Shown here in pieces: positions 1 to 64,000 of a stretch of DNA of 64,000 bases (the first letter of the stretch is position 1; every line of letters begins with the position of its first letter). The translations under genes were made by a program, and so were the position numbers. Origin of the DNA: Methanocalculus natronophilus (lineage in GTDB: Archaea; Halobacteriota; Methanomicrobia; Methanomicrobiales; Methanocorpusculaceae); contig NZ_JBCEXH010000001.1 in the NCBI RefSeq assembly GCF_038751955.1, forward strand, positions 266,300 through 330,299, read 5' to 3'. The notes beneath the pieces are model-generated. The model ran no database searches and was not told where the DNA came from. It worked only from the letters and a program-made list of their open reading frames with translations.

Positions 1-2
1 CA

Positions 3-1919
3 CACCTTGACAAACAGTTCGCTATCCTTGATGCAGGTAAACAGATCAAGGCACTCACTCTCTTTTTCATTGATTCAGTCAAAAAGGTTCGTGATGACGA
101 TGCACCTGATGGTCGGGGAGAGTACTTGAAGTTATTTGATGAAGAATATCAGAATATCATAAATGAGGATAAATACAGAACTGCATTCAAAAAATATGAA
201 CAATATTTCCCGGAATATACCGATATCCTTCAGGTCAGAGAAGGCTATTTTGCACGAGATAAAAGTGGAAAGGCTGTTGAACCTGAATCATCTTCCCGAA
301 GAGGCGAAACCGAAGCTGTGGAGGATAGTTATAAGGGTAAATCAAAAGAGGATATCGAGCGGGGAATATCCCTTATCCTCGAGAGGAAAGAAGATTTAAT
401 ATCCTTCAAAACCCCTCTTGCTTTCATCTTCTCGCATTCAGCTCTTCGGGAAGGATGGGATAACCCCAATATCTTCACAATTTGTACTCTTAAACAAGGA
501 AATTCCGATATAGCCAAAAAACAGGAGTTAGGACGAGGACTTCGTCTCCCGGTTGACACGAATGGAGAACGATGTCTTGAGGAAAAGATCAACTGGCTCA
601 CCGTTATTGCAAATGCATATTATGAGGACTTTGCAAAACACCTTCAATCTGACTTTAATGCTGAAAGTGGTTTTGATAAAGACACTGTAACCATGAGAGA
701 GCTGAAAGCCACGTTGATTGATGCCGGAATTCCTGTGGAGAAGATTACGCAGGACCTCGTCACCTCATTTCACAAAGAACTACGAAGTAACTCAATTATA
801 AACTCAAAAGACAAGCTTACCGGAGATGCTACAAAGATCTCGGATATGGTATTTCAAGACGAAACTCTCCTCGAACACGCAATTGGAATCAGACGTTCTT
901 TTGTTGATGTGATGAAGAATAAGGGTTCCACAAAAGTTCTTATCAAAAACGGAGATGTGCCCGATGCAACAAATGAATATCACTCCTATATGGATGAGGA
1001 TGGTTTTAAGCAACTTCTCCTGAATCTAAAAATGCGAATGGAGAAAAGAACATATTATGAGGTTGAAATTGATTCAGATGCGTTTATTCAAAGAGCCTCC
1101 AGAAAAATTTCAACTCTCCTGAGACGACCGGAGTTCACGAAGCAACAGATTACCGTGACAGAGGCACGGCTTGGGATGGAAGATACTGGTCAGGCACGGC
1201 TTAGTGAATCAGTTGAACAATATGAAACCGAAGAGGCAACGCATTTTCAGCAGAAGAAAACCGATTTCCAGATTGTCAATTATATTATGAGCCAGACAAG
1301 ACTTCCACGAATGGCAATATATTCGATTCTTGGAGAGCTTGAACCCGAAGAAAAGGAATATCTAAGAAACCAGGATATCCTTGATATTGTCGCTACGGAG
1401 CTGCGAAAAGAACTCCAGGATGCAAAGGCAGAGCGGGTTATTGGATACCATATCATAAGCGGATATGTTTTTGATGAGAACACACTCTTTGAATCGGATG
1501 TGATTGATCCGGATCTTTTAGAAGAAGAGAAGAAAGTATATTCAACTGATCCGAGTAAACGAAAAGCTCTCCATAAATACTATCGGACAGACAGTTCCGG
1601 TGAATGGACCTTTGCAGACCATTTGGAACATGATGATAATGTACTGCTCTTCACCAAACTTCATAAGGGTGGCTTCGTTATTGATACTCCCTATGGGCAT
1701 TATTCCCCCGATTGGGCGGTCATCTACAGAAATGGTGATTCGGCTCAGCTCTACTTTGTTGTTGAAACGAAATTTCAAAAAGAAAAACAAGGTTTGAGTG
1801 GAATAGAGTGTTGTAAGATAAAGTGTGGAGAATTACATTTCAAGGCCGTTGCTAATGACATTCAATTTATCTATGCTAAGGATTACCTGGACTTCCGGAG
1901 CAAGGCATTTGTAGGTTGA
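3..1919 (+). CDS. Type III restriction enzyme, Res (helicase-nuclease) subunit, 5' partial
   Basis: The frame is open from the first bases, so the start and the helicase N-terminal half lie outside the window. The protein would be the ATP-dependent translocase and cleavage subunit of a type III restriction-modification system. Visible SF2 helicase motifs are ALREGWDNP (motif V, near 441-467) and QELGRGLR (motif VI, 522-545). Near the C-terminus a PD-(D/E)xK nuclease pattern is present: SPDW near 1702-1713, then VVETK near 1759-1773. The mod methyltransferase normally lies upstream of res, so it should be just outside. The reading frame is intact to TGA at 1917-1919. The gene is more AT-rich than the rest of the window, which fits horizontal transfer. 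The family call is confident; activity cannot be judged from half a gene. Confidence 0.88.
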   Translation, partial: HLDKQFAILDAGKQIKALTLFFIDSVKKVRDDDAPDGRGEYLKLFDEEYQNIINEDKYRTAFKKYEQYFPEYTDILQVREGYFARDKSGKAVEPESSSRRGETEAVEDSYKGKSKEDIERGISLILERKEDLISFKTPLAFIFSHSALREGWDNPNIFTICTLKQGNSDIAKKQELGRGLRLPVDTNGERCLEEKINWLTVIANAYYEDFAKHLQSDFNAESGFDKDTVTMRELKATLIDAGIPVEKITQDLVTSFHKELRSNSIINSKDKLTGDATKISDMVFQDETLLEHAIGIRRSFVDVMKNKGSTKVLIKNGDVPDATNEYHSYMDEDGFKQLLLNLKMRMEKRTYYEVEIDSDAFIQRASRKISTLLRRPEFTKQQITVTEARLGMEDTGQARLSESVEQYETEEATHFQQKKTDFQIVNYIMSQTRLPRMAIYSILGELEPEEKEYLRNQDILDIVATELRKELQDAKAERVIGYHIISGYVFDENTLFESDVIDPDLLEEEKKVYSTDPSKRKALHKYYRTDSSGEWTFADHLEHDDNVLLFTKLHKGGFVIDTPYGHYSPDWAVIYRNGDSAQLYFVVETKFQKEKQGLSGIECCKIKCGELHFKAVANDIQFIYAKDYLDFRSKAFVG

Positions 1920-1972
1920 GGTTTTTTGGGGAATTGGAGATCGTTAGTTGTCTTTATACTCGTAATTCCTGA

Positions 1973-2416
1973 TTAACGAGGAGGAATTCTTCTCCCCATC
2001 CCCATCTCCATCACCACCGCCCCCGGCACCACATCCTTCAGATCCTGCACCGTCTCCGGGTGTCAGGTGAGGAATATCACCTGGCAACTCGCCGCAAGAT
2101 CTCCAATCACCTCGCAGGCGTTCTTCCTCAGGGCGGGGTCGAAGTTCACCAGAATATCGTCAAAGGTGATCGGGACCGGCACCGATGAGGTGGCATAATC
2201 GCGGATATAGCCGAACCTGAGCACCAGGTAGAGCTACTCGGCGGTACTCAGGAAGAGCTGCGAGAGCATCCTCTGCACTCCGTTTGCCTCCTCGACATAG
2301 ATATCGCAGCCATCAAGCGGCGTGATGATACGGATGTTTAGACGGCCTGGTTGAGGAGATGGGATGCCACCGTGTAGACTGCCTACTACATGGTGTGAAT
2401 CAGTGGAGATGAACAC
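1973..2416 (-). pseudogene. Decayed C-terminal remnant of a YhaN-like AAA/SMC-type ATPase
   Basis: One minus-strand frame reads through with two in-frame stops, TAG at 2234-2236 and TGA at 2063-2065. The text around them is still recognisable: SQLFLSTAE, stop, LYLVLRFGYIRDYA, then PITFDDILVNFDP (Walker B and D-loop) and CQVIFLT, stop, HPETVQDL. This is the typical end of YhaN/RecF-type coiled-coil ATPases, where CAG has become TAG in the AEQLYL motif. The head domain, coiled coil and start are gone. The frame ends at TAA 1973-1975. It is non-functional debris beside the restriction gene, perhaps once part of a nuclease-ATPase pair. The family call rests on motif recognition alone. Confidence 0.75.
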
Positions 2417-2464
2417 GATATCCCCTCGCGAGTTATGTCTGTATCACCCTGTAAATTTGGAGGG

Positions 2465-3628
2465 TTATGTACTTTGTACCGGTAAGACCCTTAGTCCAGC
2501 CTGAATGAGAGCATTATAGGTGCTTGTCATATTCGCTTCATCTGGCACGAATACGATGAAACCATCCCTCCCCCTTGAAAGCAGAACTCGATAGCTATTT
2601 AATCTGAGTTTATGCGGATCTTTTGCTTTGGCTCTACTCGTTGTTTGGGGAGAGCGCCATGACCCTCCGTTCCACCGAAGATCATCACCCCAGCAGACTA
2701 TTGGAAAGTCAAGCTCGAGACCTTGACAGGCAAACTCCGTCGCGACATCACGAAGGGCACAACACGAGTATTTGGATGTTGAGGGATCATTATACCATGG
2801 ACCTACTCGCAGATTCTGTGTATAATTATATTCATTATGGATTCCATGCTTCGGGAGATTTTTCGCTTTTGAAGAGGCTAAGAAGCCAAAACGCTTATCC
2901 AATTCACTTCTGTACCGAGCTCTAACATAGCTAACGGCATCATTGATATCTCGGGTTACGTATCCGTCAAAGCCTTGGAGATACATTTTATCGGCCAGAT
3001 GGTGACTCGTATCCAGATCACCACGTAATAGAGAATGAATCCATGTCGTGACATCCTCAGCAATATGAGACCGAAGAGATGCAGATAGGTCGAGGAATGT
3101 ATTGGTCTTGATTGATCCAGCACTTGAAAAGACCGGTTTGATCTTCTCAGGACAATGGATGGTCCATGACTCTTTCATTTTTGCTATTGCTTCATTCCAT
3201 TGGATGATCCCAGCCTCCTCTCCAAGATGGATCTCCTGACCTTCTCCGATAAGAGCAATCATGAATGTCCAAGAATCCATACGTTCCCCTATGGAGAGGA
3301 AGTCTTCGGGTTCGGAGATGGGAGCTCCCCTCTTCTCTTGTACATGATCTTTATCCCATGCTCGCTGAGCCTCATCATAGATCCACATATGTTCGGAGGG
3401 AGTTTTCGTCATCGACCCTCCATATTGACGAAGGAAGCCATGTACATCCTGAACAAATATTTTGTCATTCAACGCATGTTGAAGCACCTTTACAAGCGGC
3501 CCATTTCCAGAGAGAAAGACTGCATGATTTTTACTTGTATCTCCATCGATCGAGGTTTCGTACGCAAATCGGAGGCCAACAAGTGTCTTGCCAGAACCCG
3601 GTGTAAATGGCGGGATCAAAGTGCACAA
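2465..3628 (-). pseudogene. 5'-truncated DUF2075 family P-loop ATPase/helicase-like protein
   Basis: The 387 residues begin almost exactly at the Walker A motif (PGSGKTLVGLRFAYE, residues 9-23). The family normally carries a domain of roughly 200 residues or more before it, often with a nuclease. Downstream motifs are well kept: MWIYDEAQRAWD (Walker B-like, near residue 81), IGEGQEIHLGEE, FGFLASSKAKNLP, ATEFACQGLELDFP and RVLLSRGRDGFIVF, which corresponds to SF1-like motif VI. The ATG at 3628 is therefore likely accidental: family similarity stops at about 3600 and unrelated sequence with a large hairpin (3645-3687) follows. DUF2075 proteins are common in defence islands and are thought to be DNA helicases or nucleases. 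I infer that a deletion or insertion removed the 5' half. Confidence 0.75.
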
Positions 3629-3644
3629 TTATGGCGGTTGAAAA

Positions 3645-3687
3645 GTGCCCACCTGCCTCCCTCTCTTCAATCGGAGGAGGGTGGCAC
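3645..3687. repeat. Large imperfect hairpin at the DUF2075 truncation junction
   Basis: Arms 3645-3660 (GTGCCCACCTGCCTCC) and 3673-3687 (GGAGGAGGGTGGCAC) pair over about 13 positions around a 12-base loop. The hairpin lies exactly between the broken 5' end of the DUF2075 gene and the upstream region of the restriction-like gene. It could be the scar of a mobile element end or a transcription terminator. No transposase is visible nearby. Confidence 0.5.
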
Positions 3688-3727
3688 AAAAACAGGGGGG
3701 AGAAGAAATATTCAATCTGTGGTAGCC

Positions 3728-3788
3728 CACTGGCAAAGGTTCTTGGTGGTGCCCATAAAGAAGGATTCTTATTAAGGAGTATAGTGAT
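3728..3788 (+). promoter_or_regulatory. Upstream segment conserved between the two restriction-like paralogues
   Basis: About 60 bases before the start at 3789 resemble the bases before the paralogue's start on the minus strand (roughly 19412-19352). The best-kept stretch is GCAAAGGTTCTTGGTGGT, identical in both. Here AAGGAG at about 3773-3778 serves as ribosome binding site 10 bases before the ATG; the other copy has GAGGGG. The segment may be a shared promoter or leader, or the tail of a lost upstream gene, duplicated with the coding sequence. Confidence 0.45.
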
Positions 3789-4616
3789 ATGTCAAAGCAT
3801 GAAACAGCATTAACCCGGCGATATTGGGAGGAAGAAACTGATGGACTGCTCATAGAGGAGTTTCCTGCAATTCGGAGACGGAAAGGGTGCAGCCCCCGTT
3901 TTTTAGATGGGCTCGTTATTTCGGGTCGCACAAAGAAGATTGCTGACACGAAAATAGACCTCAACACAAACGATAAGGCGGAAGATCTTGTCAGAGACAG
4001 GGATGTCATTATAATCCAGACGAAGGCCACTCCTCTTAGTATGCCCCTTTTAGGCCAGGCATTAATATCTATTCACCTTATTGAGTTTCATTTTAAGCCA
4101 AGAAGCATCAGATCGGTTGCCGTCTGTACGGGAGGGGATCCAGAGCTACAGAAGATTGCAGAGAGCCTTGGGGTTGAAGTTGTCATATATCCCAAGGAAG
4201 GGATTAGAGAATCAATACCTGCAAAATCATTTCACCACCTCTACTGGGAAAAAGAACTTGGTGGGACAATGATTGAGGGATCAGCAGCAATCAGCAAGGT
4301 GACAGATAGCGGAAGCAGAGTGGTGATTCCTGGAGGACCATCCCAAATTTTAGATCCCCTCAAGGCGGATATCACAGGAAAGGATATTGTGATCATTCAG
4401 GGAAACTCAAAAGAGATTGTTGGGATGTATCTTTTGGGTCAGGCAATATTCTCGAAGAAATTGCTCGAACCCTACAACCCAAAGAGCATTCGTTCAATAG
4501 CACTCTGCAAAAAGAGTGATACCTGCATGGAACGTGCTGCAAAGCTGTATGGGATTGAGATAATCCCCTATAAGAATGTATTCGCCGATAAGGTCGAGGG
4601 ACAGGTGAGAGAGTAA
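3789..4616 (+). CDS. Restriction-endonuclease-fold-like protein with internal duplication (short paralogue)
   Basis: The 275 residues contain two similar halves. Half 1 (about 12-125) reads YWEEETDGLLIEE, FLDGLVI, DVIIIQTKA, LLGQALIS, SIRSVAVC, ESLGVEVVIYP. Half 2 (about 149-265) reads YWEKELGGTMIEG, ILDPL, DIVIIQGNS, LLGQAIFS, SIRSIALC, KLYGIEIIPY. An Asp followed by IIQTK resembles the PD-(D/E)xK nuclease core with the Q-x-K variant. Half 2 has lost the lysine, so perhaps only half 1 is catalytic. This is inference from pattern, not a matched family. A longer paralogue at 18212-19351 shares the start MSKHE and the upstream leader, which fixes the start here. This copy lacks the paralogue's C-terminal domain. 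Confidence 0.8.
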   Translation: MSKHETALTRRYWEEETDGLLIEEFPAIRRRKGCSPRFLDGLVISGRTKKIADTKIDLNTNDKAEDLVRDRDVIIIQTKATPLSMPLLGQALISIHLIEFHFKPRSIRSVAVCTGGDPELQKIAESLGVEVVIYPKEGIRESIPAKSFHHLYWEKELGGTMIEGSAAISKVTDSGSRVVIPGGPSQILDPLKADITGKDIVIIQGNSKEIVGMYLLGQAIFSKKLLEPYNPKSIRSIALCKKSDTCMERAAKLYGIEIIPYKNVFADKVEGQVRE

Positions 4617-4678
4617 CGATTCATAGATCAGATATACAGAGGAAAACGGTGGCCCACACGCCCCCTGATCGATCAGCC

Positions 4679-4791
4679 CCGGCCAGAGCGTGATGCACCT
4701 GCATCTGCATGTGATCCCCCGGTATGTCGGGGATATGGAGGAGCCGAAGGGCGGGGTGAGAGGGGTTATTCCGGAGAAGATGGGGTATTGA
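4679..4791 (+). pseudogene. Duplicate 3' end of the HIT-family gene
   Basis: These 113 bases align without gaps to 5616-5728, the last third of the HIT gene, at about 103 of 113 positions. The frame still reads GQSVMHLHLHVIPRY through to VIPEKMGY and a stop. There is no start or 5' part. It lies 62 bases after the restriction-like gene, in the same orientation as the full HIT gene, so it and 5616-5728 form direct repeats around the hicBA pair. Confidence 0.85.
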
Positions 4792-4839
4792 GAGGAGGAG
4801 GAGATATGAGGGAGCATGGAGATCCAGCCATGCACATCT

Positions 4840-5088
4840 TCAAGGATAAAAAAGTTCCTCTACAAGTTTGCTGATTGGAATCTGCAAATGATCAGCGACG
4901 TCTTTGAGTATTTTTCGAAACGTTCCAATATGTATCGGATCATGAAGTGGAACGGTAATTGTGTGAGGTTTTCCATTCGCTATCATTTTGAGTTTTGCAT
5001 GACTCCCTGTCTGGTGAACAAGCCTGTACCCTTTCGCAGAAAGCAGCTGTATCAATTCAGTGCCACTGATATTTCGAGGGATTTTCAT
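4840..5088 (-). CDS. hicA: HicA-family (YcfA) mRNA interferase toxin
   Basis: The 82-residue protein has the compact double-stranded-RNA-binding-like fold of HicA toxins: SGTELIQLLSAKGY, then QTGSHAKLK with the catalytic histidine (about residue 30), then HTITVPLHDPIHIGTFRKIL. HicA toxins degrade mRNA and are neutralised by HicB. The start ATG overlaps the upstream hicB stop by four bases, giving an antitoxin-first order and probable translational coupling. Length and motifs are normal, so the toxin is probably functional. A second, frameshifted hicA lies at 20990-21233. Confidence 0.88.
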   Translation of the reverse strand: MKIPRNISGTELIQLLSAKGYRLVHQTGSHAKLKMIANGKPHTITVPLHDPIHIGTFRKILKDVADHLQIPISKLVEELFYP

Positions 5089-5300
5089 ACGACAATTAAT
5101 TCATCCTTAACCTGGTGGAGCCTGATAATACGGGGTCGTTCATCCTCCTCAAAATGGCAGGATACGGCATCATGAACCATTGCCTTCAATTCTTCGTAAT
5201 TGTCGGCCTGAGTAAAGATAGAGTGGCCAAGTGAGTGAGCCTCATACCCTCCCTCCGGGGATTCCTCGACAATGAATATGATTTCCTTTTCTCTGTACAT
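5085..5300 (-). CDS. hicB: HicB-family antitoxin
   Basis: About 71 residues: MYREKEIIFIVEESPEGGYEAHSLGHSIFTQADNYEEL is the partly degraded RNase H-like fold of HicB antitoxins, followed by MVHDAVSCHFEE. It binds and blocks the adjacent HicA toxin and usually represses its own promoter. I place the start at the ATG at 5300; an upstream TTG at 5312 is possible. No helix-turn-helix or ribbon-helix-helix tail is visible, as in the short HicB class. Its first codon abuts, in the opposite direction, the HIT gene, whose natural start seems to be missing. Confidence 0.82.
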   Translation of the reverse strand: MYREKEIIFIVEESPEGGYEAHSLGHSIFTQADNYEELKAMVHDAVSCHFEEDERPRIIRLHQVKDELIVV

Positions 5301-5728
5301 TGCCTTCAACAAGTTATAGTCTGTATTCCATCGTTAAGAAAGTATCACCTCTCCATCTCCACACCTGCCCCTTCTGCGACCCCGCCCCCTCCGACATCGT
5401 CCTCGCAAACGACCTCGCCTACGCCCGGTTCGACCTCTACCCGGTCAGCCCCGGCCACCTCCTCCTCATCCCCTTCCGGCACGTGGCCTCCTTCTTCGAG
5501 GCAACCGAAGACGAGCAGGCCGCCCTCCTCTCCCTCGTCCATGATGCCCGTCGGCTGCTCGATGACCGATATGCTCCCGACGGCTATAATATCGGCGTGA
5601 ACATCGGGGCGGCGGCCGGCCAGAGCGTGATGCATCTGCACGTGCATGTGATCCCGCGGTATGCCGGGGATATGGAGGAGCCAAAGGGCGGGGTCCGGGG
5701 GGTTATTCCGGGGAAGATGGGGTATTGA
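5300..5728 (+). CDS. HIT-family nucleotide hydrolase/transferase, probably with a damaged 5' end
   Basis: This is a histidine-triad protein acting on nucleoside phosphoramidates or dinucleotides. HTCPFCDPAP starts the conserved part (about residue 21), then YARFDLYPVSPGHLLLIPFRH, and the active-site triad MHLHVHVIPR with histidines 112, 114 and 116. The C-terminal extension GGVRGVIPGKMGY is complete. The family normally begins a few residues before CPFC, but no ATG, GTG or TTG exists there. The only in-frame start is TTG at 5300, at the first codon of hicB. I infer that the native start was lost when hicBA was joined here. Pieces of this gene recur at 4679, 6725, 7667 and 19484. Confidence 0.68.
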   Translation: MPSTSYSLYSIVKKVSPLHLHTCPFCDPAPSDIVLANDLAYARFDLYPVSPGHLLLIPFRHVASFFEATEDEQAALLSLVHDARRLLDDRYAPDGYNIGVNIGAAAGQSVMHLHVHVIPRYAGDMEEPKGGVRGVIPGKMGY

Positions 5729-5732
5729 AAAG

Positions 5733-5759
5733 GGGGATCAATTTGGATCGGCGAAAACA
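5733..5759 (+). repeat. Possible IS21-type terminal fragment (copy 1)
   Basis: The bases GGATCAATTTGGATCGGCGAAAACA start five bases after the HIT stop codon. They resemble, on the opposite strand, the outer part of the repeats at 7582-7634 and 8266-8319 (GGATCA, about 7 bases, then ATGAGCGAAAACA). Ends with repeated GGATCA boxes and a terminal TGTTTTCGC are reminiscent of IS21-family elements. That attribution is from memory of the family and no transposase gene is present. Confidence 0.4.
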
Positions 5760-5793
5760 GGCGAAGAGAGGATCAATCATTCCCTGCCTCTGG

Positions 5794-5943
5794 TTACCCG
5801 GTCATATCATCAATACGTACTCTTCCAATAATCAGATCATCCTCTCGGGGAAGCTCAGATCCACCCTCGCGTAATACCTCCAGATGAAGCCCGATTGCTT
5901 CACGAATATTTTCCATAGCCTCTTCAAACTTGTACACACTCAC
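5794..5943 (-). pseudogene. N-terminally truncated HicB antitoxin fragment
   Basis: The 49-codon frame begins at GTG 5941-5943, overlapping the TGA of the RelE-like gene, and reads FEEAMENIREAIGLHL then ELPREDDLIIGRVRID. This matches only the second half of HicB; the complete copy at 21211-21435 has ELMENIREAVGLHYEE at the same place. The N-terminal strands are missing, so it is unlikely to work as an antitoxin. A recombination fusing hicB debris to the RelE-like gene is the simplest explanation. Confidence 0.65.
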
Positions 5944-6215
5944 CTATACCGGAAATACCGTTTATGTGCGAGATCTATAGGGAGAATCTCAACCACCCGG
6001 ATGCGGCTCTGATCCGGACAATTGCGAAAGATGAGAGTGTAGGTGCGGCTGACATGCATTCTATATATGTCGCCACCCAGCCGCTCAATGCCGGAGGCAC
6101 CAGTGAGAGTATCCAGAGCTTCAAGTGTGCGAAGATGGCGGAGGATGATACGCCTGCTTTTCAGAGGAAGCCCGAGAACAAACGCACAGGCAGCCCTTTC
6201 GATTTCAATCCTCAT
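5940..6215 (-). CDS. RelE/ParE-superfamily toxin
   Basis: The 91-residue basic protein has the RelE/ParE pattern: an N-terminal helical hairpin (KSRRIILRHLRTLEAL), then IERLGGDIYRMHVSRTYTLIFR, the beta-sheet with the usual G-x-YR box and basic residues, and IRVVEILPIDLAHKRY at the end. Toxins of this fold cleave mRNA on ribosomes or poison gyrase; which one cannot be told. The start follows directly after the upstream antitoxin stop, in an antitoxin-then-toxin order. A broken copy of the same pair lies at 20586-20735. Confidence 0.75.
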   Translation of the reverse strand: MRIEIERAACAFVLGLPLKSRRIILRHLRTLEALDTLTGASGIERLGGDIYRMHVSRTYTLIFRNCPDQSRIRVVEILPIDLAHKRYFRYR

Positions 6216-6440
6216 TCAATCCTCATTCAGACCCCAGGCTTCCCGGGCTTCATCCAGAGATAGATACTCTCCTTCCTCGCTGACACGCATTGCATGCCTG
6301 ATAATATCCCGCTTCTCCCGTTCTGCAACCAGATCGGAAATGAGCTGGTCGAATGTTTCGCCCGGCTTTTTGATGAGCGAGAGTTTCTCCCATGTGGATG
6401 GGGAGACAGGTATCCGCTTATAGGTACTCTGGCCAACCAT
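6216..6440 (-). CDS. Antitoxin of the RelE-like pair (DUF7557-type, ribbon-helix-helix-like)
   Basis: The protein of about 74 residues starts MVGQSTYKRIPVSPSTWEKLSLIKKPGETFDQLISDLV, the pattern of small archaeal antitoxins with an N-terminal beta strand and a WEKL helix. The C-terminal part (EEGEYLSLDEAREAWGL) resembles the toxin-binding tail of RelB/VapB antitoxins. The start is ATG 6440 or an in-frame GTG at 6449. It runs directly into the toxin gene. It probably binds operator DNA upstream of itself, but I see no clear operator. Confidence 0.72.
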   Translation of the reverse strand: MVGQSTYKRIPVSPSTWEKLSLIKKPGETFDQLISDLVAEREKRDIIRHAMRVSEEGEYLSLDEAREAWGLNED

Positions 6441-6449
6441 GTCAATCAC

Positions 6450-6837
6450 TTTTCATATATGCACCATATGATACATGTGATACATATGGACTCTATGTAC
6501 CAAGTCAACCGCAGACAATAAGAATGCTGTCATACCGGTCGCGAGGGTATCTTCACCACCGGGAGAGCATTTACAAATCACCAGCAGGTTATTCTGAGAT
6601 TTGGGGAGTTTTTTCTACCATAACGGGTTCTTTTTGGGATATGCGGTCTTCCTGATCACCTCAAACTGGCCAAGGGATTCACCTCACAGGGCTCTATCCA
6701 CTCATCCAGCATCTTGAAAAAAAAACGTGGCCTCGTTCTTCGGGGCAACCGGGGCTGAGGGGGTATAAAGAAAGAGGGGAAAAGAAGAAAGGAGGGGGAT
6801 GCGATTGAATTCGACATCAATAGTCATTTGGTATTGT
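6450..6837. other. Intergenic region with a HIT-gene fragment
   Basis: No convincing gene. Most of the 388 bases show nothing. At 6725-6763 there is a piece resembling the middle of the HIT gene (see separate entry). The stretch 6764-6810 is purine-rich. No promoter element for the antitoxin gene could be picked out with confidence. Confidence 0.5.
6725..6763 (+). pseudogene. Short internal fragment of the HIT-family gene
   Basis: ACGTGGCCTC, one change, TTCTTCG, one change, GGCAACCG matches HIT gene bases 5481-5507 at about 25 of 27 positions and then fades. In frame it encodes VASFFGAT, compared with VASFFEAT in the gene. It is short, but its context among other HIT fragments makes chance unlikely. 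Confidence 0.55.
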
Positions 6838-7302
6838 TCACTGATTCACACCATGACCAGAGCCAGATTCTGAGAGAAGAACAACATTTACATCCGGCAA
6901 ATTTCGTAATCTTCGATCATTTGTGATAAATGGATTGCATTGATGTATTCTGGCTGTTGCCAGGTGTATGGCATCAGGGAGATGCAGGGTCTCGACTCTG
7001 GCACGGAGTCGTGCTGCCTCAATAAGTATAGAACGATCAATAGGGATGATAGAAAGTGTAGATGAAGATGATAATGTATCCATATAGAGTTTCTCTAGAG
7101 ATGAATTTCCGTCCATCATTGGTTTAATGAGAGCTTCTGCGAGTGTTAGTTCACTGGTTGCTGCTGTAAGATCTCCTTCATCAATGGCTGAGAAGAGATC
7201 AGTTAGCAAAGGAACATACTCTGGATATCCTTCAAGTGCATAAATAACGATATTGGTATCAAGATATATCAGATCCCCTTCTATCTCATCGATTATTCCC
7301 AT
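6838..7302 (-). CDS. PIN-domain ribonuclease toxin (VapC-like)
   Basis: The 154-residue protein carries the acidic tetrad of PIN nucleases: YLDTN (Asp15), LTLAEAL (Glu56), LPDAIHLATA (Asp110) and ITNDRRL (Asp129). VapC toxins cut specific tRNA or rRNA sites with Mg2+ held by these residues. The C-terminus carries a short extra tail. The start ATG at 7302 lies inside the end of the upstream antitoxin gene (10-base overlap), giving a coupled antitoxin-toxin pair. All key residues are present, so it should be active. Confidence 0.85.
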   Translation of the reverse strand: MGIIDEIEGDLIYLDTNIVIYALEGYPEYVPLLTDLFSAIDEGDLTAATSELTLAEALIKPMMDGNSSLEKLYMDTLSSSSTLSIIPIDRSILIEAARLRARVETLHLPDAIHLATARIHQCNPFITNDRRLRNLPDVNVVLLSESGSGHGVNQ

Positions 7303-7520
7303 GATTCACGCTCTTTTCTTATAAAGGCGTCAACCTCCTCTGCACTTGCAAAACATCCCCGTCCTTTGCCAATAATGCTTGTGAGTGATCGTTTCTTTTT
7401 CTTTTCTGATGGCTCAAGCACTATCACTTCGGCAATAGTTCCGGGTTTAAATTCAGGAACATAAATCTGAATGAGTCCATCAGATCGGATTTTCACTTGT
7501 TTTCGTATGGCCTGTATCAT
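7293..7520 (-). CDS. Antitoxin partner of the PIN toxin
   Basis: The 75-residue protein MIQAIRKQVKIRSDGLIQIYVPEFKPGTIAEVIVLE has an AbrB/SpoVT-like first half (a beta-rich swapped-hairpin pattern), followed by a basic patch (KKKKRS) and a C-terminal helix with FASAEEVDAFIRKER typical of toxin-wrapping tails. It precedes and overlaps the PIN gene by 10 bases, so it is most likely the cognate VapB-type antitoxin and autoregulator. The family is assigned by context and general pattern. Confidence 0.7.
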   Translation of the reverse strand: MIQAIRKQVKIRSDGLIQIYVPEFKPGTIAEVIVLEPSEKKKKRSLTSIIGKGRGCFASAEEVDAFIRKERESWE

Positions 7521-7581
7521 ATGAGCACATCCCCGCTGTCAATATCTCTCTTTACATATTATAAGATACCTCCCTGCTAAT

Positions 7582-7634
7582 TGTTTTCGCTCATATGCAT
7601 TTGATCCACCTGGCTCATCAAAAAGTGATCCGAC
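7582..7634 (-). repeat. Possible IS21-type terminal fragment (copy 2)
   Basis: On the minus strand it reads GGATCACTTTTTGATGAGC, then GGATCAAATGCATATGAGC, then GAAAACA. These are two sub-repeats of about 19 bases, as found in multi-repeat IS21-family ends. It matches 8266-8319 at most positions, and both copies flank the nucleotidyltransferase gene in direct orientation. It ends 32 bases before a HIT fragment. The IS assignment is inference. Confidence 0.45.
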
Positions 7635-7666
7635 ACCTCTTTTCTAAATCGCAAGCCATACCAGTC

Positions 7667-7734
7667 GGCAGCCGGATCAGAGCGTGATGCATCTCCACGT
7701 GCATGTGATCCCGCGGTATGCCGGGGATATGGAG
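7667..7734 (+). pseudogene. HIT gene 3' fragment, nearly identical to the source
   Basis: Bases 7681-7734 match the HIT gene 5625-5678 with a single difference (53 of 54). The preceding 14 bases match with one insertion. Similarity stops abruptly after the codons for GDME. The near identity indicates a recent copy or recent conversion, in contrast to the older copy at 19484. Confidence 0.8.
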
Positions 7735-7837
7735 TTGAAAGGGATTGAACGGAGGCATATGAAGGGATACGGAGAAAAGGGGCAAAACTTCATCATCATC
7801 TCTCGCACAGATAACATCAGGAGGTTCCCATACTACA

Positions 7838-8158
7838 ATGAGCATTCAGGTTCCCCGGCGGACAAACGATCCCATCATCAGCCAGCTTGAAGCAGTCGTT
7901 CCCCATCTCAGAAAGCGTTTTGGTGTTGCCAGAATCGGATTCTTTGGATCGGTGGTGCGGGGAGATGACCACCCGGATAGTGATATCGATCTGCTGGTTG
8001 AATTTGCACCTGGAGAGGCAACTTTTCGTAACTTCATGGAGTTAGTCTATTATCTCGAGGAACTCTTTGGCCGTAATGTAGACCTCGTGACCGATCAGGG
8101 ATTAAGCAAATATATCAGGCACACTGTTGAAAAGGAGGTTGTCTGGTGTGAAGGGTGA
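7838..8158 (+). CDS. MNT-type nucleotidyltransferase, orphan antitoxin-like protein
   Basis: The 106-residue minimal nucleotidyltransferase has GFFGSVVRG (Gly37, Ser38) and SDIDLLVEF (Asp49, Asp51), the metal-binding pair. In HEPN-MNT (MntA-HepT) modules this enzyme adds AMP groups to a neighbouring HEPN RNase toxin and so silences it. No HEPN gene follows: after the stop only about 12 codons remain open. Either the toxin was lost or the enzyme acts on a distant partner. The gene sits between two direct IS-like repeats (7582-7634 and 8266-8319). All catalytic residues are intact. Confidence 0.82.
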   Translation: MSIQVPRRTNDPIISQLEAVVPHLRKRFGVARIGFFGSVVRGDDHPDSDIDLLVEFAPGEATFRNFMELVYYLEELFGRNVDLVTDQGLSKYIRHTVEKEVVWCEG

Positions 8159-8230
8159 GATTAAGGAGAGGAGAAGAGAAGAGTAGAGATCTCTGATGCA
8201 GCTGACATATGTCGCCATCCACATTCAATA

Positions 8231-8262
8231 ATTCATTCATTCAGTCAGTCAGTCAGTCAGTC
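8231..8262. repeat. Tetranucleotide tandem repeat (ATTC)3(AGTC)5
   Basis: Three ATTC units followed by five AGTC units form a simple tract after the nucleotidyltransferase gene and directly before the IS-like repeat at 8266. It is non-coding. Its length could vary between strains by slippage. Confidence 0.85.
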
Positions 8263-8265
8263 ATT

Positions 8266-8319
8266 TGTTTTCGCCCATGTAATGTTGATCCACCCGGCTC
8301 ATCGAAACGTGATCCACCC
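8266..8319 (-). repeat. Possible IS21-type terminal fragment (copy 3)
   Basis: On the minus strand it reads GGATCACGTTTCGATGAGC, then GGTGGATCAACATTACATGGGC, ending GAAAACA (each part quoted separately). Two GGATCA-to-GAGC/GGGC sub-repeats are visible. It is a direct repeat of 7582-7634 about 680 bases apart, with the nucleotidyltransferase gene between. Confidence 0.45.
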
Positions 8320-8413
8320 CTCCATCATAGCAGGCGGTGCAACTGACTGATGGGCTTTGGCTAGCGCAGTGCCCTTCCCAACAATGACCAATAAGAATGT
8401 TTTTAATCAGAAA

Positions 8414-9655
8414 ATGACATGGATGATCATGCCTTTTTGTGCCCGGATACCCTATCTCCCAATCCTGATACTGCTCGTATTGGGATGCAGCATCATATCC
8501 GGTTGTATCCAAACTCCTGAGCCTGTTTCTCTGGAGCATGATTCACACCTGAGATCTCCACCACCGTCAGTTGATGCCAGCCTCCAGAAAATCGTCTCAG
8601 AAGGCGTCACAAAATCCGGCATCCCCGGTGCAGTTGTCGGGATTGTCACGCCAGACTGGAGATGGAGCCATGCGGCAGGGTATGCCTCTCTCTCACCTGA
8701 GATACCGGCTGAACCCGGGATGCATTTCTTCATCGCAAGTGTGACAAAGCCTTTTGTTGCAGTTTCGATCCTTCAGCTTGCCGAAGAGGGAAAACTAGCC
8801 CTCGATGATCCGATCAGCTCCTATCTTCCAGTTGAGATTGCAGAGGCGATCGCAAAGAGCGATGAGATAACAATCCGCCAGCTCCTTGACCATACAAGCG
8901 GTATTGCGGATTATGATGAACGATCCCTGATTCTCGAGGAGTATGAGAACCCCGGACACATCGTTTCCTATGAGCAGGGCATGTGGGATGCTATTCATGC
9001 AGGCCCACTCTATGATCCGGGGATGGGCTATACCTATTCGAATGCGAATTACATTCTCCTCACACTGATCATTGACAGGACATCAGGCACCTCGTACGAG
9101 GAGTATGTGAAAGAACATATTTTCACTCCGGTTGGGATGAAGAATACGACAGTCCACCGCACCAACAGGCTGCCGGATCCGTACATGCATGCTATAGAGG
9201 TAGATGATGATGGCAGTATAATGGATTTCAGCACTCTCCATAAACACTATGATCGGGGTTCGGGGGATATGGTGAGTACGGCTGCCGATCTCAATGCCTT
9301 TCATACAGCTCTTGTCTCAGGCAGGCTGATCAATTCTTCATCGATTGCGCAGATGAGGACAACCTCACCACAATCAGAGAGGGACATTAATATGGGGGCT
9401 CTTGGGTCTGGAAAACAGAGCTATGGAGCTGGGTATGAATATATTATCATACCACCCGGTGAACCAGGAGAACTGACCCTCTATGGCCATACCGGGGGAT
9501 ATGCTGGTGCATCTACATTCTGGTACTATCTTGAAGCAGAGGATACCTATCTCGTACTGCATGCCAATTCTTCAATAAAAGCAGCTGCAATCTATTATGA
9601 GATTCTATTACCCCTCCTCCAGTTTTTGACAGAGGAAAATCCGGCGGAAAACTGA
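8414..9655 (+). CDS. Serine beta-lactamase-fold lipoprotein (class C/AmpH-like family)
   Basis: The protein starts with a hydrophobic signal ending in the lipobox SIISGC, so it is probably exported and anchored outside the membrane. The catalytic domain has the SxxK motif in IASVTKP, a YSN motif in YTYSNANY and HTGG in place of KTG. These are the three elements of the beta-lactamase/DD-peptidase/esterase superfamily. Archaea of this type lack murein, so an esterase or peptidase role is more likely than antibiotic resistance. An in-frame ATG at 8384 and a TTG at 8357 would lengthen the N-terminus without improving the signal peptide, so I chose 8414. It stands alone in the accessory region. 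Confidence 0.85.
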   Translation: MTWMIMPFCARIPYLPILILLVLGCSIISGCIQTPEPVSLEHDSHLRSPPPSVDASLQKIVSEGVTKSGIPGAVVGIVTPDWRWSHAAGYASLSPEIPAEPGMHFFIASVTKPFVAVSILQLAEEGKLALDDPISSYLPVEIAEAIAKSDEITIRQLLDHTSGIADYDERSLILEEYENPGHIVSYEQGMWDAIHAGPLYDPGMGYTYSNANYILLTLIIDRTSGTSYEEYVKEHIFTPVGMKNTTVHRTNRLPDPYMHAIEVDDDGSIMDFSTLHKHYDRGSGDMVSTAADLNAFHTALVSGRLINSSSIAQMRTTSPQSERDINMGALGSGKQSYGAGYEYIIIPPGEPGELTLYGHTGGYAGASTFWYYLEAEDTYLVLHANSSIKAAAIYYEILLPLLQFLTEENPAEN

Positions 9656-9674
9656 TTTTTCAGGCTATCACTTC

Positions 9675-9694
9675 CCCCGGGATTTTTTTCCCGG
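9675..9694 (+). terminator. Hairpin after the beta-lactamase-like gene
   Basis: CCGGGA, a run of T, then TCCCGG form a six-base-pair stem with a T-rich loop about 20 bases after the stop codon. No T-run follows the stem, so it is only a possible terminator. Confidence 0.3.
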
Positions 9695-9884
9695 CTGTTG
9701 CCAGGCAGAGCGTGAAGCATACTCTTTCTGCAGGCTCACAGACGTCTGCAGGTGAGCTCGTTCAGACCCACCCACCCCTCTCTCTCAATTCACACGAGAG
9801 AAGGGTGCCTGCTCGCAGGCAGCTGGATCAAACAGCCGGCTTTGTGTATATTCAGAAAAATGCTGTGAGTACCCCTGGGAATTG

Positions 9885-10121
9885 TCAGTCCTTCTCAATA
9901 TCCATCCGGCACTCAAGAACAACATTCCCGATGATGTATCTCAATTTGCCTTCAGCATCAAGATTGGCTTCACCGCGTTTTATCATGCGTGCAAGTTCGG
10001 CCATTGCATCCGCAATGGCGTCATCTGTCAAAGCTGCCGCATTTTGCATCTCAATCTTCAGCAAAAATGCTTTTCTCTTCTGCCGGTTCCAATGCATGAC
10101 TTTGTCGATAATGTTCTTCAT
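9885..10121 (-). CDS. Small hypothetical protein, mostly helical
   Basis: I do not recognise this 78-residue protein. It begins MKNIIDKVMHWNRQKRKAFLLKIEMQ, is rich in Ala, Glu and Lys, and looks all-helical with the pattern AALTDDAIADAMAELARMIKRGEANLD followed by KLRYIIGNVVLECRM (each part shown separately). It has no membrane segment or cysteine pair. No neighbour shares its operon: the flanks are about 230 bases without genes on each side. The regular amphipathic pattern and lack of rare residues argue that it is a real gene, but there is no independent support. Confidence 0.45.
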   Translation of the reverse strand: MKNIIDKVMHWNRQKRKAFLLKIEMQNAAALTDDAIADAMAELARMIKRGEANLDAEGKLRYIIGNVVLECRMDIEKD

Positions 10122-10362
10122 GACAGTTCGCTCAGTTCATCCTATTCTTTCCTGAAGCAAAAAACATTGTGAACAACTCAGAGCAGCAACAAGCGACGCA
10201 TGGCAGCCACCTCCACACAGAATGCAAGGGAGATTGGAAGTGGCGATCCAGGAGAAGAGTTCATAACGGTACTGGTTGATGATTGATGAGGGACACTCTT
10301 GTTGATATCCGGATGATGACCTCCGGATAAAAACCCCTTATCACACAAAGGACCTGATCGCA

Positions 10363-12075
10363 ATGGCAGTACTCTGGCCCCGTCACCTGACCCCGGACAT
10401 CCTGGCCGATCCCGGCAGGAGAGCAGAACAGAAAGTGTACAATAAGCTCAAAGCGGTGCTCGAAGATCCCTTCACCGTCTTCTACTCACGCCCCTGGCTT
10501 GGAACAGGAAAGAGCGGTGAGCCGATCGACGGCGAATGTGACTTTGTTGTCGCTCACCCGGACTATGGTTTTCTCACAATCGAGGTGAAGGGCGGCGGTA
10601 TTGCCTATGATCCTGCAGCTGATGCCTGGACCAGCACCGACCGGCATGGAAACACCTGGCCCATTAAAAACCCGGCGAGACAGGCAGTTGAGTCAAAGCA
10701 CCAGATCCTGAAAAAATGCCAGGCTCACCCTAAGTGGGGGTACCGGCGTATTGGTATCAGCCATGGCGTGATCCTGCCCGATATCCCGGAAATCAAAAGT
10801 GATCTTGGGGCGGACATGCCACGGAATATCCTCTGCTGCATGGACGAGTTCGAATCTGATCTCCGGTTCTGGATACTTGACCTGCTCGAAGGCGAGATGG
10901 CAAGCGACTATCGGGCAAAGCCGCTTGGGGAGGAGGGGATGGCAATTCTTGAGGATATCCTTGCCCACCCCTTCCAGCTCAATGTACCTCTCCACCGGGT
11001 GATGGCAGATGACGAGGCGCATATCCAGACACTGACCCCTCTCCAGTACCAGATCCTAGCAGGCTTTGCCAGTACCAGGCGGGTGGCAATATCCGGGTCT
11101 GCCGGTACCGGAAAGACGATCCTCGCAATGGAGGAGGCAGTCCGCTGCATACACGCCGGGGAGCGGGTCCTTCTCACCTGCTACAACCGACCGCTTTCAG
11201 AGTACATGAAAAAGACAATAGGCGACCGTGACCTGCTCATGATCGGCAACTACCACAAGGTCTGCGATGACCTCTTCTCCGAGGCGTGCATAGACGTTGA
11301 TAGATCAACGGTTGACAGCCGGCTCTTTCTCGAGAAGTACCCAACTCACCTGCTTGAAGCACTCAGCACGTTGCCAGAGAGACGCTTTGACACACTCATC
11401 ATTGATGAAGGCCAGGACTTTCCTCCCCGCCTCCTGCAGTCACTAGAATCCGCACTTGACCCGGATGGAAAACAGAAGATCCGACTCTTCTATGACAATA
11501 ACCAGGATGTCTACCAGAATGAGGGCAGGTACCTGGAACAGCTCTATGAGATCCCCTTTACCCTCTCCCTGAACCTGCGGAACACCCAGCGTATCCACGA
11601 GGTTGCCCGGCTCTTCTACAAGGGCCAGGAGACAAAAGCCATCGGGCCGGATGGCCTTGAGGTTGAGTGGATTGAGGCAGAGACCCCTGCTATTGCACGG
11701 ACAAGACTTGAAGAGTACATTTACACCCTGGTTGAGAGAGAAGAGATCCCGCCATCCGATATCGCGGTCCTCATCTCGACCCGTGATGACAGGGACAAGT
11801 ACTGCACCGGTCGCGAGATCGGCGGCCAGCGGTACCAGTTCTGCAATGAGCTCTTTCAAAATGACACCACTGACGCAATCATCGTTGATTCAGTCAAGCG
11901 GTTCAAGGGGCTGGAGAGCCCGGTCACCATCGTCGTGCTGGATGATAGATTGATAAACAGCGACGAGATGCTGTATGTTGCGTTCTCCCGGGCCCGGTTG
12001 CTGCTTGCGATTGTGGGGAGCCGGGAGATGATGGGGGCGATCCGGGGGAAGATGGGAGAGTCAGGAAGAGAGTGA
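10363..12075 (+). CDS. NERD-domain nuclease-SF1 helicase fusion
   Basis: The 570-residue protein has an N-terminal NERD domain (about 15-130) with the nuclease-like signature GECDFVV and TIEVKG, followed by a UvrD-like superfamily 1 helicase. Walker A is SGSAGTGKT (about residue 245), Walker B is LIIDEGQDF (about 346), motif IV region FTLSLNLRNTQRI and motif VI LYVAFSRARLLLAIVG (about 537). It likely acts on DNA or RNA in defence or repair; proteins of this architecture are frequent in defence islands. The start ATG at 10363 is the first good start. It stands alone, with over 240 bases without genes on either side. Confidence 0.88.
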   Translation: MAVLWPRHLTPDILADPGRRAEQKVYNKLKAVLEDPFTVFYSRPWLGTGKSGEPIDGECDFVVAHPDYGFLTIEVKGGGIAYDPAADAWTSTDRHGNTWPIKNPARQAVESKHQILKKCQAHPKWGYRRIGISHGVILPDIPEIKSDLGADMPRNILCCMDEFESDLRFWILDLLEGEMASDYRAKPLGEEGMAILEDILAHPFQLNVPLHRVMADDEAHIQTLTPLQYQILAGFASTRRVAISGSAGTGKTILAMEEAVRCIHAGERVLLTCYNRPLSEYMKKTIGDRDLLMIGNYHKVCDDLFSEACIDVDRSTVDSRLFLEKYPTHLLEALSTLPERRFDTLIIDEGQDFPPRLLQSLESALDPDGKQKIRLFYDNNQDVYQNEGRYLEQLYEIPFTLSLNLRNTQRIHEVARLFYKGQETKAIGPDGLEVEWIEAETPAIARTRLEEYIYTLVEREEIPPSDIAVLISTRDDRDKYCTGREIGGQRYQFCNELFQNDTTDAIIVDSVKRFKGLESPVTIVVLDDRLINSDEMLYVAFSRARLLLAIVGSREMMGAIRGKMGESGRE

Positions 12076-12404
12076 ATGGGGGGTGATTTACTCTAGAGAG
12101 CCTCCAGCTGATCTGCCATACCAAAGATTATAATTATTGTGGAACTCTAAGTACCTCAGCGCACGCTCACGTCTCTCTTACTGCCGGTGATGAAGTCCAC
12201 CGAATAAACCGCCTTTTGCTGATGACTTCTATCCTGATGTGACAGTATGGCATGTACATGGATAATCAAGTGCTTTCTATCTGGTAGAACCACCCGTTTT
12301 GGTCTGCCGGAAGAGCCAGAGCCCCTGTATCTGAAAAAAACCAGGCATACCTCTCTTCCGGGTCAGCCCGTTCAGCGATATGCAATAATCGAAACGGAGG
12401 CTGC
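12076..12404. other. Intergenic region upstream of the MutS-like pair
   Basis: No gene is visible. The segment ends with GGAGG at 12396-12400, a ribosome binding site for the ATG at 12405 (a second ATG follows at 12408). A small palindrome ATGTACAT lies near 12251. No clear TATA box could be fixed. Confidence 0.45.
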
Positions 12405-13937
12405 ATGATGGGTCCAGGTATATTGTTTGCACATCCGGATGACGATATCAGAGACGATGCTATGCTGGAACCTGCCTGTTTCCAGGATCTTCACCTGGAC
12501 CAGATTGTATCAGCCCTGACTGCGGATTATGAGGAGTATCACCTAAACCCGTTTTTCTATGCCCCATTACATCGTGCTGATGATGTCCGGTACCGCCAGG
12601 AGGTATTCGAAGACCTCAGAGATGATCACCTCTATCTGATCATCAGAACATTTGCCAAAGAGATGCAGTCCATGCGGCAGCTGCTCTCCCGGGCAGAAAA
12701 AAATCCCAACACGTATCAAAACAAAGGCTGGTTCCTTGAGGCAGCCAGAATATACACCGAAGCAATACAATCCCTTGCGGATGCTCTCTCAAAATGCAGC
12801 CTGGAGTCACGCGGCTTTTTGGCAATGCTGACCTATCTGAACCAATATAGTAGCTCAGAACAGTTTATTTCCCTGGCTGAGGATATAACCAGGCTCAGCA
12901 ATGAACTCGCAGGAGTAGCATATACAATCCATATCAGGGGAAATGAGGTTACAGTCTGCAGGAATGTCCCGGATGAGGAGTATTACCAGGAAGTTGCAGA
13001 TATTTTTTCAAAATTCCTTACCGGGCCAGGCACCTCTGACAAGGACACAATCCCTGAACAAAGAGAGATGAGCCAGGTCGAAGGAAGGATCCTCGATCTC
13101 GTCTCACGATTATTCCAAAATGAGTTTTCTCATCTGGATACATTCCAGGAAAAACATGCCGGTTTTGCTGATGAGACGATCTGCCGGTTTGACCGGGACA
13201 TTCATTTTTATATTGCCTATCTGGAATTCATCAGCTGCCTCAAACAAAAAGGCCTCCCATTCTGCACACCCCTTGTCTCTGAAACCAGCAAAGAGATTTG
13301 TTGCACTGAGGGGTTTGATCTGGCGCTGGCAAACAGCCTTCTCTCCGGTAACCGATCAGTTGTTCCCAATGATTTTTTTCTGCAACAAGAGGAGCGTATT
13401 CTTGTCATAACCGGCCCAAACCAGGGGGGCAAGACCACATTTGCCCGGATGTATGGGCAACTGCATCACCTTGCATCTCTTGGGTGTCCGGTTCCCGGAC
13501 GAACAGCCCGGCTCTTTCTGCCCGACAAGCTCTTCACTCACTTCGAACAGGAGGAGGATATCAATACATTCAGGAGCAAGCTGGAAGATGACCTGGAAAG
13601 AATCCATACTATCCTCAACCAGTGCACGCCCAGAAGCATCATCATCATCAACGAGATCTTTTCCTCCACCACCGTGCAGGATGCCTTGTTTCTCGGTCAC
13701 AAAGTACTCGACCAGGTGATTGACCAGGATATCCTCTGCATCTATGTCACCTTCTTAGACGAGCTGACGACTCTGCCAAAAACAGTGAGTATGGTCAGCA
13801 CCGTTGTTGTCGATGACCCGGATCAGCGGACCTATCGGATCGAAAGAAAGCCTGCCGATGGACTTTCATATGCCATGGCTATCGCAAGGAAAAACCAGGT
13901 AACCTATGAAAAGATCAAGGAGCGGATGCGATCATGA
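12405..13937 (+). CDS. MutS-like ATPase, first of a tandem pair
   Basis: In this 510-residue protein only the C-terminal part is clearly MutS family: Walker A GPNQGGKTTFAR (about residue 336), the FTHFEQEED segment and Walker B SIIIINEIFSSTT (about 411), with a usual YVTFLDEL signal near the end. The N-terminal 300 residues resemble the lever and clamp helices but lack the mismatch-binding domain with its Phe-x-Glu motif, and there is no Smr nuclease tail. So this is a MutS-related ATPase, not canonical mismatch repair MutS. GGAGG lies just before the start. Its stop overlaps the next gene's ATG by four bases, so the two are translated together and probably form a heterodimer. Confidence 0.85.
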   Translation: MMGPGILFAHPDDDIRDDAMLEPACFQDLHLDQIVSALTADYEEYHLNPFFYAPLHRADDVRYRQEVFEDLRDDHLYLIIRTFAKEMQSMRQLLSRAEKNPNTYQNKGWFLEAARIYTEAIQSLADALSKCSLESRGFLAMLTYLNQYSSSEQFISLAEDITRLSNELAGVAYTIHIRGNEVTVCRNVPDEEYYQEVADIFSKFLTGPGTSDKDTIPEQREMSQVEGRILDLVSRLFQNEFSHLDTFQEKHAGFADETICRFDRDIHFYIAYLEFISCLKQKGLPFCTPLVSETSKEICCTEGFDLALANSLLSGNRSVVPNDFFLQQEERILVITGPNQGGKTTFARMYGQLHHLASLGCPVPGRTARLFLPDKLFTHFEQEEDINTFRSKLEDDLERIHTILNQCTPRSIIIINEIFSSTTVQDALFLGHKVLDQVIDQDILCIYVTFLDELTTLPKTVSMVSTVVVDDPDQRTYRIERKPADGLSYAMAIARKNQVTYEKIKERMRS

Positions 13938-15523
13938 AGCCCTGTCTTCTGTACAGAGATACTGATTTTCACCCTCAATGGGGCATGCTCCTCAAATCAC
14001 CTTCCCCTGAGCGGTGGAGGCACCGCGAGTATCAGACGGCGTGGAAGTCGCTGCCCCAGGTGAAACAGATGGTCAGCTGCGATCTCGAATTGGATATCCT
14101 GGTTGCCACGATGGCAGGTGGTGACGTATTCATCAGGGAAGTCGTCAGAAATGTCCTCCTGACCGGAACATGTGATCCAGGCACGATATGCTACCGCCAG
14201 GATATTCTCCGTGATTGTATGAACAATCCGGATAGTATCCAGGAGATGTATGATACTGCCTCAGCATCGATTGAAGAGTACCTGAAGATAGTCGGCAGAT
14301 ATACTGGCCAGTCCGCCGACGCCGTGCGAATCAATTCGGTAAAGGCAATTGAGCTGTTCATCGAGATGCTGGCAACCCTCCGGGGTATTGGAAAGCGGCA
14401 TGGAGAAGCCTTTGTATCTGAAGGTTTCAGGACGTTCTTTTCCATGCTGGATCGGGAGTTCTCTGATGAGTACCTCCTGAGCATGAGGGAGATGATCGAA
14501 GAACTGAAACTGCCGGAGGGACACCTGATTCGTGCCGTCCTTGGGAAGGGGAATCAGGGAACCGGGTATGCAATCCAGAGAAGCAGAAAGCCAGGTAAGC
14601 AATCCTGGATCTCTCGTTTTATTTCCAGGGAAGATCCTGATCAGTATCACTTCACCATAGCAGAGCGGGATGTTGCAGGATTTCGGGCATTGGGCGAGCT
14701 GAAAGGAGAGAGCGTGAGAGATATTGCTGCTCTTCTTGTCCGGGTGTCCGATCACCTGGTACAGATGTGTACAAGTCTCAAGACCGAGCTGGCATTCTAT
14801 CTCGGTTGCATACAGCTGCACAGCCACCTTTCGCACAGAGGGACGACTATCTGTTTCCCGGTCCCGGAAGAGCCGGGATCACGGAAGTGCTCCGTTCGGG
14901 GGGTATATGACATATGCCTGGCCCTCAGAATCGATCAACCAATAGTCAGCAATGATTTGTTTGCCACAGGAAAAGATCTCACCATCATCACCGGTGCGAA
15001 CCGGGGAGGAAAAACTACCTTTCTCCGGAGCATTGGCCTGGCACAGATGATGATGCAGGCAGGAATGTTTGTGCCGGCAGAATCATTCCATGCAGAGGTC
15101 TGTACAGGGATATTCACCCATTTCAGGCGGGAAGAAGACCATTCGATGCAGAGTGGAAAATTTGATGAAGAGCTCAGGCGGATGAGTCAGATCGTGGATT
15201 CCCTGAAACCTGACAGCATGGTCTTGTTCAACGAATCCTTTGCGGCGACAAATGAGAGGGAAGGCTCTGAGGTCTCCCACCAGATCGTCTCTGCCCTGAT
15301 AGAGAAGCAGATCAGGGTTCTTTTTGTCACCCATCTCCATGAATTTTCGCGAAGCCTCTATGATCAGTCCCCTGATAATGCCCTTTTTCTCCGTGCCGAA
15401 CGTATGCAGGATGGAGAACGGACATTCCGTATTGAAGAGGGGAAGCCTTTGCAGACGAGTTTTGGCCCGGATTTATATACCCGGATTTTTTCGGAGACAC
15501 ATGCAGACACAGATGCAGGATGA
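13934..15523 (+). CDS. MutS-like ATPase, second of a tandem pair
   Basis: The 529-residue protein has Walker A TGANRGGKTTFLRSIG (about residue 352), a FTHFRREED stretch matching the partner's FTHFEQEED, Walker B SMVLFNESFAATN (about 428) and VLFVTHLHEFS. As in its partner, the mismatch-recognition domain is absent. The N-terminus is basic and aromatic (FHPQWGMLLKSPSPERWRHR) and differs from the partner, which suits a heterodimer with division of labour. ATGA overlaps join it to the upstream gene and also to the downstream McrC remnant, so a third component may once have completed the operon. Function is unknown; a defence or recombination role is inference. Confidence 0.85.
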   Translation: MKPCLLYRDTDFHPQWGMLLKSPSPERWRHREYQTAWKSLPQVKQMVSCDLELDILVATMAGGDVFIREVVRNVLLTGTCDPGTICYRQDILRDCMNNPDSIQEMYDTASASIEEYLKIVGRYTGQSADAVRINSVKAIELFIEMLATLRGIGKRHGEAFVSEGFRTFFSMLDREFSDEYLLSMREMIEELKLPEGHLIRAVLGKGNQGTGYAIQRSRKPGKQSWISRFISREDPDQYHFTIAERDVAGFRALGELKGESVRDIAALLVRVSDHLVQMCTSLKTELAFYLGCIQLHSHLSHRGTTICFPVPEEPGSRKCSVRGVYDICLALRIDQPIVSNDLFATGKDLTIITGANRGGKTTFLRSIGLAQMMMQAGMFVPAESFHAEVCTGIFTHFRREEDHSMQSGKFDEELRRMSQIVDSLKPDSMVLFNESFAATNEREGSEVSHQIVSALIEKQIRVLFVTHLHEFSRSLYDQSPDNALFLRAERMQDGERTFRIEEGKPLQTSFGPDLYTRIFSETHADTDAG

Positions 15524-15696
15524 AACCTGATAGTATCATCAGGGGTGGAGCACAAACAATCATCATCGATACCAAATACAAGCTTCTCAAGCAGGAAGAC
15601 AGGAATGGTGGCGTTTCACAGGCAGATATGTACCAGATGTATGCCTATGCCACAAAGGCAGCAAAGAGACCCCCTGCCACAGCCAGAACAGGTTGA
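15520..15696 (+). pseudogene. McrC C-terminal remnant
   Basis: The 58 codons open with ATG at 15520, overlapping the upstream stop. They encode TIIIDTKYKLL and GVSQADMYQMYAYATK, the PD-(D/E)xK-like end of McrC, the nuclease partner of the McrB GTPase in modified-DNA restriction. The first 250 or so residues of McrC are missing and the frame ends soon after the conserved block at TGA 15694-15696. McrB is not present in the window. It is a fragment fused by chance, or a relic of a McrBC system replaced by the MutS-like pair. Confidence 0.75.
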
Positions 15697-15867
15697 AACG
15701 GTGATGGTGACAGGGTGAGTTTAGTATACTTTTAGTCCACCGAAGCCATGGATTACAGAACAGGTATTGGCAGCAATGCAATATATGAGATGGGATGGTA
15801 TTATGCCGGGTTACGGTGACATTGTAGAGAAAATCATCATTTGTAATACATCTCTTGAGGAAACCTG

Positions 15868-17370
15868 ATGTATATCCCAATATCAGAACGTATAGCAAAG
15901 CCAGAGGGTAAAACCCTTGCGTTCAAGCGGGATCTCTCCTCCCCAAAGAACATCCTGAAGACAGTAGTCGCCTTTGCAAATACTGCCGGTGGCCACATTC
16001 TCATTGGTGTTGACGACGACTCCCGCGAAATAGTCAGCATTTCTGACCCTCTGGATGAAGAGGAGAGGCTTTGTAGCCTCATAGCAGATTCAATAGCCCC
16101 GGGGCTTGTCCCGGAGATCGAGCTTGTCTCGATCAATAATAAAACACTTCTTGCTGTTGAAGTATATCCAGGCAGCCAGCGGCCATATTATCTGAAGAAA
16201 GAAGGGCCGTTTGATGGTGTATATGTCAGGCTTGGCTCAACCAACCGGAAGGCAGATCAGGAACTGATCAGTGAACTCAGGCGAAGTGTCTCCGGGATCT
16301 CCTTTGACGAGATGCCGTTGCCAGATCTCACTGGAGATGATCTTGATACTGATGCCGCCAGGCGACAGTTCAGGGGCCAGAGAGATCTAACTGATGAGGA
16401 AATCCTCACCCTGAAACTACTCGTTCCAGTACAGGGGAAGCTTGTCCCGACAACCGGAGGCATGCTTTTGTTTGGAAAGAAGAGGGAGTATTATTTCCCC
16501 GATGCCTGGATTCAGTGCGGGAGATTTATTGGAGTTGATAAAGCATACATCTTCGACCATATCGAGATACATGAACATCTCCCGGATGCGGTCGGGAGTG
16601 TGATGCTCTTTCTCAAAAAACATGCATTCAGGGGTGCTGACTTCTCCGGGATCCGGCGCCGCGATGTATGGAGCATCCCTCTCACCATTCTCCGTGAGGC
16701 AATTATCAACGCTATCGTCCATGCCGATTACTCCCAGAAGGGCGCACCGATCAGGGTGTCATTCTTTGATGACAGGATTGAGATAGAGAATCCAGGCATT
16801 CTCCTCCCTGGAATGATAATTGAAGACGTAAAACATGGAGTTTCAAAGATACGAAACCGGGTTATCGCCAGGGTCTTCAAGGAGCTGGATCTCATCGAGC
16901 AGTGGGGCAGCGGATTTCGCCGGATTTTACGGGAGGCAAAGGATCTTGGGCTGCCTGAGCCTGAGATCATAGAGATAGGGATGCGGGTGAGGGTCACCGT
17001 GTTCCTGAAAGAAGCGCTTCCTATAGAAAACGTATACAGATTTGTGCGTGAAAGAGATGCACGACCAGAGTTACAGCCCGAGTTACGGCCCGAGTTGCAA
17101 CCCGGGTTGATGCAGGAAACAAAGAGAGAGTCGCCACTTTCCCAAAAAGTAATAATTAATCTCAGTATACGCGATATGGGGATGTCTGAACTAGCAGAGA
17201 GAGTAGGGCATAAGAGTGTTTCAGGAGAGCTTAAAAAACAAGTCAGATACCTGCTGAACCATGGATATATTGAGATGACCATACCTGATAAGCCCAATAG
17301 TAAAAATCAGAAATACCGTTTAACAGCGAAAGGAAGAGCATTTCTATCCCAAATGCCAAGCGGGAAATGA
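15868..17370 (+). CDS. AlbA-domain putative transcriptional regulator/ATP-binding protein
   Basis: The 500-residue protein has an N-terminal Schlafen AlbA_2 domain (about 5-125) with TLAFKRDLSS and FANTAGGHILIGVDDD, then a GHKL-type ATPase-like region with LREAIINAIVHADYS (N box, about residue 278) and GSGFRRILREA. A proline-rich linker PELQPELRPELQPG (about 399-412) separates these from a C-terminal winged helix (MGMSELAERVGHKS, then LTAKGRAFL). Such proteins are often annotated as helicase-related or DNA-binding regulators and are common next to restriction genes. The start ATG follows CTTGAGGAAACCTG, with GAGG as ribosome binding site. Confidence 0.85.
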   Translation: MYIPISERIAKPEGKTLAFKRDLSSPKNILKTVVAFANTAGGHILIGVDDDSREIVSISDPLDEEERLCSLIADSIAPGLVPEIELVSINNKTLLAVEVYPGSQRPYYLKKEGPFDGVYVRLGSTNRKADQELISELRRSVSGISFDEMPLPDLTGDDLDTDAARRQFRGQRDLTDEEILTLKLLVPVQGKLVPTTGGMLLFGKKREYYFPDAWIQCGRFIGVDKAYIFDHIEIHEHLPDAVGSVMLFLKKHAFRGADFSGIRRRDVWSIPLTILREAIINAIVHADYSQKGAPIRVSFFDDRIEIENPGILLPGMIIEDVKHGVSKIRNRVIARVFKELDLIEQWGSGFRRILREAKDLGLPEPEIIEIGMRVRVTVFLKEALPIENVYRFVRERDARPELQPELRPELQPGLMQETKRESPLSQKVIINLSIRDMGMSELAERVGHKSVSGELKKQVRYLLNHGYIEMTIPDKPNSKNQKYRLTAKGRAFLSQMPSGK

Positions 17371-17407
17371 CACTGACAAAAGAGAAGACGCTACGAGATA
17401 TGGTTTT

Positions 17408-17455
17408 GGATTCCTATTGAGCCGGATTCCTATTGAACCGGATTTCTATTGAGCC
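17408..17455. repeat. Three tandem copies of a 16-base unit
   Basis: The unit GGATTCCTATTGAGCC occurs at 17408-17423, then with one change at 17424-17439 and 17440-17455. A looser 12-base pattern (GTTCCTATCAAA, GTTCCCATCAAA) follows near 17487-17515. The array lies between two convergent genes and codes for nothing obvious. Confidence 0.85.
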
Positions 17456-17519
17456 TCTGACATATGTCGTCTTTTTCTCATCATAGTTCCTATCAAAGTT
17501 CCCATCAAAGTTCCAGTTC

Positions 17520-18119
17520 CTATCCCTCTTCCTCCCCCTCACGCTCTGTTTCCTCATCATTTTTCAACACCAGGTGTGAGTTGATCACAAGCGACCCCGG
17601 CACCGGGCCCCCTGAGAAGATGCCGACATCGATCAGCTCACCCATGATCCGCCTATATTCATCCCGGTTCTCTTTCTCTCTCCTCTCATAATCACCGGGA
17701 ACATCAGGGTTGTATACAATCATCGTGGAGAGTTCAGGAAGGCTCACGTGCCTGCCATCCTCATAGATCCTGCCCCGGGCATCTCCCCCGATCCGGTGGT
17801 GTGCATAGTATTCCATGAACTTGGCACCACCCTTTACATCCTGTTTGGCATCCTGTTTGGCATCCTGTTTGGCATCCTGTTTGGCATCCTGTTTGGCATA
17901 CCCCTCAGCATGCTCATCAGCATGCTCATCAGCATTTCCTTCAGCACCCCTTTCAGCATCATCAGTACCAAAGGCGAACATAACCCGCCCGCTCCCATAG
18001 GGCAGGGAACCCGGGGTTCCGTCTCGCAGGTTTTCTTCAGGTATCTTCAGGTCATGGCGTTCAAAGAGCTTCATGAACACCCTCTGGATAATTGATCGAT
18101 CGGGTGGCATCAGGATCAC
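17520..18119 (-). CDS. Hypothetical acidic protein with expanded KQDA repeats
   Basis: The 199 residues include an N-terminal part (FMKLFERHDLKIPEENLRDG, then GRVMFAFG) and a C-terminal part (FMEYYAHHRIGGDARG and FSGGPVPGSLVINSHLVL) that look like a folded conserved protein. Between them is a low-complexity insert of ADEHADEHAEGYA and four KQDA units ending KQDV, encoded by 12-base repeats. I do not recognise the family; I suspect a conserved Methanomicrobiales protein of unknown role. The start is GTG 18119 or ATG 18110. The repeat keeps the frame, so its length can vary without breaking the gene. Confidence 0.65.
   Translation of the reverse strand: MILMPPDRSIIQRVFMKLFERHDLKIPEENLRDGTPGSLPYGSGRVMFAFGTDDAERGAEGNADEHADEHAEGYAKQDAKQDAKQDAKQDAKQDVKGGAKFMEYYAHHRIGGDARGRIYEDGRHVSLPELSTMIVYNPDVPGDYERREKENRDEYRRIMGELIDVGIFSGGPVPGSLVINSHLVLKNDEETEREGEEEG
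17837..17956. repeat. 12-base periodic coding repeat
   Basis: CATCCTGTTTGG occurs five times without change from 17837 to 17896, followed by five diverged 12-base units (two are CATGCTCATCAG) to about 17956. The perfect core indicates recent slippage expansion; the diverged flank is older. It encodes the KQDA and ADEH repeats of the minus-strand protein. Confidence 0.9.
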
Positions 18120-18211
18120 ATCGGGGTCGCATCAAAGCAGCTTATGCATCTTCTATTATTCTTTTATTCTTTTATTCTGTTTTTTGTTCTTCAGTTCTTC
18201 TGTTCTTCTCC

Positions 18212-19351
18212 TCATTTCAGGCGTGAATTAAGTATTGTAATCAGTTTAGCCTTATAATCCCGGAGACTGTCCACGGTTTTGATTTTGATATTATTCCTCA
18301 ACTGGTACGGAACTGATGGGAGAGCAAGATCAATGCTTTTTCGTTTCGGGCCAAAATGAAACCGGCATATCCACTTTTTCGGATCATTGTCCAGATAAAT
18401 GCCAAATTGTGAGGCTGTTTTGTGATATGACAATCTGCTTTCCCCGACTTTTTTCCCGAGTAAGGATCTGATGATGGAGAAACCCAGTATTTCATCAGAA
18501 GCTGGCGTAATCTCCTCCTGAGCTTTGGGAATTTCCGGAAAGAGTGTCTGCTGTTCTGTATCTGAAGGATCGTAGACGAGTATCTCAATATCATAGAGCT
18601 TCGCTGCACGTTCCATGCAGGCATCTCCGTTTTTGGTGAGTGCAATTGAGCGTATGCTTCCAGGATTATAGCGTTCCAGTACCTTCTTAGAGAAGATGGC
18701 CTGGCCGAGGAGATCCAGGTTAGCGGTATGATATTTATCTTCCTGGATGATCACGATATCTTTACCCTCAATACTGGCATTGAATGGATCGATAATACCG
18801 GTGGATCCACCCGGAATCACCACTCTGCTCGTCTTCTCCAGCATCCTGAGAATAGGTGATCCCTCGATCATGGTACCGCCAAGCTTTTCTTCCCAGAAGC
18901 AATGCTTCGTCGATTTGAAAGCCCCTTTTTCTGCCTGATTTTCTGGAGGATAGCAGACAACTTCGATCCCAAGGCTCTCTGCAATACTCATCATCTCCGG
19001 ATCTCCTCCTGTGCAGACAGCAACCGACCTGATGCTTCTCGGATGAAAATAAAATTCCACCAGGTATTTTGAGAAGAATGCCTGGCCGAGAAGAGTAATA
19101 TTAAAAGGGGTGGCTTTCGTCTGGATTATAATGACATCCCGATCCCTGACAAGGTTTTCTGCCTTCGCGTTTGTATCTACATGCTGCTTTGTGTCACCAA
19201 CCTTTTTTGTGAGACCCTGGATTACCAGCCCATCTAAGCGGCGTGGATTACATCCCGCTTTATTCCGAACTACTGGAAACTCCTCTATGAGCAGTCCATC
19301 AGTCTCCTGCTCCCAGTAACGCCTGGTTAATACGGTCTCATGTTTTGACAT
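18212..19351 (-). CDS. Restriction-endonuclease-fold-like protein with internal duplication (long paralogue)
   Basis: The 379-residue paralogue of 3789-4616 starts at the equivalent ATG (MSKHETVLTRRYWEQE). Half 1 carries RRLDGLVIQG and DVIIIQTKA, a PD-(D/E)xK-like core with Q in place of E. Half 2 carries GIIDPF and DIVIIQEDK, so here the second site may be intact as well, unlike in the short paralogue. An extra C-terminal domain of about 110 residues (FGIYLDNDPKKWICRFHFGPKRKSI is split here as FGIYLDNDPKKW and ICRFHFGPKR) resembles the small domain that follows many type I restriction and related nucleases. The residues predicted upstream of ATG 19351 belong to the duplicated leader. Function is inferred; no partner gene is adjacent. 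Confidence 0.82.
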   Translation of the reverse strand: MSKHETVLTRRYWEQETDGLLIEEFPVVRNKAGCNPRRLDGLVIQGLTKKVGDTKQHVDTNAKAENLVRDRDVIIIQTKATPFNITLLGQAFFSKYLVEFYFHPRSIRSVAVCTGGDPEMMSIAESLGIEVVCYPPENQAEKGAFKSTKHCFWEEKLGGTMIEGSPILRMLEKTSRVVIPGGSTGIIDPFNASIEGKDIVIIQEDKYHTANLDLLGQAIFSKKVLERYNPGSIRSIALTKNGDACMERAAKLYDIEILVYDPSDTEQQTLFPEIPKAQEEITPASDEILGFSIIRSLLGKKVGESRLSYHKTASQFGIYLDNDPKKWICRFHFGPKRKSIDLALPSVPYQLRNNIKIKTVDSLRDYKAKLITILNSRLK

Positions 19352-19483
19352 ACATTTGCACCCCTCAATACGAACCCCTCTTGTATGGATACCACCAAGA
19401 ACCTTTGCAATCGCCATCTGAGCTGTTGGCAACGGCAACCAGCTCAGCCCCCACATCTCATAAAAAAAGTGCCCGTCAACCGG

Positions 19484-19668
19484 GTGGATGAGCGGTATGC
19501 TCCCGATGGCTCACAATATAGGCGTAAACGACAAAAGCAGCAGCCAGGGAGAGCACGATTCCACCTGCATGTGCATGTACCTCCTTCTGATCCGACGATA
19601 TATTGAGGATGAAATGTGCCAAATATAGGGGTGAGAGGGGATGATCCCGCTAAAGAGGCCGTATTAAT
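19484..19668 (+). pseudogene. Decayed HIT gene fragment (old copy)
   Basis: Translation gives DERYAPDGSQY, then HLHVHV, compared with DDRYAPDGYNI and HLHVHV in the HIT gene. A second weak match at about 19637-19668 corresponds to VIPGKMGY. Small insertions and deletions break the frame. It lies just upstream of the long restriction-like paralogue, mirroring the fragment after the short paralogue at 4679. Confidence 0.6.
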
Positions 19669-19690
19669 GGAGACACGGGTTCATCGGATT

Positions 19691-20476
19691 TTACTCATTC
19701 TTTCGTCCGTAAACAAGTGCCCCTTCCTTTGGGCAGATCCCTATGCACCGCCGGCAGAGATAACATTCGCTTTTTCTATCATCTTCCCCTGACTCACCGG
19801 TCGGACACACCTTCTCACATTTTCCGCATTTGATGCATGCATCCGTCCGCCTGATTTTATATATTGAAGGCAATGCTCCCAGCTGGAAGATTGCTCCAGC
19901 CGGGCAGACAGTACGGCAGAACGGACGATACATGATGATTGATACAATGAGGATCGCTACAAAGGCGAGAGTCCCTCCAGTGATGGTGAGCTTAAAGAAG
20001 CTGGAGAAACCGAAATAATCAAGGATTTCAATCCCAAAGAGGAATGCACCCAGTATTATTGCTACGAGAAAAATGATCCTGATCACACTCAGTATGCCTT
20101 TCTGTTGAAGCAGCACCTTCGGTGTTGGCGTGGTATGGGCAACCTCCTGGACAGCTCCAACCGGGCAGAGATATCCGCAGAAGTGACGGCCAAAGAGGGC
20201 TGTCAGGAGCGTAAGCATACCTAGTCCAACTATCCCTGAGAAAAGGATGGTGCCGATACGCTTTCCATCTGCCAGATGCTCAACGAGTCCCTGGACCTGA
20301 TGGGGGATCATTGGCGAAAACGTCGCAAATCCTATTATTATCGTGATCGTGAGGATCAGAAACCTCATTCGATCAGAAAACCTGCCACGTACCCAGAGAT
20401 ATGCGCACACAATTGAAAGGGTGACAGCATAGACAATACCCACGAGTAGTAACGGGTTGAAATTGGCACCAAACAT
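19691..20476 (-). CDS. NapH/CcoG-like membrane polyferredoxin
   Basis: The 261-residue protein has about five membrane helices, two CxxxCP motifs facing one side of the membrane (CGYLCPVGAVQ and CRTVCPAGAIF) and two classical [4Fe-4S] sites at the C-terminus (CIKCGKCEKVCP and CYLCRRCIGICP). NapH-type proteins pass electrons across or along the membrane to a periplasmic or cytoplasmic reductase. No reductase, FMN-binding NapC/RnfG-like gene or NapG is adjacent, so the partner is unknown. I chose ATG 20476 (MFGANFNPLL) over ATG 20515 because the first helix then begins near the N-terminus. Confidence 0.82.
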   Translation of the reverse strand: MFGANFNPLLLVGIVYAVTLSIVCAYLWVRGRFSDRMRFLILTITIIIGFATFSPMIPHQVQGLVEHLADGKRIGTILFSGIVGLGMLTLLTALFGRHFCGYLCPVGAVQEVAHTTPTPKVLLQQKGILSVIRIIFLVAIILGAFLFGIEILDYFGFSSFFKLTITGGTLAFVAILIVSIIMYRPFCRTVCPAGAIFQLGALPSIYKIRRTDACIKCGKCEKVCPTGESGEDDRKSECYLCRRCIGICPKEGALVYGRKNE

Positions 20477-20585
20477 CAAATAGATTTCATGACGAAAGAT
20501 GATAAGCCATTGCAAAAAGTGCCATTTTCTTTGGGGTTGGCGTTTCTGTTTCTGACGATGGCAGAGGATACTTTGTCAGCTTCGG

Positions 20586-20735
20586 GGAGGAAGCCAAATG
20601 AGAGCCTGCACAGGCTGCCCGTCCGAATTCAAGCCACAATCAATCCTCATTCAACCCTAGGGCTTCAGAAGCCTCATCCGGGAAGAGATGCTCACCAGGC
20701 TTCCTGATGAGTGAGAACCTTTCCCATCTCGATAG
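20586..20735 (-). pseudogene. Remnant of a RelE-like toxin-antitoxin pair
   Basis: The segment matches the junction region of the intact pair (about 6155-6405). GAGGAAGCC and CGCACAGGC-like stretches match the start of the toxin gene, CAATCCTCATTCA the toxin-antitoxin junction, and CTTCCTGATGAGTGAGAA the antitoxin N-terminal region. About 88 bases of the antitoxin are deleted and the toxin is cut off. It is a dead second copy. Confidence 0.65.
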
Positions 20736-20811
20736 GACCCGACAAGATTGGATCTCATATATCTGCATCAGACCCTCAATCCCAAACTATTCTCTCACTT
20801 AGGGAATAAAT

Positions 20812-20850
20812 CGACTCTTCTCCAAAATTCTGATCGCTCGTGTTTTTCCA
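20812..20850. repeat. Direct repeat arm A, flanking the broken hicBA pair
   Basis: The 25 bases starting CGACTCTTCTCCAAAATTCT and ending GATCG at 20812-20836 recur exactly at 21541-21567, followed in both by a few variable bases and GTTTTTCC. On the minus strand both encode IRILEKSRF. The two arms enclose hicBA and could mark a recombination or insertion event. Confidence 0.7.
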
Positions 20851-20920
20851 GAATTCTTAGGGAGAAGGGAAAAGATCCCGGGTAGAGAGCCCGATGCAAT
20901 AACCAGATCATTGAGGGTCA

Positions 20921-20956
20921 TTGAAGCAGGTGCGGCGCGGGCACCGGGGGGCGGGG
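20921..20956. repeat. GC-rich repeat, copy 1 of an inverted pair
   Basis: Starts TTGAAGCAGGTGCGGCGCGG and continues with a GC-rich tail of G tracts. The first 21 bases are identical, on the opposite strand, to 24583-24603. Its partner lies at the boundary between the accessory island and the core genes. Confidence 0.7.
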
Positions 20957-20989
20957 CCACGAAAACCCGGCATAGGGAGACGGAAACCC

Positions 20990-21233
20990 CTAACGGAGCA
21001 TCTGAAGGAGTTCTTCTTTTGGAATGGAATTCCAATGGGATACCTTTCCGAGAATATCATTTCAGTGTACCGTTAGCAATTTCATTGTGAAGAGGGACTG
21101 TTATTGTGTGCTCCCCGGCACCGGTACGTTTTGCCATCTGCACATGGCTGCCCCGCTGGCGCAGAACCATGTATCCGAGTGTTTCGAGTACCTTCAGGAG
21201 ATCGTGGCCACTAACAACTGGAGATTTTGGCAA
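20990..21233 (-). pseudogene. Frameshifted HicA toxin
   Basis: The first frame reads MPKSPVVSGHDLLKVLETLGY, then QRGSHVQM with the catalytic histidine and HTITVPLHNEIANGTLK before a premature stop. In the next frame the expected end continues at once: NDILGKVSHWNSIPKEELLQ then MLR and a natural stop at 20990-20992. One extra A in the run GAAAT near 21060 explains it. It may be a real inactivating mutation, or a sequencing error. The start is TTG at 21233, inside the end of hicB. Confidence 0.78.
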
Positions 21234-21435
21234 CGGAACCAACCTGTAACTCGGTCAGGGAAACAATGGTGATCTCTTCTCCGGCATCGATTGACTCTTC
21301 GTAATGGAGCCCGACTGCTTCACGAATATTCTCCATCAGTTCGTCAAGTGTTCTCGCCTGCGTAAAGATATCAACCCCAATGCCGCGGGAGCACCAGAAT
21401 TCTCCATCATTGTAGTTCTCAAACTTGATCAGCAT
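21211..21435 (-). CDS. hicB: HicB-family antitoxin (upstream of frameshifted hicA)
   Basis: About 74 residues: MLIKFENYNDGEFWCSRGIGVDIFTQARTLDELMENIREAVGLHYEE is the HicB-like fold (shown here in parts: FWCSRGIGVDIFTQ and MENIREAVGLHYEE). The frame is intact to TAG at 21211. With its toxin frameshifted, it may be free to relax or may still block other HicA proteins such as the one at 4840. Its middle is the closest match to the hicB fragment at 5794-5943, so those two belong to one lineage, distinct from the hicB at 5085. Confidence 0.75.
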   Translation of the reverse strand: MLIKFENYNDGEFWCSRGIGVDIFTQARTLDELMENIREAVGLHYEESIDAGEEITIVSLTELQVGSVAKISSC

Positions 21436-21535
21436 GAACAAGCATCCATATTATCATGATGTATAAGACCCTGGGAATAATAAATGTGTCTTACCCTTCA
21501 GGATGTAGAGGCCATACAATCACAATTATCACCAT

Positions 21536-21655
21536 TCAAAAACGACTCTTCTCCAAAATTCTGATCGGCAGGGTTTTTCCTGTTGTAGTACTGGTCGAGT
21601 AATAGGCGTAGGGTTTCCCGTGGATATACCTGATATCAAGGCACTTCTTTATCAT
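21536..21655 (-). pseudogene. 39-codon frame, likely a fragment of a larger gene
   Basis: The frame runs from ATG 21655 to TGA 21536 and reads MIKKCLDIRYIHGKPYAYY, then STSTTTGKT, then LPIRILEKSRF. The last nine residues recur at the other repeat arm (20812 region), also preceded by GKT. The IHGKPYAYY pattern recalls the start of some transposases, but this is a guess. It could equally be a very small gene. Confidence 0.35.
21541..21578. repeat. Direct repeat arm B, flanking the broken hicBA pair
   Basis: Same orientation and 25 identical bases as arm A (20812-20836), spaced by 729 bases. The interval between the arms holds hicB, frameshifted hicA and the GC-rich repeat. Confidence 0.7.
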
Positions 21656-21809
21656 CTTGCGCTTGTTTTACAAGCCACTCTTTTGCCCGGCCTTTTATGT
21701 ACTACTGTTTGGGAATGGTACTCTATAGATCTTTTGGCTGTGCAGTCTCCGTTCAATGAAAAGAATATTATGTGAAGAGATTATGCCCTATGAGTGGAGG
21801 AGTTCGGGC

Positions 21810-24464
21810 TCAATCATCTTCCAGCAGTTCGATGATACCGTGGTTTCCATCAAGGCGGATCCGCTGACCGGTCCTGAGTGTGTCGGTGGCTCCTGCCAGA
21901 ACAACTGACGGAATGCCATATTCCCTGGCAACGAGTGAGCCGTGCGTCATAACACCACCGACATTGGTGATCAGTCCGGCAGCATTGAGGAAGAGTGGTG
22001 TCCACCCGGGATCCGTATGAGGTGCAACAAGGATCTCACCCTGGCGGAGTGCGGCATCGCCGGGGTAGAGGATGACACGGACAACCCCTTCTGCCACACC
22101 TCCCGAGGTTGCAATTCCGGTGAGCCCACCATCACCGGCACCCTCAGGCATGGCTCCACGGGGTACTTCACCATCACTTGTGATAACCGCCGGAGCACGA
22201 AGCGTCTGGTGACGGTGAAAGTCTGCTCTTCGCTGGTTGAGATCGATATCAAGAGGTTTTTTGGGATCCCTCAGCGCAGACTGAAGTTCGTCCATCGTGT
22301 ACATCCATACATCCTCTGCCTCTCTGAGCCCGCCTTCTCTCTTCAGGAGCTCTCCTGCAGCCAGCACCTGATGTCTCGTCTCGGCGATAAGCTGTGAGAG
22401 AGCGTATTTGGTGATTTCCCGGATCGAGAGATATTTCCTGTATCGCAAGGCAAAAGCCCTGACCAGGCGGGGTTTTAAGAATCCGAAAAGCCCTCGCCGT
22501 GCTGCCTTCTCAAGATCAGCGATCACATCCTCTGCCCGTGCTTCCAGCTCCCTGATCTGTCTTCGATGGGCGCCTCGAACGTCCCTTCGCAATGACGCTC
22601 TGACCGACTGGAGGAGCATTGATGGAGCCTCATCATAGCGGGGACGGCTGAACTCAATCTCAGATGGCGCCCGGAATCCATACCGCTGAAGATAGGTCGA
22701 AAATGCAGATACAAAGAGATCTCCATCATCCGCACGGCGAATATCCTCAAGATCACCTCCATGTATGATAGCATCACGCACAGGAGAAGAATCACGGGCA
22801 CGATCCGTGATATCCCCGAGTTCAAGCATCATGGTCGTTGTGACGTTCTCTGACAGCCCCCGCTCAAGTGCCTCAAACTCATCATCCGATGGATTGGAAA
22901 CCCTCCTGAGGAGAGCCCGGTAGACGTAGATGTTCCAGAGGAGCAATGCCTGTTTCATGGCAGTCCAGACAAATTCCTTATTCTTCTCAAGAGCCATCCT
23001 TATGCGGTCTTCGCCTGTTTCTGCCGAGCGGATGGCCAGAATCATCTGCCCCACCGACTGATCCGCCCATCTCCGGCTTCTTGCTGGCACCTCTATATAG
23101 CTTTTAGTGACCAGCCCGTGGAGAATGGAGAAAAGGGTCAGGCAGACGGTATACCCAAGGCGCAGCCCGGCAACGAGAGACCTGCCAGGCGACAGCCCCC
23201 GGAGCAGGGAAACCTCTGCCATCTCATCACGCCGCCGGAAAACGATGTCATCAAGCAGGTACACAGACTGCTGGTCAAACTCACTGAGCCCTTCCCTGAG
23301 AGATGGGAAGAGCCTCTTTGAGTTAAGAAACGGAGTAACATCGAAGTATACGAGGCCCCCGGCAGTTGCCCCGAGGGAGCCGGTTGCAGGGGCAAACCCG
23401 ATCCGGTGAAACAATGCATCCATCGTCTGGAGCCAGTAGTCGACGACGAGCGGGGGCATCGCCTCGGTCATCCCCTGCCGGTGATTCCAGCTATAGTAGA
23501 CATGGAGGCCATCGCCATCAGGTCGCGGTTCTGGAATTGGAAAAAGTGTTGTAATAGGACGCGATTGCAGTATCCAGAGATATTCACCTTCAAATGACCA
23601 CTCAATATCCTGTGGAGAGCCAAAGAGCCGTTCAATTCCCTCACCACCTGCGTGCAGCTTTTGTACCTGTTTTTCTGTCAGGATGTGGACATCCCGTCCT
23701 CCTCCGTCTTCCGCTATTTCATTGCCTGTATGCACCTCAATGTCCAGAACCTCACCAGTTCTCCGATCCAGACGGATGTTTTCTGCTGTGACTGTTCCGG
23801 AGACGACCCCCTCACCCGGTCCGAAGGCGGCATCAATAGATGCAGTCGTTCGCCTTCCACTCACCGGATCGGCGGTGAAAAGTACACCGGAGATATCGGC
23901 TTCAATCATCTGCTGAACCACAACAGCCATCGAGACATCCCGGTGCAGAATATTATTGGCTGCACGATATGAGACAGCCCTGTCAGTATAGAGGCTGGCC
24001 ATACACTGAAGAATTGCACGGGTGATGGCTTCGATGCCGGTTATGTCAAGAAGTGTATCATGCTGGCCGGCAAAGGAGGCGGTTGGAAGGTCTTCTGCCG
24101 TTGCACTTGAACGGACACTATAGGAGGTATCTGCATCAATACGTCGCTCAATAGCCTTCAGAAGATCGAAAGTCAGCTCTTTTCCCTGGATCTCGTCTCG
24201 TATTCTCCCTGCCAGATCATGCAGTGCGTCGCTCTCTGCCGCAGAAATACGCTCAAGCTCATCAATCAGCCGGGTTATCGTTGGATCATCTGTGAGCTCG
24301 CGGTAGAGGGCTGTTGTCAGGCAGAAACCTTCCGGGACGGGAAATCCGGCATGGATAAGCCTGGCAAGATGTGCACCTTTCCCTCCTGTCTGAGCCTTAT
24401 CACAAGCCCAAACCGAAGCCAGATCCAGAATAAAGCTCTCTGAACCAGCGTCTGAGGATTGCAT
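21810..24464 (-). CDS. PEP-synthase-superfamily dikinase, rifampin-phosphotransferase-like
   Basis: The 884-residue protein has an N-terminal ATP-grasp (pyruvate-phosphate-dikinase PEP/pyruvate-binding) domain with TGGKGAHLARL, VRSSATAEDLPTASFAGQ and GVLFTADPVSG, a long helical middle, and a C-terminal swivelling domain with the phospho-histidine in GGVMTHGSLVAREYGIP (about residue 841). It ends 43 residues later, so the PEP-binding barrel of true PEP synthase is missing. That order and length fit the rifampin phosphotransferase group, which uses ATP to phosphorylate a small molecule. The substrate is unknown. ATG 24464 lies about 25 bases after a TATA-like ATTTTATAC; an upstream ATG at 24548 is possible. 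Confidence 0.82.
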   Translation of the reverse strand: MQSSDAGSESFILDLASVWACDKAQTGGKGAHLARLIHAGFPVPEGFCLTTALYRELTDDPTITRLIDELERISAAESDALHDLAGRIRDEIQGKELTFDLLKAIERRIDADTSYSVRSSATAEDLPTASFAGQHDTLLDITGIEAITRAILQCMASLYTDRAVSYRAANNILHRDVSMAVVVQQMIEADISGVLFTADPVSGRRTTASIDAAFGPGEGVVSGTVTAENIRLDRRTGEVLDIEVHTGNEIAEDGGGRDVHILTEKQVQKLHAGGEGIERLFGSPQDIEWSFEGEYLWILQSRPITTLFPIPEPRPDGDGLHVYYSWNHRQGMTEAMPPLVVDYWLQTMDALFHRIGFAPATGSLGATAGGLVYFDVTPFLNSKRLFPSLREGLSEFDQQSVYLLDDIVFRRRDEMAEVSLLRGLSPGRSLVAGLRLGYTVCLTLFSILHGLVTKSYIEVPARSRRWADQSVGQMILAIRSAETGEDRIRMALEKNKEFVWTAMKQALLLWNIYVYRALLRRVSNPSDDEFEALERGLSENVTTTMMLELGDITDRARDSSPVRDAIIHGGDLEDIRRADDGDLFVSAFSTYLQRYGFRAPSEIEFSRPRYDEAPSMLLQSVRASLRRDVRGAHRRQIRELEARAEDVIADLEKAARRGLFGFLKPRLVRAFALRYRKYLSIREITKYALSQLIAETRHQVLAAGELLKREGGLREAEDVWMYTMDELQSALRDPKKPLDIDLNQRRADFHRHQTLRAPAVITSDGEVPRGAMPEGAGDGGLTGIATSGGVAEGVVRVILYPGDAALRQGEILVAPHTDPGWTPLFLNAAGLITNVGGVMTHGSLVAREYGIPSVVLAGATDTLRTGQRIRLDGNHGIIELLEDD

Positions 24465-24488
24465 ATACGGCGATATAATTCTCATCCA

Positions 24489-24500
24489 GTATAAAATGAT
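24489..24500 (-). promoter_or_regulatory. TATA-like box of the dikinase gene
   Basis: On the minus strand ATTTTATACTGG lies about 25-35 bases before ATG 24464. With an archaeal spacing of about 25 bases to the transcription start, the messenger would be leaderless or nearly so, which favours the ATG at 24464. Confidence 0.4.
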
Positions 24501-24567
24501 GCTCGTCTTCAGATCATTTTGTTTTCCAGGTTCAGGCAACAGGCTCATCCTGCACCCGTCACCTGAC

Positions 24568-24603
24568 CCCGCCGCCCCGATACCCGCGCCGCACCTGCTT
24601 CAA
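24568..24603 (-). repeat. GC-rich repeat, copy 2 of an inverted pair
   Basis: The minus strand begins TTGAAGCAGGTGCGGCGCGG, as at 20921, then continues with a similar G-rich tail. It lies in the 130-base gap between the dikinase and hisG, at the border of the island. The pair in inverted orientation could support inversion of the segment between them. Confidence 0.7.
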
Positions 24604-24637
24604 ACTACTTACATACAATAGCGAGGAGGCCAATCAT

Positions 24638-25510
24638 TCATCTCACAATCTTTGTGATTGGGATCTCAAGGATATCCTCAGCCCCCGATGCCTTGAGCTG
24701 CGGTATCAGGATATTGACCTGGTTTTTAAAGACAACAGTCTCCAGGCTGAAGTAGTCAACCCCGTGCAGCCTTGAAACAGTCGGCTTTTTCAGTGCAGGC
24801 AGGGCAGAGACGACAGACTCAAGTGCAGCTGCCGGGACATTCATCGTCAGGAGAACCTTGTTCCTCGCATCGATTACACCCAGGAGAAGCGTCACTATCT
24901 CTTCAATCTCCTTTCGTTTGACCGGATCCTCAAAACTCTGCTTATTTGCGATGATGACCGTGTATGACTCAAGGATCTGGCCTATGATCTTGAGCCCGTT
25001 CTTCCTGAGCGTGTTCCCGGTCTCGGTCAGGTCAACGACCACATCCATAAGATCAGGCACTTTTGCCTCACTTGCACCATAGGATGGGAAGAGCCGGATC
25101 GGTATCCCGAGCCCATCAAAAAACTTCCGGGTTATCACGGGGTATTCGGTTGTCACACGGCTGTCAGGCCGGATATCGGCAACTGTGGAGGCGGGCTCAT
25201 CCTGGTGGACCGCGATGACGATCGTCACGTTTCCTTTCCCGGTCTTGCTGTAATTAAGCTCGGCTATCTCGACCACATCAGACCCGGACTCCTGTACCCA
25301 GTCAAGGCCTGATATTCCGATATCAAAATACCCCATCTCAATGTATGTTGGTATCTCCTGGGGCCGTAGTATCTTGACCTTGTCAATCCGCTCATCCCTG
25401 ATCTGCGGGTTATAATCGCGATCGGTTCTCCTGACCTCAAGATCTGCCTCTTTAAAGAGTTGGAGCGTCTGCTCCTCAAGGCTTCCTTTCGGGAGGGCTA
25501 TGTTGATCAT
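24638..25510 (-). CDS. hisG: ATP phosphoribosyltransferase, long form (histidine step 1)
   Basis: The 290-residue enzyme joins ATP and PRPP to form phosphoribosyl-ATP. The sequence has INIALPKGSLEEQTLQL at the start, YIEMGYFDIGISGLDW, the PRPP-loop region DLMDVVVDLTETGNTLR and the C-terminal regulatory domain ending in KASGAEDILEIPITKIV, which allows histidine feedback. The start ATG 25510 (MINIALPKG) matches the family; the frame upstream is chance. It diverges from hisI across 394 bases. hisC (38266) and hisD (52852) are elsewhere, so the his genes are scattered. Confidence 0.95.
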   Translation of the reverse strand: MINIALPKGSLEEQTLQLFKEADLEVRRTDRDYNPQIRDERIDKVKILRPQEIPTYIEMGYFDIGISGLDWVQESGSDVVEIAELNYSKTGKGNVTIVIAVHQDEPASTVADIRPDSRVTTEYPVITRKFFDGLGIPIRLFPSYGASEAKVPDLMDVVVDLTETGNTLRKNGLKIIGQILESYTVIIANKQSFEDPVKRKEIEEIVTLLLGVIDARNKVLLTMNVPAAALESVVSALPALKKPTVSRLHGVDYFSLETVVFKNQVNILIPQLKASGAEDILEIPITKIVR

Positions 25511-25904
25511 AGTAGTAATTGGAGGGGGGCAGGTAAAACCCATATGGTTTCTGTCGTTCATCCCTTTTTCAATGGAACCGTCAGTCTTTTGCCAGAAATT
25601 GCCCAAAACAGTTCTGGCACATACATATGAGTACCCCCCCGGCAAACGAGTAACAGATACGAATCTTCATTTCACTGGGGAGACAACGTAAAAAGAGTGG
25701 ACCCGGTGCAAGAGCCGCTCACAATCAGAATGCCGAAAAGGAAAAGAGCCACTTAAAGCTCTTTTTTTGGCAAAAGATTGCAGACAGAAAGCCACTTTCC
25801 TGAAAGTCCCGGATCCTGCCTCACCCGGCTGGCAGGTATTCGTGAAGACCACGAGTGGATAAACAGAAGAAACCAGACAATGAACATGTGGGACAGGTAA
25901 CCAG
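25511..25904. other. Divergent hisG-hisI intergenic region
   Basis: No gene is visible in 394 bases. It contains a terminator-like hairpin at 25742-25768 in the plus orientation. Promoters for hisG and hisI must lie here, but no clear TATA box could be fixed. No obvious palindromic operator was seen. Confidence 0.45.
25742..25768 (+). terminator. Hairpin with T-run upstream of hisI
   Basis: AAAAGAGC, loop CACTTAAA, GCTCTTTT followed by three more T make a perfect eight-base-pair stem with a T tract, the shape of an intrinsic terminator. No plus-strand gene ends before it. It could act as an attenuator in a long hisI leader, or in the other direction in transcription from the hisI side. Confidence 0.5.
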
Positions 25905-26270
25905 ATGATTGAGATACAGTTTGACAGCCAGGGATTAGTTCCCGTAATTGCACAGGATGTTTTGACAAAAGAGATACTGATGCTCGCGTATGCTGACCGG
26001 GAGGCAGTTGACCTGACGCATTCAACCGGCTATGCACATTACTATAGCAGAAGCAGGAAGAAGATATGGAAGAAAGGGGAAGAGTCAGGAAATCTTCAGC
26101 AGGTTCATGATATCCTGGTGGATTGTGATGAAGACACCCTCGTATACATGGTCAGCCAGACCACGGCTGCCTGCCACACCGGACACAGGTCATGTTTTTA
26201 CCGCAGACTTGATGGTGAGATCATCAGTGAACGCCTCTTTGACCCCGAGCAGGTCTATTCAAAGAAATGA
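25905..26270 (+). CDS. hisI: Phosphoribosyl-AMP cyclohydrolase (histidine step 3)
   Basis: The 121-residue zinc enzyme opens the purine ring of phosphoribosyl-AMP. It shows [13 protein letters not shown], the signature [18 protein letters not shown], the metal-binding [11 protein letters not shown] and the cysteines of [14 protein letters not shown]. It is the stand-alone cyclohydrolase without the fused HisE pyrophosphohydrolase, as is usual in archaea. The start ATG at 25905 follows GGTAACCAG. The stop is 52 bases from the convergent phytoene-desaturase-like gene. Confidence 0.95.
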
Positions 26271-26322
26271 TCGGGGCTTATCTCCCGGGACAATCCCCGG
26301 AGTCTCGTTCCAAAAACAACAC

Positions 26323-27810
26323 CTACTCTCTTTTGAGGATCAGCTCCTTCACCTGCTGGCCTGAGAGAACAGCCATCGGCATCCCTCCGCCAGGATTCAC
26401 GCTCCCCCCGACGAAGTAGAGATTCTGGTATTTCTCACTCTTCTTCGGCGCCTTGAATCCCTTGTTCTTCCTGCGGTCAGAGACAATACCATAGATTGCT
26501 CCCCGGTTTGAGTAGTAGAGATCCTCGATATCATGCGGGGTCCATTCATCCTCAGTGATGATATGGCTCCGGAGATCCACAAGCCCCATCCGTTCAAGCT
26601 TATCCAGGACAAGCTCCTTAAACGCCGCATACTCCTCAGGTGAAAACGGTGTATCCTGTATATAGGGAACATGCGGGAGTATCTTGAGATTCTCACACCC
26701 TGCAGGCGCCTGCGTCGGATCTGTTCTGGCCGGAGCAACCAGGTAGATCGTCGGATCTTTTGGAAGCTCCTTCTGGTGGAAGACCTCACAATGGCTCTTC
26801 TCCGGGTCAGTTGAGAAGAAGAAGTTGTGATGCGCCAGCTGATCGTATCGGCAGTTCACGCCGAGATGCAGGACATACCCTGAGCAGGCAGGCTCAAACC
26901 GCTTCCGGTAATCATCAAGCATGGGGCCTTTCTCACCAAGCAACCGCTCATATGCAGGGATAACCTCCATATCCGAGACAAAGAGATCTCCCTTCACAAC
27001 GGTTCCATCAGCAAGCACAGCAGCAGTCACCCGCTCCCCCTCTCTCTCAAGGCTCACAACCTCGCAATTCAGGTGAACCTCTATGCCAAGCTCCTCCATC
27101 AGTTTTGTGAGACCCGCTGCAAGATTATACATCCCGCCATCCACGTACCACAGCCCGAAGTGGAACTGGATATACTGCATCACGTTCAGGACAGCAGGAG
27201 CGTCATAGGGAGACGACCCGACGTACTTGATGAAATGGTCAAGGACGTTCTGAAGGTATGGGTCACTGACACGCTTTGCAACCCCCTGGTGCATGGTATG
27301 GAAGTAATCGAGATCTGAGAGTGACCGGATAATCCCATAGAACTTCACAACCTCTGGCAGGGTATCAAGACCCTCCTCAAAATACCCTTCATTGACGGCC
27401 TCATAGAGATCTTTTGAATAATTGATGAACCGGATCAGATCCTCCCTATCTTTTTCTCCAAGCCATGGATTGGCACCCACAGTCTGTTCCGGGTCCGCAT
27501 AGAGGTCAAGGTGCCGCCCATCCTCAAAAAAACAGCGCCACTCAAGGTCCAGCCTTCGAATGGGAATATAATCTCCAAGGGCCTTCCCTGCACCCGTAAA
27601 AAGCTTCTCAAATATATGGGGCATCGTCAGGATCGAAGGCCCAAGGTCAAAGGAGAAGCCATCTTTCTGTCGCACATTGAGTTTCCCTCCGACATGGGCA
27701 TTCTTCTCATATACCCGGACACGATATCCCGCTTCCTGCAGGGATATCGCAGCGGATATACCTCCAAGGCCTGCTCCGATAACAACAACCGTTCCTGTAT
27801 CTGCTGGCAT
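26323..27810 (-). CDS. CrtI-type phytoene desaturase-like FAD oxidoreductase A
   Basis: The 495-residue protein has the N-terminal dinucleotide-binding motif VVVIGAGLGGISAA (Gly12, 14, 16), then VYEKNAHVGGKL, GFSFDLGPSILTMP, and the C-terminal CrtI signature LYFVGGSVNPGGGMPMAVLSGQ, quoted as LYFVGGSVNPGGGMP. CrtI enzymes desaturate or isomerise C30-C40 isoprenoids with FAD. It diverges from a second CrtI-like gene (27918), with a palindrome between their starts. No phytoene or squalene synthase (CrtB) is present in the window, so the substrate may be a prenyl lipid or a quinone-like side chain rather than a carotenoid. GGTGA lies just before the start. Confidence 0.88.
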   Translation of the reverse strand: MPADTGTVVVIGAGLGGISAAISLQEAGYRVRVYEKNAHVGGKLNVRQKDGFSFDLGPSILTMPHIFEKLFTGAGKALGDYIPIRRLDLEWRCFFEDGRHLDLYADPEQTVGANPWLGEKDREDLIRFINYSKDLYEAVNEGYFEEGLDTLPEVVKFYGIIRSLSDLDYFHTMHQGVAKRVSDPYLQNVLDHFIKYVGSSPYDAPAVLNVMQYIQFHFGLWYVDGGMYNLAAGLTKLMEELGIEVHLNCEVVSLEREGERVTAAVLADGTVVKGDLFVSDMEVIPAYERLLGEKGPMLDDYRKRFEPACSGYVLHLGVNCRYDQLAHHNFFFSTDPEKSHCEVFHQKELPKDPTIYLVAPARTDPTQAPAGCENLKILPHVPYIQDTPFSPEEYAAFKELVLDKLERMGLVDLRSHIITEDEWTPHDIEDLYYSNRGAIYGIVSDRRKNKGFKAPKKSEKYQNLYFVGGSVNPGGGMPMAVLSGQQVKELILKRE

Positions 27811-27917
27811 AGTGTCACCTATCTCTTTGGGTACCGTCCACGTATTTCACGAATACGTGTATCAGGCGATTAGTATGATAAATCCATTTAAATAAGTTAT
27901 CTGCATAAGATTGCCAT
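27811..27917. promoter_or_regulatory. Divergent promoter region of the two crtI-like genes
   Basis: The 107-base gap holds a perfect inverted repeat, CACGTATT-5-AATACGTG (27839-27859), and a plus-strand TATA-like TTTAAATAA at 27887-27895. The latter lies 22 bases before ATG 27918, so the plus messenger would be almost leaderless. The palindrome is 28-49 bases upstream of the minus-strand gene, where its own TATA and BRE should lie, so a repressor bound there could block that gene and perhaps affect the other. Confidence 0.6.
27839..27859. promoter_or_regulatory. Perfect palindrome, probable operator
   Basis: Arms CACGTATT (27839-27846) and AATACGTG (27852-27859) are exact inverted copies around TCACG. 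The 21-base dyad fits a dimeric helix-turn-helix regulator site. No regulator gene is adjacent. Confidence 0.6.
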
Positions 27918-29447
27918 ATGGAGCAGAAGAAAGTCATTATTGTGGGTGCCGGTCCAGGTGGTCTGACAGGTGCGATGATCCTTGCCCACCGTGGCTTCCA
28001 GGTGACTGTCTATGAAAAAGAGGACCGGGTGGGCGGGAGAAACGCTCCCCTGAAAAACGGCCCCTATACCTTTGATACCGGCCCGACCTTTTTGATGATG
28101 TCCTTCATCCTCAGGGAGGTCTTTTCTGAAGCAGGACGGAATATTGAAGACTATCTCGACATACGGAAGATAGAGCCGATGTATCACCTGGATTATGGGG
28201 ATCTCAGCCTCTATCCGACAACTGATGTCGAGAAGACCATTGAAGAGGTCAAAGCCACATTTCCGGGGAATGAAGATGGCATTCCGGCATTCTACAGAAA
28301 AGAGAAGCGCAGGTTCGAGCTCCTCTTCCCCTGCCTGCAGAAGGATTATACGCAGTTCCGGAGATTCTTCCACCCCGATTTCATCAGGGCAATACCGATT
28401 CTTGGTATCGGGCAGTCACTCTACCAGAACCTCGGCCGCTACTTCAATGATGACCGCCTGAAGATGTCCTTCACCTTCCAGTCCAAGTATCTCGGGATGT
28501 CGCCCTGGGAATGCCCCTCTGCCTTTACCATGATACCCTATGTGGAACGGCAATACGGCATCTACCATGTCATCGGGGGGTTAAATGCGATATCTGGCGC
28601 CATGGCAACAGTCGCAGGCGAACTTGGTGCAGAGATCCGGACAGGATCCCCGGTTGAGGAGATATTGACAGAGAATGGCCGGGCAACCGGGGTCCGGCTT
28701 GCCACAGGTGACATTGACTATGCAGATGAGATCATCATCAATGCAGACTTCGGGTATGCGATGACACACCTCTTCAATAAGGGCACACTCAGAAAGTACA
28801 CACCCGACAAGATTGCACAGAAGAAATACTCCTGTTCCACCTTCATGCTCTACCTCGGAATAGACGGGGTCTATGATCTGCCGCATCATAACATCTACTT
28901 CTCGCATGACTACCGGGGCAATATCAGCGATATATTCAGCACCTACCGCCTCACTGAAGAGCCATCCTTCTATCTCCAGAACCCCTCAGTCATCGACCCG
29001 ACCCTGGCACCGCCTGGAAAATCCACCCTCTATATCCTTGTCCCGGTGCCAAACAACCTCTCAGGTATTGACTGGGAGACGGAAAAGGAGCGTTTTAAGG
29101 AGAAGGTACTGGATCTCGTCATCACCCGGACATCAATGAAGGATCTCCGCGAGAAAATCGAGGTGGAGACGATCATCACCCCGCATACCTGGGAGCAGCA
29201 GTATAACGTCTACCTGGGAGCGACCTTCAACCTGGCGCACAACCTGGGACAGATGCTCTGGTTCAGACCGAGGAACAAGTTCGAGGAGGTTGATAACTGC
29301 TATCTTGTCGGAGGCGGAACGCACCCCGGCAGCGGTCTGCCGACGATATATGAATCGGGAAGAATAACCGCGAACCTGATCTCAGGCAGGCATGGTGTGA
29401 GCTATACGAAACCATCCACCCTGTACACAAAGGATGGTGCAGAGTGA
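27918..29447 (+). CDS. CrtI-type phytoene desaturase-like FAD oxidoreductase B
   Basis: The 509-residue protein has VIIVGAGPGGLTGAMI, VYEKEDRVGGRN, YTFDTGPTFLMM and the C-terminal NCYLVGGGTHPGSGLPTIYESG, quoted as CYLVGGGTHPGSGLP. It is a clear member of the phytoene desaturase family, diverged from protein A. HP-GSGLP is closer to the bacterial CrtI/CrtN pattern. It is followed by a UbiA prenyltransferase with a four-base overlap, which suggests that the two act on the same isoprenoid. In haloarchaea a CrtI and UbiA (lycopene elongase) pair makes C50 carotenoids; that is an analogy, not evidence. Confidence 0.88.
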   Translation: MEQKKVIIVGAGPGGLTGAMILAHRGFQVTVYEKEDRVGGRNAPLKNGPYTFDTGPTFLMMSFILREVFSEAGRNIEDYLDIRKIEPMYHLDYGDLSLYPTTDVEKTIEEVKATFPGNEDGIPAFYRKEKRRFELLFPCLQKDYTQFRRFFHPDFIRAIPILGIGQSLYQNLGRYFNDDRLKMSFTFQSKYLGMSPWECPSAFTMIPYVERQYGIYHVIGGLNAISGAMATVAGELGAEIRTGSPVEEILTENGRATGVRLATGDIDYADEIIINADFGYAMTHLFNKGTLRKYTPDKIAQKKYSCSTFMLYLGIDGVYDLPHHNIYFSHDYRGNISDIFSTYRLTEEPSFYLQNPSVIDPTLAPPGKSTLYILVPVPNNLSGIDWETEKERFKEKVLDLVITRTSMKDLREKIEVETIITPHTWEQQYNVYLGATFNLAHNLGQMLWFRPRNKFEEVDNCYLVGGGTHPGSGLPTIYESGRITANLISGRHGVSYTKPSTLYTKDGAE

Positions 29448-30397
29448 GACCGGGTGCGGGGGTAAGTGCTTGTATGGGTTCAGACAGAATCAGGGACGGA
29501 TTACTCCTTGTGCAGGCGGGACGGCTGCATTTCCTCGTCGCAGGGTTTCTTTTGTACGTGATCGGGGCACTCTTTGCCGTCCGGATGGGCGCTGTACTGG
29601 AGATGCAGACATTTCTCCTTGGATATCTCATCTGCGGCACTGCCCATCTCTCCGTCTCCTACAGCAATGATTACTATGACCGCCTCACCGATGATCCTGC
29701 CATACAAACACGCTTCTCCGGGGGAAGCGGTGTCCTCCCCGTCAACCCCCATCTTGCCGGGCCGGTCTTCTGGACTGCTGCCATCCTCTCGCTCTTTTCA
29801 ATCGGATTCACGCTTCTGCTCGTCCTGATCGCCGGGTTTCCGGCATTCCTGATAGCCTTTGTCGCTGCCGGGATCACACTTGGCTGGATATATTCCGCCC
29901 CCCCGGTGCGGCTGACTGCCCGGGGACTTGGTGAAGTTGCAACAATGGCCGCATTCGGCATCTTCCTGCCCGGCGGCGGCTATCTCTTTACTGCCCTCCA
30001 ACTAGCTCCTGAGATGCTCTGGCTCATGATCCCGCTCTTCTTCCTCGGCCTCTTCTTTATCGTGAGCGTTGAGCTGCCTGACTTCAGAAACGATGCGGCA
30101 ACCGGAAAAAAGACCCTCGTTGTGAGGGCAGGCCGGAAGCAGGCTCTCCGGATTGCCGCACTTGGTGCTGCTGCCACGACGTTTGCATTCTGTATACTTG
30201 CGGTATCTGGTCCGGATTCCGGACAATTTTTCACAGTTGCCGCTTTTGCATCAGGAGTTCCGCTTCTCTTTGGAATTGCTGCAGTCCACCTTGCCAAACG
30301 GGATGGCTTCCAAATTGAGAAGATAACGGAGTGGAATATGCGGTCCCTTATCCTGTTTTTATGTATACTCACAGGGTACCTGGTAGTCTGGCCTTAG
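29444..30397 (+). CDS. UbiA-family prenyltransferase
   Basis: The 317-residue membrane protein with about eight to nine helices has the two aspartate motifs of the family, SNDYYDRLTDD (first) and DFRNDAATGKKTL (second), which bind prenyl diphosphate through Mg2+. The acceptor is unknown: polar heads, aromatic rings and carotenoid ends are all possible. GTG at 29444 overlaps the upstream stop (GTGA); an in-frame ATG at 29474 is an alternative and lies after GGGGG. It is the last gene of the crtI-B unit, and a TATA-bearing promoter for the next gene follows at once. Confidence 0.88.
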   Translation: MRPGAGVSACMGSDRIRDGLLLVQAGRLHFLVAGFLLYVIGALFAVRMGAVLEMQTFLLGYLICGTAHLSVSYSNDYYDRLTDDPAIQTRFSGGSGVLPVNPHLAGPVFWTAAILSLFSIGFTLLLVLIAGFPAFLIAFVAAGITLGWIYSAPPVRLTARGLGEVATMAAFGIFLPGGGYLFTALQLAPEMLWLMIPLFFLGLFFIVSVELPDFRNDAATGKKTLVVRAGRKQALRIAALGAAATTFAFCILAVSGPDSGQFFTVAAFASGVPLLFGIAAVHLAKRDGFQIEKITEWNMRSLILFLCILTGYLVVWP

Positions 30398-30423
30398 TGC
30401 AGGAGCCCCGGCATACCACTACC

Positions 30424-30430
30424 TTTATAG
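30424..30430 (+). promoter_or_regulatory. TATA-like box of the DUF362 gene
   Basis: TTTATAG lies 25 bases before ATG 30455, giving a start site close to the start codon and little or no leader. Confidence 0.4.
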
Positions 30431-30454
30431 CCACAATCCTGCAAAGAGTTCCCC

Positions 30455-31561
30455 ATGCAACCGGTGTTTGTTTCGGGCATACAACGCGGCTCTGGAGAGG
30501 AGGAGGTGGTATCGGCAGCCAGGAGCATAACGCTGAAGGCAACCGATGATCTCTCATGGCTCTCCAAAGGCGACACGGTGCTCCTGAAACCTGCCCTGAA
30601 CTCATCATTCCCGTATCCATCCACCACTGACCCGCTCGCGGTCAGGGCTGTTGCTGATCTCCTCACTGAACGGGGAGCGGAGGTGGTGATCGGGGATCAG
30701 TCCGGCATAGAGCACGTACTCCACCATCCAGGCGGGGTGCTCCGTGGCAGTACAACTGAAAACTTCATCGCGTCCGGCATGAACAGACGTGATGGCAGGC
30801 GGTTCATCGGGTTTGAGGATGAGGGGTGGGAGGATGGGTTCTTCCATCACAAGTCAGAACAGACCCGTTCATGGAAGAATGGCTACTCTGTCACCCACTG
30901 GGTGAAGACTGCGGATCATATCATCAGCCTCCCCCGGATAAGCACCCACAGCATGACCGGGGCAACCCTTGGACTGAAGAACATGGTGGGGCTCCTCAGG
31001 GAAGACAGCAGGGTCGAATTCCATGCAAACGGCCCCATGAACAAGTATATTCTCAAGGCGACGAAAGGCAGCACACTATCATCAGTGGATGACGGAACCG
31101 GGGCATTCTTTGAGAAGATCGTCGAGATCAGCGATGTTCTCAGGGAGAAACTCAGGCTCACGCTCTTCTCTGCAACCCTTGTGCAGGCTACCTTTGGCCC
31201 TGACCGCTACAGCATTGAGTCTGGTCCAATCAGACTTGGGAAAGCAGCTGTTGTCCGGCCTGACCCTGGCCTTCTCATCGCCAGTACTGATATCATTGCT
31301 GCTGAGGCAGCAGCTCTTGCGGTCCTGAAAGAGGCACGGCAGACAGTTCCATGGATACAACGGTTTGTAGAGAAGATGGCGCTCTTTGGCAACCCTTGTA
31401 TCCGCAGCTTTGACCAGACCCCGGTTTCTGCCCACCCTGCTATTCTGCATGGGATCCGGATCGGCCTTGGAGAGATACCTGAAGAGATCATTGCAGATGA
31501 CCTTTCAGCAGCTGTTGCAGGGAGAATCAGGGATTTACTAAGATCTGCTACCGTGAGCTAA
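30455..31561 (+). CDS. DUF362 domain protein
   Basis: The 368-residue protein of the DUF362 family shows KGDTVLLKPALNSSFPYPSTTDP and the central ITSLP-like THSMTGATLGLKNMVGLL. Family members often bind iron-sulphur clusters and some are fused to ferredoxins, but this protein has only scattered cysteines and no ferredoxin domain. A role in cofactor or cluster transfer is possible; biochemical function is unproven. It is transcribed from its own promoter (TATA-like box at 30424) after the prenyltransferase and before the rubredoxin pair, separated by 121 bases from the latter. Confidence 0.8.
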   Translation: MQPVFVSGIQRGSGEEEVVSAARSITLKATDDLSWLSKGDTVLLKPALNSSFPYPSTTDPLAVRAVADLLTERGAEVVIGDQSGIEHVLHHPGGVLRGSTTENFIASGMNRRDGRRFIGFEDEGWEDGFFHHKSEQTRSWKNGYSVTHWVKTADHIISLPRISTHSMTGATLGLKNMVGLLREDSRVEFHANGPMNKYILKATKGSTLSSVDDGTGAFFEKIVEISDVLREKLRLTLFSATLVQATFGPDRYSIESGPIRLGKAAVVRPDPGLLIASTDIIAAEAAALAVLKEARQTVPWIQRFVEKMALFGNPCIRSFDQTPVSAHPAILHGIRIGLGEIPEEIIADDLSAAVAGRIRDLLRSATVS

Positions 31562-31682
31562 TCGTCCCCTGGGATAAAACTCTCCATATAAATGAGAGAA
31601 GAAGACGGCGTATGCACAAACCGCCGCGATCAAAACCCTTATGCACTAGATTATCGATTGAGATAGCAAAGGAGAGAATATC

Positions 31683-31820
31683 ATGACAGCATGGAAATGT
31701 ACAATCTGTGGCCATATTCACAATGATGAGGCAGAGGCAACAGCATTTGAATCACTCCCAAAAGACTGGGTCTGCCCGGTCTGTGCAGCACGCAAAGACC
31801 TCTTTGTGAAGAAGGAGTGA
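31683..31820 (+). CDS. Rubredoxin
   Basis: The 45-residue protein MTAWKCTICGHIH has the two iron-binding knuckles CTICG and CPVCA, and SLPKDWVCPVC, as in standard rubredoxins. It is somewhat shorter than the usual 52-54 residues. GGAGAG at 31671-31676 precedes the ATG. It lies seven bases before the F420H2 oxidase gene, and in methanogens and acetogens such pairs form one operon in which rubredoxin serves oxygen or peroxide detoxification. Confidence 0.93.
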   Translation: MTAWKCTICGHIHNDEAEATAFESLPKDWVCPVCAARKDLFVKKE

Positions 31821-31827
31821 GTGTGGC

Positions 31828-33000
31828 GTGGTTGTCCGAGCAATCAAAGAAGGAATCACCTGGGTCGGGGCAATAGACTGGGACCGCCGGCTCTTCGATG
31901 CCCTTGTCCCGACACCAAAGGGAACAAGTTACAACAGCTACCTGATACAGGGGAGCAGCAAAACCGCCCTCATCGATACCGTCGACGAGACGATGGAGAT
32001 GGAGCTTGTCACCAACCTGATGGCAGAGAATATCCATACCATCGACTACATCATCGTCAGCCATACCGAACAGGATCATTCCGGGTGCATCCCCCTGATG
32101 CTTGAACTCTATCCCGGAGCAGTCGTGCTTGCAGCACCAAAAGCAAAGGAACTCCTGATCGAGTTCTTTGGGATAGAGGAGAACAGGGTGCAGGTTGTGG
32201 AAGACGGCGAGGAGATCGATCTCGGCGGAAAAACCCTCAGGTTCATCCACGCCCCCTGGGTGCACTGGCCGGATACCATGTTCACGTATATCCCGGAAGA
32301 TTCGATCATCTTCACAACCGACTTCCTGGGCTCACACCTGGCAGCATCAGATCTCTATATTAATGACCCAAAACGGCTCTATGAATCGGCAAAACGCTAC
32401 TATGCCGAGATCATGATGCCCTTTGCAGCAAGCATACCCGCATACCTTGACACGATTGAAAACCTTGATGTGGATGTCATCGCACCAAGCCATGGCCCCC
32501 TCTACAATAACCCCGACCTGATCCTCGGGTATTACCGCACCTGGGCAACCGGAGAGCCGGCAAACACCGCGGTGATCGCCTATGTCTCGATGCACGGCAG
32601 TACAAAGAAGATGGTCGATATTCTCTCAAACGCCCTCATCGAGGAGGGTGTTGATGTCGAGCGGTTCGACCTCACGGTGAGTGACACCGGCCTGCTTGCC
32701 ATGAGCCTTGTTGAAGCAAAGACGATCATCATCGCAACACCAACAGTCCTCTTCGGAGCCCACCCCCTTGCCGTCTATGCAGCATACCTCGCAACCGCAA
32801 TCAAGCCGAAGGCGAAGTACGCAACTGTCATCGGATCATTTGGCTGGGGCGGCAAGACCATAAAACAGATCAGCGATATCATTGCTCCTTTGAAATGCGA
32901 AACCATCGATCCGGTCTATATCAGGGGACATCCTGCAGAAAAAGATGTTACCGCACTCAAAAAACTCGCAAAGACGGTTGCTGCAAAGCACGCCGAGTAA
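31828..33000 (+). CDS. fprA: F420H2:O2 oxidoreductase (flavodiiron protein)
   Basis: The 390-residue protein has an N-terminal metallo-beta-lactamase-like diiron domain, with the HxExDH ligand set in SHTEQDHSGC, then HAPWVHWPD, TTDFLGSH and SHGPLY, and a C-terminal flavodoxin domain starting AYVSMHGSTKKMVD. This is FprA, which reduces O2 to water with F420H2 in methanogens. The start is GTG at 31828, close behind the rubredoxin stop. The whole length and all metal ligands are present. A T8 run at 33071-33078 ends the unit. Confidence 0.92.
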   Translation: MVVRAIKEGITWVGAIDWDRRLFDALVPTPKGTSYNSYLIQGSSKTALIDTVDETMEMELVTNLMAENIHTIDYIIVSHTEQDHSGCIPLMLELYPGAVVLAAPKAKELLIEFFGIEENRVQVVEDGEEIDLGGKTLRFIHAPWVHWPDTMFTYIPEDSIIFTTDFLGSHLAASDLYINDPKRLYESAKRYYAEIMMPFAASIPAYLDTIENLDVDVIAPSHGPLYNNPDLILGYYRTWATGEPANTAVIAYVSMHGSTKKMVDILSNALIEEGVDVERFDLTVSDTGLLAMSLVEAKTIIIATPTVLFGAHPLAVYAAYLATAIKPKAKYATVIGSFGWGGKTIKQISDIIAPLKCETIDPVYIRGHPAEKDVTALKKLAKTVAAKHAE

Positions 33001-33070
33001 AAAAAGGGTGTTGGAGGACGCCACCTTCCTCAACCAACCTTTTCGTATTCAATAAGCCAAAACCCCTCAA

Positions 33071-33078
33071 TTTTTTTT
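33071..33078 (+). terminator. Oligo-T termination signal after fprA
   Basis: A run of eight T about 70 bases past the stop of fprA, without a strong stem, resembles the U-rich termination signals of euryarchaea. It lies before the PH-domain gene's promoter. Confidence 0.4.
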
Positions 33079-33146
33079 GACAAAAAACGCATCAGAGCCA
33101 CAGGCCACACACAATCCCTTTAAGCGAAGACATCCAGTATTCTTTC

Positions 33147-33740
33147 ATGACCACACAGCCCTACCGGATCGGCGAGACATTCAACCCCGATCCTGCACTG
33201 AAAAAGTACTACTTCCTCATCTATGCAATCATCCTCATCCTCGCAGCAGGATTCAGTATCGGCATCCTTGCCGTGGTGCCTGGTATCGCCGCACTTGTCA
33301 TAACCATCCCGATCATCGCAGCCCTCCTCTTCATCCTCTACTGGCTGCCGCTCTACTACAAATCCATCGTCTACGAACTGACCCCAACTGAGATCACTTG
33401 GAGACGGGGCGTCTGGTTCCGCCAGAACGCTATCGTCCCCTACTCCAGGATCACCAACATCGACATCTACCAGGGCCCGGTAATGCGGCTCTTTGGGATC
33501 TCGAGCCTGCACATCCAGACTGCCGGCTACTCGGCCCAGCCAATGGCAGAACTCAGCCTGAGCGGCATCACCGGTGCAGAAGAACTCAGGGAGCTTGTTA
33601 TGGGATATGTCAGGTCCGGCCCCGCAATTGCAACCGAGTCAGGAGGCGAGATCCCGCCAGCCCGTTCAAAAGACCCGCTTCTTGACGAGATACGGCAGAT
33701 CAGGACAACCCTTGAACGAATTGATGAAAAGATCCGCTAA
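33147..33740 (+). CDS. Membrane-anchored bacterial PH-domain (bPH2/YdbS-like) protein
   Basis: The 197-residue protein has two adjacent membrane helices (about 23-70: YYFLIYAIILILAA and LVITIPIIAALLFIL) followed by a bPH2 domain with YELTPTEITWRRGVWFRQ and PYSRITNIDIYQGPVMRLFGI, and a charged C-terminal helix that may coil (LLDEIRQIRTTLERIDEKI). The start ATG 33147 follows a CCTTTAAG stretch, possibly TATA-like. Function in the family is membrane-linked but not established. It is alone between the FprA and heme operons. Confidence 0.85.
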   Translation: MTTQPYRIGETFNPDPALKKYYFLIYAIILILAAGFSIGILAVVPGIAALVITIPIIAALLFILYWLPLYYKSIVYELTPTEITWRRGVWFRQNAIVPYSRITNIDIYQGPVMRLFGISSLHIQTAGYSAQPMAELSLSGITGAEELRELVMGYVRSGPAIATESGGEIPPARSKDPLLDEIRQIRTTLERIDEKIR

Positions 33741-33872
33741 ATCACTTTTTTTCCCTCTCACCTGGAAGCAGAAGTCCGGAATACAAACCTATTTTAGAGT
33801 CATACAACAAAAAGAGCGTATGTGAGAGGGCATGCCAGGAAAGCCGGAACAGAACGTACAGAGGATTGTAGC

Positions 33873-34946
33873 ATGCATAAACCGGATACAACCCCCCGTC
33901 TCATCTCATGGAACATCACGCTCCGCTGCCCGCTTGGATGCAGCCACTGTTATGTGGATGCAGGGAATCGCGAACCTGATGGAGTCCTCCAAACAGAAGA
34001 GGCAAAAGAGGTCATCGACCAGATCCGGGACGTGGGCAGCCCCCTCCTCATTCTGAGCGGCGGCGAGCCCCTTCTCAGGGAAGACCTCACCGAACTGGCA
34101 GCCTATGGAACAGAACAGGGCCTCAGGATTGCCATTGGCACATCCGGGTATACACTCGACCAGCAGATGGCCGTCCGTCTCGCCGATGCAGGGGTTCTGG
34201 CTGCTGCAATCAGCCTGGATTCAACTGATCCGGATGTCCACGACTCGTTTCGGGGTGTGAAGGGAGCCTGGGAGCGGGCCGTGTCAGCGATAGATGCATG
34301 CCATGATGCAGGAATACGGGTGCAGATCAATATGACGGTGGTCAGGCCACAGAGAGCTGCTATCGATGCGGTCATCGGGTTTGGTGAAGAGAAGGGTGTA
34401 GCAGACTACCACCTCTTCTTCCCGGTGCATACCGGCAGGGGCCACTCGATCAGCCTCAGGTCACCTGAAGAGTACGAGAAGATCATCCGGGACGTCCTGC
34501 TTCACCACAGTAGAGATGGCATCACCATCCGGCCGACCTGTGCTCCCCAGTTCCGGAGGATTGCTGATGAGATCGGGATCAGAAATGATGCATGGGGGAG
34601 AGGCTGCCTTGCCGGGATCACCTACTGCCGGATCTATGCAAACGGCGACGTCACCCCCTGCCCCTATCTTCCGGTCTCTGCCGGAAACCTGAGGAATACG
34701 ACCTTCAAAGAGATCTGGAACAGTTCAGAACTCTTTCATGCACTCAGAAACCAGGATAACCTGACCGGACGGTGTGGAATATGCAGCTACCGCACCATCT
34801 GCGGAGGGTGCCGGGCCCGGGCATACCAGGGCCATGCAGAGACACGGTGGTGTGACGGCCTCAGGGAGCCGGGTCCGGTCTCACGCGATATCCTGGCTGA
34901 GGACCCCTTATGCTGGTACCAGCCAGGAGAGGAGGCAGACACATGA
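33873..34946 (+). CDS. ahbD: Heme b synthase AhbD, radical SAM
   Basis: The 357-residue radical SAM enzyme converts iron-coproporphyrin III to heme b in the alternative (siroheme) heme route by oxidative decarboxylation of propionates. The radical SAM cluster motif CPLGCSHC (a CxxxCxxC set) lies at about residues 18-25. The C-terminal SPASM-like region has GRGCLAGITYC, CPYLPVSAGN, CGICSYRTICGGCRARAY and DPLCWYQPG, as in AhbD. The start ATG 33873 follows GAGG; the frame further upstream is not conserved. It begins a tight four-gene operon: its stop overlaps the next start (ATGA). Confidence 0.88.
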   Translation: MHKPDTTPRLISWNITLRCPLGCSHCYVDAGNREPDGVLQTEEAKEVIDQIRDVGSPLLILSGGEPLLREDLTELAAYGTEQGLRIAIGTSGYTLDQQMAVRLADAGVLAAAISLDSTDPDVHDSFRGVKGAWERAVSAIDACHDAGIRVQINMTVVRPQRAAIDAVIGFGEEKGVADYHLFFPVHTGRGHSISLRSPEEYEKIIRDVLLHHSRDGITIRPTCAPQFRRIADEIGIRNDAWGRGCLAGITYCRIYANGDVTPCPYLPVSAGNLRNTTFKEIWNSSELFHALRNQDNLTGRCGICSYRTICGGCRARAYQGHAETRWCDGLREPGPVSRDILAEDPLCWYQPGEEADT

Positions 34947-35461
34947 CTGATGGAGAGACACCTGAGAAGGAGATCGATTATGTAGACCGTCTCCTCCTTG
35001 ATGCACTCCAGGAAGACCTCCCCCTGGTGGAGAACCCCTGGCAGGCAGTCGGGGAGATGGCTGGCATCAGCGGGGATGAGTGCATCGAGAGGCTCAGCCG
35101 CCTGAAAGAGGCGGGTATCCTCCGGAACATCTCACCCATTCTTGATTCCAGGACATTTGGATTAAAAGCCGGATCACTGGTTGCCGTCCATGTACCGGAA
35201 GAGGAGATCCTAAGGGTCACAAGAATCATCAACAGCTACCGGAGCGTCTCGCACAACTATCGCCGTGACCACCATTACAATATCTGGTTCACCCTCGCCG
35301 GAAAGACCGATGAAGAGATCAATCGCACCTGCGAGGAGATTAAAAGACGTGCCGGCATCCCGGCGGAGGATATGATTGCGCTCCCAACCATCCGGGCATA
35401 CAAGATCGATGTCAGGTTCTCCTGCACAACCACCAGTGAGGATGAGCATGGATCAGACTGA
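34943..35461 (+). CDS. ahbA/ahbB: Siroheme decarboxylase subunit (AhbA/AhbB-type, Lrp fold) 1
   Basis: The 172-residue protein has an Lrp/AsnC-like helix-turn-helix (IDYVDRLLLDALQEDLPLVENPW, quoted in part as VDRLLLDALQEDLPL) and a RAM-like C-terminal domain with SVSHNYRRDHHYNIWFTLAG. The NY-R-HHYN-WFT pattern marks the AhbA/AhbB decarboxylase pair, which removes two carboxyls from siroheme to form 12,18-didecarboxysiroheme, rather than transcription factors. Start ATG 34943 overlaps the ahbD stop. Which of the two subunits is A and which B cannot be decided here. Confidence 0.85.
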   Translation: MTDGETPEKEIDYVDRLLLDALQEDLPLVENPWQAVGEMAGISGDECIERLSRLKEAGILRNISPILDSRTFGLKAGSLVAVHVPEEEILRVTRIINSYRSVSHNYRRDHHYNIWFTLAGKTDEEINRTCEEIKRRAGIPAEDMIALPTIRAYKIDVRFSCTTTSEDEHGSD

Positions 35462-35930
35462 CAGGACGCTCCTCGCAGAGCTTGAGAAAGGCATACCGTT
35501 CTCAAAGCGCCCGTTTCAAGAGATCGGAGAGAGAATTGGCATCACGGAGCAGGAGGTACTATCCCGGATCGCAAACCTCAAAGACACATGCATCATCAGG
35601 AAGATCCGGGCCCGGATCAACCAGCGGGAGATCGGAATCGAGGCAAACGCCCTGGTCGCATGGAAGGTTCCAAACGACTGGAACGGGTTTTTGGAACTGG
35701 CGTCCCTGCCTGGCGTCTCCCACTGCTATCTCAGGAAGCCCATCCCCGGCAGGTGGGACTACAATGTCTATACCGTGCACCATAACCGTGAGCGGCACGA
35801 AGTCTATACCCTCGTCGAAGAGTTCGCAACAAGGAAAGGGATCACCGATTATATCGTCCTCTTCAGCACCGAAGAGTTGAAACGTGTCCCGGCGGTCCGG
35901 ATTAAAGAGTGCGGAGATATTTTGCTATGA
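35448..35930 (+). CDS. ahbA/ahbB: Siroheme decarboxylase subunit (AhbA/AhbB-type, Lrp fold) 2
   Basis: The 160-residue partner of the preceding gene begins MDQTDRTLLAELEKGIPF, followed by the helix-turn-helix PFQEIGERIGITEQEVLSRI and the substrate-pocket region VSHCYLRKPIPGRWDYNVYTVHH. ATG 35448 is preceded by GAGG at 35438-35441; an in-frame ATG at 35442 is less well spaced. The start lies inside the end of the first subunit gene (14-base overlap), and its own stop overlaps ahbC (ATGA). The two probably form a heterodimer. Confidence 0.85.
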   Translation: MDQTDRTLLAELEKGIPFSKRPFQEIGERIGITEQEVLSRIANLKDTCIIRKIRARINQREIGIEANALVAWKVPNDWNGFLELASLPGVSHCYLRKPIPGRWDYNVYTVHHNRERHEVYTLVEEFATRKGITDYIVLFSTEELKRVPAVRIKECGDILL

Positions 35931-37117
35931 ACAGGATCACCCAATGCCTCCATGGGAAAGGAACAGTCAGCGCAATGATGAACCACAAACCAGGAGGAAC
36001 TGCGGCCACACCCGGACGGTATCTTGCCTGGCTTCCGGAGTACCGCCCTGTACTCTTCTGGAACATAACCGAAAGATGCAACCTGAACTGCACCCACTGC
36101 TACAGCAGATCCGGGCCCGGGACGAAGTGTGAGGGGGAACTCACCACGGCTGAGGCAAAAGCCCTCATCGATGACCTTGCGGAGATGAAGGTGCCGCTTA
36201 TCCTCTTCACCGGAGGAGAGCCGCTTATGAGATCTGATCTCTTCACCCTGGCAGCATATGCAGAGGAGAAGGGGATCATGTCTGCCCTCTCGACAAACGG
36301 GACACTGATCACAGAAGAGATCGCAGCACAGATCAAGGAGAGCGGGATCGGGTATGCCGGCATATCGCTTGATGGTGCAACAGCAGAAACCCACAACCGG
36401 TTCCGGGGATCTGAGGATGCATTCGACCAGACGGTTGCGGCATTCAGCCACTGCAATGATGCTGGCCTCAGGTGCGGCGCACGGGTAACCCTGACACGTG
36501 AGAACTACCAGGAGCTCGAGGCTCTCATTGATCTGGCTCTTGAGATCGGCGCATCCCGGTTCTGCCTCTACTGGCTTGTCCCAAGCGGGCGTGGCGGTGA
36601 TGCCTATGACCGGCTCCAGCTCGATGGGGAAGAGGTAACCGCTGCTCTCAATCTCCTCTACCAGAAGGCAAAAGAGACCGACCCGGCCAGGATGGAGTTT
36701 CTCACCGTCGACGCCCCACAGGATGCAATCTATCTTCTTCATGCGATGAGAGCTGACGGGGCAGATGATCTCGAAGAAGCAGAGTCACTCATCTCCTCGG
36801 TGCAGGGGGGGTGCAGTGCAGGCAGGCGGGTTGCCAGCATCAGTTCTGATGGCAGCGTCTACCCCTGCCAGTTCGCGCAATCTGACGACCTCCTGGCAGG
36901 AAATATCAGGGACCGTCCCTTCTCTGCAATCTGGAATGATAACGGCAATTCCATCCTCACGTTCTTCAGGAGCAAGCGAGACGCCCTGCAGGGAGCATGC
37001 ACCGGCTGCAGCCACCTTGCCATCTGTGGCGGCGGCTGCCGGATTCGGGCACTCAGGATCCGTGGCGATATCAATGCAGAAGATCCATTCTGTTTTGTCT
37101 CAAGGCAGAACGGGTAG
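35927..37117 (+). CDS. ahbC: 12,18-didecarboxysiroheme deacetylase AhbC, radical SAM
   Basis: The 396-residue enzyme removes two acetate side chains to give iron-coproporphyrin III. The radical SAM motif CNLNCTHC follows the family signature PVLFWNITERC (about residue 41), then LFTGGEPLMRSDLF. The C-terminal part has GGCSAGRRVASISSDGSVYPCQF, CTGCSHLAICGGGCRIRA and EDPFC, an auxiliary cluster-binding region of AhbC type. The N-terminus has a long leader (MNRITQCLHG and onward) before the conserved core; ATG 35927 overlaps the decarboxylase stop and is the coupled start. It is the last gene of the heme operon. Confidence 0.88.
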   Translation: MNRITQCLHGKGTVSAMMNHKPGGTAATPGRYLAWLPEYRPVLFWNITERCNLNCTHCYSRSGPGTKCEGELTTAEAKALIDDLAEMKVPLILFTGGEPLMRSDLFTLAAYAEEKGIMSALSTNGTLITEEIAAQIKESGIGYAGISLDGATAETHNRFRGSEDAFDQTVAAFSHCNDAGLRCGARVTLTRENYQELEALIDLALEIGASRFCLYWLVPSGRGGDAYDRLQLDGEEVTAALNLLYQKAKETDPARMEFLTVDAPQDAIYLLHAMRADGADDLEEAESLISSVQGGCSAGRRVASISSDGSVYPCQFAQSDDLLAGNIRDRPFSAIWNDNGNSILTFFRSKRDALQGACTGCSHLAICGGGCRIRALRIRGDINAEDPFCFVSRQNG

Positions 37118-37145
37118 GAGATTTTTTCCCTTTCCGTACCGGGGT
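37118..37145. terminator. T-rich intergenic between convergent ahbC and AIP synthase
   Basis: T6 at 37122-37127 follows the ahbC stop directly, and the opposite strand has an A/T-rich stretch (TTATTTTTGC in plus) at the end of the minus-strand gene. The convergent operons probably both stop in this short gap. Confidence 0.4.
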
Positions 37146-37151
37146 GATACG

Positions 37152-37757
37152 TTATTTTTGCTTCTTCAGTTCCTTCCAGACAAAATGGAAACGCTGGATG
37201 GCGGTGATATGGCCCAGGATACCAAAGACAAGAAGCATGCCGCCTAAGAATGTCCAGTCAAACAGCCCTGATGGATAGAGGATATCTGCGATGCCTGCGA
37301 TGAGGATCAGAAAGAGGCGATCAGCCCGGCCAAGCAGCCCGCCATAGTAGCGGCCAACACCCACAGCCTGCGCCTGGGTGCCCAGGTACGAGGACATCAG
37401 GACGCCGGTCAGCGCAAAGACGCCAACCTCCCAGGGAGCAAACCCTCCGGCAAAGATACCGATGATGATGAAGATATCCGCATACCTGTCAAGGACATGA
37501 TCGAGGAAGTCACCCTTCACACCGGCAGAGCCCATTTCCCGTGCAATAGCTCCGTCTATAGCGTCAAAAAAAGCATTGATCGCAACAAAGAGAACCCCGA
37601 TCCCGATCTCGCGGTACCAGAACGCGGTTCCGGCAATCATTGCGGCGATGAGTGCCAGAACCGTCGATATATTCGGGGTGAGACCGAGACGTATCGAGAG
37701 CCTGGCAACCGGGCGGACAAAGCCGGCCATATGTGGACGGAGCGAATCGAGTGTCAT
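37152..37757 (-). CDS. CDP-alcohol phosphatidyltransferase, probable archaetidylinositol-phosphate synthase
   Basis: The 201-residue membrane enzyme has the CDP-alcohol phosphotransferase motif DxxDGxxAR-x8-GxxxDxxxD, seen as DAIDGAIAR then GDFLDHVLDRYAD, and about six membrane helices. In archaea this class makes archaetidylinositol phosphate from CDP-archaeol and inositol phosphate; other archaetidyl transferases share the motif, so the head group is inferred. It is the last gene of the minus-strand operon and overlaps the upstream kinase by four bases (ATGA). Confidence 0.85.
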   Translation of the reverse strand: MTLDSLRPHMAGFVRPVARLSIRLGLTPNISTVLALIAAMIAGTAFWYREIGIGVLFVAINAFFDAIDGAIAREMGSAGVKGDFLDHVLDRYADIFIIIGIFAGGFAPWEVGVFALTGVLMSSYLGTQAQAVGVGRYYGGLLGRADRLFLILIAGIADILYPSGLFDWTFLGGMLLVFGILGHITAIQRFHFVWKELKKQK

Positions 37758-38269
37758 GGCATCTGGTTCATGAGATAATCCGACCAGTCACAGATGCCAT
37801 GTGCAGGAAGAGCATTCCCGTTTTGAACATCCATGACAAAGGCCGCGACATTACTGCTATCGGTATCAGTCGTCTCATACTCATAAATTACTTCTGATTG
37901 AAAAGACTCAAGTGCCTCGATCAGGACGGAATCAAGTGCTTCTGCAAGGGCATTCTCTTCAGCCTTCTCAACCGTATACCCCCGGGCCATGAGACGCTCC
38001 CTGATTTCGATTGGATTACAGCGGAGGATGACCACCCGGTCACAGGGGAGGAGATGGGCAAGATGGCCTTCGACTACACCATCAAAGGGTTCAAATTCTG
38101 CTGCCCACCGATCCTCGTCAATGATCACCGTCTCCCTGTCCGGATCATCACCCAGGATATAGGGCTCAATCGTATCATTGATAAAGAGTACAGGGACGCC
38201 ACGATCCCGCAGGATACCCGCAACCGTTGTCTTGCCGGTACCGGGAACACCGGTTAACCCAACCATCAT
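37754..38269 (-). CDS. AK6/Fap7-type adenylate kinase-like P-loop protein
   Basis: The 171-residue protein starts MMVGLTGVPGTGKTTVAGIL, with a Walker A P-loop, then GVVEGHLAHLLPCDRVVILRC, the pattern of AK6/Fap7 (adenylate kinase 6) proteins. The human and yeast homologues act in late small-ribosomal-subunit maturation; archaeal members form a related group of AMP kinase-like ATPases. A lid with IRERLMARGYTVEKAEENA follows. It overlaps hisC upstream and the AIP synthase downstream by four bases each. Confidence 0.88.
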   Translation of the reverse strand: MMVGLTGVPGTGKTTVAGILRDRGVPVLFINDTIEPYILGDDPDRETVIIDEDRWAAEFEPFDGVVEGHLAHLLPCDRVVILRCNPIEIRERLMARGYTVEKAEENALAEALDSVLIEALESFQSEVIYEYETTDTDSSNVAAFVMDVQNGNALPAHGICDWSDYLMNQMP

Positions 38270-39333
38270 AGTGCGTGTACCCCGGAGAGGAACCGCTCAC
38301 ATTCCCAGTCTTCCCCGATCGTGACCCGGATATAGGTCTCACCAAGACCGGTGAAACTTTCGCATGACCTGACAAGCACCCCCTGTGTCGCAAGTGCATC
38401 CGCTGCTTCCCGACCGGTATGAGGAGCGACATTGACAAGCACGAAGTTTGCCCCGCTTTCAGAGACAGGATAGGGGATCTCCTCCAGGAACCGGCTCCGC
38501 CACCTGAGGACATGCGCAGTATAGCTCTCCCTATAAGCCGGATCCGAGAGAGCACCGATTGCTGCGCTCTCCGAGACCACGTTCAATGCAAATGGTGTTG
38601 CAGCCCGCTCGTAATAGGGCAGGAACCATTCCGGGACGAACGCATACCCGATCCTGAGCCCGGCAAGCCCATAGGCCTTCGACATGGTGCGCCCGATGAT
38701 CAGGTTGTCAAACTCGTCGAGAAGCGGAAGGTAGTCGACTCCTGAGAACTCGACATACGCGTTATCCAGGAAGAGGAGACCCCGGATCTCTTCAAGGATA
38801 CGGGCAATCCGATCAGGCGGGGTAACTGTTCCCGTGGGATTGTTTGGCGAACAGATAAACGAGAGTTTTGCATCCCCTGCAGCTGCAAGAAACGCATCAG
38901 GGTCCAGGGCAAACGACTCCGTCCGCGGTACATGCACCGTTGCTCCCCCCTGTGCGGAAACGGCAAGGTCATAGAACGAGAACGTGGGGGTTGAGATAGC
39001 AACCGGATCACCTTCTGAAATGAGTGTCCTGACTACCGTCTCGATAACGCCATCCATACCCGCTCCTGCCACAACCGGGCATACACCATGCAAATTTTGG
39101 AGTTTCTCTCTCAGGCTGCTGCTTCTTGTATCGGGATACCTGTTTGCTGATTTGAGTGCCTCTGCTGCAGCTGCCGCTGCGAGATCTGATGGGGGGAACG
39201 GATTTTCATTTGAGGCAAGCCGGGCAATCCTCGCAAACCCATGCCGTGCCGCAATATCCTCTGCCTTCCCGGCATAGACGTACCCGCCTTCCGAGAAGAC
39301 GGATCTAACCAAGGACTTCCCTGAGAACTTCAT
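38266..39333 (-). CDS. hisC: Histidinol-phosphate aminotransferase
   Basis: The 355-residue PLP enzyme converts imidazole-acetol phosphate and glutamate to histidinol phosphate. The N-terminal VRSVFSEGGYVYAGKAEDIA, quoted from its start as VRSVFSEGGYVYAGKA, then RLASNENPFPPSD. The PLP lysine lies in TMSKAYGLAGLRIGY, and FICSPNNPTGTV is the cofactor region. I chose ATG 39333; a GTG at 39342 is just upstream. The start lies inside the argD 3' end (29-base overlap) and the stop overlaps the kinase. A class I aminotransferase with another substrate is possible, but HisC fits best. Confidence 0.9.
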   Translation of the reverse strand: MKFSGKSLVRSVFSEGGYVYAGKAEDIAARHGFARIARLASNENPFPPSDLAAAAAAEALKSANRYPDTRSSSLREKLQNLHGVCPVVAGAGMDGVIETVVRTLISEGDPVAISTPTFSFYDLAVSAQGGATVHVPRTESFALDPDAFLAAAGDAKLSFICSPNNPTGTVTPPDRIARILEEIRGLLFLDNAYVEFSGVDYLPLLDEFDNLIIGRTMSKAYGLAGLRIGYAFVPEWFLPYYERAATPFALNVVSESAAIGALSDPAYRESYTAHVLRWRSRFLEEIPYPVSESGANFVLVNVAPHTGREAADALATQGVLVRSCESFTGLGETYIRVTIGEDWECERFLSGVHAL

Positions 39334-40438
39334 TGATGACACTCACACCACGGGCAATCTCATCAGAAGAGATGATCAGCGGGGGTACCAGCCTGAGGTT
39401 TCCATCTCCCGCACAATTCACAAGCACACCGCGTTCGGCACAGAGCTGCTGCACCTTCGGGCATTCGGAACCAACAGTGATTCCGATCATCAGGCCGCGG
39501 ACACGCGGATTCCATGCTGCAAGCCCTTCTGCAAACAGCTCTCCTTTCCCGGGGATACCGGGAAGGAGCGGCTCGACAACATCCATCGTCGCCATTGAGG
39601 CAGCCATCGCAAGAGGCCCGCCCGCAAACGTGCTTCCGTGTTCGCCCTTATTGAAGGCGAGATCCTCCCGGGCAGCAATAGCACCGACCGGAAAGCCCGA
39701 TCCAAGCCCTTTTGCAAGTGACACAATATCCGGCATCACCTTCGTCTGGTGCATCGCAAGCCACGTCCCGGTCCTGCCCATGCCGGTCTGGATCTCGTCT
39801 GCAATCAGCAAAGCCCCTTTGTCGTCAGAGATCTCCCGGACGCTTTCAATAAATCCTTCAGGCGGGATGATGACGCCGGCCTCGCCCTGGATCGGTTCCA
39901 GGATGACTGCAGCAGTCTCTTCAGTGACAGCCGCCCTCAATCCATCGAAATCTCCATACTCAACAAAGGTGCATTTCGGTTCAAGCGGGCCAAACGGCTC
40001 ACGGATCGCCGGCTTGTGGGTTACTGCAAGCGAGCCAAGAGTCCGTCCATGGAAGCCGTGTGTAAACGAGACGATCCGGTCACGCTTTGTGGCAATCCGT
40101 GCCAGTTTAATGGCTGCGTCATTTGCTTCTGCTCCGGAATTTGAGCAGAACACCTTTGCAAGGCCGGTAGCGTTTGCAAGCCGTTTTGCAAACTCTGCCT
40201 GGCCAGGCACATAGTAGAGGTTCGAACAGTGGATCAGGTCGTGAGCCTGGGCACAGATTGCATCAACCACATGGTCATGGCAGTGGCCGGTACTGCAGAC
40301 CGCAATACCTGCAACCAAATCGAGATACTCATTGCCCTCAACATCCCAGACCGTGCAGCCTTTCCCACGTGCTATCATCATGGTGCGGGAGAAGGCAGGC
40401 ATATAGTAGGCGGCATCGAGGCTTTTGTAGTCACTCAT
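39305..40438 (-). CDS. argD: Acetylornithine aminotransferase
   Basis: The 377-residue class III aminotransferase transfers an amino group to N-acetylglutamate semialdehyde in arginine synthesis. LIADEIQTGMGRTG, the lysine in SLAKGLGSGFPVGAI and GEHGSTFAGGPLAMAA are the class III signatures. It lies in the same operon as hisC and pyrG, an amino-acid and nucleotide run. Other omega-aminotransferases share the fold, but the order and length match ArgD. The start is ATG 40438, six bases after the guaAb stop. Confidence 0.9.
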   Translation of the reverse strand: MSDYKSLDAAYYMPAFSRTMMIARGKGCTVWDVEGNEYLDLVAGIAVCSTGHCHDHVVDAICAQAHDLIHCSNLYYVPGQAEFAKRLANATGLAKVFCSNSGAEANDAAIKLARIATKRDRIVSFTHGFHGRTLGSLAVTHKPAIREPFGPLEPKCTFVEYGDFDGLRAAVTEETAAVILEPIQGEAGVIIPPEGFIESVREISDDKGALLIADEIQTGMGRTGTWLAMHQTKVMPDIVSLAKGLGSGFPVGAIAAREDLAFNKGEHGSTFAGGPLAMAASMATMDVVEPLLPGIPGKGELFAEGLAAWNPRVRGLMIGITVGSECPKVQQLCAERGVLVNCAGDGNLRLVPPLIISSDEIARGVSVINEVLREVLG

Positions 40439-40444
40439 GAATCT

Positions 40445-41362
40445 TCACTCGTATTCGATGGTTGCCGGTGGTTTTCCGGTTATATCATAGACAACCCGTG
40501 AAACACCCGGGATCTCAGACGTGATACGGGAGGCAAGCCGGTCAAGGGTTTCATACGGCAGCCTGATCGGATCAGCAGTCATACCGTCGCGGGAGTTAAC
40601 AGCACGCACCGAGACGATCCACCCATGGAGCCGGACATCCCCTTTCACACCGGTTCCAAGCCCGATGAGAGCAGCAAAACACTGCCACGGCGAGTAGGTC
40701 TCGATCAGCTCCTCCTCAGCAATGAAGTTGGCCTCACGAACAATGGCGACCTTTTCAGGTGTAACCTCCCCAAGCACCCGGACTGCCAGTCCCGGACCCG
40801 GAAACGGCATCCTGTGCTGGATCTCCGGTGGCAGGCCGAGTGCGCCTGCAACAACCCGCACCTCGTCCTTGTACAGGTCACGGAGCGGTTCGATGACGCC
40901 TTTGAAGTTGATGTCAAGAGGCATGCCACCGACATTATGGTGGCTCTTGATCCCGCCTTCACTCTCGATCCGGTCAGGATAGATCGTCCCCTGGAGGAGA
41001 TACTCGGCTTTTGTTGCTGCTGCTTCCTGTTCAAAGATCCTGATAAACCGCTCCCCGATTGCCTTCCGCTTCTCTTCAGGGTCAATGATGCCTTTGAGGG
41101 CGGCAAAGAAATCTGCTGATGCGTCAACAGTCTTCAGGTTGATCGAGCCGAAGAGCTGCTTAATCCGGGCACTCTCTCCTTTCCTCATCAGGCCGGTATC
41201 AACATAGATTGGGATCAGCCGATCCCCGATAGCCCTGGCTGCAAGTGCTGCACAGACTGAACTGTCCACGCCACCGGAGAGGGCCATAACCACATGACCA
41301 TCCCCTGCCTTTGTCCGGATCTCCTCAACTGTCTCCTCAATAAATTTTTGTGCATTTACCAT
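40445..41362 (-). CDS. guaAb: GMP synthase, ATP-pyrophosphatase (synthetase) subunit B
   Basis: The 305-residue synthetase subunit of archaeal-type two-subunit GMP synthase aminates XMP with ammonia delivered by a separate glutaminase (GuaAa), which is not in this window. The ATP-PPase loop [17 protein letters not shown], the [21 protein letters not shown] stretch ([14 protein letters not shown]) and the C-terminal dimerisation region ending [10 protein letters not shown] are all present. It sits ten bases after the pyrG stop, so both nucleotide aminations are co-transcribed. Confidence 0.92.
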
Positions 41363-41372
41363 TGTATCTCAC

Positions 41373-42953
41373 CTATGACGATCGTTTGTGTGCCCTGCAT
41401 GCCTGAACAAATTCAAGGAATGGTGGTGACGGCCGGGTCGGCCGTGACCTGAACTCCGGGTGGAACTGGGTTGCAAGGAAGAACGGATGGTCTGGAATCT
41501 CCATAATCTCCATTCTGGCATTATTTCTGCCAGAGAAGACAACACCCTTCTCCTCGAGAGCCGGGATATACTCGGGATTCACCTCATACCGGTGCCTGTG
41601 CCGTTCGGTGATCTCCACTGCCCCGTAGATCTTTTCAGCAGAAGTTTTCGGAATAATGACAACCGGATAATCGCCAAGACGCATTGTTCCACCGAAGTTT
41701 GTTTCATCCTCCTGTTCGGGGAGGAGCGTTATGACATGGGTTCCGGATCCCATCTCAGAACTGGTTGCATCTGCAAGCCCCACAACATGTCGTGCATATT
41801 CGATGACAGCAAGCTGGAACCCGAGGCAGATGCCAAAGAGCGGTATCTTCTTCTCCCGTGCATGCCGGATCGCCCTGATCTTCCCCTCGATACCCCGGAT
41901 GCCAAATCCGCCAGGGATCAGTATCCCGTCAACATCAAGGAGATCAGCTGAGGTGCAGTCTTCAGCATCAAGCCACCTGATTATGACTTCTGTGGATGTT
42001 GCCCGGCCTGCATGCTTCAGGGCCTCCTTGATGCTCATATAGACATCCTCGATACCGTATTTTGAGATTATTGCTATTGTGACCCTGCTTGTATACTCCC
42101 GTGTTACAAGCCGGTACCAGTCCGGGGATGCAGTATGGGTGTTGAGCTGGAGGAGATCGGTGAGAACATCTGCAAGCCCCTCCTTCTCAAGCTCCATCGG
42201 GACATGGTAGATATCCGGAACCGTTGTCGCGCTGACCACTGCCCGCTCAGGGACATCGCAGAATGCCGAGATCTTCTTCTTGGTGTTTGCCGCAACTGGC
42301 AGGGTGCTCCTCCCGACGATGACATCCGGGTAGAGGCCAAGCTCACGGAGCGCCTTGACCGAGTGCTGGGTCGGTTTTGTCTTGAGATCACCCATTGAAT
42401 CCGCAGGGATAAGGGTGACATGGATCAGGACAAAATCTCCGGGTGCAGATTCCCAGTGCAGCTGCCTGACTGCCTCAAGAAACGGCATGCTCTCGATATC
42501 GCCGACTGTTCCTCCCACCTCGACGATGCAGGCATCTGCGGGGCCTGCGGCACCATCCCAGTTCTCTGCAGCGCTTCTGATCTGGGATTTGATCATATCA
42601 GTAATATGCGGGATGATCTGGACCGTATCTCCAAGATAATCACCCCGCCGTTCGTTCTCGATGACGGCCCGGTAGATCTTTCCGGTTGTGATGTTATGGT
42701 TCCCGGTCAGCTCGATGTCGATGAACCGCTCGTAGTTCCCGAGATCCAGGTCAACCTCGGCACCATCACGGAGGACGAAGACCTCGCCGTGCTGGATGGG
42801 ATTCATGGTGCCCGCATCAATATTCAGGTATGGATCAATCTTGACAGCGGTGACCACATAACCCCTGTTTTTCAGGATACGGCCTATCGAGGCGGCGGTG
42901 ATCCCTTTCCCAAGACCACTCATCACCCCTCCGGTAACGACAATATACTTCAC
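41373..42953 (-). CDS. pyrG: CTP synthase
   Basis: The 526-residue enzyme aminates UTP to CTP. The synthetase domain starts [22 protein letters not shown], quoted as [17 protein letters not shown], with the P-loop. The C-terminal class I glutaminase has the nucleophile in [17 protein letters not shown] and the histidine in [11 protein letters not shown]. The start is GTG 42953; the 33 codons further upstream in the frame are not part of the family. It is the first gene of the minus-strand run pyrG-guaAb-argD-hisC-kinase-AIP synthase. Confidence 0.95.
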
Positions 42954-43052
42954 TGAAAACCACGCACTATCCGTCTCGATTGTATAGACTATTATTCTTC
43001 GCATCCGCACCTGATCATGGTTTCCCACAAGGCCGGGTGCCTGGCATTCCAA

Positions 43053-43469
43053 TCAGCGTTTGGAAACGAGTGCAAACGATGCAGTTGTCCTGGCGAGGAC
43101 TTCCCCGGATTCGTCGCCCCTGCGGACTTCCCCTTCAGTAAACGCAACCCGTCGGCCGCGCCGGACGATCCATCCGCGCGCAATTATCCTTCCGTCCCTG
43201 GCCCCCCTGAGAAAACTGGTCGATTCAGAGATGGTTGCAATACCCTCGTCCTTTTCAAGTACCGTATAGAGGGCAAGCGCCATTGCTTCGTCGGCCAGTG
43301 CAACGAATATTCCGCCCTGCAGCCACCCTACGCCATTATGCATCGTCGGCTGGATCTCCATCGAGAGCTCCGCATGCCCTTCTTCAAAAGAGATGACATC
43401 GACACCCATCATCCTGAAGAACGGGTTGGCCTCATTTGAATCCTCTTTCAGCCGGCTCAGATAATCCAT
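43053..43469 (-). CDS. PaaI-type hot-dog thioesterase
   Basis: The 138-residue protein has the PaaI/4HBT hot-dog pattern: MHNGVGWLQGGIFVALADEA with the active-site HNGVGWLQGG segment, and RDGRIIARGWIVRRGRRVAFTEGE. It probably hydrolyses an acyl-CoA thioester; the substrate is unknown. It stands 99 bases upstream of pyrG on the same strand, and may or may not be co-transcribed. The start ATG 43469 is clear. Confidence 0.85.
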   Translation of the reverse strand: MDYLSRLKEDSNEANPFFRMMGVDVISFEEGHAELSMEIQPTMHNGVGWLQGGIFVALADEAMALALYTVLEKDEGIATISESTSFLRGARDGRIIARGWIVRRGRRVAFTEGEVRRGDESGEVLARTTASFALVSKR

Positions 43470-43514
43470 CGGTAAGAGTAGAACCGGGTTGGGATAAAGA
43501 TTTCTGGGAAATTC

Positions 43515-43526
43515 TTTATTTATAAA
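43515..43526 (+). promoter_or_regulatory. TATA box of the PEGA-protein gene
   Basis: TTTATTTATAAAG is a strong archaeal TATA-like element about 31 bases before ATG 43557. It also lies just upstream of the divergent thioesterase gene, but is better placed for the plus-strand gene. Confidence 0.55.
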
Positions 43527-43556
43527 GAGATCCTTTTACATCTATGAGGTAAATGG

Positions 43557-44228
43557 ATGGTTTCTATCAAACATCTCCTGGCACTGATCATCGCAGTTGC
43601 GTTGATCCTTCCCGCCGCTTCAGCAATGGTCGGTGGAGACAAGGCATGGTTTCTGATTCGCTGCAATGTTGATGGTGCAGACGTCTATTTTGGAGGCGAT
43701 TACGAGGGTCAGATAACAGACGGTGAACTCTATGTTGAGTATTTTGTAACCGGCACCCCCGTGACGGAGTTCCTGGTGACAAAAGATGGCTATACGCCCT
43801 ATCATGGGTCAATCGACAGGTATCCTGCAATGGGTGAGACCGTCACGCTCTATGCGACCCTGCAGCCAGCCCAGCCCACCCCTGTGGAACCACCGATCGG
43901 CGGTGATATCGGCTGGTACACCGTCTATTCAAACGTCGATGGTGCAAACGTCTACTTTGACGGCGAGTACAAAGGTGTTACCGCAAATGGTGAGTTAAAT
44001 GTGCAGGTCTACACAACTGCAACACCCTATACCACCTACCGGGTGACAAAGAGCGGGTATTCGGATTTCACCGGTCAGATCACCGAGTATCCGGCCATGG
44101 GCGAGACCGTGAAGCTGCATGCGAACCTGCAGCCGGTTCAGCCGCAGCCGACCCCGCTCTCGCTCATCGCAGTTCTTGCCGGCATTGCGATAGCCGGAGC
44201 AGTCTTCCTTGCCGGACGGCGGGAATAA
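43557..44228 (+). CDS. Secreted PEGA-domain protein with C-terminal membrane anchor
   Basis: The 223-residue protein has an N-terminal signal (HLLALIIAVALILPAASA), two PEGA-like repeats of about 70 residues each beginning CNVDGADVYFGG and SNVDGANVYFDG, each with a GYTPY/GYSDF turn and an EYPAMGETVKLHA-like strand, and a proline-rich hinge (QPVQPQPTP) before a C-terminal helix and RRE. This tail resembles the archaeosortase-type or anchor tails of methanogen surface proteins. It is likely an extracellular or S-layer-associated protein of unknown task. It is followed after 18 bases by a GNAT gene. Confidence 0.85.
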   Translation: MVSIKHLLALIIAVALILPAASAMVGGDKAWFLIRCNVDGADVYFGGDYEGQITDGELYVEYFVTGTPVTEFLVTKDGYTPYHGSIDRYPAMGETVTLYATLQPAQPTPVEPPIGGDIGWYTVYSNVDGANVYFDGEYKGVTANGELNVQVYTTATPYTTYRVTKSGYSDFTGQITEYPAMGETVKLHANLQPVQPQPTPLSLIAVLAGIAIAGAVFLAGRRE

Positions 44229-44246
44229 CCTCTCTTTTTCTTTCCA

Positions 44247-44717
44247 ATGGTTCTGATACGGCACGTTGCTTCCCGGGATGTTGCAGATCTCGTCAGGATG
44301 GAGACTGCAGGGTCCGGCTTCACCTATGGCGCATATGTCTTCATCCGGCAGATGCAGGAGCTGGCAGGACCTGCCTTCTTTGTCGCAGACGATGAAGGCA
44401 GTATTGTTGGCTATACAATAGGGTGTGTATCTTCGGCTTCACGCAGAAAAGGATGGATACTGAGGCTGAAAGTGGAGCCGGAACACCAGGGCAGAGGCAT
44501 AGGCCGCCTGCTTACAACCAGCATCGAGGAGGCGCTCCAGGAGCTGGGCACACAGGAGATCTGCCTCACGGTATCCCCGAAGAACACCGGTGCGATCGCC
44601 CTCTACGAGTCACGTGGCTTTCAGAGAGTATCCTTTGAAGCAGAATATTTTGGCCCTGGAGAAGACCGGATGATCATGCAGAAGACAGGTGCAGGCCAAT
44701 CCCCGGAGGCACGATAG
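44247..44717 (+). CDS. GNAT N-acetyltransferase, RimI-like
   Basis: The 156-residue acetyltransferase has the acetyl-CoA site in LRLKVEPEHQGRGIGRLLTTSI (QGRGIGRL in motif A) and the C-terminal strand CLTVSPKNTGAIALYESRGF, the RimI-like pattern of alpha-amino acetylation of proteins. The target is unknown. The start ATG 44247 follows the PEGA gene by 18 bases, so both may be co-transcribed. Confidence 0.85.
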   Translation: MVLIRHVASRDVADLVRMETAGSGFTYGAYVFIRQMQELAGPAFFVADDEGSIVGYTIGCVSSASRRKGWILRLKVEPEHQGRGIGRLLTTSIEEALQELGTQEICLTVSPKNTGAIALYESRGFQRVSFEAEYFGPGEDRMIMQKTGAGQSPEAR

Positions 44718-44833
44718 AGCGTACTGGTTGCAGGCTCCCTCTCTCTCTCTCCAGGTTGAAGCAGAGCATCCACCCGGTTGGAGAAAAGCATATAGTGAAA
44801 ACCCTTAATGGCATTGTTTCCGATACCATTACT

Positions 44834-45349
44834 ATGAAACTCCTGCTCGCAGTAGCACCAGACCGGTTCCGTGACGAAGAGCTCACCGAACCGATGCGGG
44901 TTTTTACCGCCAGTGGAATCGAAACGGTCATCGCATCAACAAAGAAAGGCGATTGCTATGGCATGCTTGGCGAGATCGTCCAGGCTGAGACAACATTTGA
45001 GGACGTGACAGCAGACGAGTTTGACGGCATCGTCATTGTCGGAGGAATGGGAGCACAGGACTTCCTCTGGAGCAGTGATCCGCTCATCGGGCTTGTCAGA
45101 GCGTTCCATGACAGCGGAAAAGTAACCGCTGCCATCTGCCTCTCTCCTGTCGTCCTTGCGCTCGCAGGCATTCTGAAGCAAAAGAAAGCCACGGTCTTTG
45201 CAAGCCCGGCATCCACACGCACCATGAAGGAGATGGGTGCAGAACTGCTTGATGACGCGGTTGTCGTTGAGAACAGGATTGTCACAGCAAACGGGCCGGC
45301 AGCCGCACAAGCATTTGGAGACGCGATTGTCGGGTTGCTCAGGCAGTAA
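44834..45349 (+). CDS. DJ-1/PfpI superfamily protein
   Basis: The 171-residue protein has the nucleophile cysteine in AAICLSPVVLA (nucleophile elbow) and the GIVIVGGMGAQDFLW motif near the middle. It resembles the PfpI/YhbO group of deglycases or cysteine hydrolases. ATG 44834 (MKLLLAVAPDRF) starts the family fold; the 26 codons before it in the frame are not conserved. It is the first gene of the tightly packed unit with GT2, TPR, DUF2791 and TPR proteins: the next gene starts one base after its stop. Confidence 0.87.
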   Translation: MKLLLAVAPDRFRDEELTEPMRVFTASGIETVIASTKKGDCYGMLGEIVQAETTFEDVTADEFDGIVIVGGMGAQDFLWSSDPLIGLVRAFHDSGKVTAAICLSPVVLALAGILKQKKATVFASPASTRTMKEMGAELLDDAVVVENRIVTANGPAAAQAFGDAIVGLLRQ

Positions 45350-45350
45350 G

Positions 45351-46049
45351 ATGAATGCAGAGATTCCGGAAGAAGACTGTACCTTAGTCATTCCGGCATA
45401 CAACGAGGAGGAGAGGATTGAAAACCTCCTCATTGAATGCCTGGATTTTCATGGCGAAGTGATCGTTGTCATTGACGGGAGCGACAGAACCGGGGATGTT
45501 GTCGCTTCCTTCAAGGAGGAACACCCCGGGACAGGGATCATCGCCCTTTACTCCGAAACGCGCCTCGGAAAAGGCGGCGGGATTGCCATGGGGATGAAAA
45601 GCGCCTCCCGTTCATATATCGGCTACCTTGATGCGGATGGAGCTGCCGGGATCAGCGAGATGAAGAAACTTTTTGCCAGGCTTGACCGGTATGACGGGGT
45701 GATCGGATCGCGATGGGTCGAAGGTGCTCATTTGCCGACTCCCCAGAGCATGACCCGGAAGATTCAGAGCCGGATTTTCAATATAATCATCCATATCCTC
45801 TTCGGTATCAGCTTTCTGGACACCCAGTGCGGGGCAAAGGCATTCCGGCGTGAGGTGATCGAAGATGTCCTTGATACTATCAGGGCAACGGGCTTTGAAT
45901 TTGATGTCGAGCTCATCTGGAAGGCAGAGAAGGCAGGTTTTACCATTCTTGAGCAGCCGATTGTATGGAGCGATAAGGGCGGCTCAACCGTCAGGATCCC
46001 AGATACGCTCGCAATGCTGGTTGGGCTCCTGAAGATCCGGTTTTCATGA
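45351..46049 (+). CDS. Family 2 glycosyltransferase (dolichyl/archaeal lipid-phosphate type)
   Basis: The 232-residue GT-A enzyme has VIPAYNEEERIENLL, the DXD region YLDADGAAGIS, and RWVEGAHLPTPQSMTRKIQSR plus DTQCGAKAFRR, features of dolichyl-phosphate mannose or glucose synthases. It lacks C-terminal membrane segments. It could load a sugar onto a lipid phosphate for N-glycosylation or surface-protein decoration. The ATG at 45351 immediately follows the DJ-1 stop. Its stop overlaps the next start by four bases (ATGA). Confidence 0.87.
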   Translation: MNAEIPEEDCTLVIPAYNEEERIENLLIECLDFHGEVIVVIDGSDRTGDVVASFKEEHPGTGIIALYSETRLGKGGGIAMGMKSASRSYIGYLDADGAAGISEMKKLFARLDRYDGVIGSRWVEGAHLPTPQSMTRKIQSRIFNIIIHILFGISFLDTQCGAKAFRREVIEDVLDTIRATGFEFDVELIWKAEKAGFTILEQPIVWSDKGGSTVRIPDTLAMLVGLLKIRFS

Positions 46050-47851
46050 TACAGCCAGCAGATTCAAAGGATCGTATCCAGCATGCCTATCAGCTCTATG
46101 AAGAGGGATCCTTTGAAGCGTCGCTGGCACTCTGCGATGGATGGAAGGATTATGCATCCCTTATCCTGGCTGCCGAAAACCTCCTCGAACTCGGGAGGCT
46201 CAGTGATGCAGAGGCAGCATTTTGCGATCTCATACAGAGTTTGCCAACGTCCTCACAGCTGCATTTCGGCCTGGCTGAAGTACTGAGGAGAGGGGGCAAT
46301 CCGGGTGCTGCATCCGAATATGCAGAAGCAATCCGCCTCGACCCTTCCAACATCCGGGCGCTCAGGCGGTATGCAGAAACCCTCGTCTCCCAAGGCGATC
46401 ACCGGGCTGCCATACCAGTTCAGAAGGAGCTTGCCAGGAGGAGCGGGGAGAAGGACGATCTCTCTTTTTTGATGCAGTCGCTGATCGCAATCGGCGAGGG
46501 AAAAGAGGCAACCGACCTCTACAGGCGCTCGGCATTTGCAGGGGTGCATACCACCACCTGGGTAGAGGCGCTCATACAATCGCGGTGCTTTACCGAAGCA
46601 GCAGGCGCTGCTGAAGAGGCATGGAGAGATACAGGAGATATCGCATTTCTCCGCCTCTGGCTCTCTGCGCTTGCCCGTATAGATCCAGGGGAGGCAGAGA
46701 GGCTTTACCGGCACTACATTCCTGATTATCCCGATACCAAACTTCTCTTCTCTGCAGCACTCCTGGCTAAAAGATGCGGAAATACGACGTACGCAGAGGA
46801 TCTCATCAGGCAGATCAGGCAGGCTGAAGACGATCCCGTCTATCACCTGGTCCTCTGCGGGCTTCTTGCGGCAGGCGGCGACTATACCGGAGCTGATCGC
46901 GAATACAGGCAGCTGCTGGAAGCAGAGCTTCTGAGATTTGAAGACCTGGATTCACTGGTGATGGTCATCGGCACATATATCGACTTCCTCTGCTCGCACA
47001 TGGATATCGACGCTGCCATACAGGAGATCAAACCTCTTCTTGACCCGCACCCCTCCTGGGTCTCTCTTGTTCCGCTTGCAGAACTCTTCGAAAAAGCAGG
47101 AGAGCAGGCAGTCGCCCGTGACACCTTCTACCGCGCCTATCGGAGCGACTCTGTTTTTGGAGGAGTCCCCTATGCTGCATATCTTGCAAGGGCTGGTGAG
47201 ATGCGGGAGGCAGAGAAGGTGATGCTCTATATCCTCTCCCATATCCAAAATACAGCAAACCTTGAGATGGCTGCAGAGCAGATCATCCAGGGCAGGGAGA
47301 AACTCTACAGAAGCAGGAAAATTATTGCAGGGCTGAAAGAGAGGCTTATCCAACAGGCAGACAGCCTCTCGGCAGGGGGGAGGGAGATCCTCTCTGTAGC
47401 CTGCCTCTATGCAGCTGCAGATGCCCTCGCTGAAGGCGATTATCGTGCATGCAAGGAAGACTGTCTCCGGGGACTGGACGTGCTGCCATGCTACCCCTCA
47501 TCAATTGCGATAGAGGATTTTCTTCCGCTCCTTGCACGGGCAAAGGAATCTGCATATAGTGAAGAGCTGGTAATCCGGCTGGAGAGTGGCAGCTCTTCTG
47601 CGGATTTGAAGACGAGATCAGTAACAGATATACTCTCCCTCACCGAGAAAGAAAAGCTGGTGCTCTCGTTTCTCAGGGAGCACAGGGAGACCAGTGAGAT
47701 GGAGCTTCGGACATTTCTTGGCTCCCGCAGGGTTGGCGGGATCATAAACGAAATTATCCGGAAAAGCAGGGATGCTGGAATAACGGTTATAGAGAAGCGT
47801 GGTACAGGGGAGAAGGGTGAGATCTATGGATATGTCCGGGACGAGCAGTGA
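46046..47851 (+). CDS. TPR protein with C-terminal winged helix
   Basis: The 601-residue protein is built from tetratricopeptide-like helices (for example AYQLYEEGSFEASLALCDGW and LLELGRLSDAEAAFCDLIQ, and AEVLRRGGNPGAASEYAEAI) over about 500 residues. The last 90 residues (LSLTEKEKLVLSFLREH, then RRVGGIINEIIRKSRDAG) form a winged helix, probably DNA- or protein-binding. No enzymatic motif was found. ATG 46046 overlaps the GT2 stop and the end overlaps the DUF2791 ATPase gene by 26 bases. Tight coupling suggests that it acts with the ATPase. Confidence 0.83.
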   Translation: MIQPADSKDRIQHAYQLYEEGSFEASLALCDGWKDYASLILAAENLLELGRLSDAEAAFCDLIQSLPTSSQLHFGLAEVLRRGGNPGAASEYAEAIRLDPSNIRALRRYAETLVSQGDHRAAIPVQKELARRSGEKDDLSFLMQSLIAIGEGKEATDLYRRSAFAGVHTTTWVEALIQSRCFTEAAGAAEEAWRDTGDIAFLRLWLSALARIDPGEAERLYRHYIPDYPDTKLLFSAALLAKRCGNTTYAEDLIRQIRQAEDDPVYHLVLCGLLAAGGDYTGADREYRQLLEAELLRFEDLDSLVMVIGTYIDFLCSHMDIDAAIQEIKPLLDPHPSWVSLVPLAELFEKAGEQAVARDTFYRAYRSDSVFGGVPYAAYLARAGEMREAEKVMLYILSHIQNTANLEMAAEQIIQGREKLYRSRKIIAGLKERLIQQADSLSAGGREILSVACLYAAADALAEGDYRACKEDCLRGLDVLPCYPSSIAIEDFLPLLARAKESAYSEELVIRLESGSSSADLKTRSVTDILSLTEKEKLVLSFLREHRETSEMELRTFLGSRRVGGIINEIIRKSRDAGITVIEKRGTGEKGEIYGYVRDEQ

Positions 47852-49121
47852 GGATGAGGCAAAACTAAAGAGCATTGGAATAATCAATGCTCTCCGCCGG
47901 GGCACTGTCCCTGCTCTTGGCCTTGAACGGCTCGCTGTCGGGGTCGAATCCGAGGAGGAGGTGATCGCCGATCAGCTGAAGTATGTTGCTTCCAGCAGAT
48001 CTGAGATCAAGTTCGTCAGGGGCGATTACGGGAGCGGCAAGACCTTTTTCATCTCACGGGCCCTTGAAATTGCCAGGCAGAACGGGTTTGCGACCGCCCA
48101 TATCGTCATATCCCCCGACACTCCCCTTCATAAGCTCGCATCCCTCTACAGCGCAATCATCCGGAACCTCAAAACAGGCACTGAAGAGAACGCCCTCAAA
48201 GGTATCATTGATACCTGGATATTCGGGATAGAAGAGCGGCTTATCGATGCGTATGGTGAGGAGGACGAGGAGAAGCTGGCGCTCGCTGCCGCAGAAGAGA
48301 TAGAGACGTCACTTGCCAGGATAGCTGAAGAGAATACGGGGCTTGCTGCTGCCATCAGGACATACTACCAGGCAAACAACCGGGGCGACTTTGCAATTGC
48401 ACAGGCAGCACTCGGCTGGATAGCCGGTGAAGAGACGGTCGGCCGGGCATTCAAGGCAGAGGCAGGGCTCCGGGGAGGCGTGGATGAGGAGTCGGCGCTC
48501 CCCTTCCTCCGGGGGATCACAAGAATCATCCAGCAGGCAGGCTACCGGGGGCTTGCGGTAGCCTGTGATGAGACCGAGACAACCCAGGCATCATCGCGTC
48601 CCCTCCGTGAGCGGGCATATATCAATCTCAGGAGGATTGTTGATTCTGTCGACAGAAACGAGATGCCCGCCTCATTCTTTCTCTTCACCGGGACACCATC
48701 CTTCTTTGAAGGGCCAAAAGGGATCCGGGCGCTTCCGCCTCTCTATGACAGGATACAGATACCTGATGACGACGGGTTCAGGAACCTGCGCCAGACACAG
48801 ATCTCCCTTGAGCGGTTCGATGAGAAGAAGCTGCTTGAGGTGGCGATGCGTGTCATCGAGATCTACCGTGATGCGTATGGTGAGGTGGATTCATCCAGGA
48901 TCAACCTCAGGTTCATTCGGGTGATGATAAACAGGGTCACCAACCGGTTCGGCGGGAGGATTGATGTGATCCCCCGGCTCTTCCTCAGGTCGTTTGTGGA
49001 TCTGCTTGACAAGGCCGCACTCTATCCCGGGTTTGATCCAATGGAACAATATAGCTTTGAGAAGAGTTCCACAACAGATATTCGTGAAGAAGAACGAGCG
49101 GTGATGGAGATTGAATGGTGA
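47826..49121 (+). CDS. BrxD-like DUF2791 P-loop ATPase
   Basis: The 431-residue ATPase has Walker A in FVRGDYGSGKTFFISRAL (about residue 60), AHIVISPDTPLHKLASLYSAI, and the sensor-like VACDETETTQAS with FFLFTGTPSFFEGPKG. This is the DUF2791 family, known as BrxD in some BREX anti-phage systems. None of the other BREX genes (PglX, PglZ, BrxA, BrxL or a helicase) is in the window. The unit instead contains TPR proteins and a glycosyltransferase. ATG 47826 follows GGGTGAG; the frame upstream overlaps the TPR gene. Confidence 0.85.
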   Translation: MDMSGTSSEDEAKLKSIGIINALRRGTVPALGLERLAVGVESEEEVIADQLKYVASSRSEIKFVRGDYGSGKTFFISRALEIARQNGFATAHIVISPDTPLHKLASLYSAIIRNLKTGTEENALKGIIDTWIFGIEERLIDAYGEEDEEKLALAAAEEIETSLARIAEENTGLAAAIRTYYQANNRGDFAIAQAALGWIAGEETVGRAFKAEAGLRGGVDEESALPFLRGITRIIQQAGYRGLAVACDETETTQASSRPLRERAYINLRRIVDSVDRNEMPASFFLFTGTPSFFEGPKGIRALPPLYDRIQIPDDDGFRNLRQTQISLERFDEKKLLEVAMRVIEIYRDAYGEVDSSRINLRFIRVMINRVTNRFGGRIDVIPRLFLRSFVDLLDKAALYPGFDPMEQYSFEKSSTTDIREEERAVMEIEW

Positions 49122-49135
49122 AGAGGTGATGTGAC

Positions 49136-50026
49136 ATGGGAATCTTTGATCTGCTGAGCAAGAGCGACTTCAATAAAGGGGTTGAACATCTGGTCGCCGG
49201 GTATTATGCCGAAGCCCTTGAGTTCTTTGACCGGGCACTCGCCCGCCGGCCCCGCCATGTCGATACCTGGAACAACCGGGGTGCAGCGCTTGGCCATCTC
49301 GGCAGATACGACGAGGCGATTGAATCCTATGACCGGGCACTGGCCCTTGAACCGGGACATCTCCCGGCATGGAACAACCGCGGCAACGCACTTGAGGATC
49401 TCGGCAGGTATGACGAGGCACTTGAGTCATATGAGAAGGCACGTGCAATCAACCCCCGGCATGCCGGGACGTGGATGAATCGCGGGACTGTACTCAGCCG
49501 CCTTGGCCGGTATGATGAGGCAATTGATGCATTTGAAATGGCAGCTGAACTCGATCCAAAAAATGTGCTTGTGCATATCAGCCGGGCAGAAGCCCTTGAT
49601 TCACTTGGCAGGTATCCTGAAGCCGTGGAATCCTATGACCGGGCCCTTGACCATGCTCCGGCTTACGTGGATGCGTGGTCCCTGCGGGGAGAGTCGCTCT
49701 TCAGGATGGGCAGGTACCAGGATGCGATCGAATCCTGCTACAAGGCAATCGCGATCTACCCGGAGTTCTGCCATGCATGGTATTTCAGTGGCTGTTGCCT
49801 TGAAGCACTCGGCAAACATGATGATGCAGTCGAGGCATGGGAGACGGTGATCGGTTTTCCTGCTGAGGCACGGTTTCAGTGGTATTACCGGGGGCTTGCA
49901 CTTGCGAGGCTAGGCAGGAGTGCAGACGCAGCCGGTGCTTTTGAGGAGGCGCGTGCTGCAGCACGGCTCTGCATTCTCGATCCATCTGATGAGGAGATCG
50001 AAGACATGTGTCCATCGCATGCCTGA
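49136..50026 (+). CDS. TPR-repeat protein
   Basis: The 296 residues contain about seven classical 34-residue TPR units: WNNRGAALGHLGRYDEAIESY, then AWNNRGNALEDLGRYDEALES, TWMNRGTVLSRLGRYDEAIDAF and so on, each quoted in part. It is likely a protein-binding scaffold. It starts 14 bases after the DUF2791 ATPase and closes the unit. About 200 bases without a gene follow. No signal peptide or membrane segment is present. Confidence 0.88.
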   Translation: MGIFDLLSKSDFNKGVEHLVAGYYAEALEFFDRALARRPRHVDTWNNRGAALGHLGRYDEAIESYDRALALEPGHLPAWNNRGNALEDLGRYDEALESYEKARAINPRHAGTWMNRGTVLSRLGRYDEAIDAFEMAAELDPKNVLVHISRAEALDSLGRYPEAVESYDRALDHAPAYVDAWSLRGESLFRMGRYQDAIESCYKAIAIYPEFCHAWYFSGCCLEALGKHDDAVEAWETVIGFPAEARFQWYYRGLALARLGRSADAAGAFEEARAAARLCILDPSDEEIEDMCPSHA

Positions 50027-50260
50027 TGTATGAGCAGGTGTGGATGTACACGCTCATTCAACATCGCCCACCAGAGGGGCATTCATTTTTTGATGCTGTT
50101 CCTGTGCAATGCTACTCGAGATGAAGGAGTATGGAAACGTACACGAGAGAGTACACCTATCTTTTCTTTCCCAATGACATAGGTATTATAAACAACCATC
50201 TCAATAGTAAAGAACGGTTGTAGAGAAGAAGTGACAACAAGAGGCAGAGGTGGAGATTTC

Positions 50261-51559
50261 ATGGATAAAGCGCAGCTCATGGATGTGATCCTGCAACACC
50301 AGGAGATCTTTGCAGGGATACCTGAAGATACGATAGAACGGGATATCGACCTGCAGAGATACATGCGTGGAAAAGAGATCGTCATCATTACAGGCATACG
50401 GAGATCAGGAAAGAGCACTGTCCTGAAGCTCATTGCAGATCAGTACCAGCAACGGGATGAGTTTATCCTCTTTATCAATTTTGAGGATATCAGGCTCCTC
50501 GACATGACAACTGAGAACTATCATGATATTGAAAATATCGCAATAGAGTTGTTCTCCAGCAGGAAGAAGACTGTTTTCTTCTTTGATGAAATACAGTACG
50601 CACCTCAATGGGAGCGATGGGTAAACAACCTCCATTTCAAGGGCCATAAAGTCTTCGTCACCGGATCGAATGCGAAGATCCTGGGAGGAGAGATTGCAAC
50701 ATCACTCACAGGACGGAATGTCGTGCTGGATCTCCATCCCTTCAGTCTCCGTGAATTTTTACGGCTCAGAGAGATAGAGATACCGGATGGGCAGCTCCTC
50801 ACCTCAGATAGATCTGCCGAAATTGTCCATTATTTCAAGGAATATCTTGAATACGGCGGATTCCCCGAGGTAGTGAAAGAGGAAGACATGGAATTATCGG
50901 GATATTACTTCAATGACATCCTGAAGAAGGATATCGAAGCCCGCTATATGCTACGTGAACAGGCAGGGCTCGCACGGCTTGCCACCTACCTTGCCTCGAA
51001 TGCCACCTCCAAATTTTCATATTCAACGCTGAAGAACGTAACAGGGCTGAAGAGCACAAACACAATCAGCCAGTACATCAGGTACTTCAGGGACGCGTAC
51101 CTCTTCTATACGCTGCCTGCCTTCCATTATTCCCTGAACAAGCAGATTCAGGCATCAAAGAAAGTATATGCAGGGGACAACAGCTTCTTAAATACCGTAT
51201 CATTTTGTTTTTCTGAAAATACCGGACAGAAACTCGAGAACCTTGTTTTCCTTTATTTATTGCAGGCAAAGAAAGGATATTCCCTCTTCTATCACCAGAA
51301 TGCATCCGGGAAGGAATGTGATTTCCTGATCATGAAGGAGCCGGCTGTTCTCTCTGCCATCCAGGTATCTGCTGATCTCCAGAACAGCGAGACAAGAAAG
51401 AGAGAGATTACCGGGCTGCTTGACGCCCTTCATGAATATGATCTGGCTCTGGGGTACATCCTGACAATGGACAGTTATGGCCATGAGCAGATACAAGGAA
51501 AGGAGATCATCATCATCCCTGCATGGAAGTATATGCTCTACCCTGATCTCTATCCATAG
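50261..51559 (+). CDS. AAA_14/DUF4143 ATPase
   Basis: The 432-residue protein has the AAA_14 domain (about 25-160) with EIVIITGIRRSGKSTVLKLIA and Walker B FFFDEIQYAPQWE, followed by the arginine-rich FVTGSNAKILGGEIATSLTGR, and a DUF4143 domain with YLEYGGFPEVV and KLENLVFLYLL, ending in a PD-(D/E)xK-like GKECDFLI with IQVS. Family members are very common in methanogens, often in many copies, and their function is unknown; a mobile or defence role is suspected. The start is ATG 50261 after GAGGTGGAG. It is monocistronic. Confidence 0.88.
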   Translation: MDKAQLMDVILQHQEIFAGIPEDTIERDIDLQRYMRGKEIVIITGIRRSGKSTVLKLIADQYQQRDEFILFINFEDIRLLDMTTENYHDIENIAIELFSSRKKTVFFFDEIQYAPQWERWVNNLHFKGHKVFVTGSNAKILGGEIATSLTGRNVVLDLHPFSLREFLRLREIEIPDGQLLTSDRSAEIVHYFKEYLEYGGFPEVVKEEDMELSGYYFNDILKKDIEARYMLREQAGLARLATYLASNATSKFSYSTLKNVTGLKSTNTISQYIRYFRDAYLFYTLPAFHYSLNKQIQASKKVYAGDNSFLNTVSFCFSENTGQKLENLVFLYLLQAKKGYSLFYHQNASGKECDFLIMKEPAVLSAIQVSADLQNSETRKREITGLLDALHEYDLALGYILTMDSYGHEQIQGKEIIIIPAWKYMLYPDLYP

Positions 51560-51654
51560 AATCCCAACCGATACACAAAATACCTCTCAGCAACCAGATT
51601 CTTACTTACATTTGTCCACAACAGATACCATGACCCCATACGCAAGGTGATCCC

Positions 51655-52611
51655 ATGCCAAAAAACCAGTCAATAACCGATATAACCGACGGATGCGATG
51701 TTAATTCCCTCTTCCTCCTCGAAGAGATCGGGATACGCACGAAGAGAGATGATGGAAGATACCTCTATGCCACCCTTGCCGACAGCACCGGCAGGATCTC
51801 CTGCAAAATCTGGGGGCTGCCGGCACAGCCGGCTCCTGAGATCGAGGCAGTCGGCAGAAGCCTGAAACCAGGAGAAGTCTACCGGATCAGGGGGTTTGCA
51901 AAGGTCTTCAATGGCGAATGCGAGATCAATATCAATGACGGTATTGCCGATCTCGCCGCCCCGGTTACCATTCCGGCAGCAGAACACGGAGATTTTGTGT
52001 ACTCGCCGGTTGATATCAAAGAGACCGCAAAGCAGATCCAGGAACTCGCCGGGACAATCCGGAGTGGTGAGCTCAAGCTGCTTGTCTCGCTTGCACTGAT
52101 GGATGTCGGTGGTTTTTATGAAAAGCCTGCTGCCAGGAAGCGGCACCATAACTATGCAGGCGGCCTTGCCGAACACTCGTTAGAGACCGCCAGGATTGCA
52201 GTTGCCATGGCTGAAGCACAGAAGAGCTACAGGCTCAATCGCGACATCCTGCTTGCCGGAGCGATCCTCCATGATATCGGCAAGGCGCTCTCTTTTGAGA
52301 GACAGGGCCTTCTGTTTGTGGCACGTCCGGAGTATGATCTCATCGGCCACATCCCGCTTGGGGTAGCGTTCCTCACCCGGTATAAGGAGTTCCTTGATGA
52401 CGCAACCTATCTGCACCTCCTCCATATCATCCAGTCCCACCATGGCGACCACGGCGATGTCGCACCCAGAACACCTGAAGCATGGGCTGTCCACCTTGCC
52501 GATCTCGCAAGCGCAACCCTCCGGGAGATGGCAGACGATACCGCAGGGCTTGCCCCCGGGGAAGGAAAGTGGAGGGGAGAGAAGAGCAAGCGGCCGGTGT
52601 ATAGGATATAG
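51655..52611 (+). CDS. YhaM-like 3'-5' exonuclease (OB-fold plus HD domain)
   Basis: The 318-residue protein has an OB-fold RNA-binding part (LADSTGRISCKIWGLPA) and an HD hydrolase domain with HNYAGGLAEHSLETARIA, AGAILHDIGKALSFE and HIIQSHHGDHGD as metal ligands. This is the architecture of Bacillus YhaM and related 3'-5' exoribonucleases or DNA exonucleases. It is followed by a 240-base gap before the convergent hisD. Confidence 0.87.
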   Translation: MPKNQSITDITDGCDVNSLFLLEEIGIRTKRDDGRYLYATLADSTGRISCKIWGLPAQPAPEIEAVGRSLKPGEVYRIRGFAKVFNGECEININDGIADLAAPVTIPAAEHGDFVYSPVDIKETAKQIQELAGTIRSGELKLLVSLALMDVGGFYEKPAARKRHHNYAGGLAEHSLETARIAVAMAEAQKSYRLNRDILLAGAILHDIGKALSFERQGLLFVARPEYDLIGHIPLGVAFLTRYKEFLDDATYLHLLHIIQSHHGDHGDVAPRTPEAWAVHLADLASATLREMADDTAGLAPGEGKWRGEKSKRPVYRI

Positions 52612-52851
52612 AATAATTTTTGTCAATTGCTGAAGAGGAACGGTGAGAGGCGAGAGAGGCATCAAGTCTCACCCCATTACGTATTCCGGCTGAAAATGAC
52701 GTAAAGAGCAGACGTACACGCCCGGCCGATGTTTTTATTCGTGAGTTCAAAAGAGAGAAACAGATATCAGGCTGAGATAACGTTCACAACCCGAATGTTT
52801 CAAGTAATGATCAAAAGCCATTCTGCTTCTCCATACCACCAGACAAGAGAA

Positions 52852-54108
52852 CTATCCCCGCCGCCGCACCCGCACCGACTCCGCATGCCCATATAACCCC
52901 TCAGCCTCAGCAAGCGCCTCAACCACATCGCCGATTGCCGCGAGCCCCTCTTCATTCAGGATCTGGACCTGGCTGCGGGTGCAGAAGTGGTGGACGTCAA
53001 GCCCTGAATGTACCATCGCATACCCTGCTGTCGGGAGCACATGGTTTGTGCCTGATGCGTAATCGCCGCAGGCAACCGGGGTGTGGGAGCCGACAAAGAT
53101 CGAGCCCGCATGCCCGACCTCCCCAAGCAGTGCCATCGGATCAGCTACCTGGAGCGAGAGATGCTCAGGCGCAATCCCGTTCATCAGCCGGACTGCCTCG
53201 CTCCGGGAAGAGGCAACCACATACCCGGATTTTGCAAGCGCTGCTTCGATAATCTCCCGCCTAGGTGCAGTGGCAAGCATCCGGGCAATCTCCTCCCCGA
53301 CACGCTCAGCAAGCCCTGGATCGGTCGTCACCAGCACGCTTGGAGAGTTTGGATCATGCTCTGCCTGGGCGATGACATCGGCTGCGATATACACAGGATC
53401 AGCAGTCCCATCTGCGATGATCCCGATCTCTGAGGGACCAGCCGGAAAGTCGATCTCCGCATGATCACGGAGGAGCATCTTGGCAGCAGTCACATAGACA
53501 TTCCCGGGCCCGACGATCTTTGCAACAGGAGAGATCGTCTCTGTTCCAAGCGCCATTGCCGCAATCGCCTGGGCACCGCCGAGCCGGTAGCCTTCGGTGA
53601 CACCGGCGATATCCATCGCCACCAGGGTGAGCGGATCCGCAGGCGGCGGGGTGCAGCAGACGATCTCAGGCACACCTGCGACCCGTGCCGGGACTGCCGT
53701 CATCAGGATGGTTGACGGATACGCTGCACGTCCACCCGGAGCATAGCAGCCGATGCGGGAGAGCGGAGTTGTCCGGACACCGAGTGTGATCCCCGGCTCC
53801 ACCTCCTCGAGCCAGAGGGACCGGGACGTCTGGAGTTCATGAAACCGGGTGATCCTGGCCTCTGCTTCACAGAGTGCTTCGATGAGGCGATCATCTGCCA
53901 GTTCATATGCCTCTTCGATCTCCTCTGCCGGGATCAGGGGCGAATGGATATCCACACCATCAAACCGTTTGGTAAGCTCGATGAGAGCGGTATCACCGCC
54001 TTGTTGAACTGCCTCGATGATCTCCCGGACAGCACCCTGCACCCCGGCGATATCACCCCGGCGCTCCTCCTTCCACCCCGAAATGTCAAGTGGCTTCCAC
54101 ATACTCAT
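52852..54108 (-). CDS. hisD: Histidinol dehydrogenase
   Basis: The 418-residue zinc enzyme oxidises histidinol to histidine in two steps. Signatures include CYAPGGRAAYPSTILMT, GPGNVYVTAAKMLL, FPAGPSEI, QAEHDPNSPSVLVT and the metal histidine in APEHLSLQV, with TNHVLPTAGYA near the end. The frame extends upstream to 54615, but that part runs opposite to the next gene. The conserved start is ATG 54108 (MSMWKPLD) or 54102. It diverges from the metallo-hydrolase gene. Confidence 0.95.
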   Translation of the reverse strand: MSMWKPLDISGWKEERRGDIAGVQGAVREIIEAVQQGGDTALIELTKRFDGVDIHSPLIPAEEIEEAYELADDRLIEALCEAEARITRFHELQTSRSLWLEEVEPGITLGVRTTPLSRIGCYAPGGRAAYPSTILMTAVPARVAGVPEIVCCTPPPADPLTLVAMDIAGVTEGYRLGGAQAIAAMALGTETISPVAKIVGPGNVYVTAAKMLLRDHAEIDFPAGPSEIGIIADGTADPVYIAADVIAQAEHDPNSPSVLVTTDPGLAERVGEEIARMLATAPRREIIEAALAKSGYVVASSRSEAVRLMNGIAPEHLSLQVADPMALLGEVGHAGSIFVGSHTPVACGDYASGTNHVLPTAGYAMVHSGLDVHHFCTRSQVQILNEEGLAAIGDVVEALAEAEGLYGHAESVRVRRRG

Positions 54109-54249
54109 GCATGCAACCCGGAAGCCATTGAACCTTTCCCGGGAGCAGGCAACAGGCGGCTCTTCAGGGCAGCACACAGGCAGGACGCCAGCACAACAGA
54201 TTGACAGACAAAACCAGTTATACGCCTGAGCATCCAATACCATATCCAG

Positions 54250-55038
54250 ATGGAATGCACAGTGCTTGCAAGCGGGAGCAGCGGCAACTGCATCTATGTC
54301 AACAGCGGTGGAAGCGCCCTCCTCATCGATGCGGGCCTCTCCAAAAAAGAGATCCTCGCAAGGCTTGCCTGTGCAGGCCTTGACCATGAGAGTGTGGATG
54401 CGATTCTCCTCACCCATGAGCATACCGACCATGTCCGTGGCGCCGAGGCACTTGCCCGGTCGCTGAACCTGCCACTCACCGGAACAGGAGGCACCCTGAC
54501 GGCCTTTCGCAGCACACGGCAGTCGATAAAAAAGCCGGCTGAAGCCAGGGCGTGCCGGTATAACACGCCCTTCACTGCAGGAGAGTTCGAGGTTACACCC
54601 TTTGCAGTCTCCCATGATGCGGCCGAGCCATGCGGGTACTCGATCCGTTCAGGTGAGACGATCCTCGCTATCATGACAGATACCGGTATCGTCACCCCGC
54701 AGATGATGCACTATCTCGAAGCAGCAGATGGGATTGTGCTCGAATCAAACCACTGCCCGGATATGCTGAAAACAGGTCCATACCCTGACTACCTGAAACG
54801 GCGGATACGGGGAAAATCCGGGCATCTCTCAAATACACTGGCTGCCGAATGCATCAGAAGCCTCAAAGGATCAGTATCAACCATCATCCTCTCCCACCTA
54901 AGCGAGATTAACAATACGCCCACACGTGCATTTGCCGAATCGCAGGACGCACTCGGGCTTGATATGAGCTACATCAACCTCCGGGTGGCATCGCCGGATA
55001 TCGGCTGTTCATGCCTCCAGAAGACGATCAGGGTCTGA
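54250..55038 (+). CDS. WalJ/YycJ-type metallo-beta-lactamase-fold hydrolase
   Basis: The 262-residue protein opens MECTVLASGSSGNCIYV, the family's start, then ILLTHEHTDHVRGAEAL with the HxHxDH motif, VSHDAAEPCGYSI, IMTDTGIVTPQMM and LESNHCPDML, and ILSHLSEINNT. These ligands bind two metals. Bacterial YycJ/WalJ proteins are 5'-3' exonucleases implicated in DNA repair coordination. It is transcribed away from hisD from a gap of about 140 bases. Confidence 0.87.
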   Translation: MECTVLASGSSGNCIYVNSGGSALLIDAGLSKKEILARLACAGLDHESVDAILLTHEHTDHVRGAEALARSLNLPLTGTGGTLTAFRSTRQSIKKPAEARACRYNTPFTAGEFEVTPFAVSHDAAEPCGYSIRSGETILAIMTDTGIVTPQMMHYLEAADGIVLESNHCPDMLKTGPYPDYLKRRIRGKSGHLSNTLAAECIRSLKGSVSTIILSHLSEINNTPTRAFAESQDALGLDMSYINLRVASPDIGCSCLQKTIRV

Positions 55039-55063
55039 AAAGAAGAAGAGGGGTGTGTACCGG

Positions 55064-56353
55064 CTAACCGGGCGCCTTCTTCCGGAGTGTGACTGAAGCA
55101 CCGATAATTGCGCCGGTCTGATCGCGGATCGGCTCAGCCCTCACCACAACCGGTACCTTCTCTTGAGAACGCAGGAGAAGGAAACAGTCATGTTCCAGTG
55201 TGGCGGTGGAGCCGTCCTTTAACACCTGGTCATAGGGAAACCCGATCGCCTCGCCAGCAGCATTCTCAAGTACAAGAACCGAGGATACCGGCTGTTCTGC
55301 AGCCTCTTCCTGTTTCCACCCAAAGAGTTCTTCACCGATATAGTTTACGAGCACGATATGTGCATCGGCATCAATGCTGACAATGCCCTCAGATGCATGG
55401 GAGGGGAGGCCGGATGAGCCTGAGACTTCAGAGAGAAGCATCTCCTCTACCCATCGCTTCTCTGCCATATCGATGTAATGGAGCATCTGTTCGAGCCGTG
55501 CGTTTGCCTTTTGCAGCTCTTTTGTCCGCTCGAAAACGAGATCCTCAAGCTCTTCACGGTGCCGCCTGAGTTCTTCATCTATCTTCACGCGGGCGGTGAT
55601 GTCGCGGAAGATGAGGACAGCTCCCATCAGGTTTTCATCTGCATCAAGGATCGGTGCTGCCGTATACTCCACGTATTGATCTGATCCCTTTGAAGCCTGG
55701 AGGATCATGCGTTGATCTGATTGGATTGTTCTCTTCAGAGAGAGTGCCTGCAGAACCGGATCAACCCGCACGCTCTTCTCCGCTTCAGGTTCCAGCACAA
55801 ATATTACGCCTGATGGTGTTTTGATAACATCCTCCTGCCTGTGTCCAAGCAGGGATTCGGCAGCCGGATTCATGAATTTGATGAGGCCTTCCGTATCTGT
55901 TGCGATAATACCCTCTCCCATGCTCTGGATCATCGTCGAGATCCACCGTTCACTCTCCCTCAGCTTCTTCTCAGCAGAGGCTTTATAGAGGCCAATCTCA
56001 ATTGCGATCTGGAGATCACGTTCAGTAAAGGGTTTTAAGATATACCCATAAGGTTCAGTCACCTTTGCCCGGTTGATGGTCTGTTCTTCTGCAAAGGCGG
56101 TCAGGTATACAACCGGTATCGCCATCTCGTCCCTGATAATCCCGGCAGCAGTGATACCATCCATCTCACCTTTCAGAACAATATCCATCAGTACAATATC
56201 AGGCTCCTGTTTTCTGACCTGCTCGACTGCATCTTCGCCAGAGACAGAGGTGCCGACGACATCATAGCCCATAGCCATGAGACGACTTTTTATATCGATT
56301 GCAATGATTGCTTCATCTTCGACAATATAGACCCGGTGTTGCCCCATATCCAT
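55064..56353 (-). CDS. Response regulator with two PAS domains
   Basis: The 429-residue protein has an N-terminal receiver domain (VYIVEDEAIIAIDIK; phospho-acceptor Asp57 in DIVLMDIVL; VVYLTAF; YGYILKPF) followed by a PAS domain (MGEGIIATDTEGLIKFMN), a coiled coil (about 270-300) and a second PAS domain (SEGIVSIDADAHIVLVN). No DNA-binding or kinase domain follows, so the output is probably protein-protein contact. Its ATG shares one base with the kinase stop (TGATG), so it is translated with the kinase. Confidence 0.88.
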   Translation of the reverse strand: MDMGQHRVYIVEDEAIIAIDIKSRLMAMGYDVVGTSVSGEDAVEQVRKQEPDIVLMDIVLKGEMDGITAAGIIRDEMAIPVVYLTAFAEEQTINRAKVTEPYGYILKPFTERDLQIAIEIGLYKASAEKKLRESERWISTMIQSMGEGIIATDTEGLIKFMNPAAESLLGHRQEDVIKTPSGVIFVLEPEAEKSVRVDPVLQALSLKRTIQSDQRMILQASKGSDQYVEYTAAPILDADENLMGAVLIFRDITARVKIDEELRRHREELEDLVFERTKELQKANARLEQMLHYIDMAEKRWVEEMLLSEVSGSSGLPSHASEGIVSIDADAHIVLVNYIGEELFGWKQEEAAEQPVSSVLVLENAAGEAIGFPYDQVLKDGSTATLEHDCFLLLRSQEKVPVVVRAEPIRDQTGAIIGASVTLRKKAPG

Positions 56354-57378
56354 CAGCTCCGCTCCCTGTACTGCAGGGGTTTGAATAGAATCGTAAAGGT
56401 CGTCCCATTGGTTCGTTTCAGATCAACTGCCCCGTCCAGTTGCGAGACGAGTGATGAGACGAGCAGCAGTCCAAGAGACCTGGTCTTCCCGATATCAACA
56501 GACGAAGGAATTCCGACACCATCATCTGCTACCACCAGGATGAACCTCCCTTTCCCGTCAGGATGCATGGAGATTTTGATGGTGCCCTCCCTCTCATCAG
56601 GAAACGCATGCCGGAGGGCATTTGAAACCAGCTCATTCAGGAGAAGTCCAAGCGGGACTGACGTATCAGGATTGAGTTTTGCATTCTGGACATCGTACTC
56701 CACTGATACATTCTTTGCTGTTTCGCTGTATTCCCGCAGGAGACTCTGGGTAATCCTTGTTGTGTATTCTGAAAAGTCTATCAGCCCGAGTTCCTTTGTC
56801 CGGTAGAGGTGCTCATATACATACCCAAGTGCCCGGACACGGTTCTGGCTGTCTGTCAGGTACCCGATGACCAATGGATCATCGACAAACTGTGCCTGAA
56901 GATTGATCAGGCTTGAGATCACCTGGAGATTATTCTTGACACGGTGGTGCACCTCGCGGAGCAGCACTTCTTTCTCGGCGAGCGCTTCCTCGATCAGGAG
57001 TTCGGTTTCTGCTGTTCCCGCAACCTTTGAGAGAGAGAGCAGGTAGTATTCCCGTCCGCTCAGGTTCATCAGTCGTGGACGGATCAGGTATTCACTGGCA
57101 GTGCCTGTTGTATCAGCAATACTCTGAATGAAGCTCTCTCTCTCCTCCATAACAGCATTCCTGATCTTCTGCTCAAGGACACCTCGTGCAGCAGCCTGAT
57201 CTGAGCCTGTACGAATGACTGATGCTAGAGCAAGGGAGAGATCAAGCCCCTCGGGCGTTCCAAAAGTCTTTGCCAGGGACCTGTTGATGGCGACAACAGC
57301 TCCACTCTTCTTCTCCAGTATCAGCATACTGTCAGGTGCTTTCTGAAATGATTGAATAAACAACTCTTCCCTCATCAT
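56353..57378 (-). CDS. PAS-containing sensor histidine kinase (HisKA_2 type)
   Basis: The 341-residue kinase has an N-terminal PAS domain (about 10-125), the HisKA_2 dimerisation segment with REVHHRVKNNLQVISSLI (phospho-acceptor His144 or 145) and a HATPase with LLLNELVSNALRHAF (N box), VVADDGVGIPS (G1) and RSLGLLLVSSLVSQL. There is no membrane segment, so it is cytosolic and senses an internal signal. It sits between the helical-repeat gene (6 bases upstream) and the response regulator, forming a three-gene signalling operon. Confidence 0.9.
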   Translation of the reverse strand: MMREELFIQSFQKAPDSMLILEKKSGAVVAINRSLAKTFGTPEGLDLSLALASVIRTGSDQAAARGVLEQKIRNAVMEERESFIQSIADTTGTASEYLIRPRLMNLSGREYYLLSLSKVAGTAETELLIEEALAEKEVLLREVHHRVKNNLQVISSLINLQAQFVDDPLVIGYLTDSQNRVRALGYVYEHLYRTKELGLIDFSEYTTRITQSLLREYSETAKNVSVEYDVQNAKLNPDTSVPLGLLLNELVSNALRHAFPDEREGTIKISMHPDGKGRFILVVADDGVGIPSSVDIGKTRSLGLLLVSSLVSQLDGAVDLKRTNGTTFTILFKPLQYRERS

Positions 57379-57384
57379 CTGGGA

Positions 57385-58644
57385 TCAATCCTCTCGAATC
57401 TTCAGTACATTCATTGCAAAACTATCGATTATCGGAATAAGTGCTTCTCTACTCCTCTTCTCCCGTGCGGGATCACCAGAGAAGGCATCCTCTTCAAGGT
57501 AGGCAAGCAGCCTGACGATGTAGGTTAGCCCCGGGTACTGCATGGCGAAGAAGTCGCGCTTCTCCCGTGCTGCTGAATCATTCCTCTGGAGCACCAGAAA
57601 CGCATACTCGAGCAGGAGAAGGAGGTATGCAGGAAACCCCCGTATGATAGCAAGTTTTCGAAACCGGTAAAAGATCTGTTTATTCCTGGTCACAAGCGCC
57701 AGCTTCAGGCCATAGTAGACCGGCTCAACACCGTCAGGCATGACCCGGACCATCGTCTGAAGAATTTTTGCCGCTGATTCAAACGATTCCTTCAAAAGGG
57801 CATCAGAAAAAGCAATCCGTAAGAAACTGATATCATCAGGAAACTGTTCTGTTCCCTCTTTCAGGAGGAGATCAAACTTCTCACCATCATCGTCATGCTC
57901 TGCTTTTGCAAGACCAATATCAACAAACCAGCGTTCATACGGAAACCATTCTCTTGCCTGTGCATAGATTCTCCAGAATATGGCATCAAGTGTTGCCTCT
58001 TCATCCACATTCAGGACCTGGTGATCTACCAGGGCGGGCTGTTTGCGTGCAAGTTCCATCAGCTGCTCACGTGCATGGAGCACCATTTCGGAGGGGCGTG
58101 TATCCGGAAAACCATTGGTTCTGACTTTGGATTCAACCAGTTTACTCCTGCCTGCATCCGTGCTATACTCAGGCAGATCCGGGTGGGCAGCAGGGAGTGT
58201 CTCATCCATCTTCAGGTAGCACCAGGCAAGGGCAAAGCCGATCCGGGGATCATAATACTGGTATTTTCTCAGCAGTTCAGTGGCATTTGCATAGTTTCCT
58301 CTCGTGATCCGATGAATCCCCGAAACCAGGTCAAGCGCACCTCTTCCGCCAGCACCCGGCTTCTTCTCTTTCAGGACACTCCCGAGAAGTTCATTATATG
58401 CTGGTTCGTCTCTATGGGAGCTCGTCCGAAAGATATGGCAGGCGATCTCATCCAGGAAGTGAGTATAATCCGGCACAGGGATATGGGGGAGGGAACTTTT
58501 GATTGTTGATTCGACCTGGTCAAAGAAGAGCGTGAGAGATTTGTCTATTGCCTCACTATTATTGGAAATATACGTGAAGAACCTGCTTTGTATATCTTCA
58601 AGTTGTTCCTGCCCGGGATCATCAGGAACCGCCAGATCATCCAT
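57385..58644 (-). CDS. Helical-repeat protein, first gene of a two-component operon
   Basis: I do not recognise this 419-residue protein by family. It is almost entirely helical with TPR-like pairs in its second half (for example EKFDLLLKEGTEQFPDDIS and AKILQTMVRVMPDGVEPVYYG), an N-terminal part SRFFTYISNNSEAIDKSL that resembles a signalling helix bundle, and FPAYLLLLLEYAFLVLQ near the end. It has no signal peptide. Close spacing to the histidine kinase (6 bases) suggests that it supplies or tunes the input to the kinase. The start ATG 58644 is the only good one. Confidence 0.7.
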   Translation of the reverse strand: MDDLAVPDDPGQEQLEDIQSRFFTYISNNSEAIDKSLTLFFDQVESTIKSSLPHIPVPDYTHFLDEIACHIFRTSSHRDEPAYNELLGSVLKEKKPGAGGRGALDLVSGIHRITRGNYANATELLRKYQYYDPRIGFALAWCYLKMDETLPAAHPDLPEYSTDAGRSKLVESKVRTNGFPDTRPSEMVLHAREQLMELARKQPALVDHQVLNVDEEATLDAIFWRIYAQAREWFPYERWFVDIGLAKAEHDDDGEKFDLLLKEGTEQFPDDISFLRIAFSDALLKESFESAAKILQTMVRVMPDGVEPVYYGLKLALVTRNKQIFYRFRKLAIIRGFPAYLLLLLEYAFLVLQRNDSAAREKRDFFAMQYPGLTYIVRLLAYLEEDAFSGDPAREKRSREALIPIIDSFAMNVLKIRED

Positions 58645-58678
58645 AATCAGTGATGACTGTTATAGGACTATAAGAAAA

Positions 58679-60346
58679 TTACTGTTTCGCCTCCCCACCC
58701 CGCCTGTCACCGCTTCCGGCAGCTTTGGTATACCGCATCTCAATTGAGGCGACTGTTTCAATCTCGTCCATACGCTTGTCATCCCGAAGACGGATGAAGC
58801 GGGGGAATCTCAGGGCAAAGCCGGACTCATAATTCGGGCTCTTCTGGATCTCTGAGTATCCGACTTCAAAGATTATCCCCGGTTCAAAGAGGACGTCCTT
58901 GCCGGTTGTGCTGATCACGCGGTCAGAAAAGAGTGTATACAGCTCAGCCAGCATCTCGTCACTGATACCGGTTGCCACCCTTGACACCGGGAGCAGCAGT
59001 CCCTGGTCATCCTGGCAGGCAAGGAGAAAGGAGCCAAAATGGTGCGCCCGTCTTCCTTCACCCCATTCACCGCCAATGACCGCAAGATCCATCGTCTCGA
59101 CCTCGGGTTTGCATTTGATCCAGTGTTTCCCCCTGTTCCCCGGTATATAGGGTGAATCCGGTGCTTTCAGCATGATCCCTTCATGGCCCGAGTCCAGGGC
59201 CTTCTGGTAGAATTCTTCGAGACGATCCGGGTCACTGGATCTGATCTGCTCTGCGATACACCCGCGAAGAGCTTCTTCAAGGTGTTTTCTCCGCTCAGTG
59301 AGAGGCAGGTCAATGAGGCTCTCGCCATCCCGGTAGAGGATATCAAAGACACAGGGGATCATCTGTATCCTGGATGCATGATCGGCAACACCATGTTTTC
59401 TCCGGATACGCCTGAGCACGGTCTGAAACGGCATGGGCCTTCCGTTTTCGACTGCGACAACCTCCCCATCAAGAATGAGATCCCCGGTGATACGGGATCG
59501 AAGCTGTTCTGCAATATCTGGGAGGGAATCTGTGATATTCTCAAGCCTCCGGGAGTAGATGACGATCCGATCACCTGATGCATGGAGCTGAAACCTGGAT
59601 CCGTCATACTTGTATTCGGCACAGACCTCGCGGGAGTCAGTGGTCATCTCCTCAATGGATCCAGCCTGTGCCAGCATCATCCTGACAGGCCTGAAGAGCT
59701 CGATTCCGGCTGTCCGAAGAGCTGCTGGATCAAAACCTGCGAGGCGTGCAACTTCACCGAGGTCGTTTTTAACCTGGTGGGCACGGGTGATCAGATCCGG
59801 CTCAAGAGAGAATGCCTTTGCAATAGAGTCACGGACATTCCCCTCACCGACACCGATCCGGAGTTCTTCGAGCATCAGGCGGGTGAGATACCGGCCTTCA
59901 AGCGGGGAGGCATTTGAGAGGAGATAGCGGACATGCCTCATCTTCTCTCTCTGTGACTTCTCCCCGCCGGTATCTGCCATCTTCTCAAAAGTGGCATGAA
60001 CGTCACAGAGGAGCAGTTCCTCGGTAAAGAAGGTGGTCTGCGTCTTTTCAGCCAGGATAATCTCAACTGCCTGGCCGGCATCGCCTATCCTGTTTACAAG
60101 ATCGATTACATCACCCCGTTTTTTCCCGGCAACATAGGCCGCAGCATCATAGAGGAGATGCGGACCAATGCCAAGGTGTGCCGGGCTCCAGTCAGCAAAG
60201 ATCAATCCCCTGATATATCGGACAAATATTGGAAGATTCGCTTCATCAAGGCCAGGAAGGATCTCTGCAATAGAATCGATCATCTCAAGTCTGCCGCTGA
60301 GCTTCCCGATCCGATCACATATATCTGCAAATTCTGAAAAGCGCAT
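58679..60346 (-). CDS. lig: ATP-dependent DNA ligase
   Basis: The 555-residue archaeal replicative ligase has an N-terminal alpha-helical DNA-binding domain, nucleotidyltransferase motif I with the adenylated lysine in AEYKYDGSRFQLH (Lys246), DGEVVAVENG, and the OB-fold with RFPRFIRLRDDKR. The frame upstream to 60478 is not conserved; ATG 60346 (MRFSEFADICDRIG) is the natural start. The C-terminal tail GSGDRRGGEAKQ is basic. It is on the same strand as, and just downstream of, nreA. Confidence 0.95.
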   Translation of the reverse strand: MRFSEFADICDRIGKLSGRLEMIDSIAEILPGLDEANLPIFVRYIRGLIFADWSPAHLGIGPHLLYDAAAYVAGKKRGDVIDLVNRIGDAGQAVEIILAEKTQTTFFTEELLLCDVHATFEKMADTGGEKSQREKMRHVRYLLSNASPLEGRYLTRLMLEELRIGVGEGNVRDSIAKAFSLEPDLITRAHQVKNDLGEVARLAGFDPAALRTAGIELFRPVRMMLAQAGSIEEMTTDSREVCAEYKYDGSRFQLHASGDRIVIYSRRLENITDSLPDIAEQLRSRITGDLILDGEVVAVENGRPMPFQTVLRRIRRKHGVADHASRIQMIPCVFDILYRDGESLIDLPLTERRKHLEEALRGCIAEQIRSSDPDRLEEFYQKALDSGHEGIMLKAPDSPYIPGNRGKHWIKCKPEVETMDLAVIGGEWGEGRRAHHFGSFLLACQDDQGLLLPVSRVATGISDEMLAELYTLFSDRVISTTGKDVLFEPGIIFEVGYSEIQKSPNYESGFALRFPRFIRLRDDKRMDEIETVASIEMRYTKAAGSGDRRGGEAKQ

Positions 60347-60416
60347 ACACTCGTGTGTACCTCTCCCCAGGCTGAAATGAAGGTATTGATCTGCTTCTTT
60401 TGAAAAACAAAAATAT

Positions 60417-61568
60417 TCAGGCAAAGTCAGCAAATGTCTTCTGGAACCGTATCTCCCTGAGCAGATCAGCGTGTGCATACCAGAACGGCGAGCCGAGAAG
60501 CTCTGTGACCTGTGCTTCTGCGCTGCTGCGATCCGGGCAGCAGATGGGATCAGACTGCATGGCAGCGCGGGTCGCCTCCCGGATCACCCAGGTACCAAGC
60601 GGCGCCCAGTAATCGCCTGAGATATCGCGTATCACAAGTGCCCGTGCCGTCCTTCCGCGTGACTCAAGGTATTCAAGAACAGCAAGCCTGGCGGAGTAGT
60701 ATGCCCCCGCCAGGGGAGAATACCCCTTTTTTTTCCTCTTCTCCCCATCTGAGACCACCACATCAGACGTTTTGCCCCAGAGAGAATGTTTCTGCCATCG
60801 CTCGATCATCTCAAAGAAAAAGTCAGTTGAAGGGATGAGCAGCACAACAATCGTGTTCCCATATAGTGTTGCTGAAAAGACCAAGATATCTGAGAGGGGG
60901 CTCAGCCGTTCGACACGCCGCCTGAGATCACGGGAGATCATATCGTCAACTGCAGTGATCGACCACCGTGTCGGGACAAATCTCCGTTTTGACCCAAGCA
61001 GCCCGGCTGTGAGGAGGTTTGCAATCCTGTATACATCCACGTTATCCCTGTGGAGCGCTGTGACGGCATCTGCTGCCAGCAGATCGGTATCAGAGGTATA
61101 CCGATCAACTGCCGGTTCGACAACGGCGTTATCAAGAATATCAATCTTCTTCAACTGCCCGGCAAGGCCAACCGGGGCGACCGTGCCGTCAAATGAGAGA
61201 TCAAAGCTGATAGGTCTGGCAAACCGTGCCTCGACATCAAGGGGCCTGCCTGAGAGGGCCACCTCCTGAACCTTCTCCAGGACCAGCCGGACATCCTGAG
61301 AGCCCCTGATTGACCGCGACCGGATTCTGACAATATCATCTATTGAAAGGCGATCGGAGATCCAGTCTGTTGGCAGGTCAGTCTCCCGGAGCAGGAGCGG
61401 GCCGCCAACAACCCTGGGGTACCCGCCGCTCCCGATGAGGACCGAGGGTGCGGGTCCCATATAGTCAGATACAGGCTTTTCACTGGTCTGCGCATAGAAA
61501 CGCTGGAGAACGGGGCATTTCGGCAGGCCGCAGAGACCTTTGCCCTTGCATCCGGCACATTGCATCAC
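60417..61568 (-). CDS. nreA: Nre-type DNA repair protein
   Basis: The 383-residue protein begins MMQCAGCKGKGLCGLPKCP, a four-cysteine zinc motif (Cys4, 7, 13, 18) typical of Nre proteins, then SVLIGSGGYPRVVGGPLLL and RWSITAVDDMISRDL. The last eight residues, QKTFADFA, fit a PCNA-interacting motif (Q-x-x-h-x-x-F/a). Nre proteins are PCNA-binding DNA repair factors of archaea and eukaryotes; knock-outs in Haloferax are sensitive to mitomycin C. It overlaps the upstream DUF2117 gene by four bases. Confidence 0.9.
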   Translation of the reverse strand: MMQCAGCKGKGLCGLPKCPVLQRFYAQTSEKPVSDYMGPAPSVLIGSGGYPRVVGGPLLLRETDLPTDWISDRLSIDDIVRIRSRSIRGSQDVRLVLEKVQEVALSGRPLDVEARFARPISFDLSFDGTVAPVGLAGQLKKIDILDNAVVEPAVDRYTSDTDLLAADAVTALHRDNVDVYRIANLLTAGLLGSKRRFVPTRWSITAVDDMISRDLRRRVERLSPLSDILVFSATLYGNTIVVLLIPSTDFFFEMIERWQKHSLWGKTSDVVVSDGEKRKKKGYSPLAGAYYSARLAVLEYLESRGRTARALVIRDISGDYWAPLGTWVIREATRAAMQSDPICCPDRSSAEAQVTELLGSPFWYAHADLLREIRFQKTFADFA

Positions 61569-62602
61569 CTGAGATCCCTCAGGATGCAGATCCGGTCAGA
61601 GAACTCCTCCAGAAGCCTGGCAACAACCATATCCCAGCAGAGATCCCGATGGTTTGGGATGCTGGCTGCGATCTCCGGGCCAAGCTCGTCATCTGTACCA
61701 GAGAGTACATGGACGATGACCGAACCCGGTGCATAGGCTTCAGGCACGATACCGTCAGCATCGCCATCCGTGATGCCAAAGACAGGAACACCGGCAACCG
61801 CCCCGATATGGCCGCAGGCAAGCGTTGTGTCATCGCCTATGGTCAGGATGCCACAGGTATCCGGGGTGATCTGCCGGTAGATGGTGAGGGCCCCGTGATC
61901 GATTATGCTGATTCTGCCGCAGGGTGGGGCGGTGCGGTGTGATTCTTCCGGCCTGATCGATCTGATCGGACCGGTTTTGCACCATGCCCGATCAAGCGGG
62001 GGGCAGCCTCTTGCATGCAGCCTCAAAAGACCGGATTCCTTTGGGCAGAGGCCGGAGACCGGGACAAGCCTGCCCGCCTCCCGGGAGAGGATGACATGAT
62101 CAGAGGTGGCATGCCCGATTGTGATCCCCTCTACCATAACCGGCTCCCCGGGCAGACACCCGGAGATCTGCCGGAGATCAGGGTCATCGCCGTCTTCCGA
62201 CTGCAGAGCCACCATCCGGTACCCGAGGGTTGCTGCGATCTCGTCAGCACGTTGCGTGTTGCCGCCATTCCAGGCATAGCAGGTGCAATCCGAGCACTCG
62301 AGATGGATCAGCCCGCGATCCTGTCGTATCCTGGATGCGACGATCTCCCCAAACCGTCGCCCGGATGCCGGAGTCTTCCCCCTGTTGACAAGGATACAGT
62401 CACCATCAATTCCATTGATGACACCAGATGGCGGCAGATCGGCAAAGCTGACCGGAAGCCCGCTCTCCCGCGCTGCGGTCCTCCCCATCACACCTGCCAC
62501 CACAAGAGAATCCGGGGCAAGCAGACGCGCAATCCATGCTGCATCGCCTTCATCAAAGACCAGTGGGCCATGAAAGATGCAGATCAGGGGACGTGTCAAC
62601 AT
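61565..62602 (-). CDS. DUF2117 protein
   Basis: The 345-residue protein of the archaea-specific DUF2117 family begins RPLICIFHGPLVFDEGDAAW and has the central GGNTQRADEIAATLGYRMVALQ region. Its start resembles a nucleotide-hydrolase-like fold, but no function has been shown. The cysteines in HLECSDCTCYAWNGG might bind a metal. Coupling by ATGA overlap to nreA suggests a link to DNA repair or genome maintenance; that is inference from context. Confidence 0.85.
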   Translation of the reverse strand: MLTRPLICIFHGPLVFDEGDAAWIARLLAPDSLVVAGVMGRTAARESGLPVSFADLPPSGVINGIDGDCILVNRGKTPASGRRFGEIVASRIRQDRGLIHLECSDCTCYAWNGGNTQRADEIAATLGYRMVALQSEDGDDPDLRQISGCLPGEPVMVEGITIGHATSDHVILSREAGRLVPVSGLCPKESGLLRLHARGCPPLDRAWCKTGPIRSIRPEESHRTAPPCGRISIIDHGALTIYRQITPDTCGILTIGDDTTLACGHIGAVAGVPVFGITDGDADGIVPEAYAPGSVIVHVLSGTDDELGPEIAASIPNHRDLCWDMVVARLLEEFSDRICILRDLR

Positions 62603-63004
62603 CTGATCAGGGGTATTGGTTGTCTGCGTAGATAGCCTCTCGTATGAGTATTACCAATATAATAAAAAGTATTAAATCGGAGAGAAACATACACAATACT
62701 GTCCCATCAGGACACACCATCCAGACCGGGCGCGTCAATCTCTGGCACGTCCCACACCTTAGCACCAGGGATTACACCCCCTGTTTTCAGCAGGGGGAGA
62801 TCCCACAACACCCGATACGCTCCCGGACAATGGATCATATGGCGCATCCGTTATTGAATACACGTTCGCAGTGACTGCTTTTTTTATTCGCTCTCTCAAA
62901 GTAAGGGCGGGGTTTTGAGGATTTTTATCAATCAGTTAACCCAAACCGGTTCCGGATAATCTTCAGCCGGCATTACGGAATCGGGGAGGATACATCATCC
63001 CGGC
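62603..63004. other. Intergenic region with a stable stem-loop
   Basis: The 402 bases show no confident gene. A 76-codon plus-strand frame at 62644-62874 has no recognisable features. A TATA-like TTTTTATTATA (minus strand near 62660-62670) probably serves the DUF2117 gene. A strong stem-loop lies at 62768-62804. A CTTTTTTTATTCGC stretch near 62878 is T-rich. Confidence 0.5.
62768..62804. other. Compound stem-loop
   Basis: CCCCCTG (62777-62783), loop TTTTCAG, CAGGGGG (62791-62797) form a perfect seven-pair stem, enclosed by an outer stem GGGAT/ATCCC separated by small internal loops. It may be a structured RNA or leader element. No ACA box or kink-turn could be shown, so no RNA class is claimed. 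Confidence 0.45.
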
Positions 63005-63670
63005 TCAGTCAATGAGGAGGAGGCCGACAGACCGGATATTTCCATGCATGATCTTTCCGTATTCCATTCCCTCGCAGGGTATTGGCGTAATCTCCCATCC
63101 AACCTTTCGTGCGGTTGCAATAACATCCATCCCGACTGCTTCCATGCTCGGGCGGAGACGGTCAGGGTGAAGGCACTTCCGCCTGAGACTCTCATCCGCA
63201 ACCCCCATACACTCCTCGACAACACAAACGTCACAGAAGATGCAGGGGTATGCACCAAAGCCGAATACCTTGTAAAACCCATCATAAAAGGCAGTCTTCT
63301 CAAGCTCCCACATTGTATCCCAGATCCAGAGGATCATCTCCCGGTAAAATCCATGGAAATCAGCTGGGATATCCTCAGGCTGAATCACCGGGTGTGCCGG
63401 ATCACCATCGAACCTGACAAGCATGGCATGCCGGTATCCCATCAGGACACGCCGCGTCTCTTCCGGGCCCGGGGTATAGGGAGGACAGCTCAGATGCTTT
63501 CCGTATCCTTTGCATCCAAACCTGCACTTCATCCGGACCCAGTCTGCAACAACAATCTCCTCCACAGGTAGTTCTGCTGCTATACCGCCCCGTTTCTCTG
63601 CAATAGCAAAGAGAGAGGCGATCTCGGATTTCAGGGTCTGTGTTGTCACCTGCACCACATCATGGTGCAC
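63005..63670 (-). CDS. DUF2284 putative metal-binding protein
   Basis: The 221-residue protein has the cysteine pattern CRFGCKGYGKHLSCPPYTPGP near residue 49 and CIFCDVCVVEEC near residue 143, with a later CLHPDRLRPS. These motifs suggest two iron-sulphur or zinc sites, as assumed for the DUF2284 family of methanogens. Function is unknown, but members are often linked with corrinoid or methyl-transfer genes. Here it is between the DUF2117 gene and RibL with 400- and 40-base gaps. Confidence 0.83.
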   Translation of the reverse strand: MHHDVVQVTTQTLKSEIASLFAIAEKRGGIAAELPVEEIVVADWVRMKCRFGCKGYGKHLSCPPYTPGPEETRRVLMGYRHAMLVRFDGDPAHPVIQPEDIPADFHGFYREMILWIWDTMWELEKTAFYDGFYKVFGFGAYPCIFCDVCVVEECMGVADESLRRKCLHPDRLRPSMEAVGMDVIATARKVGWEITPIPCEGMEYGKIMHGNIRSVGLLLID

Positions 63671-63711
63671 TGTTCTGTTGAGATGATAAAGATTGGGATG
63701 GAGCAGGGCGC

Positions 63712-64000
63712 TTACTCGACACCTGAGGGGTATCCCCGTTTCTCAAGAGCGGAATCGATGATGTGCCGGGAAGAGCAGAGTTCGCATCCGGCATACTGAT
63801 CGATCCTGACAACAGGGATCTCAAGTCCTGCTGCTTTCAGGTCGGCTTCAAGAGCTTCGGTCGTAAAACGCTGGTTGAACCCGATGGTGATGATATCCGG
63901 CCGAATCTCCCGTATCGGGGAGAACCGGTCTCTCTGGTCCCCAAGGACAGCATGATCGACCGGCTTTAATCCACGAACCATCTCAAGGCGCTGATCTTCG
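63712..64000 (-). CDS. ribL: RibL-type FAD synthase, 3' part (start outside window)
   Basis: The frame is open to the window edge, with EDQRLEMVRGLKPVDHAVLG as the first visible residues, so the start (and the HxGH motif) lies beyond. DIITIGFNQRF and ELCSSRHIIDSALEKRGY fit the C-terminal part of archaeal FAD synthase RibL, with the family's SSR nucleotide-binding motif. Related cytidylyltransferases share these features, so the exact substrate is inferred. It is encoded on the minus strand, 42 bases upstream of the DUF2284 gene. Confidence 0.8.
   Translation of the reverse strand, partial: EDQRLEMVRGLKPVDHAVLGDQRDRFSPIREIRPDIITIGFNQRFTTEALEADLKAAGLEIPVVRIDQYAGCELCSSRHIIDSALEKRGYPSGVE

Follow-up and report, generated by a model that had tools for sequence, protein, structure and literature searches.

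We lean toward the view that three proteins of the Methanomicrobiales, a TPR/winged-helix protein (T), a BrxD-family ATPase (A), and a BrxHI-type helicase encoded away from both (H), belong as subunits to a DNA-processing machine that is fixed in the chromosome. T and A are encoded side by side within the window, the 64,000-nucleotide stretch of the Methanocalculus natronophilus genome analyzed here, while H lies on another contig of the same assembly. BREX, from which the BrxD and BrxHI families are known, is an anti-phage defense system, as is Shango. Our best reading of the archaeal proteins is a dispersed, vertically inherited BrxD-BrxHI machine with T as its adaptor, which would serve genome maintenance or surveillance.

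The five-gene locus and the conserved T-A pair

Five open reading frames were listed on the plus strand within positions 44834–50026 of the window, and their coordinates confirmed the spacings of 1, -4, -26, and +14 bases given in the initial annotation, whose family calls (DJ-1/PfpI, GT2, TPR, DUF2791/BrxD, and TPR) all held in profile matches. The first gene (44834–45349) encodes a DJ-1/PfpI-family protein (DJ-1_PfpI, 2e-39), which is a neighbor in some lineages only, and the second (45351–46049) encodes a GT2 glycosyltransferase (GT2, 6e-21), which is a frequent upstream neighbor of T; both stand outside the core. The genes for T (601 aa; 46046–47851) and for A (431 aa; 47826–49121), an ORC/Cdc6-like AAA+ ATPase, overlap in their reading frames by 26 bases (47826–47851), and the fifth gene (49136–50026) encodes a second TPR-repeat protein (TPR_1/2), which follows A in Methanocalculus only. 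The surroundings are core metabolic, as originally described, with pyrG, guaA, and hisD as the core genes around the locus.

Two further genes of the window are recorded here. An AAA_14/DUF4143 ATPase (50231–51559) matched PDC-S01 of PADLOC (351 bits); it is present at this site in Methanocalculus loci L053, L054, and L056 and missing from L051 and L057, and it is likely mobile or frequently lost. A protein with an OB-fold and an HD domain (OB-HD; 51655–52611), which is YhaM-like at a score under the cut-off, is encoded directly after T-A in Methanoculleus and nearby in Methanocorpusculum, and is a candidate functional neighbor of T-A.

A search of related genomes for the same gene order had been suggested, and it showed conservation of the T-A pair but not of the five-gene order. 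When 394 genomes from the phylum were searched with profiles, full-length T was detected in 55, and A in these 55 and no others. In every one of them the two genes are contiguous on one strand, their profile boundaries lying -17 to +19 bases apart, and the frame of A overlaps that of T in most relatives. T-A is single copy. Among 100 relatives, no near-complete genome of the families f1, f4, and f6 lacks A, and the families f2, f3, and f5 yielded no ortholog of it; four genomes that are 71–78% complete (G024, G025, G026, and G032) were left out as evidence. The frameshift of A in G026 was rejected as real decay and is considered an assembly fault, because T and the OB-HD gene are also frameshifted there.

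Our neighborhood survey showed the complete five-gene order in Methanocalculus only, where GT2 is directly upstream of T and PfpI precedes GT2, with parts of the order missing elsewhere. The Methanocorpusculum locus reads PfpI-T-A, with PfpI beside T and no GT2 there; that of Methanoculleus reads T-A followed by the OB-HD gene, with no GT2 adjoining; and most Methanoregulaceae-type loci read GT2-T-A, with PfpI absent. The second TPR gene adjoins A only in the window and in loci L051 and L053-L057, and in Methanoregula-type loci a related TPR gene lies elsewhere, between pyrG and a thioesterase gene. In Methanoculleus, the gene preceding T encodes a large protein that was considered as a possible helicase and proved to be a PAS/histidine kinase. 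In many genera T-A lies between pyrG/guaA and hisD, and this chromosomal site is old.

Because the presence of PfpI, GT2, and the second TPR gene beside the pair differs among lineages, we regard T-A as the conserved unit, with a varying operon around it. The initial annotation had proposed that all five genes may form a single system in which an ATPase and TPR proteins would control surface glycosylation or a stress response. Such an operon would explain why all five genes are tightly spaced and why GT2 often remains beside T, but for each of the three outer genes there are whole lineages in which it is absent beside T-A. The single unit and the control of glycosylation or stress are thus unsupported, and we consider this explanation most improbable.

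Domain architecture of A and T

The ATPase is BrxD-like, as had been proposed: A matched PF10923 (BrxC_BrxD/DUF2791) at 1.9e-122 and the NCBIfam BrxD model NF033438 at 400 bits, full-length and over the curated cut-off of 350, with intact Walker motifs, and the PADLOC BrxD model matched it as well. The Walker A sequence GDYGSGKTF, the DE-x-ET motif, and other motifs are common to A and bacterial BrxD. In a recent survey, BrxD was assigned to the ORC-Cdc6 AAA+ ATPases, with no DNA-binding domain, and was described as a standalone ATPase in a tight dyad with BrxHI, whose loader it was proposed to be (PMC12839542). In its structure model, A has no DNA-binding domain of its own, and the predicted chain ends after a helical bundle. 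The best Foldseek match of A was Aeropyrum ORC2, with BrxC also listed, at low scores (best E 1.3e-3); no significant match to the PDB was obtained by sequence, and the viral contigs searched yielded no relative.

The closest non-archaeal relatives of A are about 37% identical to it and lie in bacterial type-2 BREX loci, in which BrxC/PglY, PglZ, BrxD, and BrxHI follow one another as far as contig extent and gene calls permit. In the contexts examined, namely bacterial type-2 BREX, Shango, and MAGs of family f12, relatives of A adjoin a helicase of the BrxHI/SngC type, and the BREX context is limited to distant bacterial relatives. Close homologs of A always stand with T and never with BREX genes, the opposite of the pattern (the ATPase with BREX and never with a TPR/winged-helix protein) that the initial annotation had named as counting against it. 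No PglZ was found in the window genome or in most T-A genomes, and BrxC/PglY was found in 0 of 20 T-A genomes, while a control genome gave a match; the ATPase thus lies outside any BREX locus, as had been claimed. A PglX search gave no match in the 20 genomes, nor in any control genome.

The AlphaFold2 model of T (pLDDT 90.2) predicts a TPR solenoid (residues ~4–500), a low-confidence/disordered linker (512–524), and a C-terminal winged helix (~525–598) with wing strands at residues 582–596. The description of the third gene product as a TPR/winged-helix protein is thus upheld, for the TPR part by family matches and for the winged helix by the structure model. The predicted winged helix matched no Pfam family and had no significant match to the PDB by sequence, a Foldseek search with T returned generic TPR scaffolds only, and a weak BTAD match was obtained in T by profile search.

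The unlinked helicase H

No helicase is encoded at the T-A locus, so BrxHI is not found beside A. The helicases from the BREX-2, Shango, and f12 contexts were made into a profile, which, used on the 100 relatives, found the common archaeal Lhr to be widespread and an extra, unlinked helicase of ~710 aa to be present in the T-A families. This helicase, H, which the initial annotation had missed, is encoded in the window genome (G000) on the minus strand of contig C2 at 95286–97391 (708 aa), and is recorded also at L223:8269-10395. Across the 394 genomes, H is present in exactly the same 55 as T and A, and the only other above-threshold matches were the helicases of the f12 clusters and one Shango-like helicase. 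H orthologs are 32–54% identical to the copy of the window genome and keep the invariant SF2 helicase motifs; Pfam identified only a DEAD/DEAH helicase, while BrxHI was the best-matching PADLOC model (520–558 bits), and H is ~31% identical to BREX BrxHI vs 27% to Lhr. In Methanocalculus and many others, H is close to purF. The apparent absence of H from G006 was rejected, as H is split over two contigs there, and the gene before H, first taken from its initial residues for a DNA-binding protein, encodes a thioredoxin. One genome (G420; L217 and L243) has strongly diverged copies of T, A, and H alike, with one in-frame stop in H, possibly reflecting joint decay or relaxed constraint of the three.

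The co-occurrence weighs little by itself, because a single shared loss could give the pattern. In the species tree of ligase and pyrG, Methanoculleus (f4) groups with the gene-less f2, f3, and f5, at key nodes that are weak (39–79). This is the main caveat to our reading.

Our phylogenetic analysis placed A and H in parallel: the A tree and the H tree each group the Methanomicrobiales sequences with those of type-2 BREX at a support of 100 and keep Shango and f12 outside this group. In all 55 genomes A is accompanied by a BrxHI-type helicase of matching ancestry. Similarity to A was the sole criterion for choosing the BREX loci of both trees, and the placement of H, in a tree that samples other SF2 helicases only narrowly, is therefore independent. 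The archaeal A clade is nested within BREX-2 in the A tree (support 98), while the H tree has no such nesting, so the transfer may also have run in reverse, from archaea into BREX. Evolutionary distances covaried after removal of two control genes, DNA ligase and CTP synthase, which were the only rate controls (partial r of 0.73 for A-H, 0.86 for T-H, and 0.60 for T-A), and the A-H value was reached by 0 of 2000 label permutations. When the two fastest genomes were left out, T-A and T-H dropped to 0.35, while A-H stayed at 0.74. Given pyrG, the partial correlations with ligase were 0.58 for A and 0.56 for H.

A self-sufficient T-A pair, acting without H as an ATP-driven DNA-binding regulator of host transcription or replication, would have a parts list like that of split STAND-type or ORC-type regulators. 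The constant contiguity of T and A, their mostly overlapping frames, the location of H elsewhere, the winged helix following the TPR array, and the weak BTAD match are all consistent with such a regulator. We nevertheless rate it as rather doubtful, because the distribution of H is identical, its tree placement is parallel, and BrxD-family ATPases are accompanied by a helicase in known contexts.

The proposed machine and its comparison with known systems

In the three-subunit machine that we prefer, T would bind A through its TPR array and supply a winged helix in trans to an ATPase without a DNA-binding domain, and A would assemble with ATP in the manner of ORC/Cdc6-type ATPases. The putative T-A complex would bind DNA or a DNA-protein target, recruit H, and load it or switch it on on DNA, upon which H would unwind DNA or translocate along it. 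The machine would share its descent with the BrxD-BrxHI pair of type-2 BREX, minus PglZ and BrxC/PglY. What we observed is the linkage of T and A, the joint occurrence of T, A, and H, the parallel placement of A and H in their trees, the absence of PglZ and BrxC/PglY from the window genome, and the predicted folds; that the proteins form a physical complex that loads the helicase, and on which DNA substrate and in which cellular role it would act, is inferred.

Single copy and vertical inheritance argue for genome maintenance or standing surveillance, not mobile defense, and maintenance in particular fits single-copy vertical inheritance at dispersed core loci. An antiviral role, likewise a standing one, is conceivable, given that Shango (PMC10250203) and BREX, the relatives whose function has been tested, are defense systems; T-A-H would then be a fixed chromosomal relative of one of these that blocks virus DNA. 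This seems unlikely to us, however, since all near-complete genomes sampled from three families carry T-A-H, as a single copy, at conserved sites that are dispersed on the chromosome and not island-borne, and since no nuclease, methylase, or TerB partner adjoins it (beside T-A we found no nuclease or methylase, and TerB was not among the families matched by the genes of the locus). Returning to maintenance, we tentatively entertain a history in which BrxD-BrxHI left type-2 BREX, was split over two sites, gained a TPR/winged-helix subunit, and became part of core genome maintenance in methanogens, although we would not count it the probable course of events.

These observations suggest a defense-type helicase machine working outside any defense system in three methanogen families; if true, it would be a clear case of defense machinery and core genome upkeep swapping parts in archaea. 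A natural system that keeps only BrxD and BrxHI plus one adaptor isolates the step of these two proteins in BREX and makes it testable, and it raises the question of whether BrxD loads or switches the helicase, and through which DNA contact. Some T-A methanogens are culturable, including members of Methanospirillum, Methanoculleus, Methanoregula, and Methanocorpusculum. In the papers searched we found no description of the archaeal T-A-H group, in agreement with the earlier suggestion that the ATPase and its TPR/winged-helix partner may belong to a separate, undescribed system.

The MAGs of f12 contain a compact trio consisting of a 258-aa protein of no known family, a BrxD-like ATPase, and a BrxHI-like helicase (L209:167-4322; L210:113-4281; L211:349-4517), in an order unlike that of Shango, which is possibly another small BrxD-BrxHI system.

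The archaeal machine resembles the BrxD-BrxHI dyad of type-2 BREX in that A belongs to the BrxD family and H scores best on the BrxHI model, but A and H are unlinked here, and the TPR/winged-helix protein that pairs with A was not seen in the BREX loci. In addition, the window genome has no PglZ, BrxC/PglY was not found, and the host is an archaeon, while type-2 BREX was found in no archaea in the 2026 survey (PMC12839542). Shango, which consists of TerB (SngA), an ATPase (SngB), and a helicase (SngC) and protects Pseudomonas from phages (PMC10250203), has ATPase and helicase subunits of the same kinds, and Shango loci occur in Methanoculleus and its relatives; the T-A locus, however, has no TerB, A is only ~25% identical to SngB, and Shango forms a separate branch in both trees. 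Archaeal Orc1/Cdc6 shares the parts list of an AAA+ core plus a winged helix, with Aeropyrum ORC2 as the best Foldseek match, but in the methanogens the predicted winged helix sits in T behind the TPR array and not in A, which by sequence is a DUF2791 and not an Orc1/Cdc6 protein.
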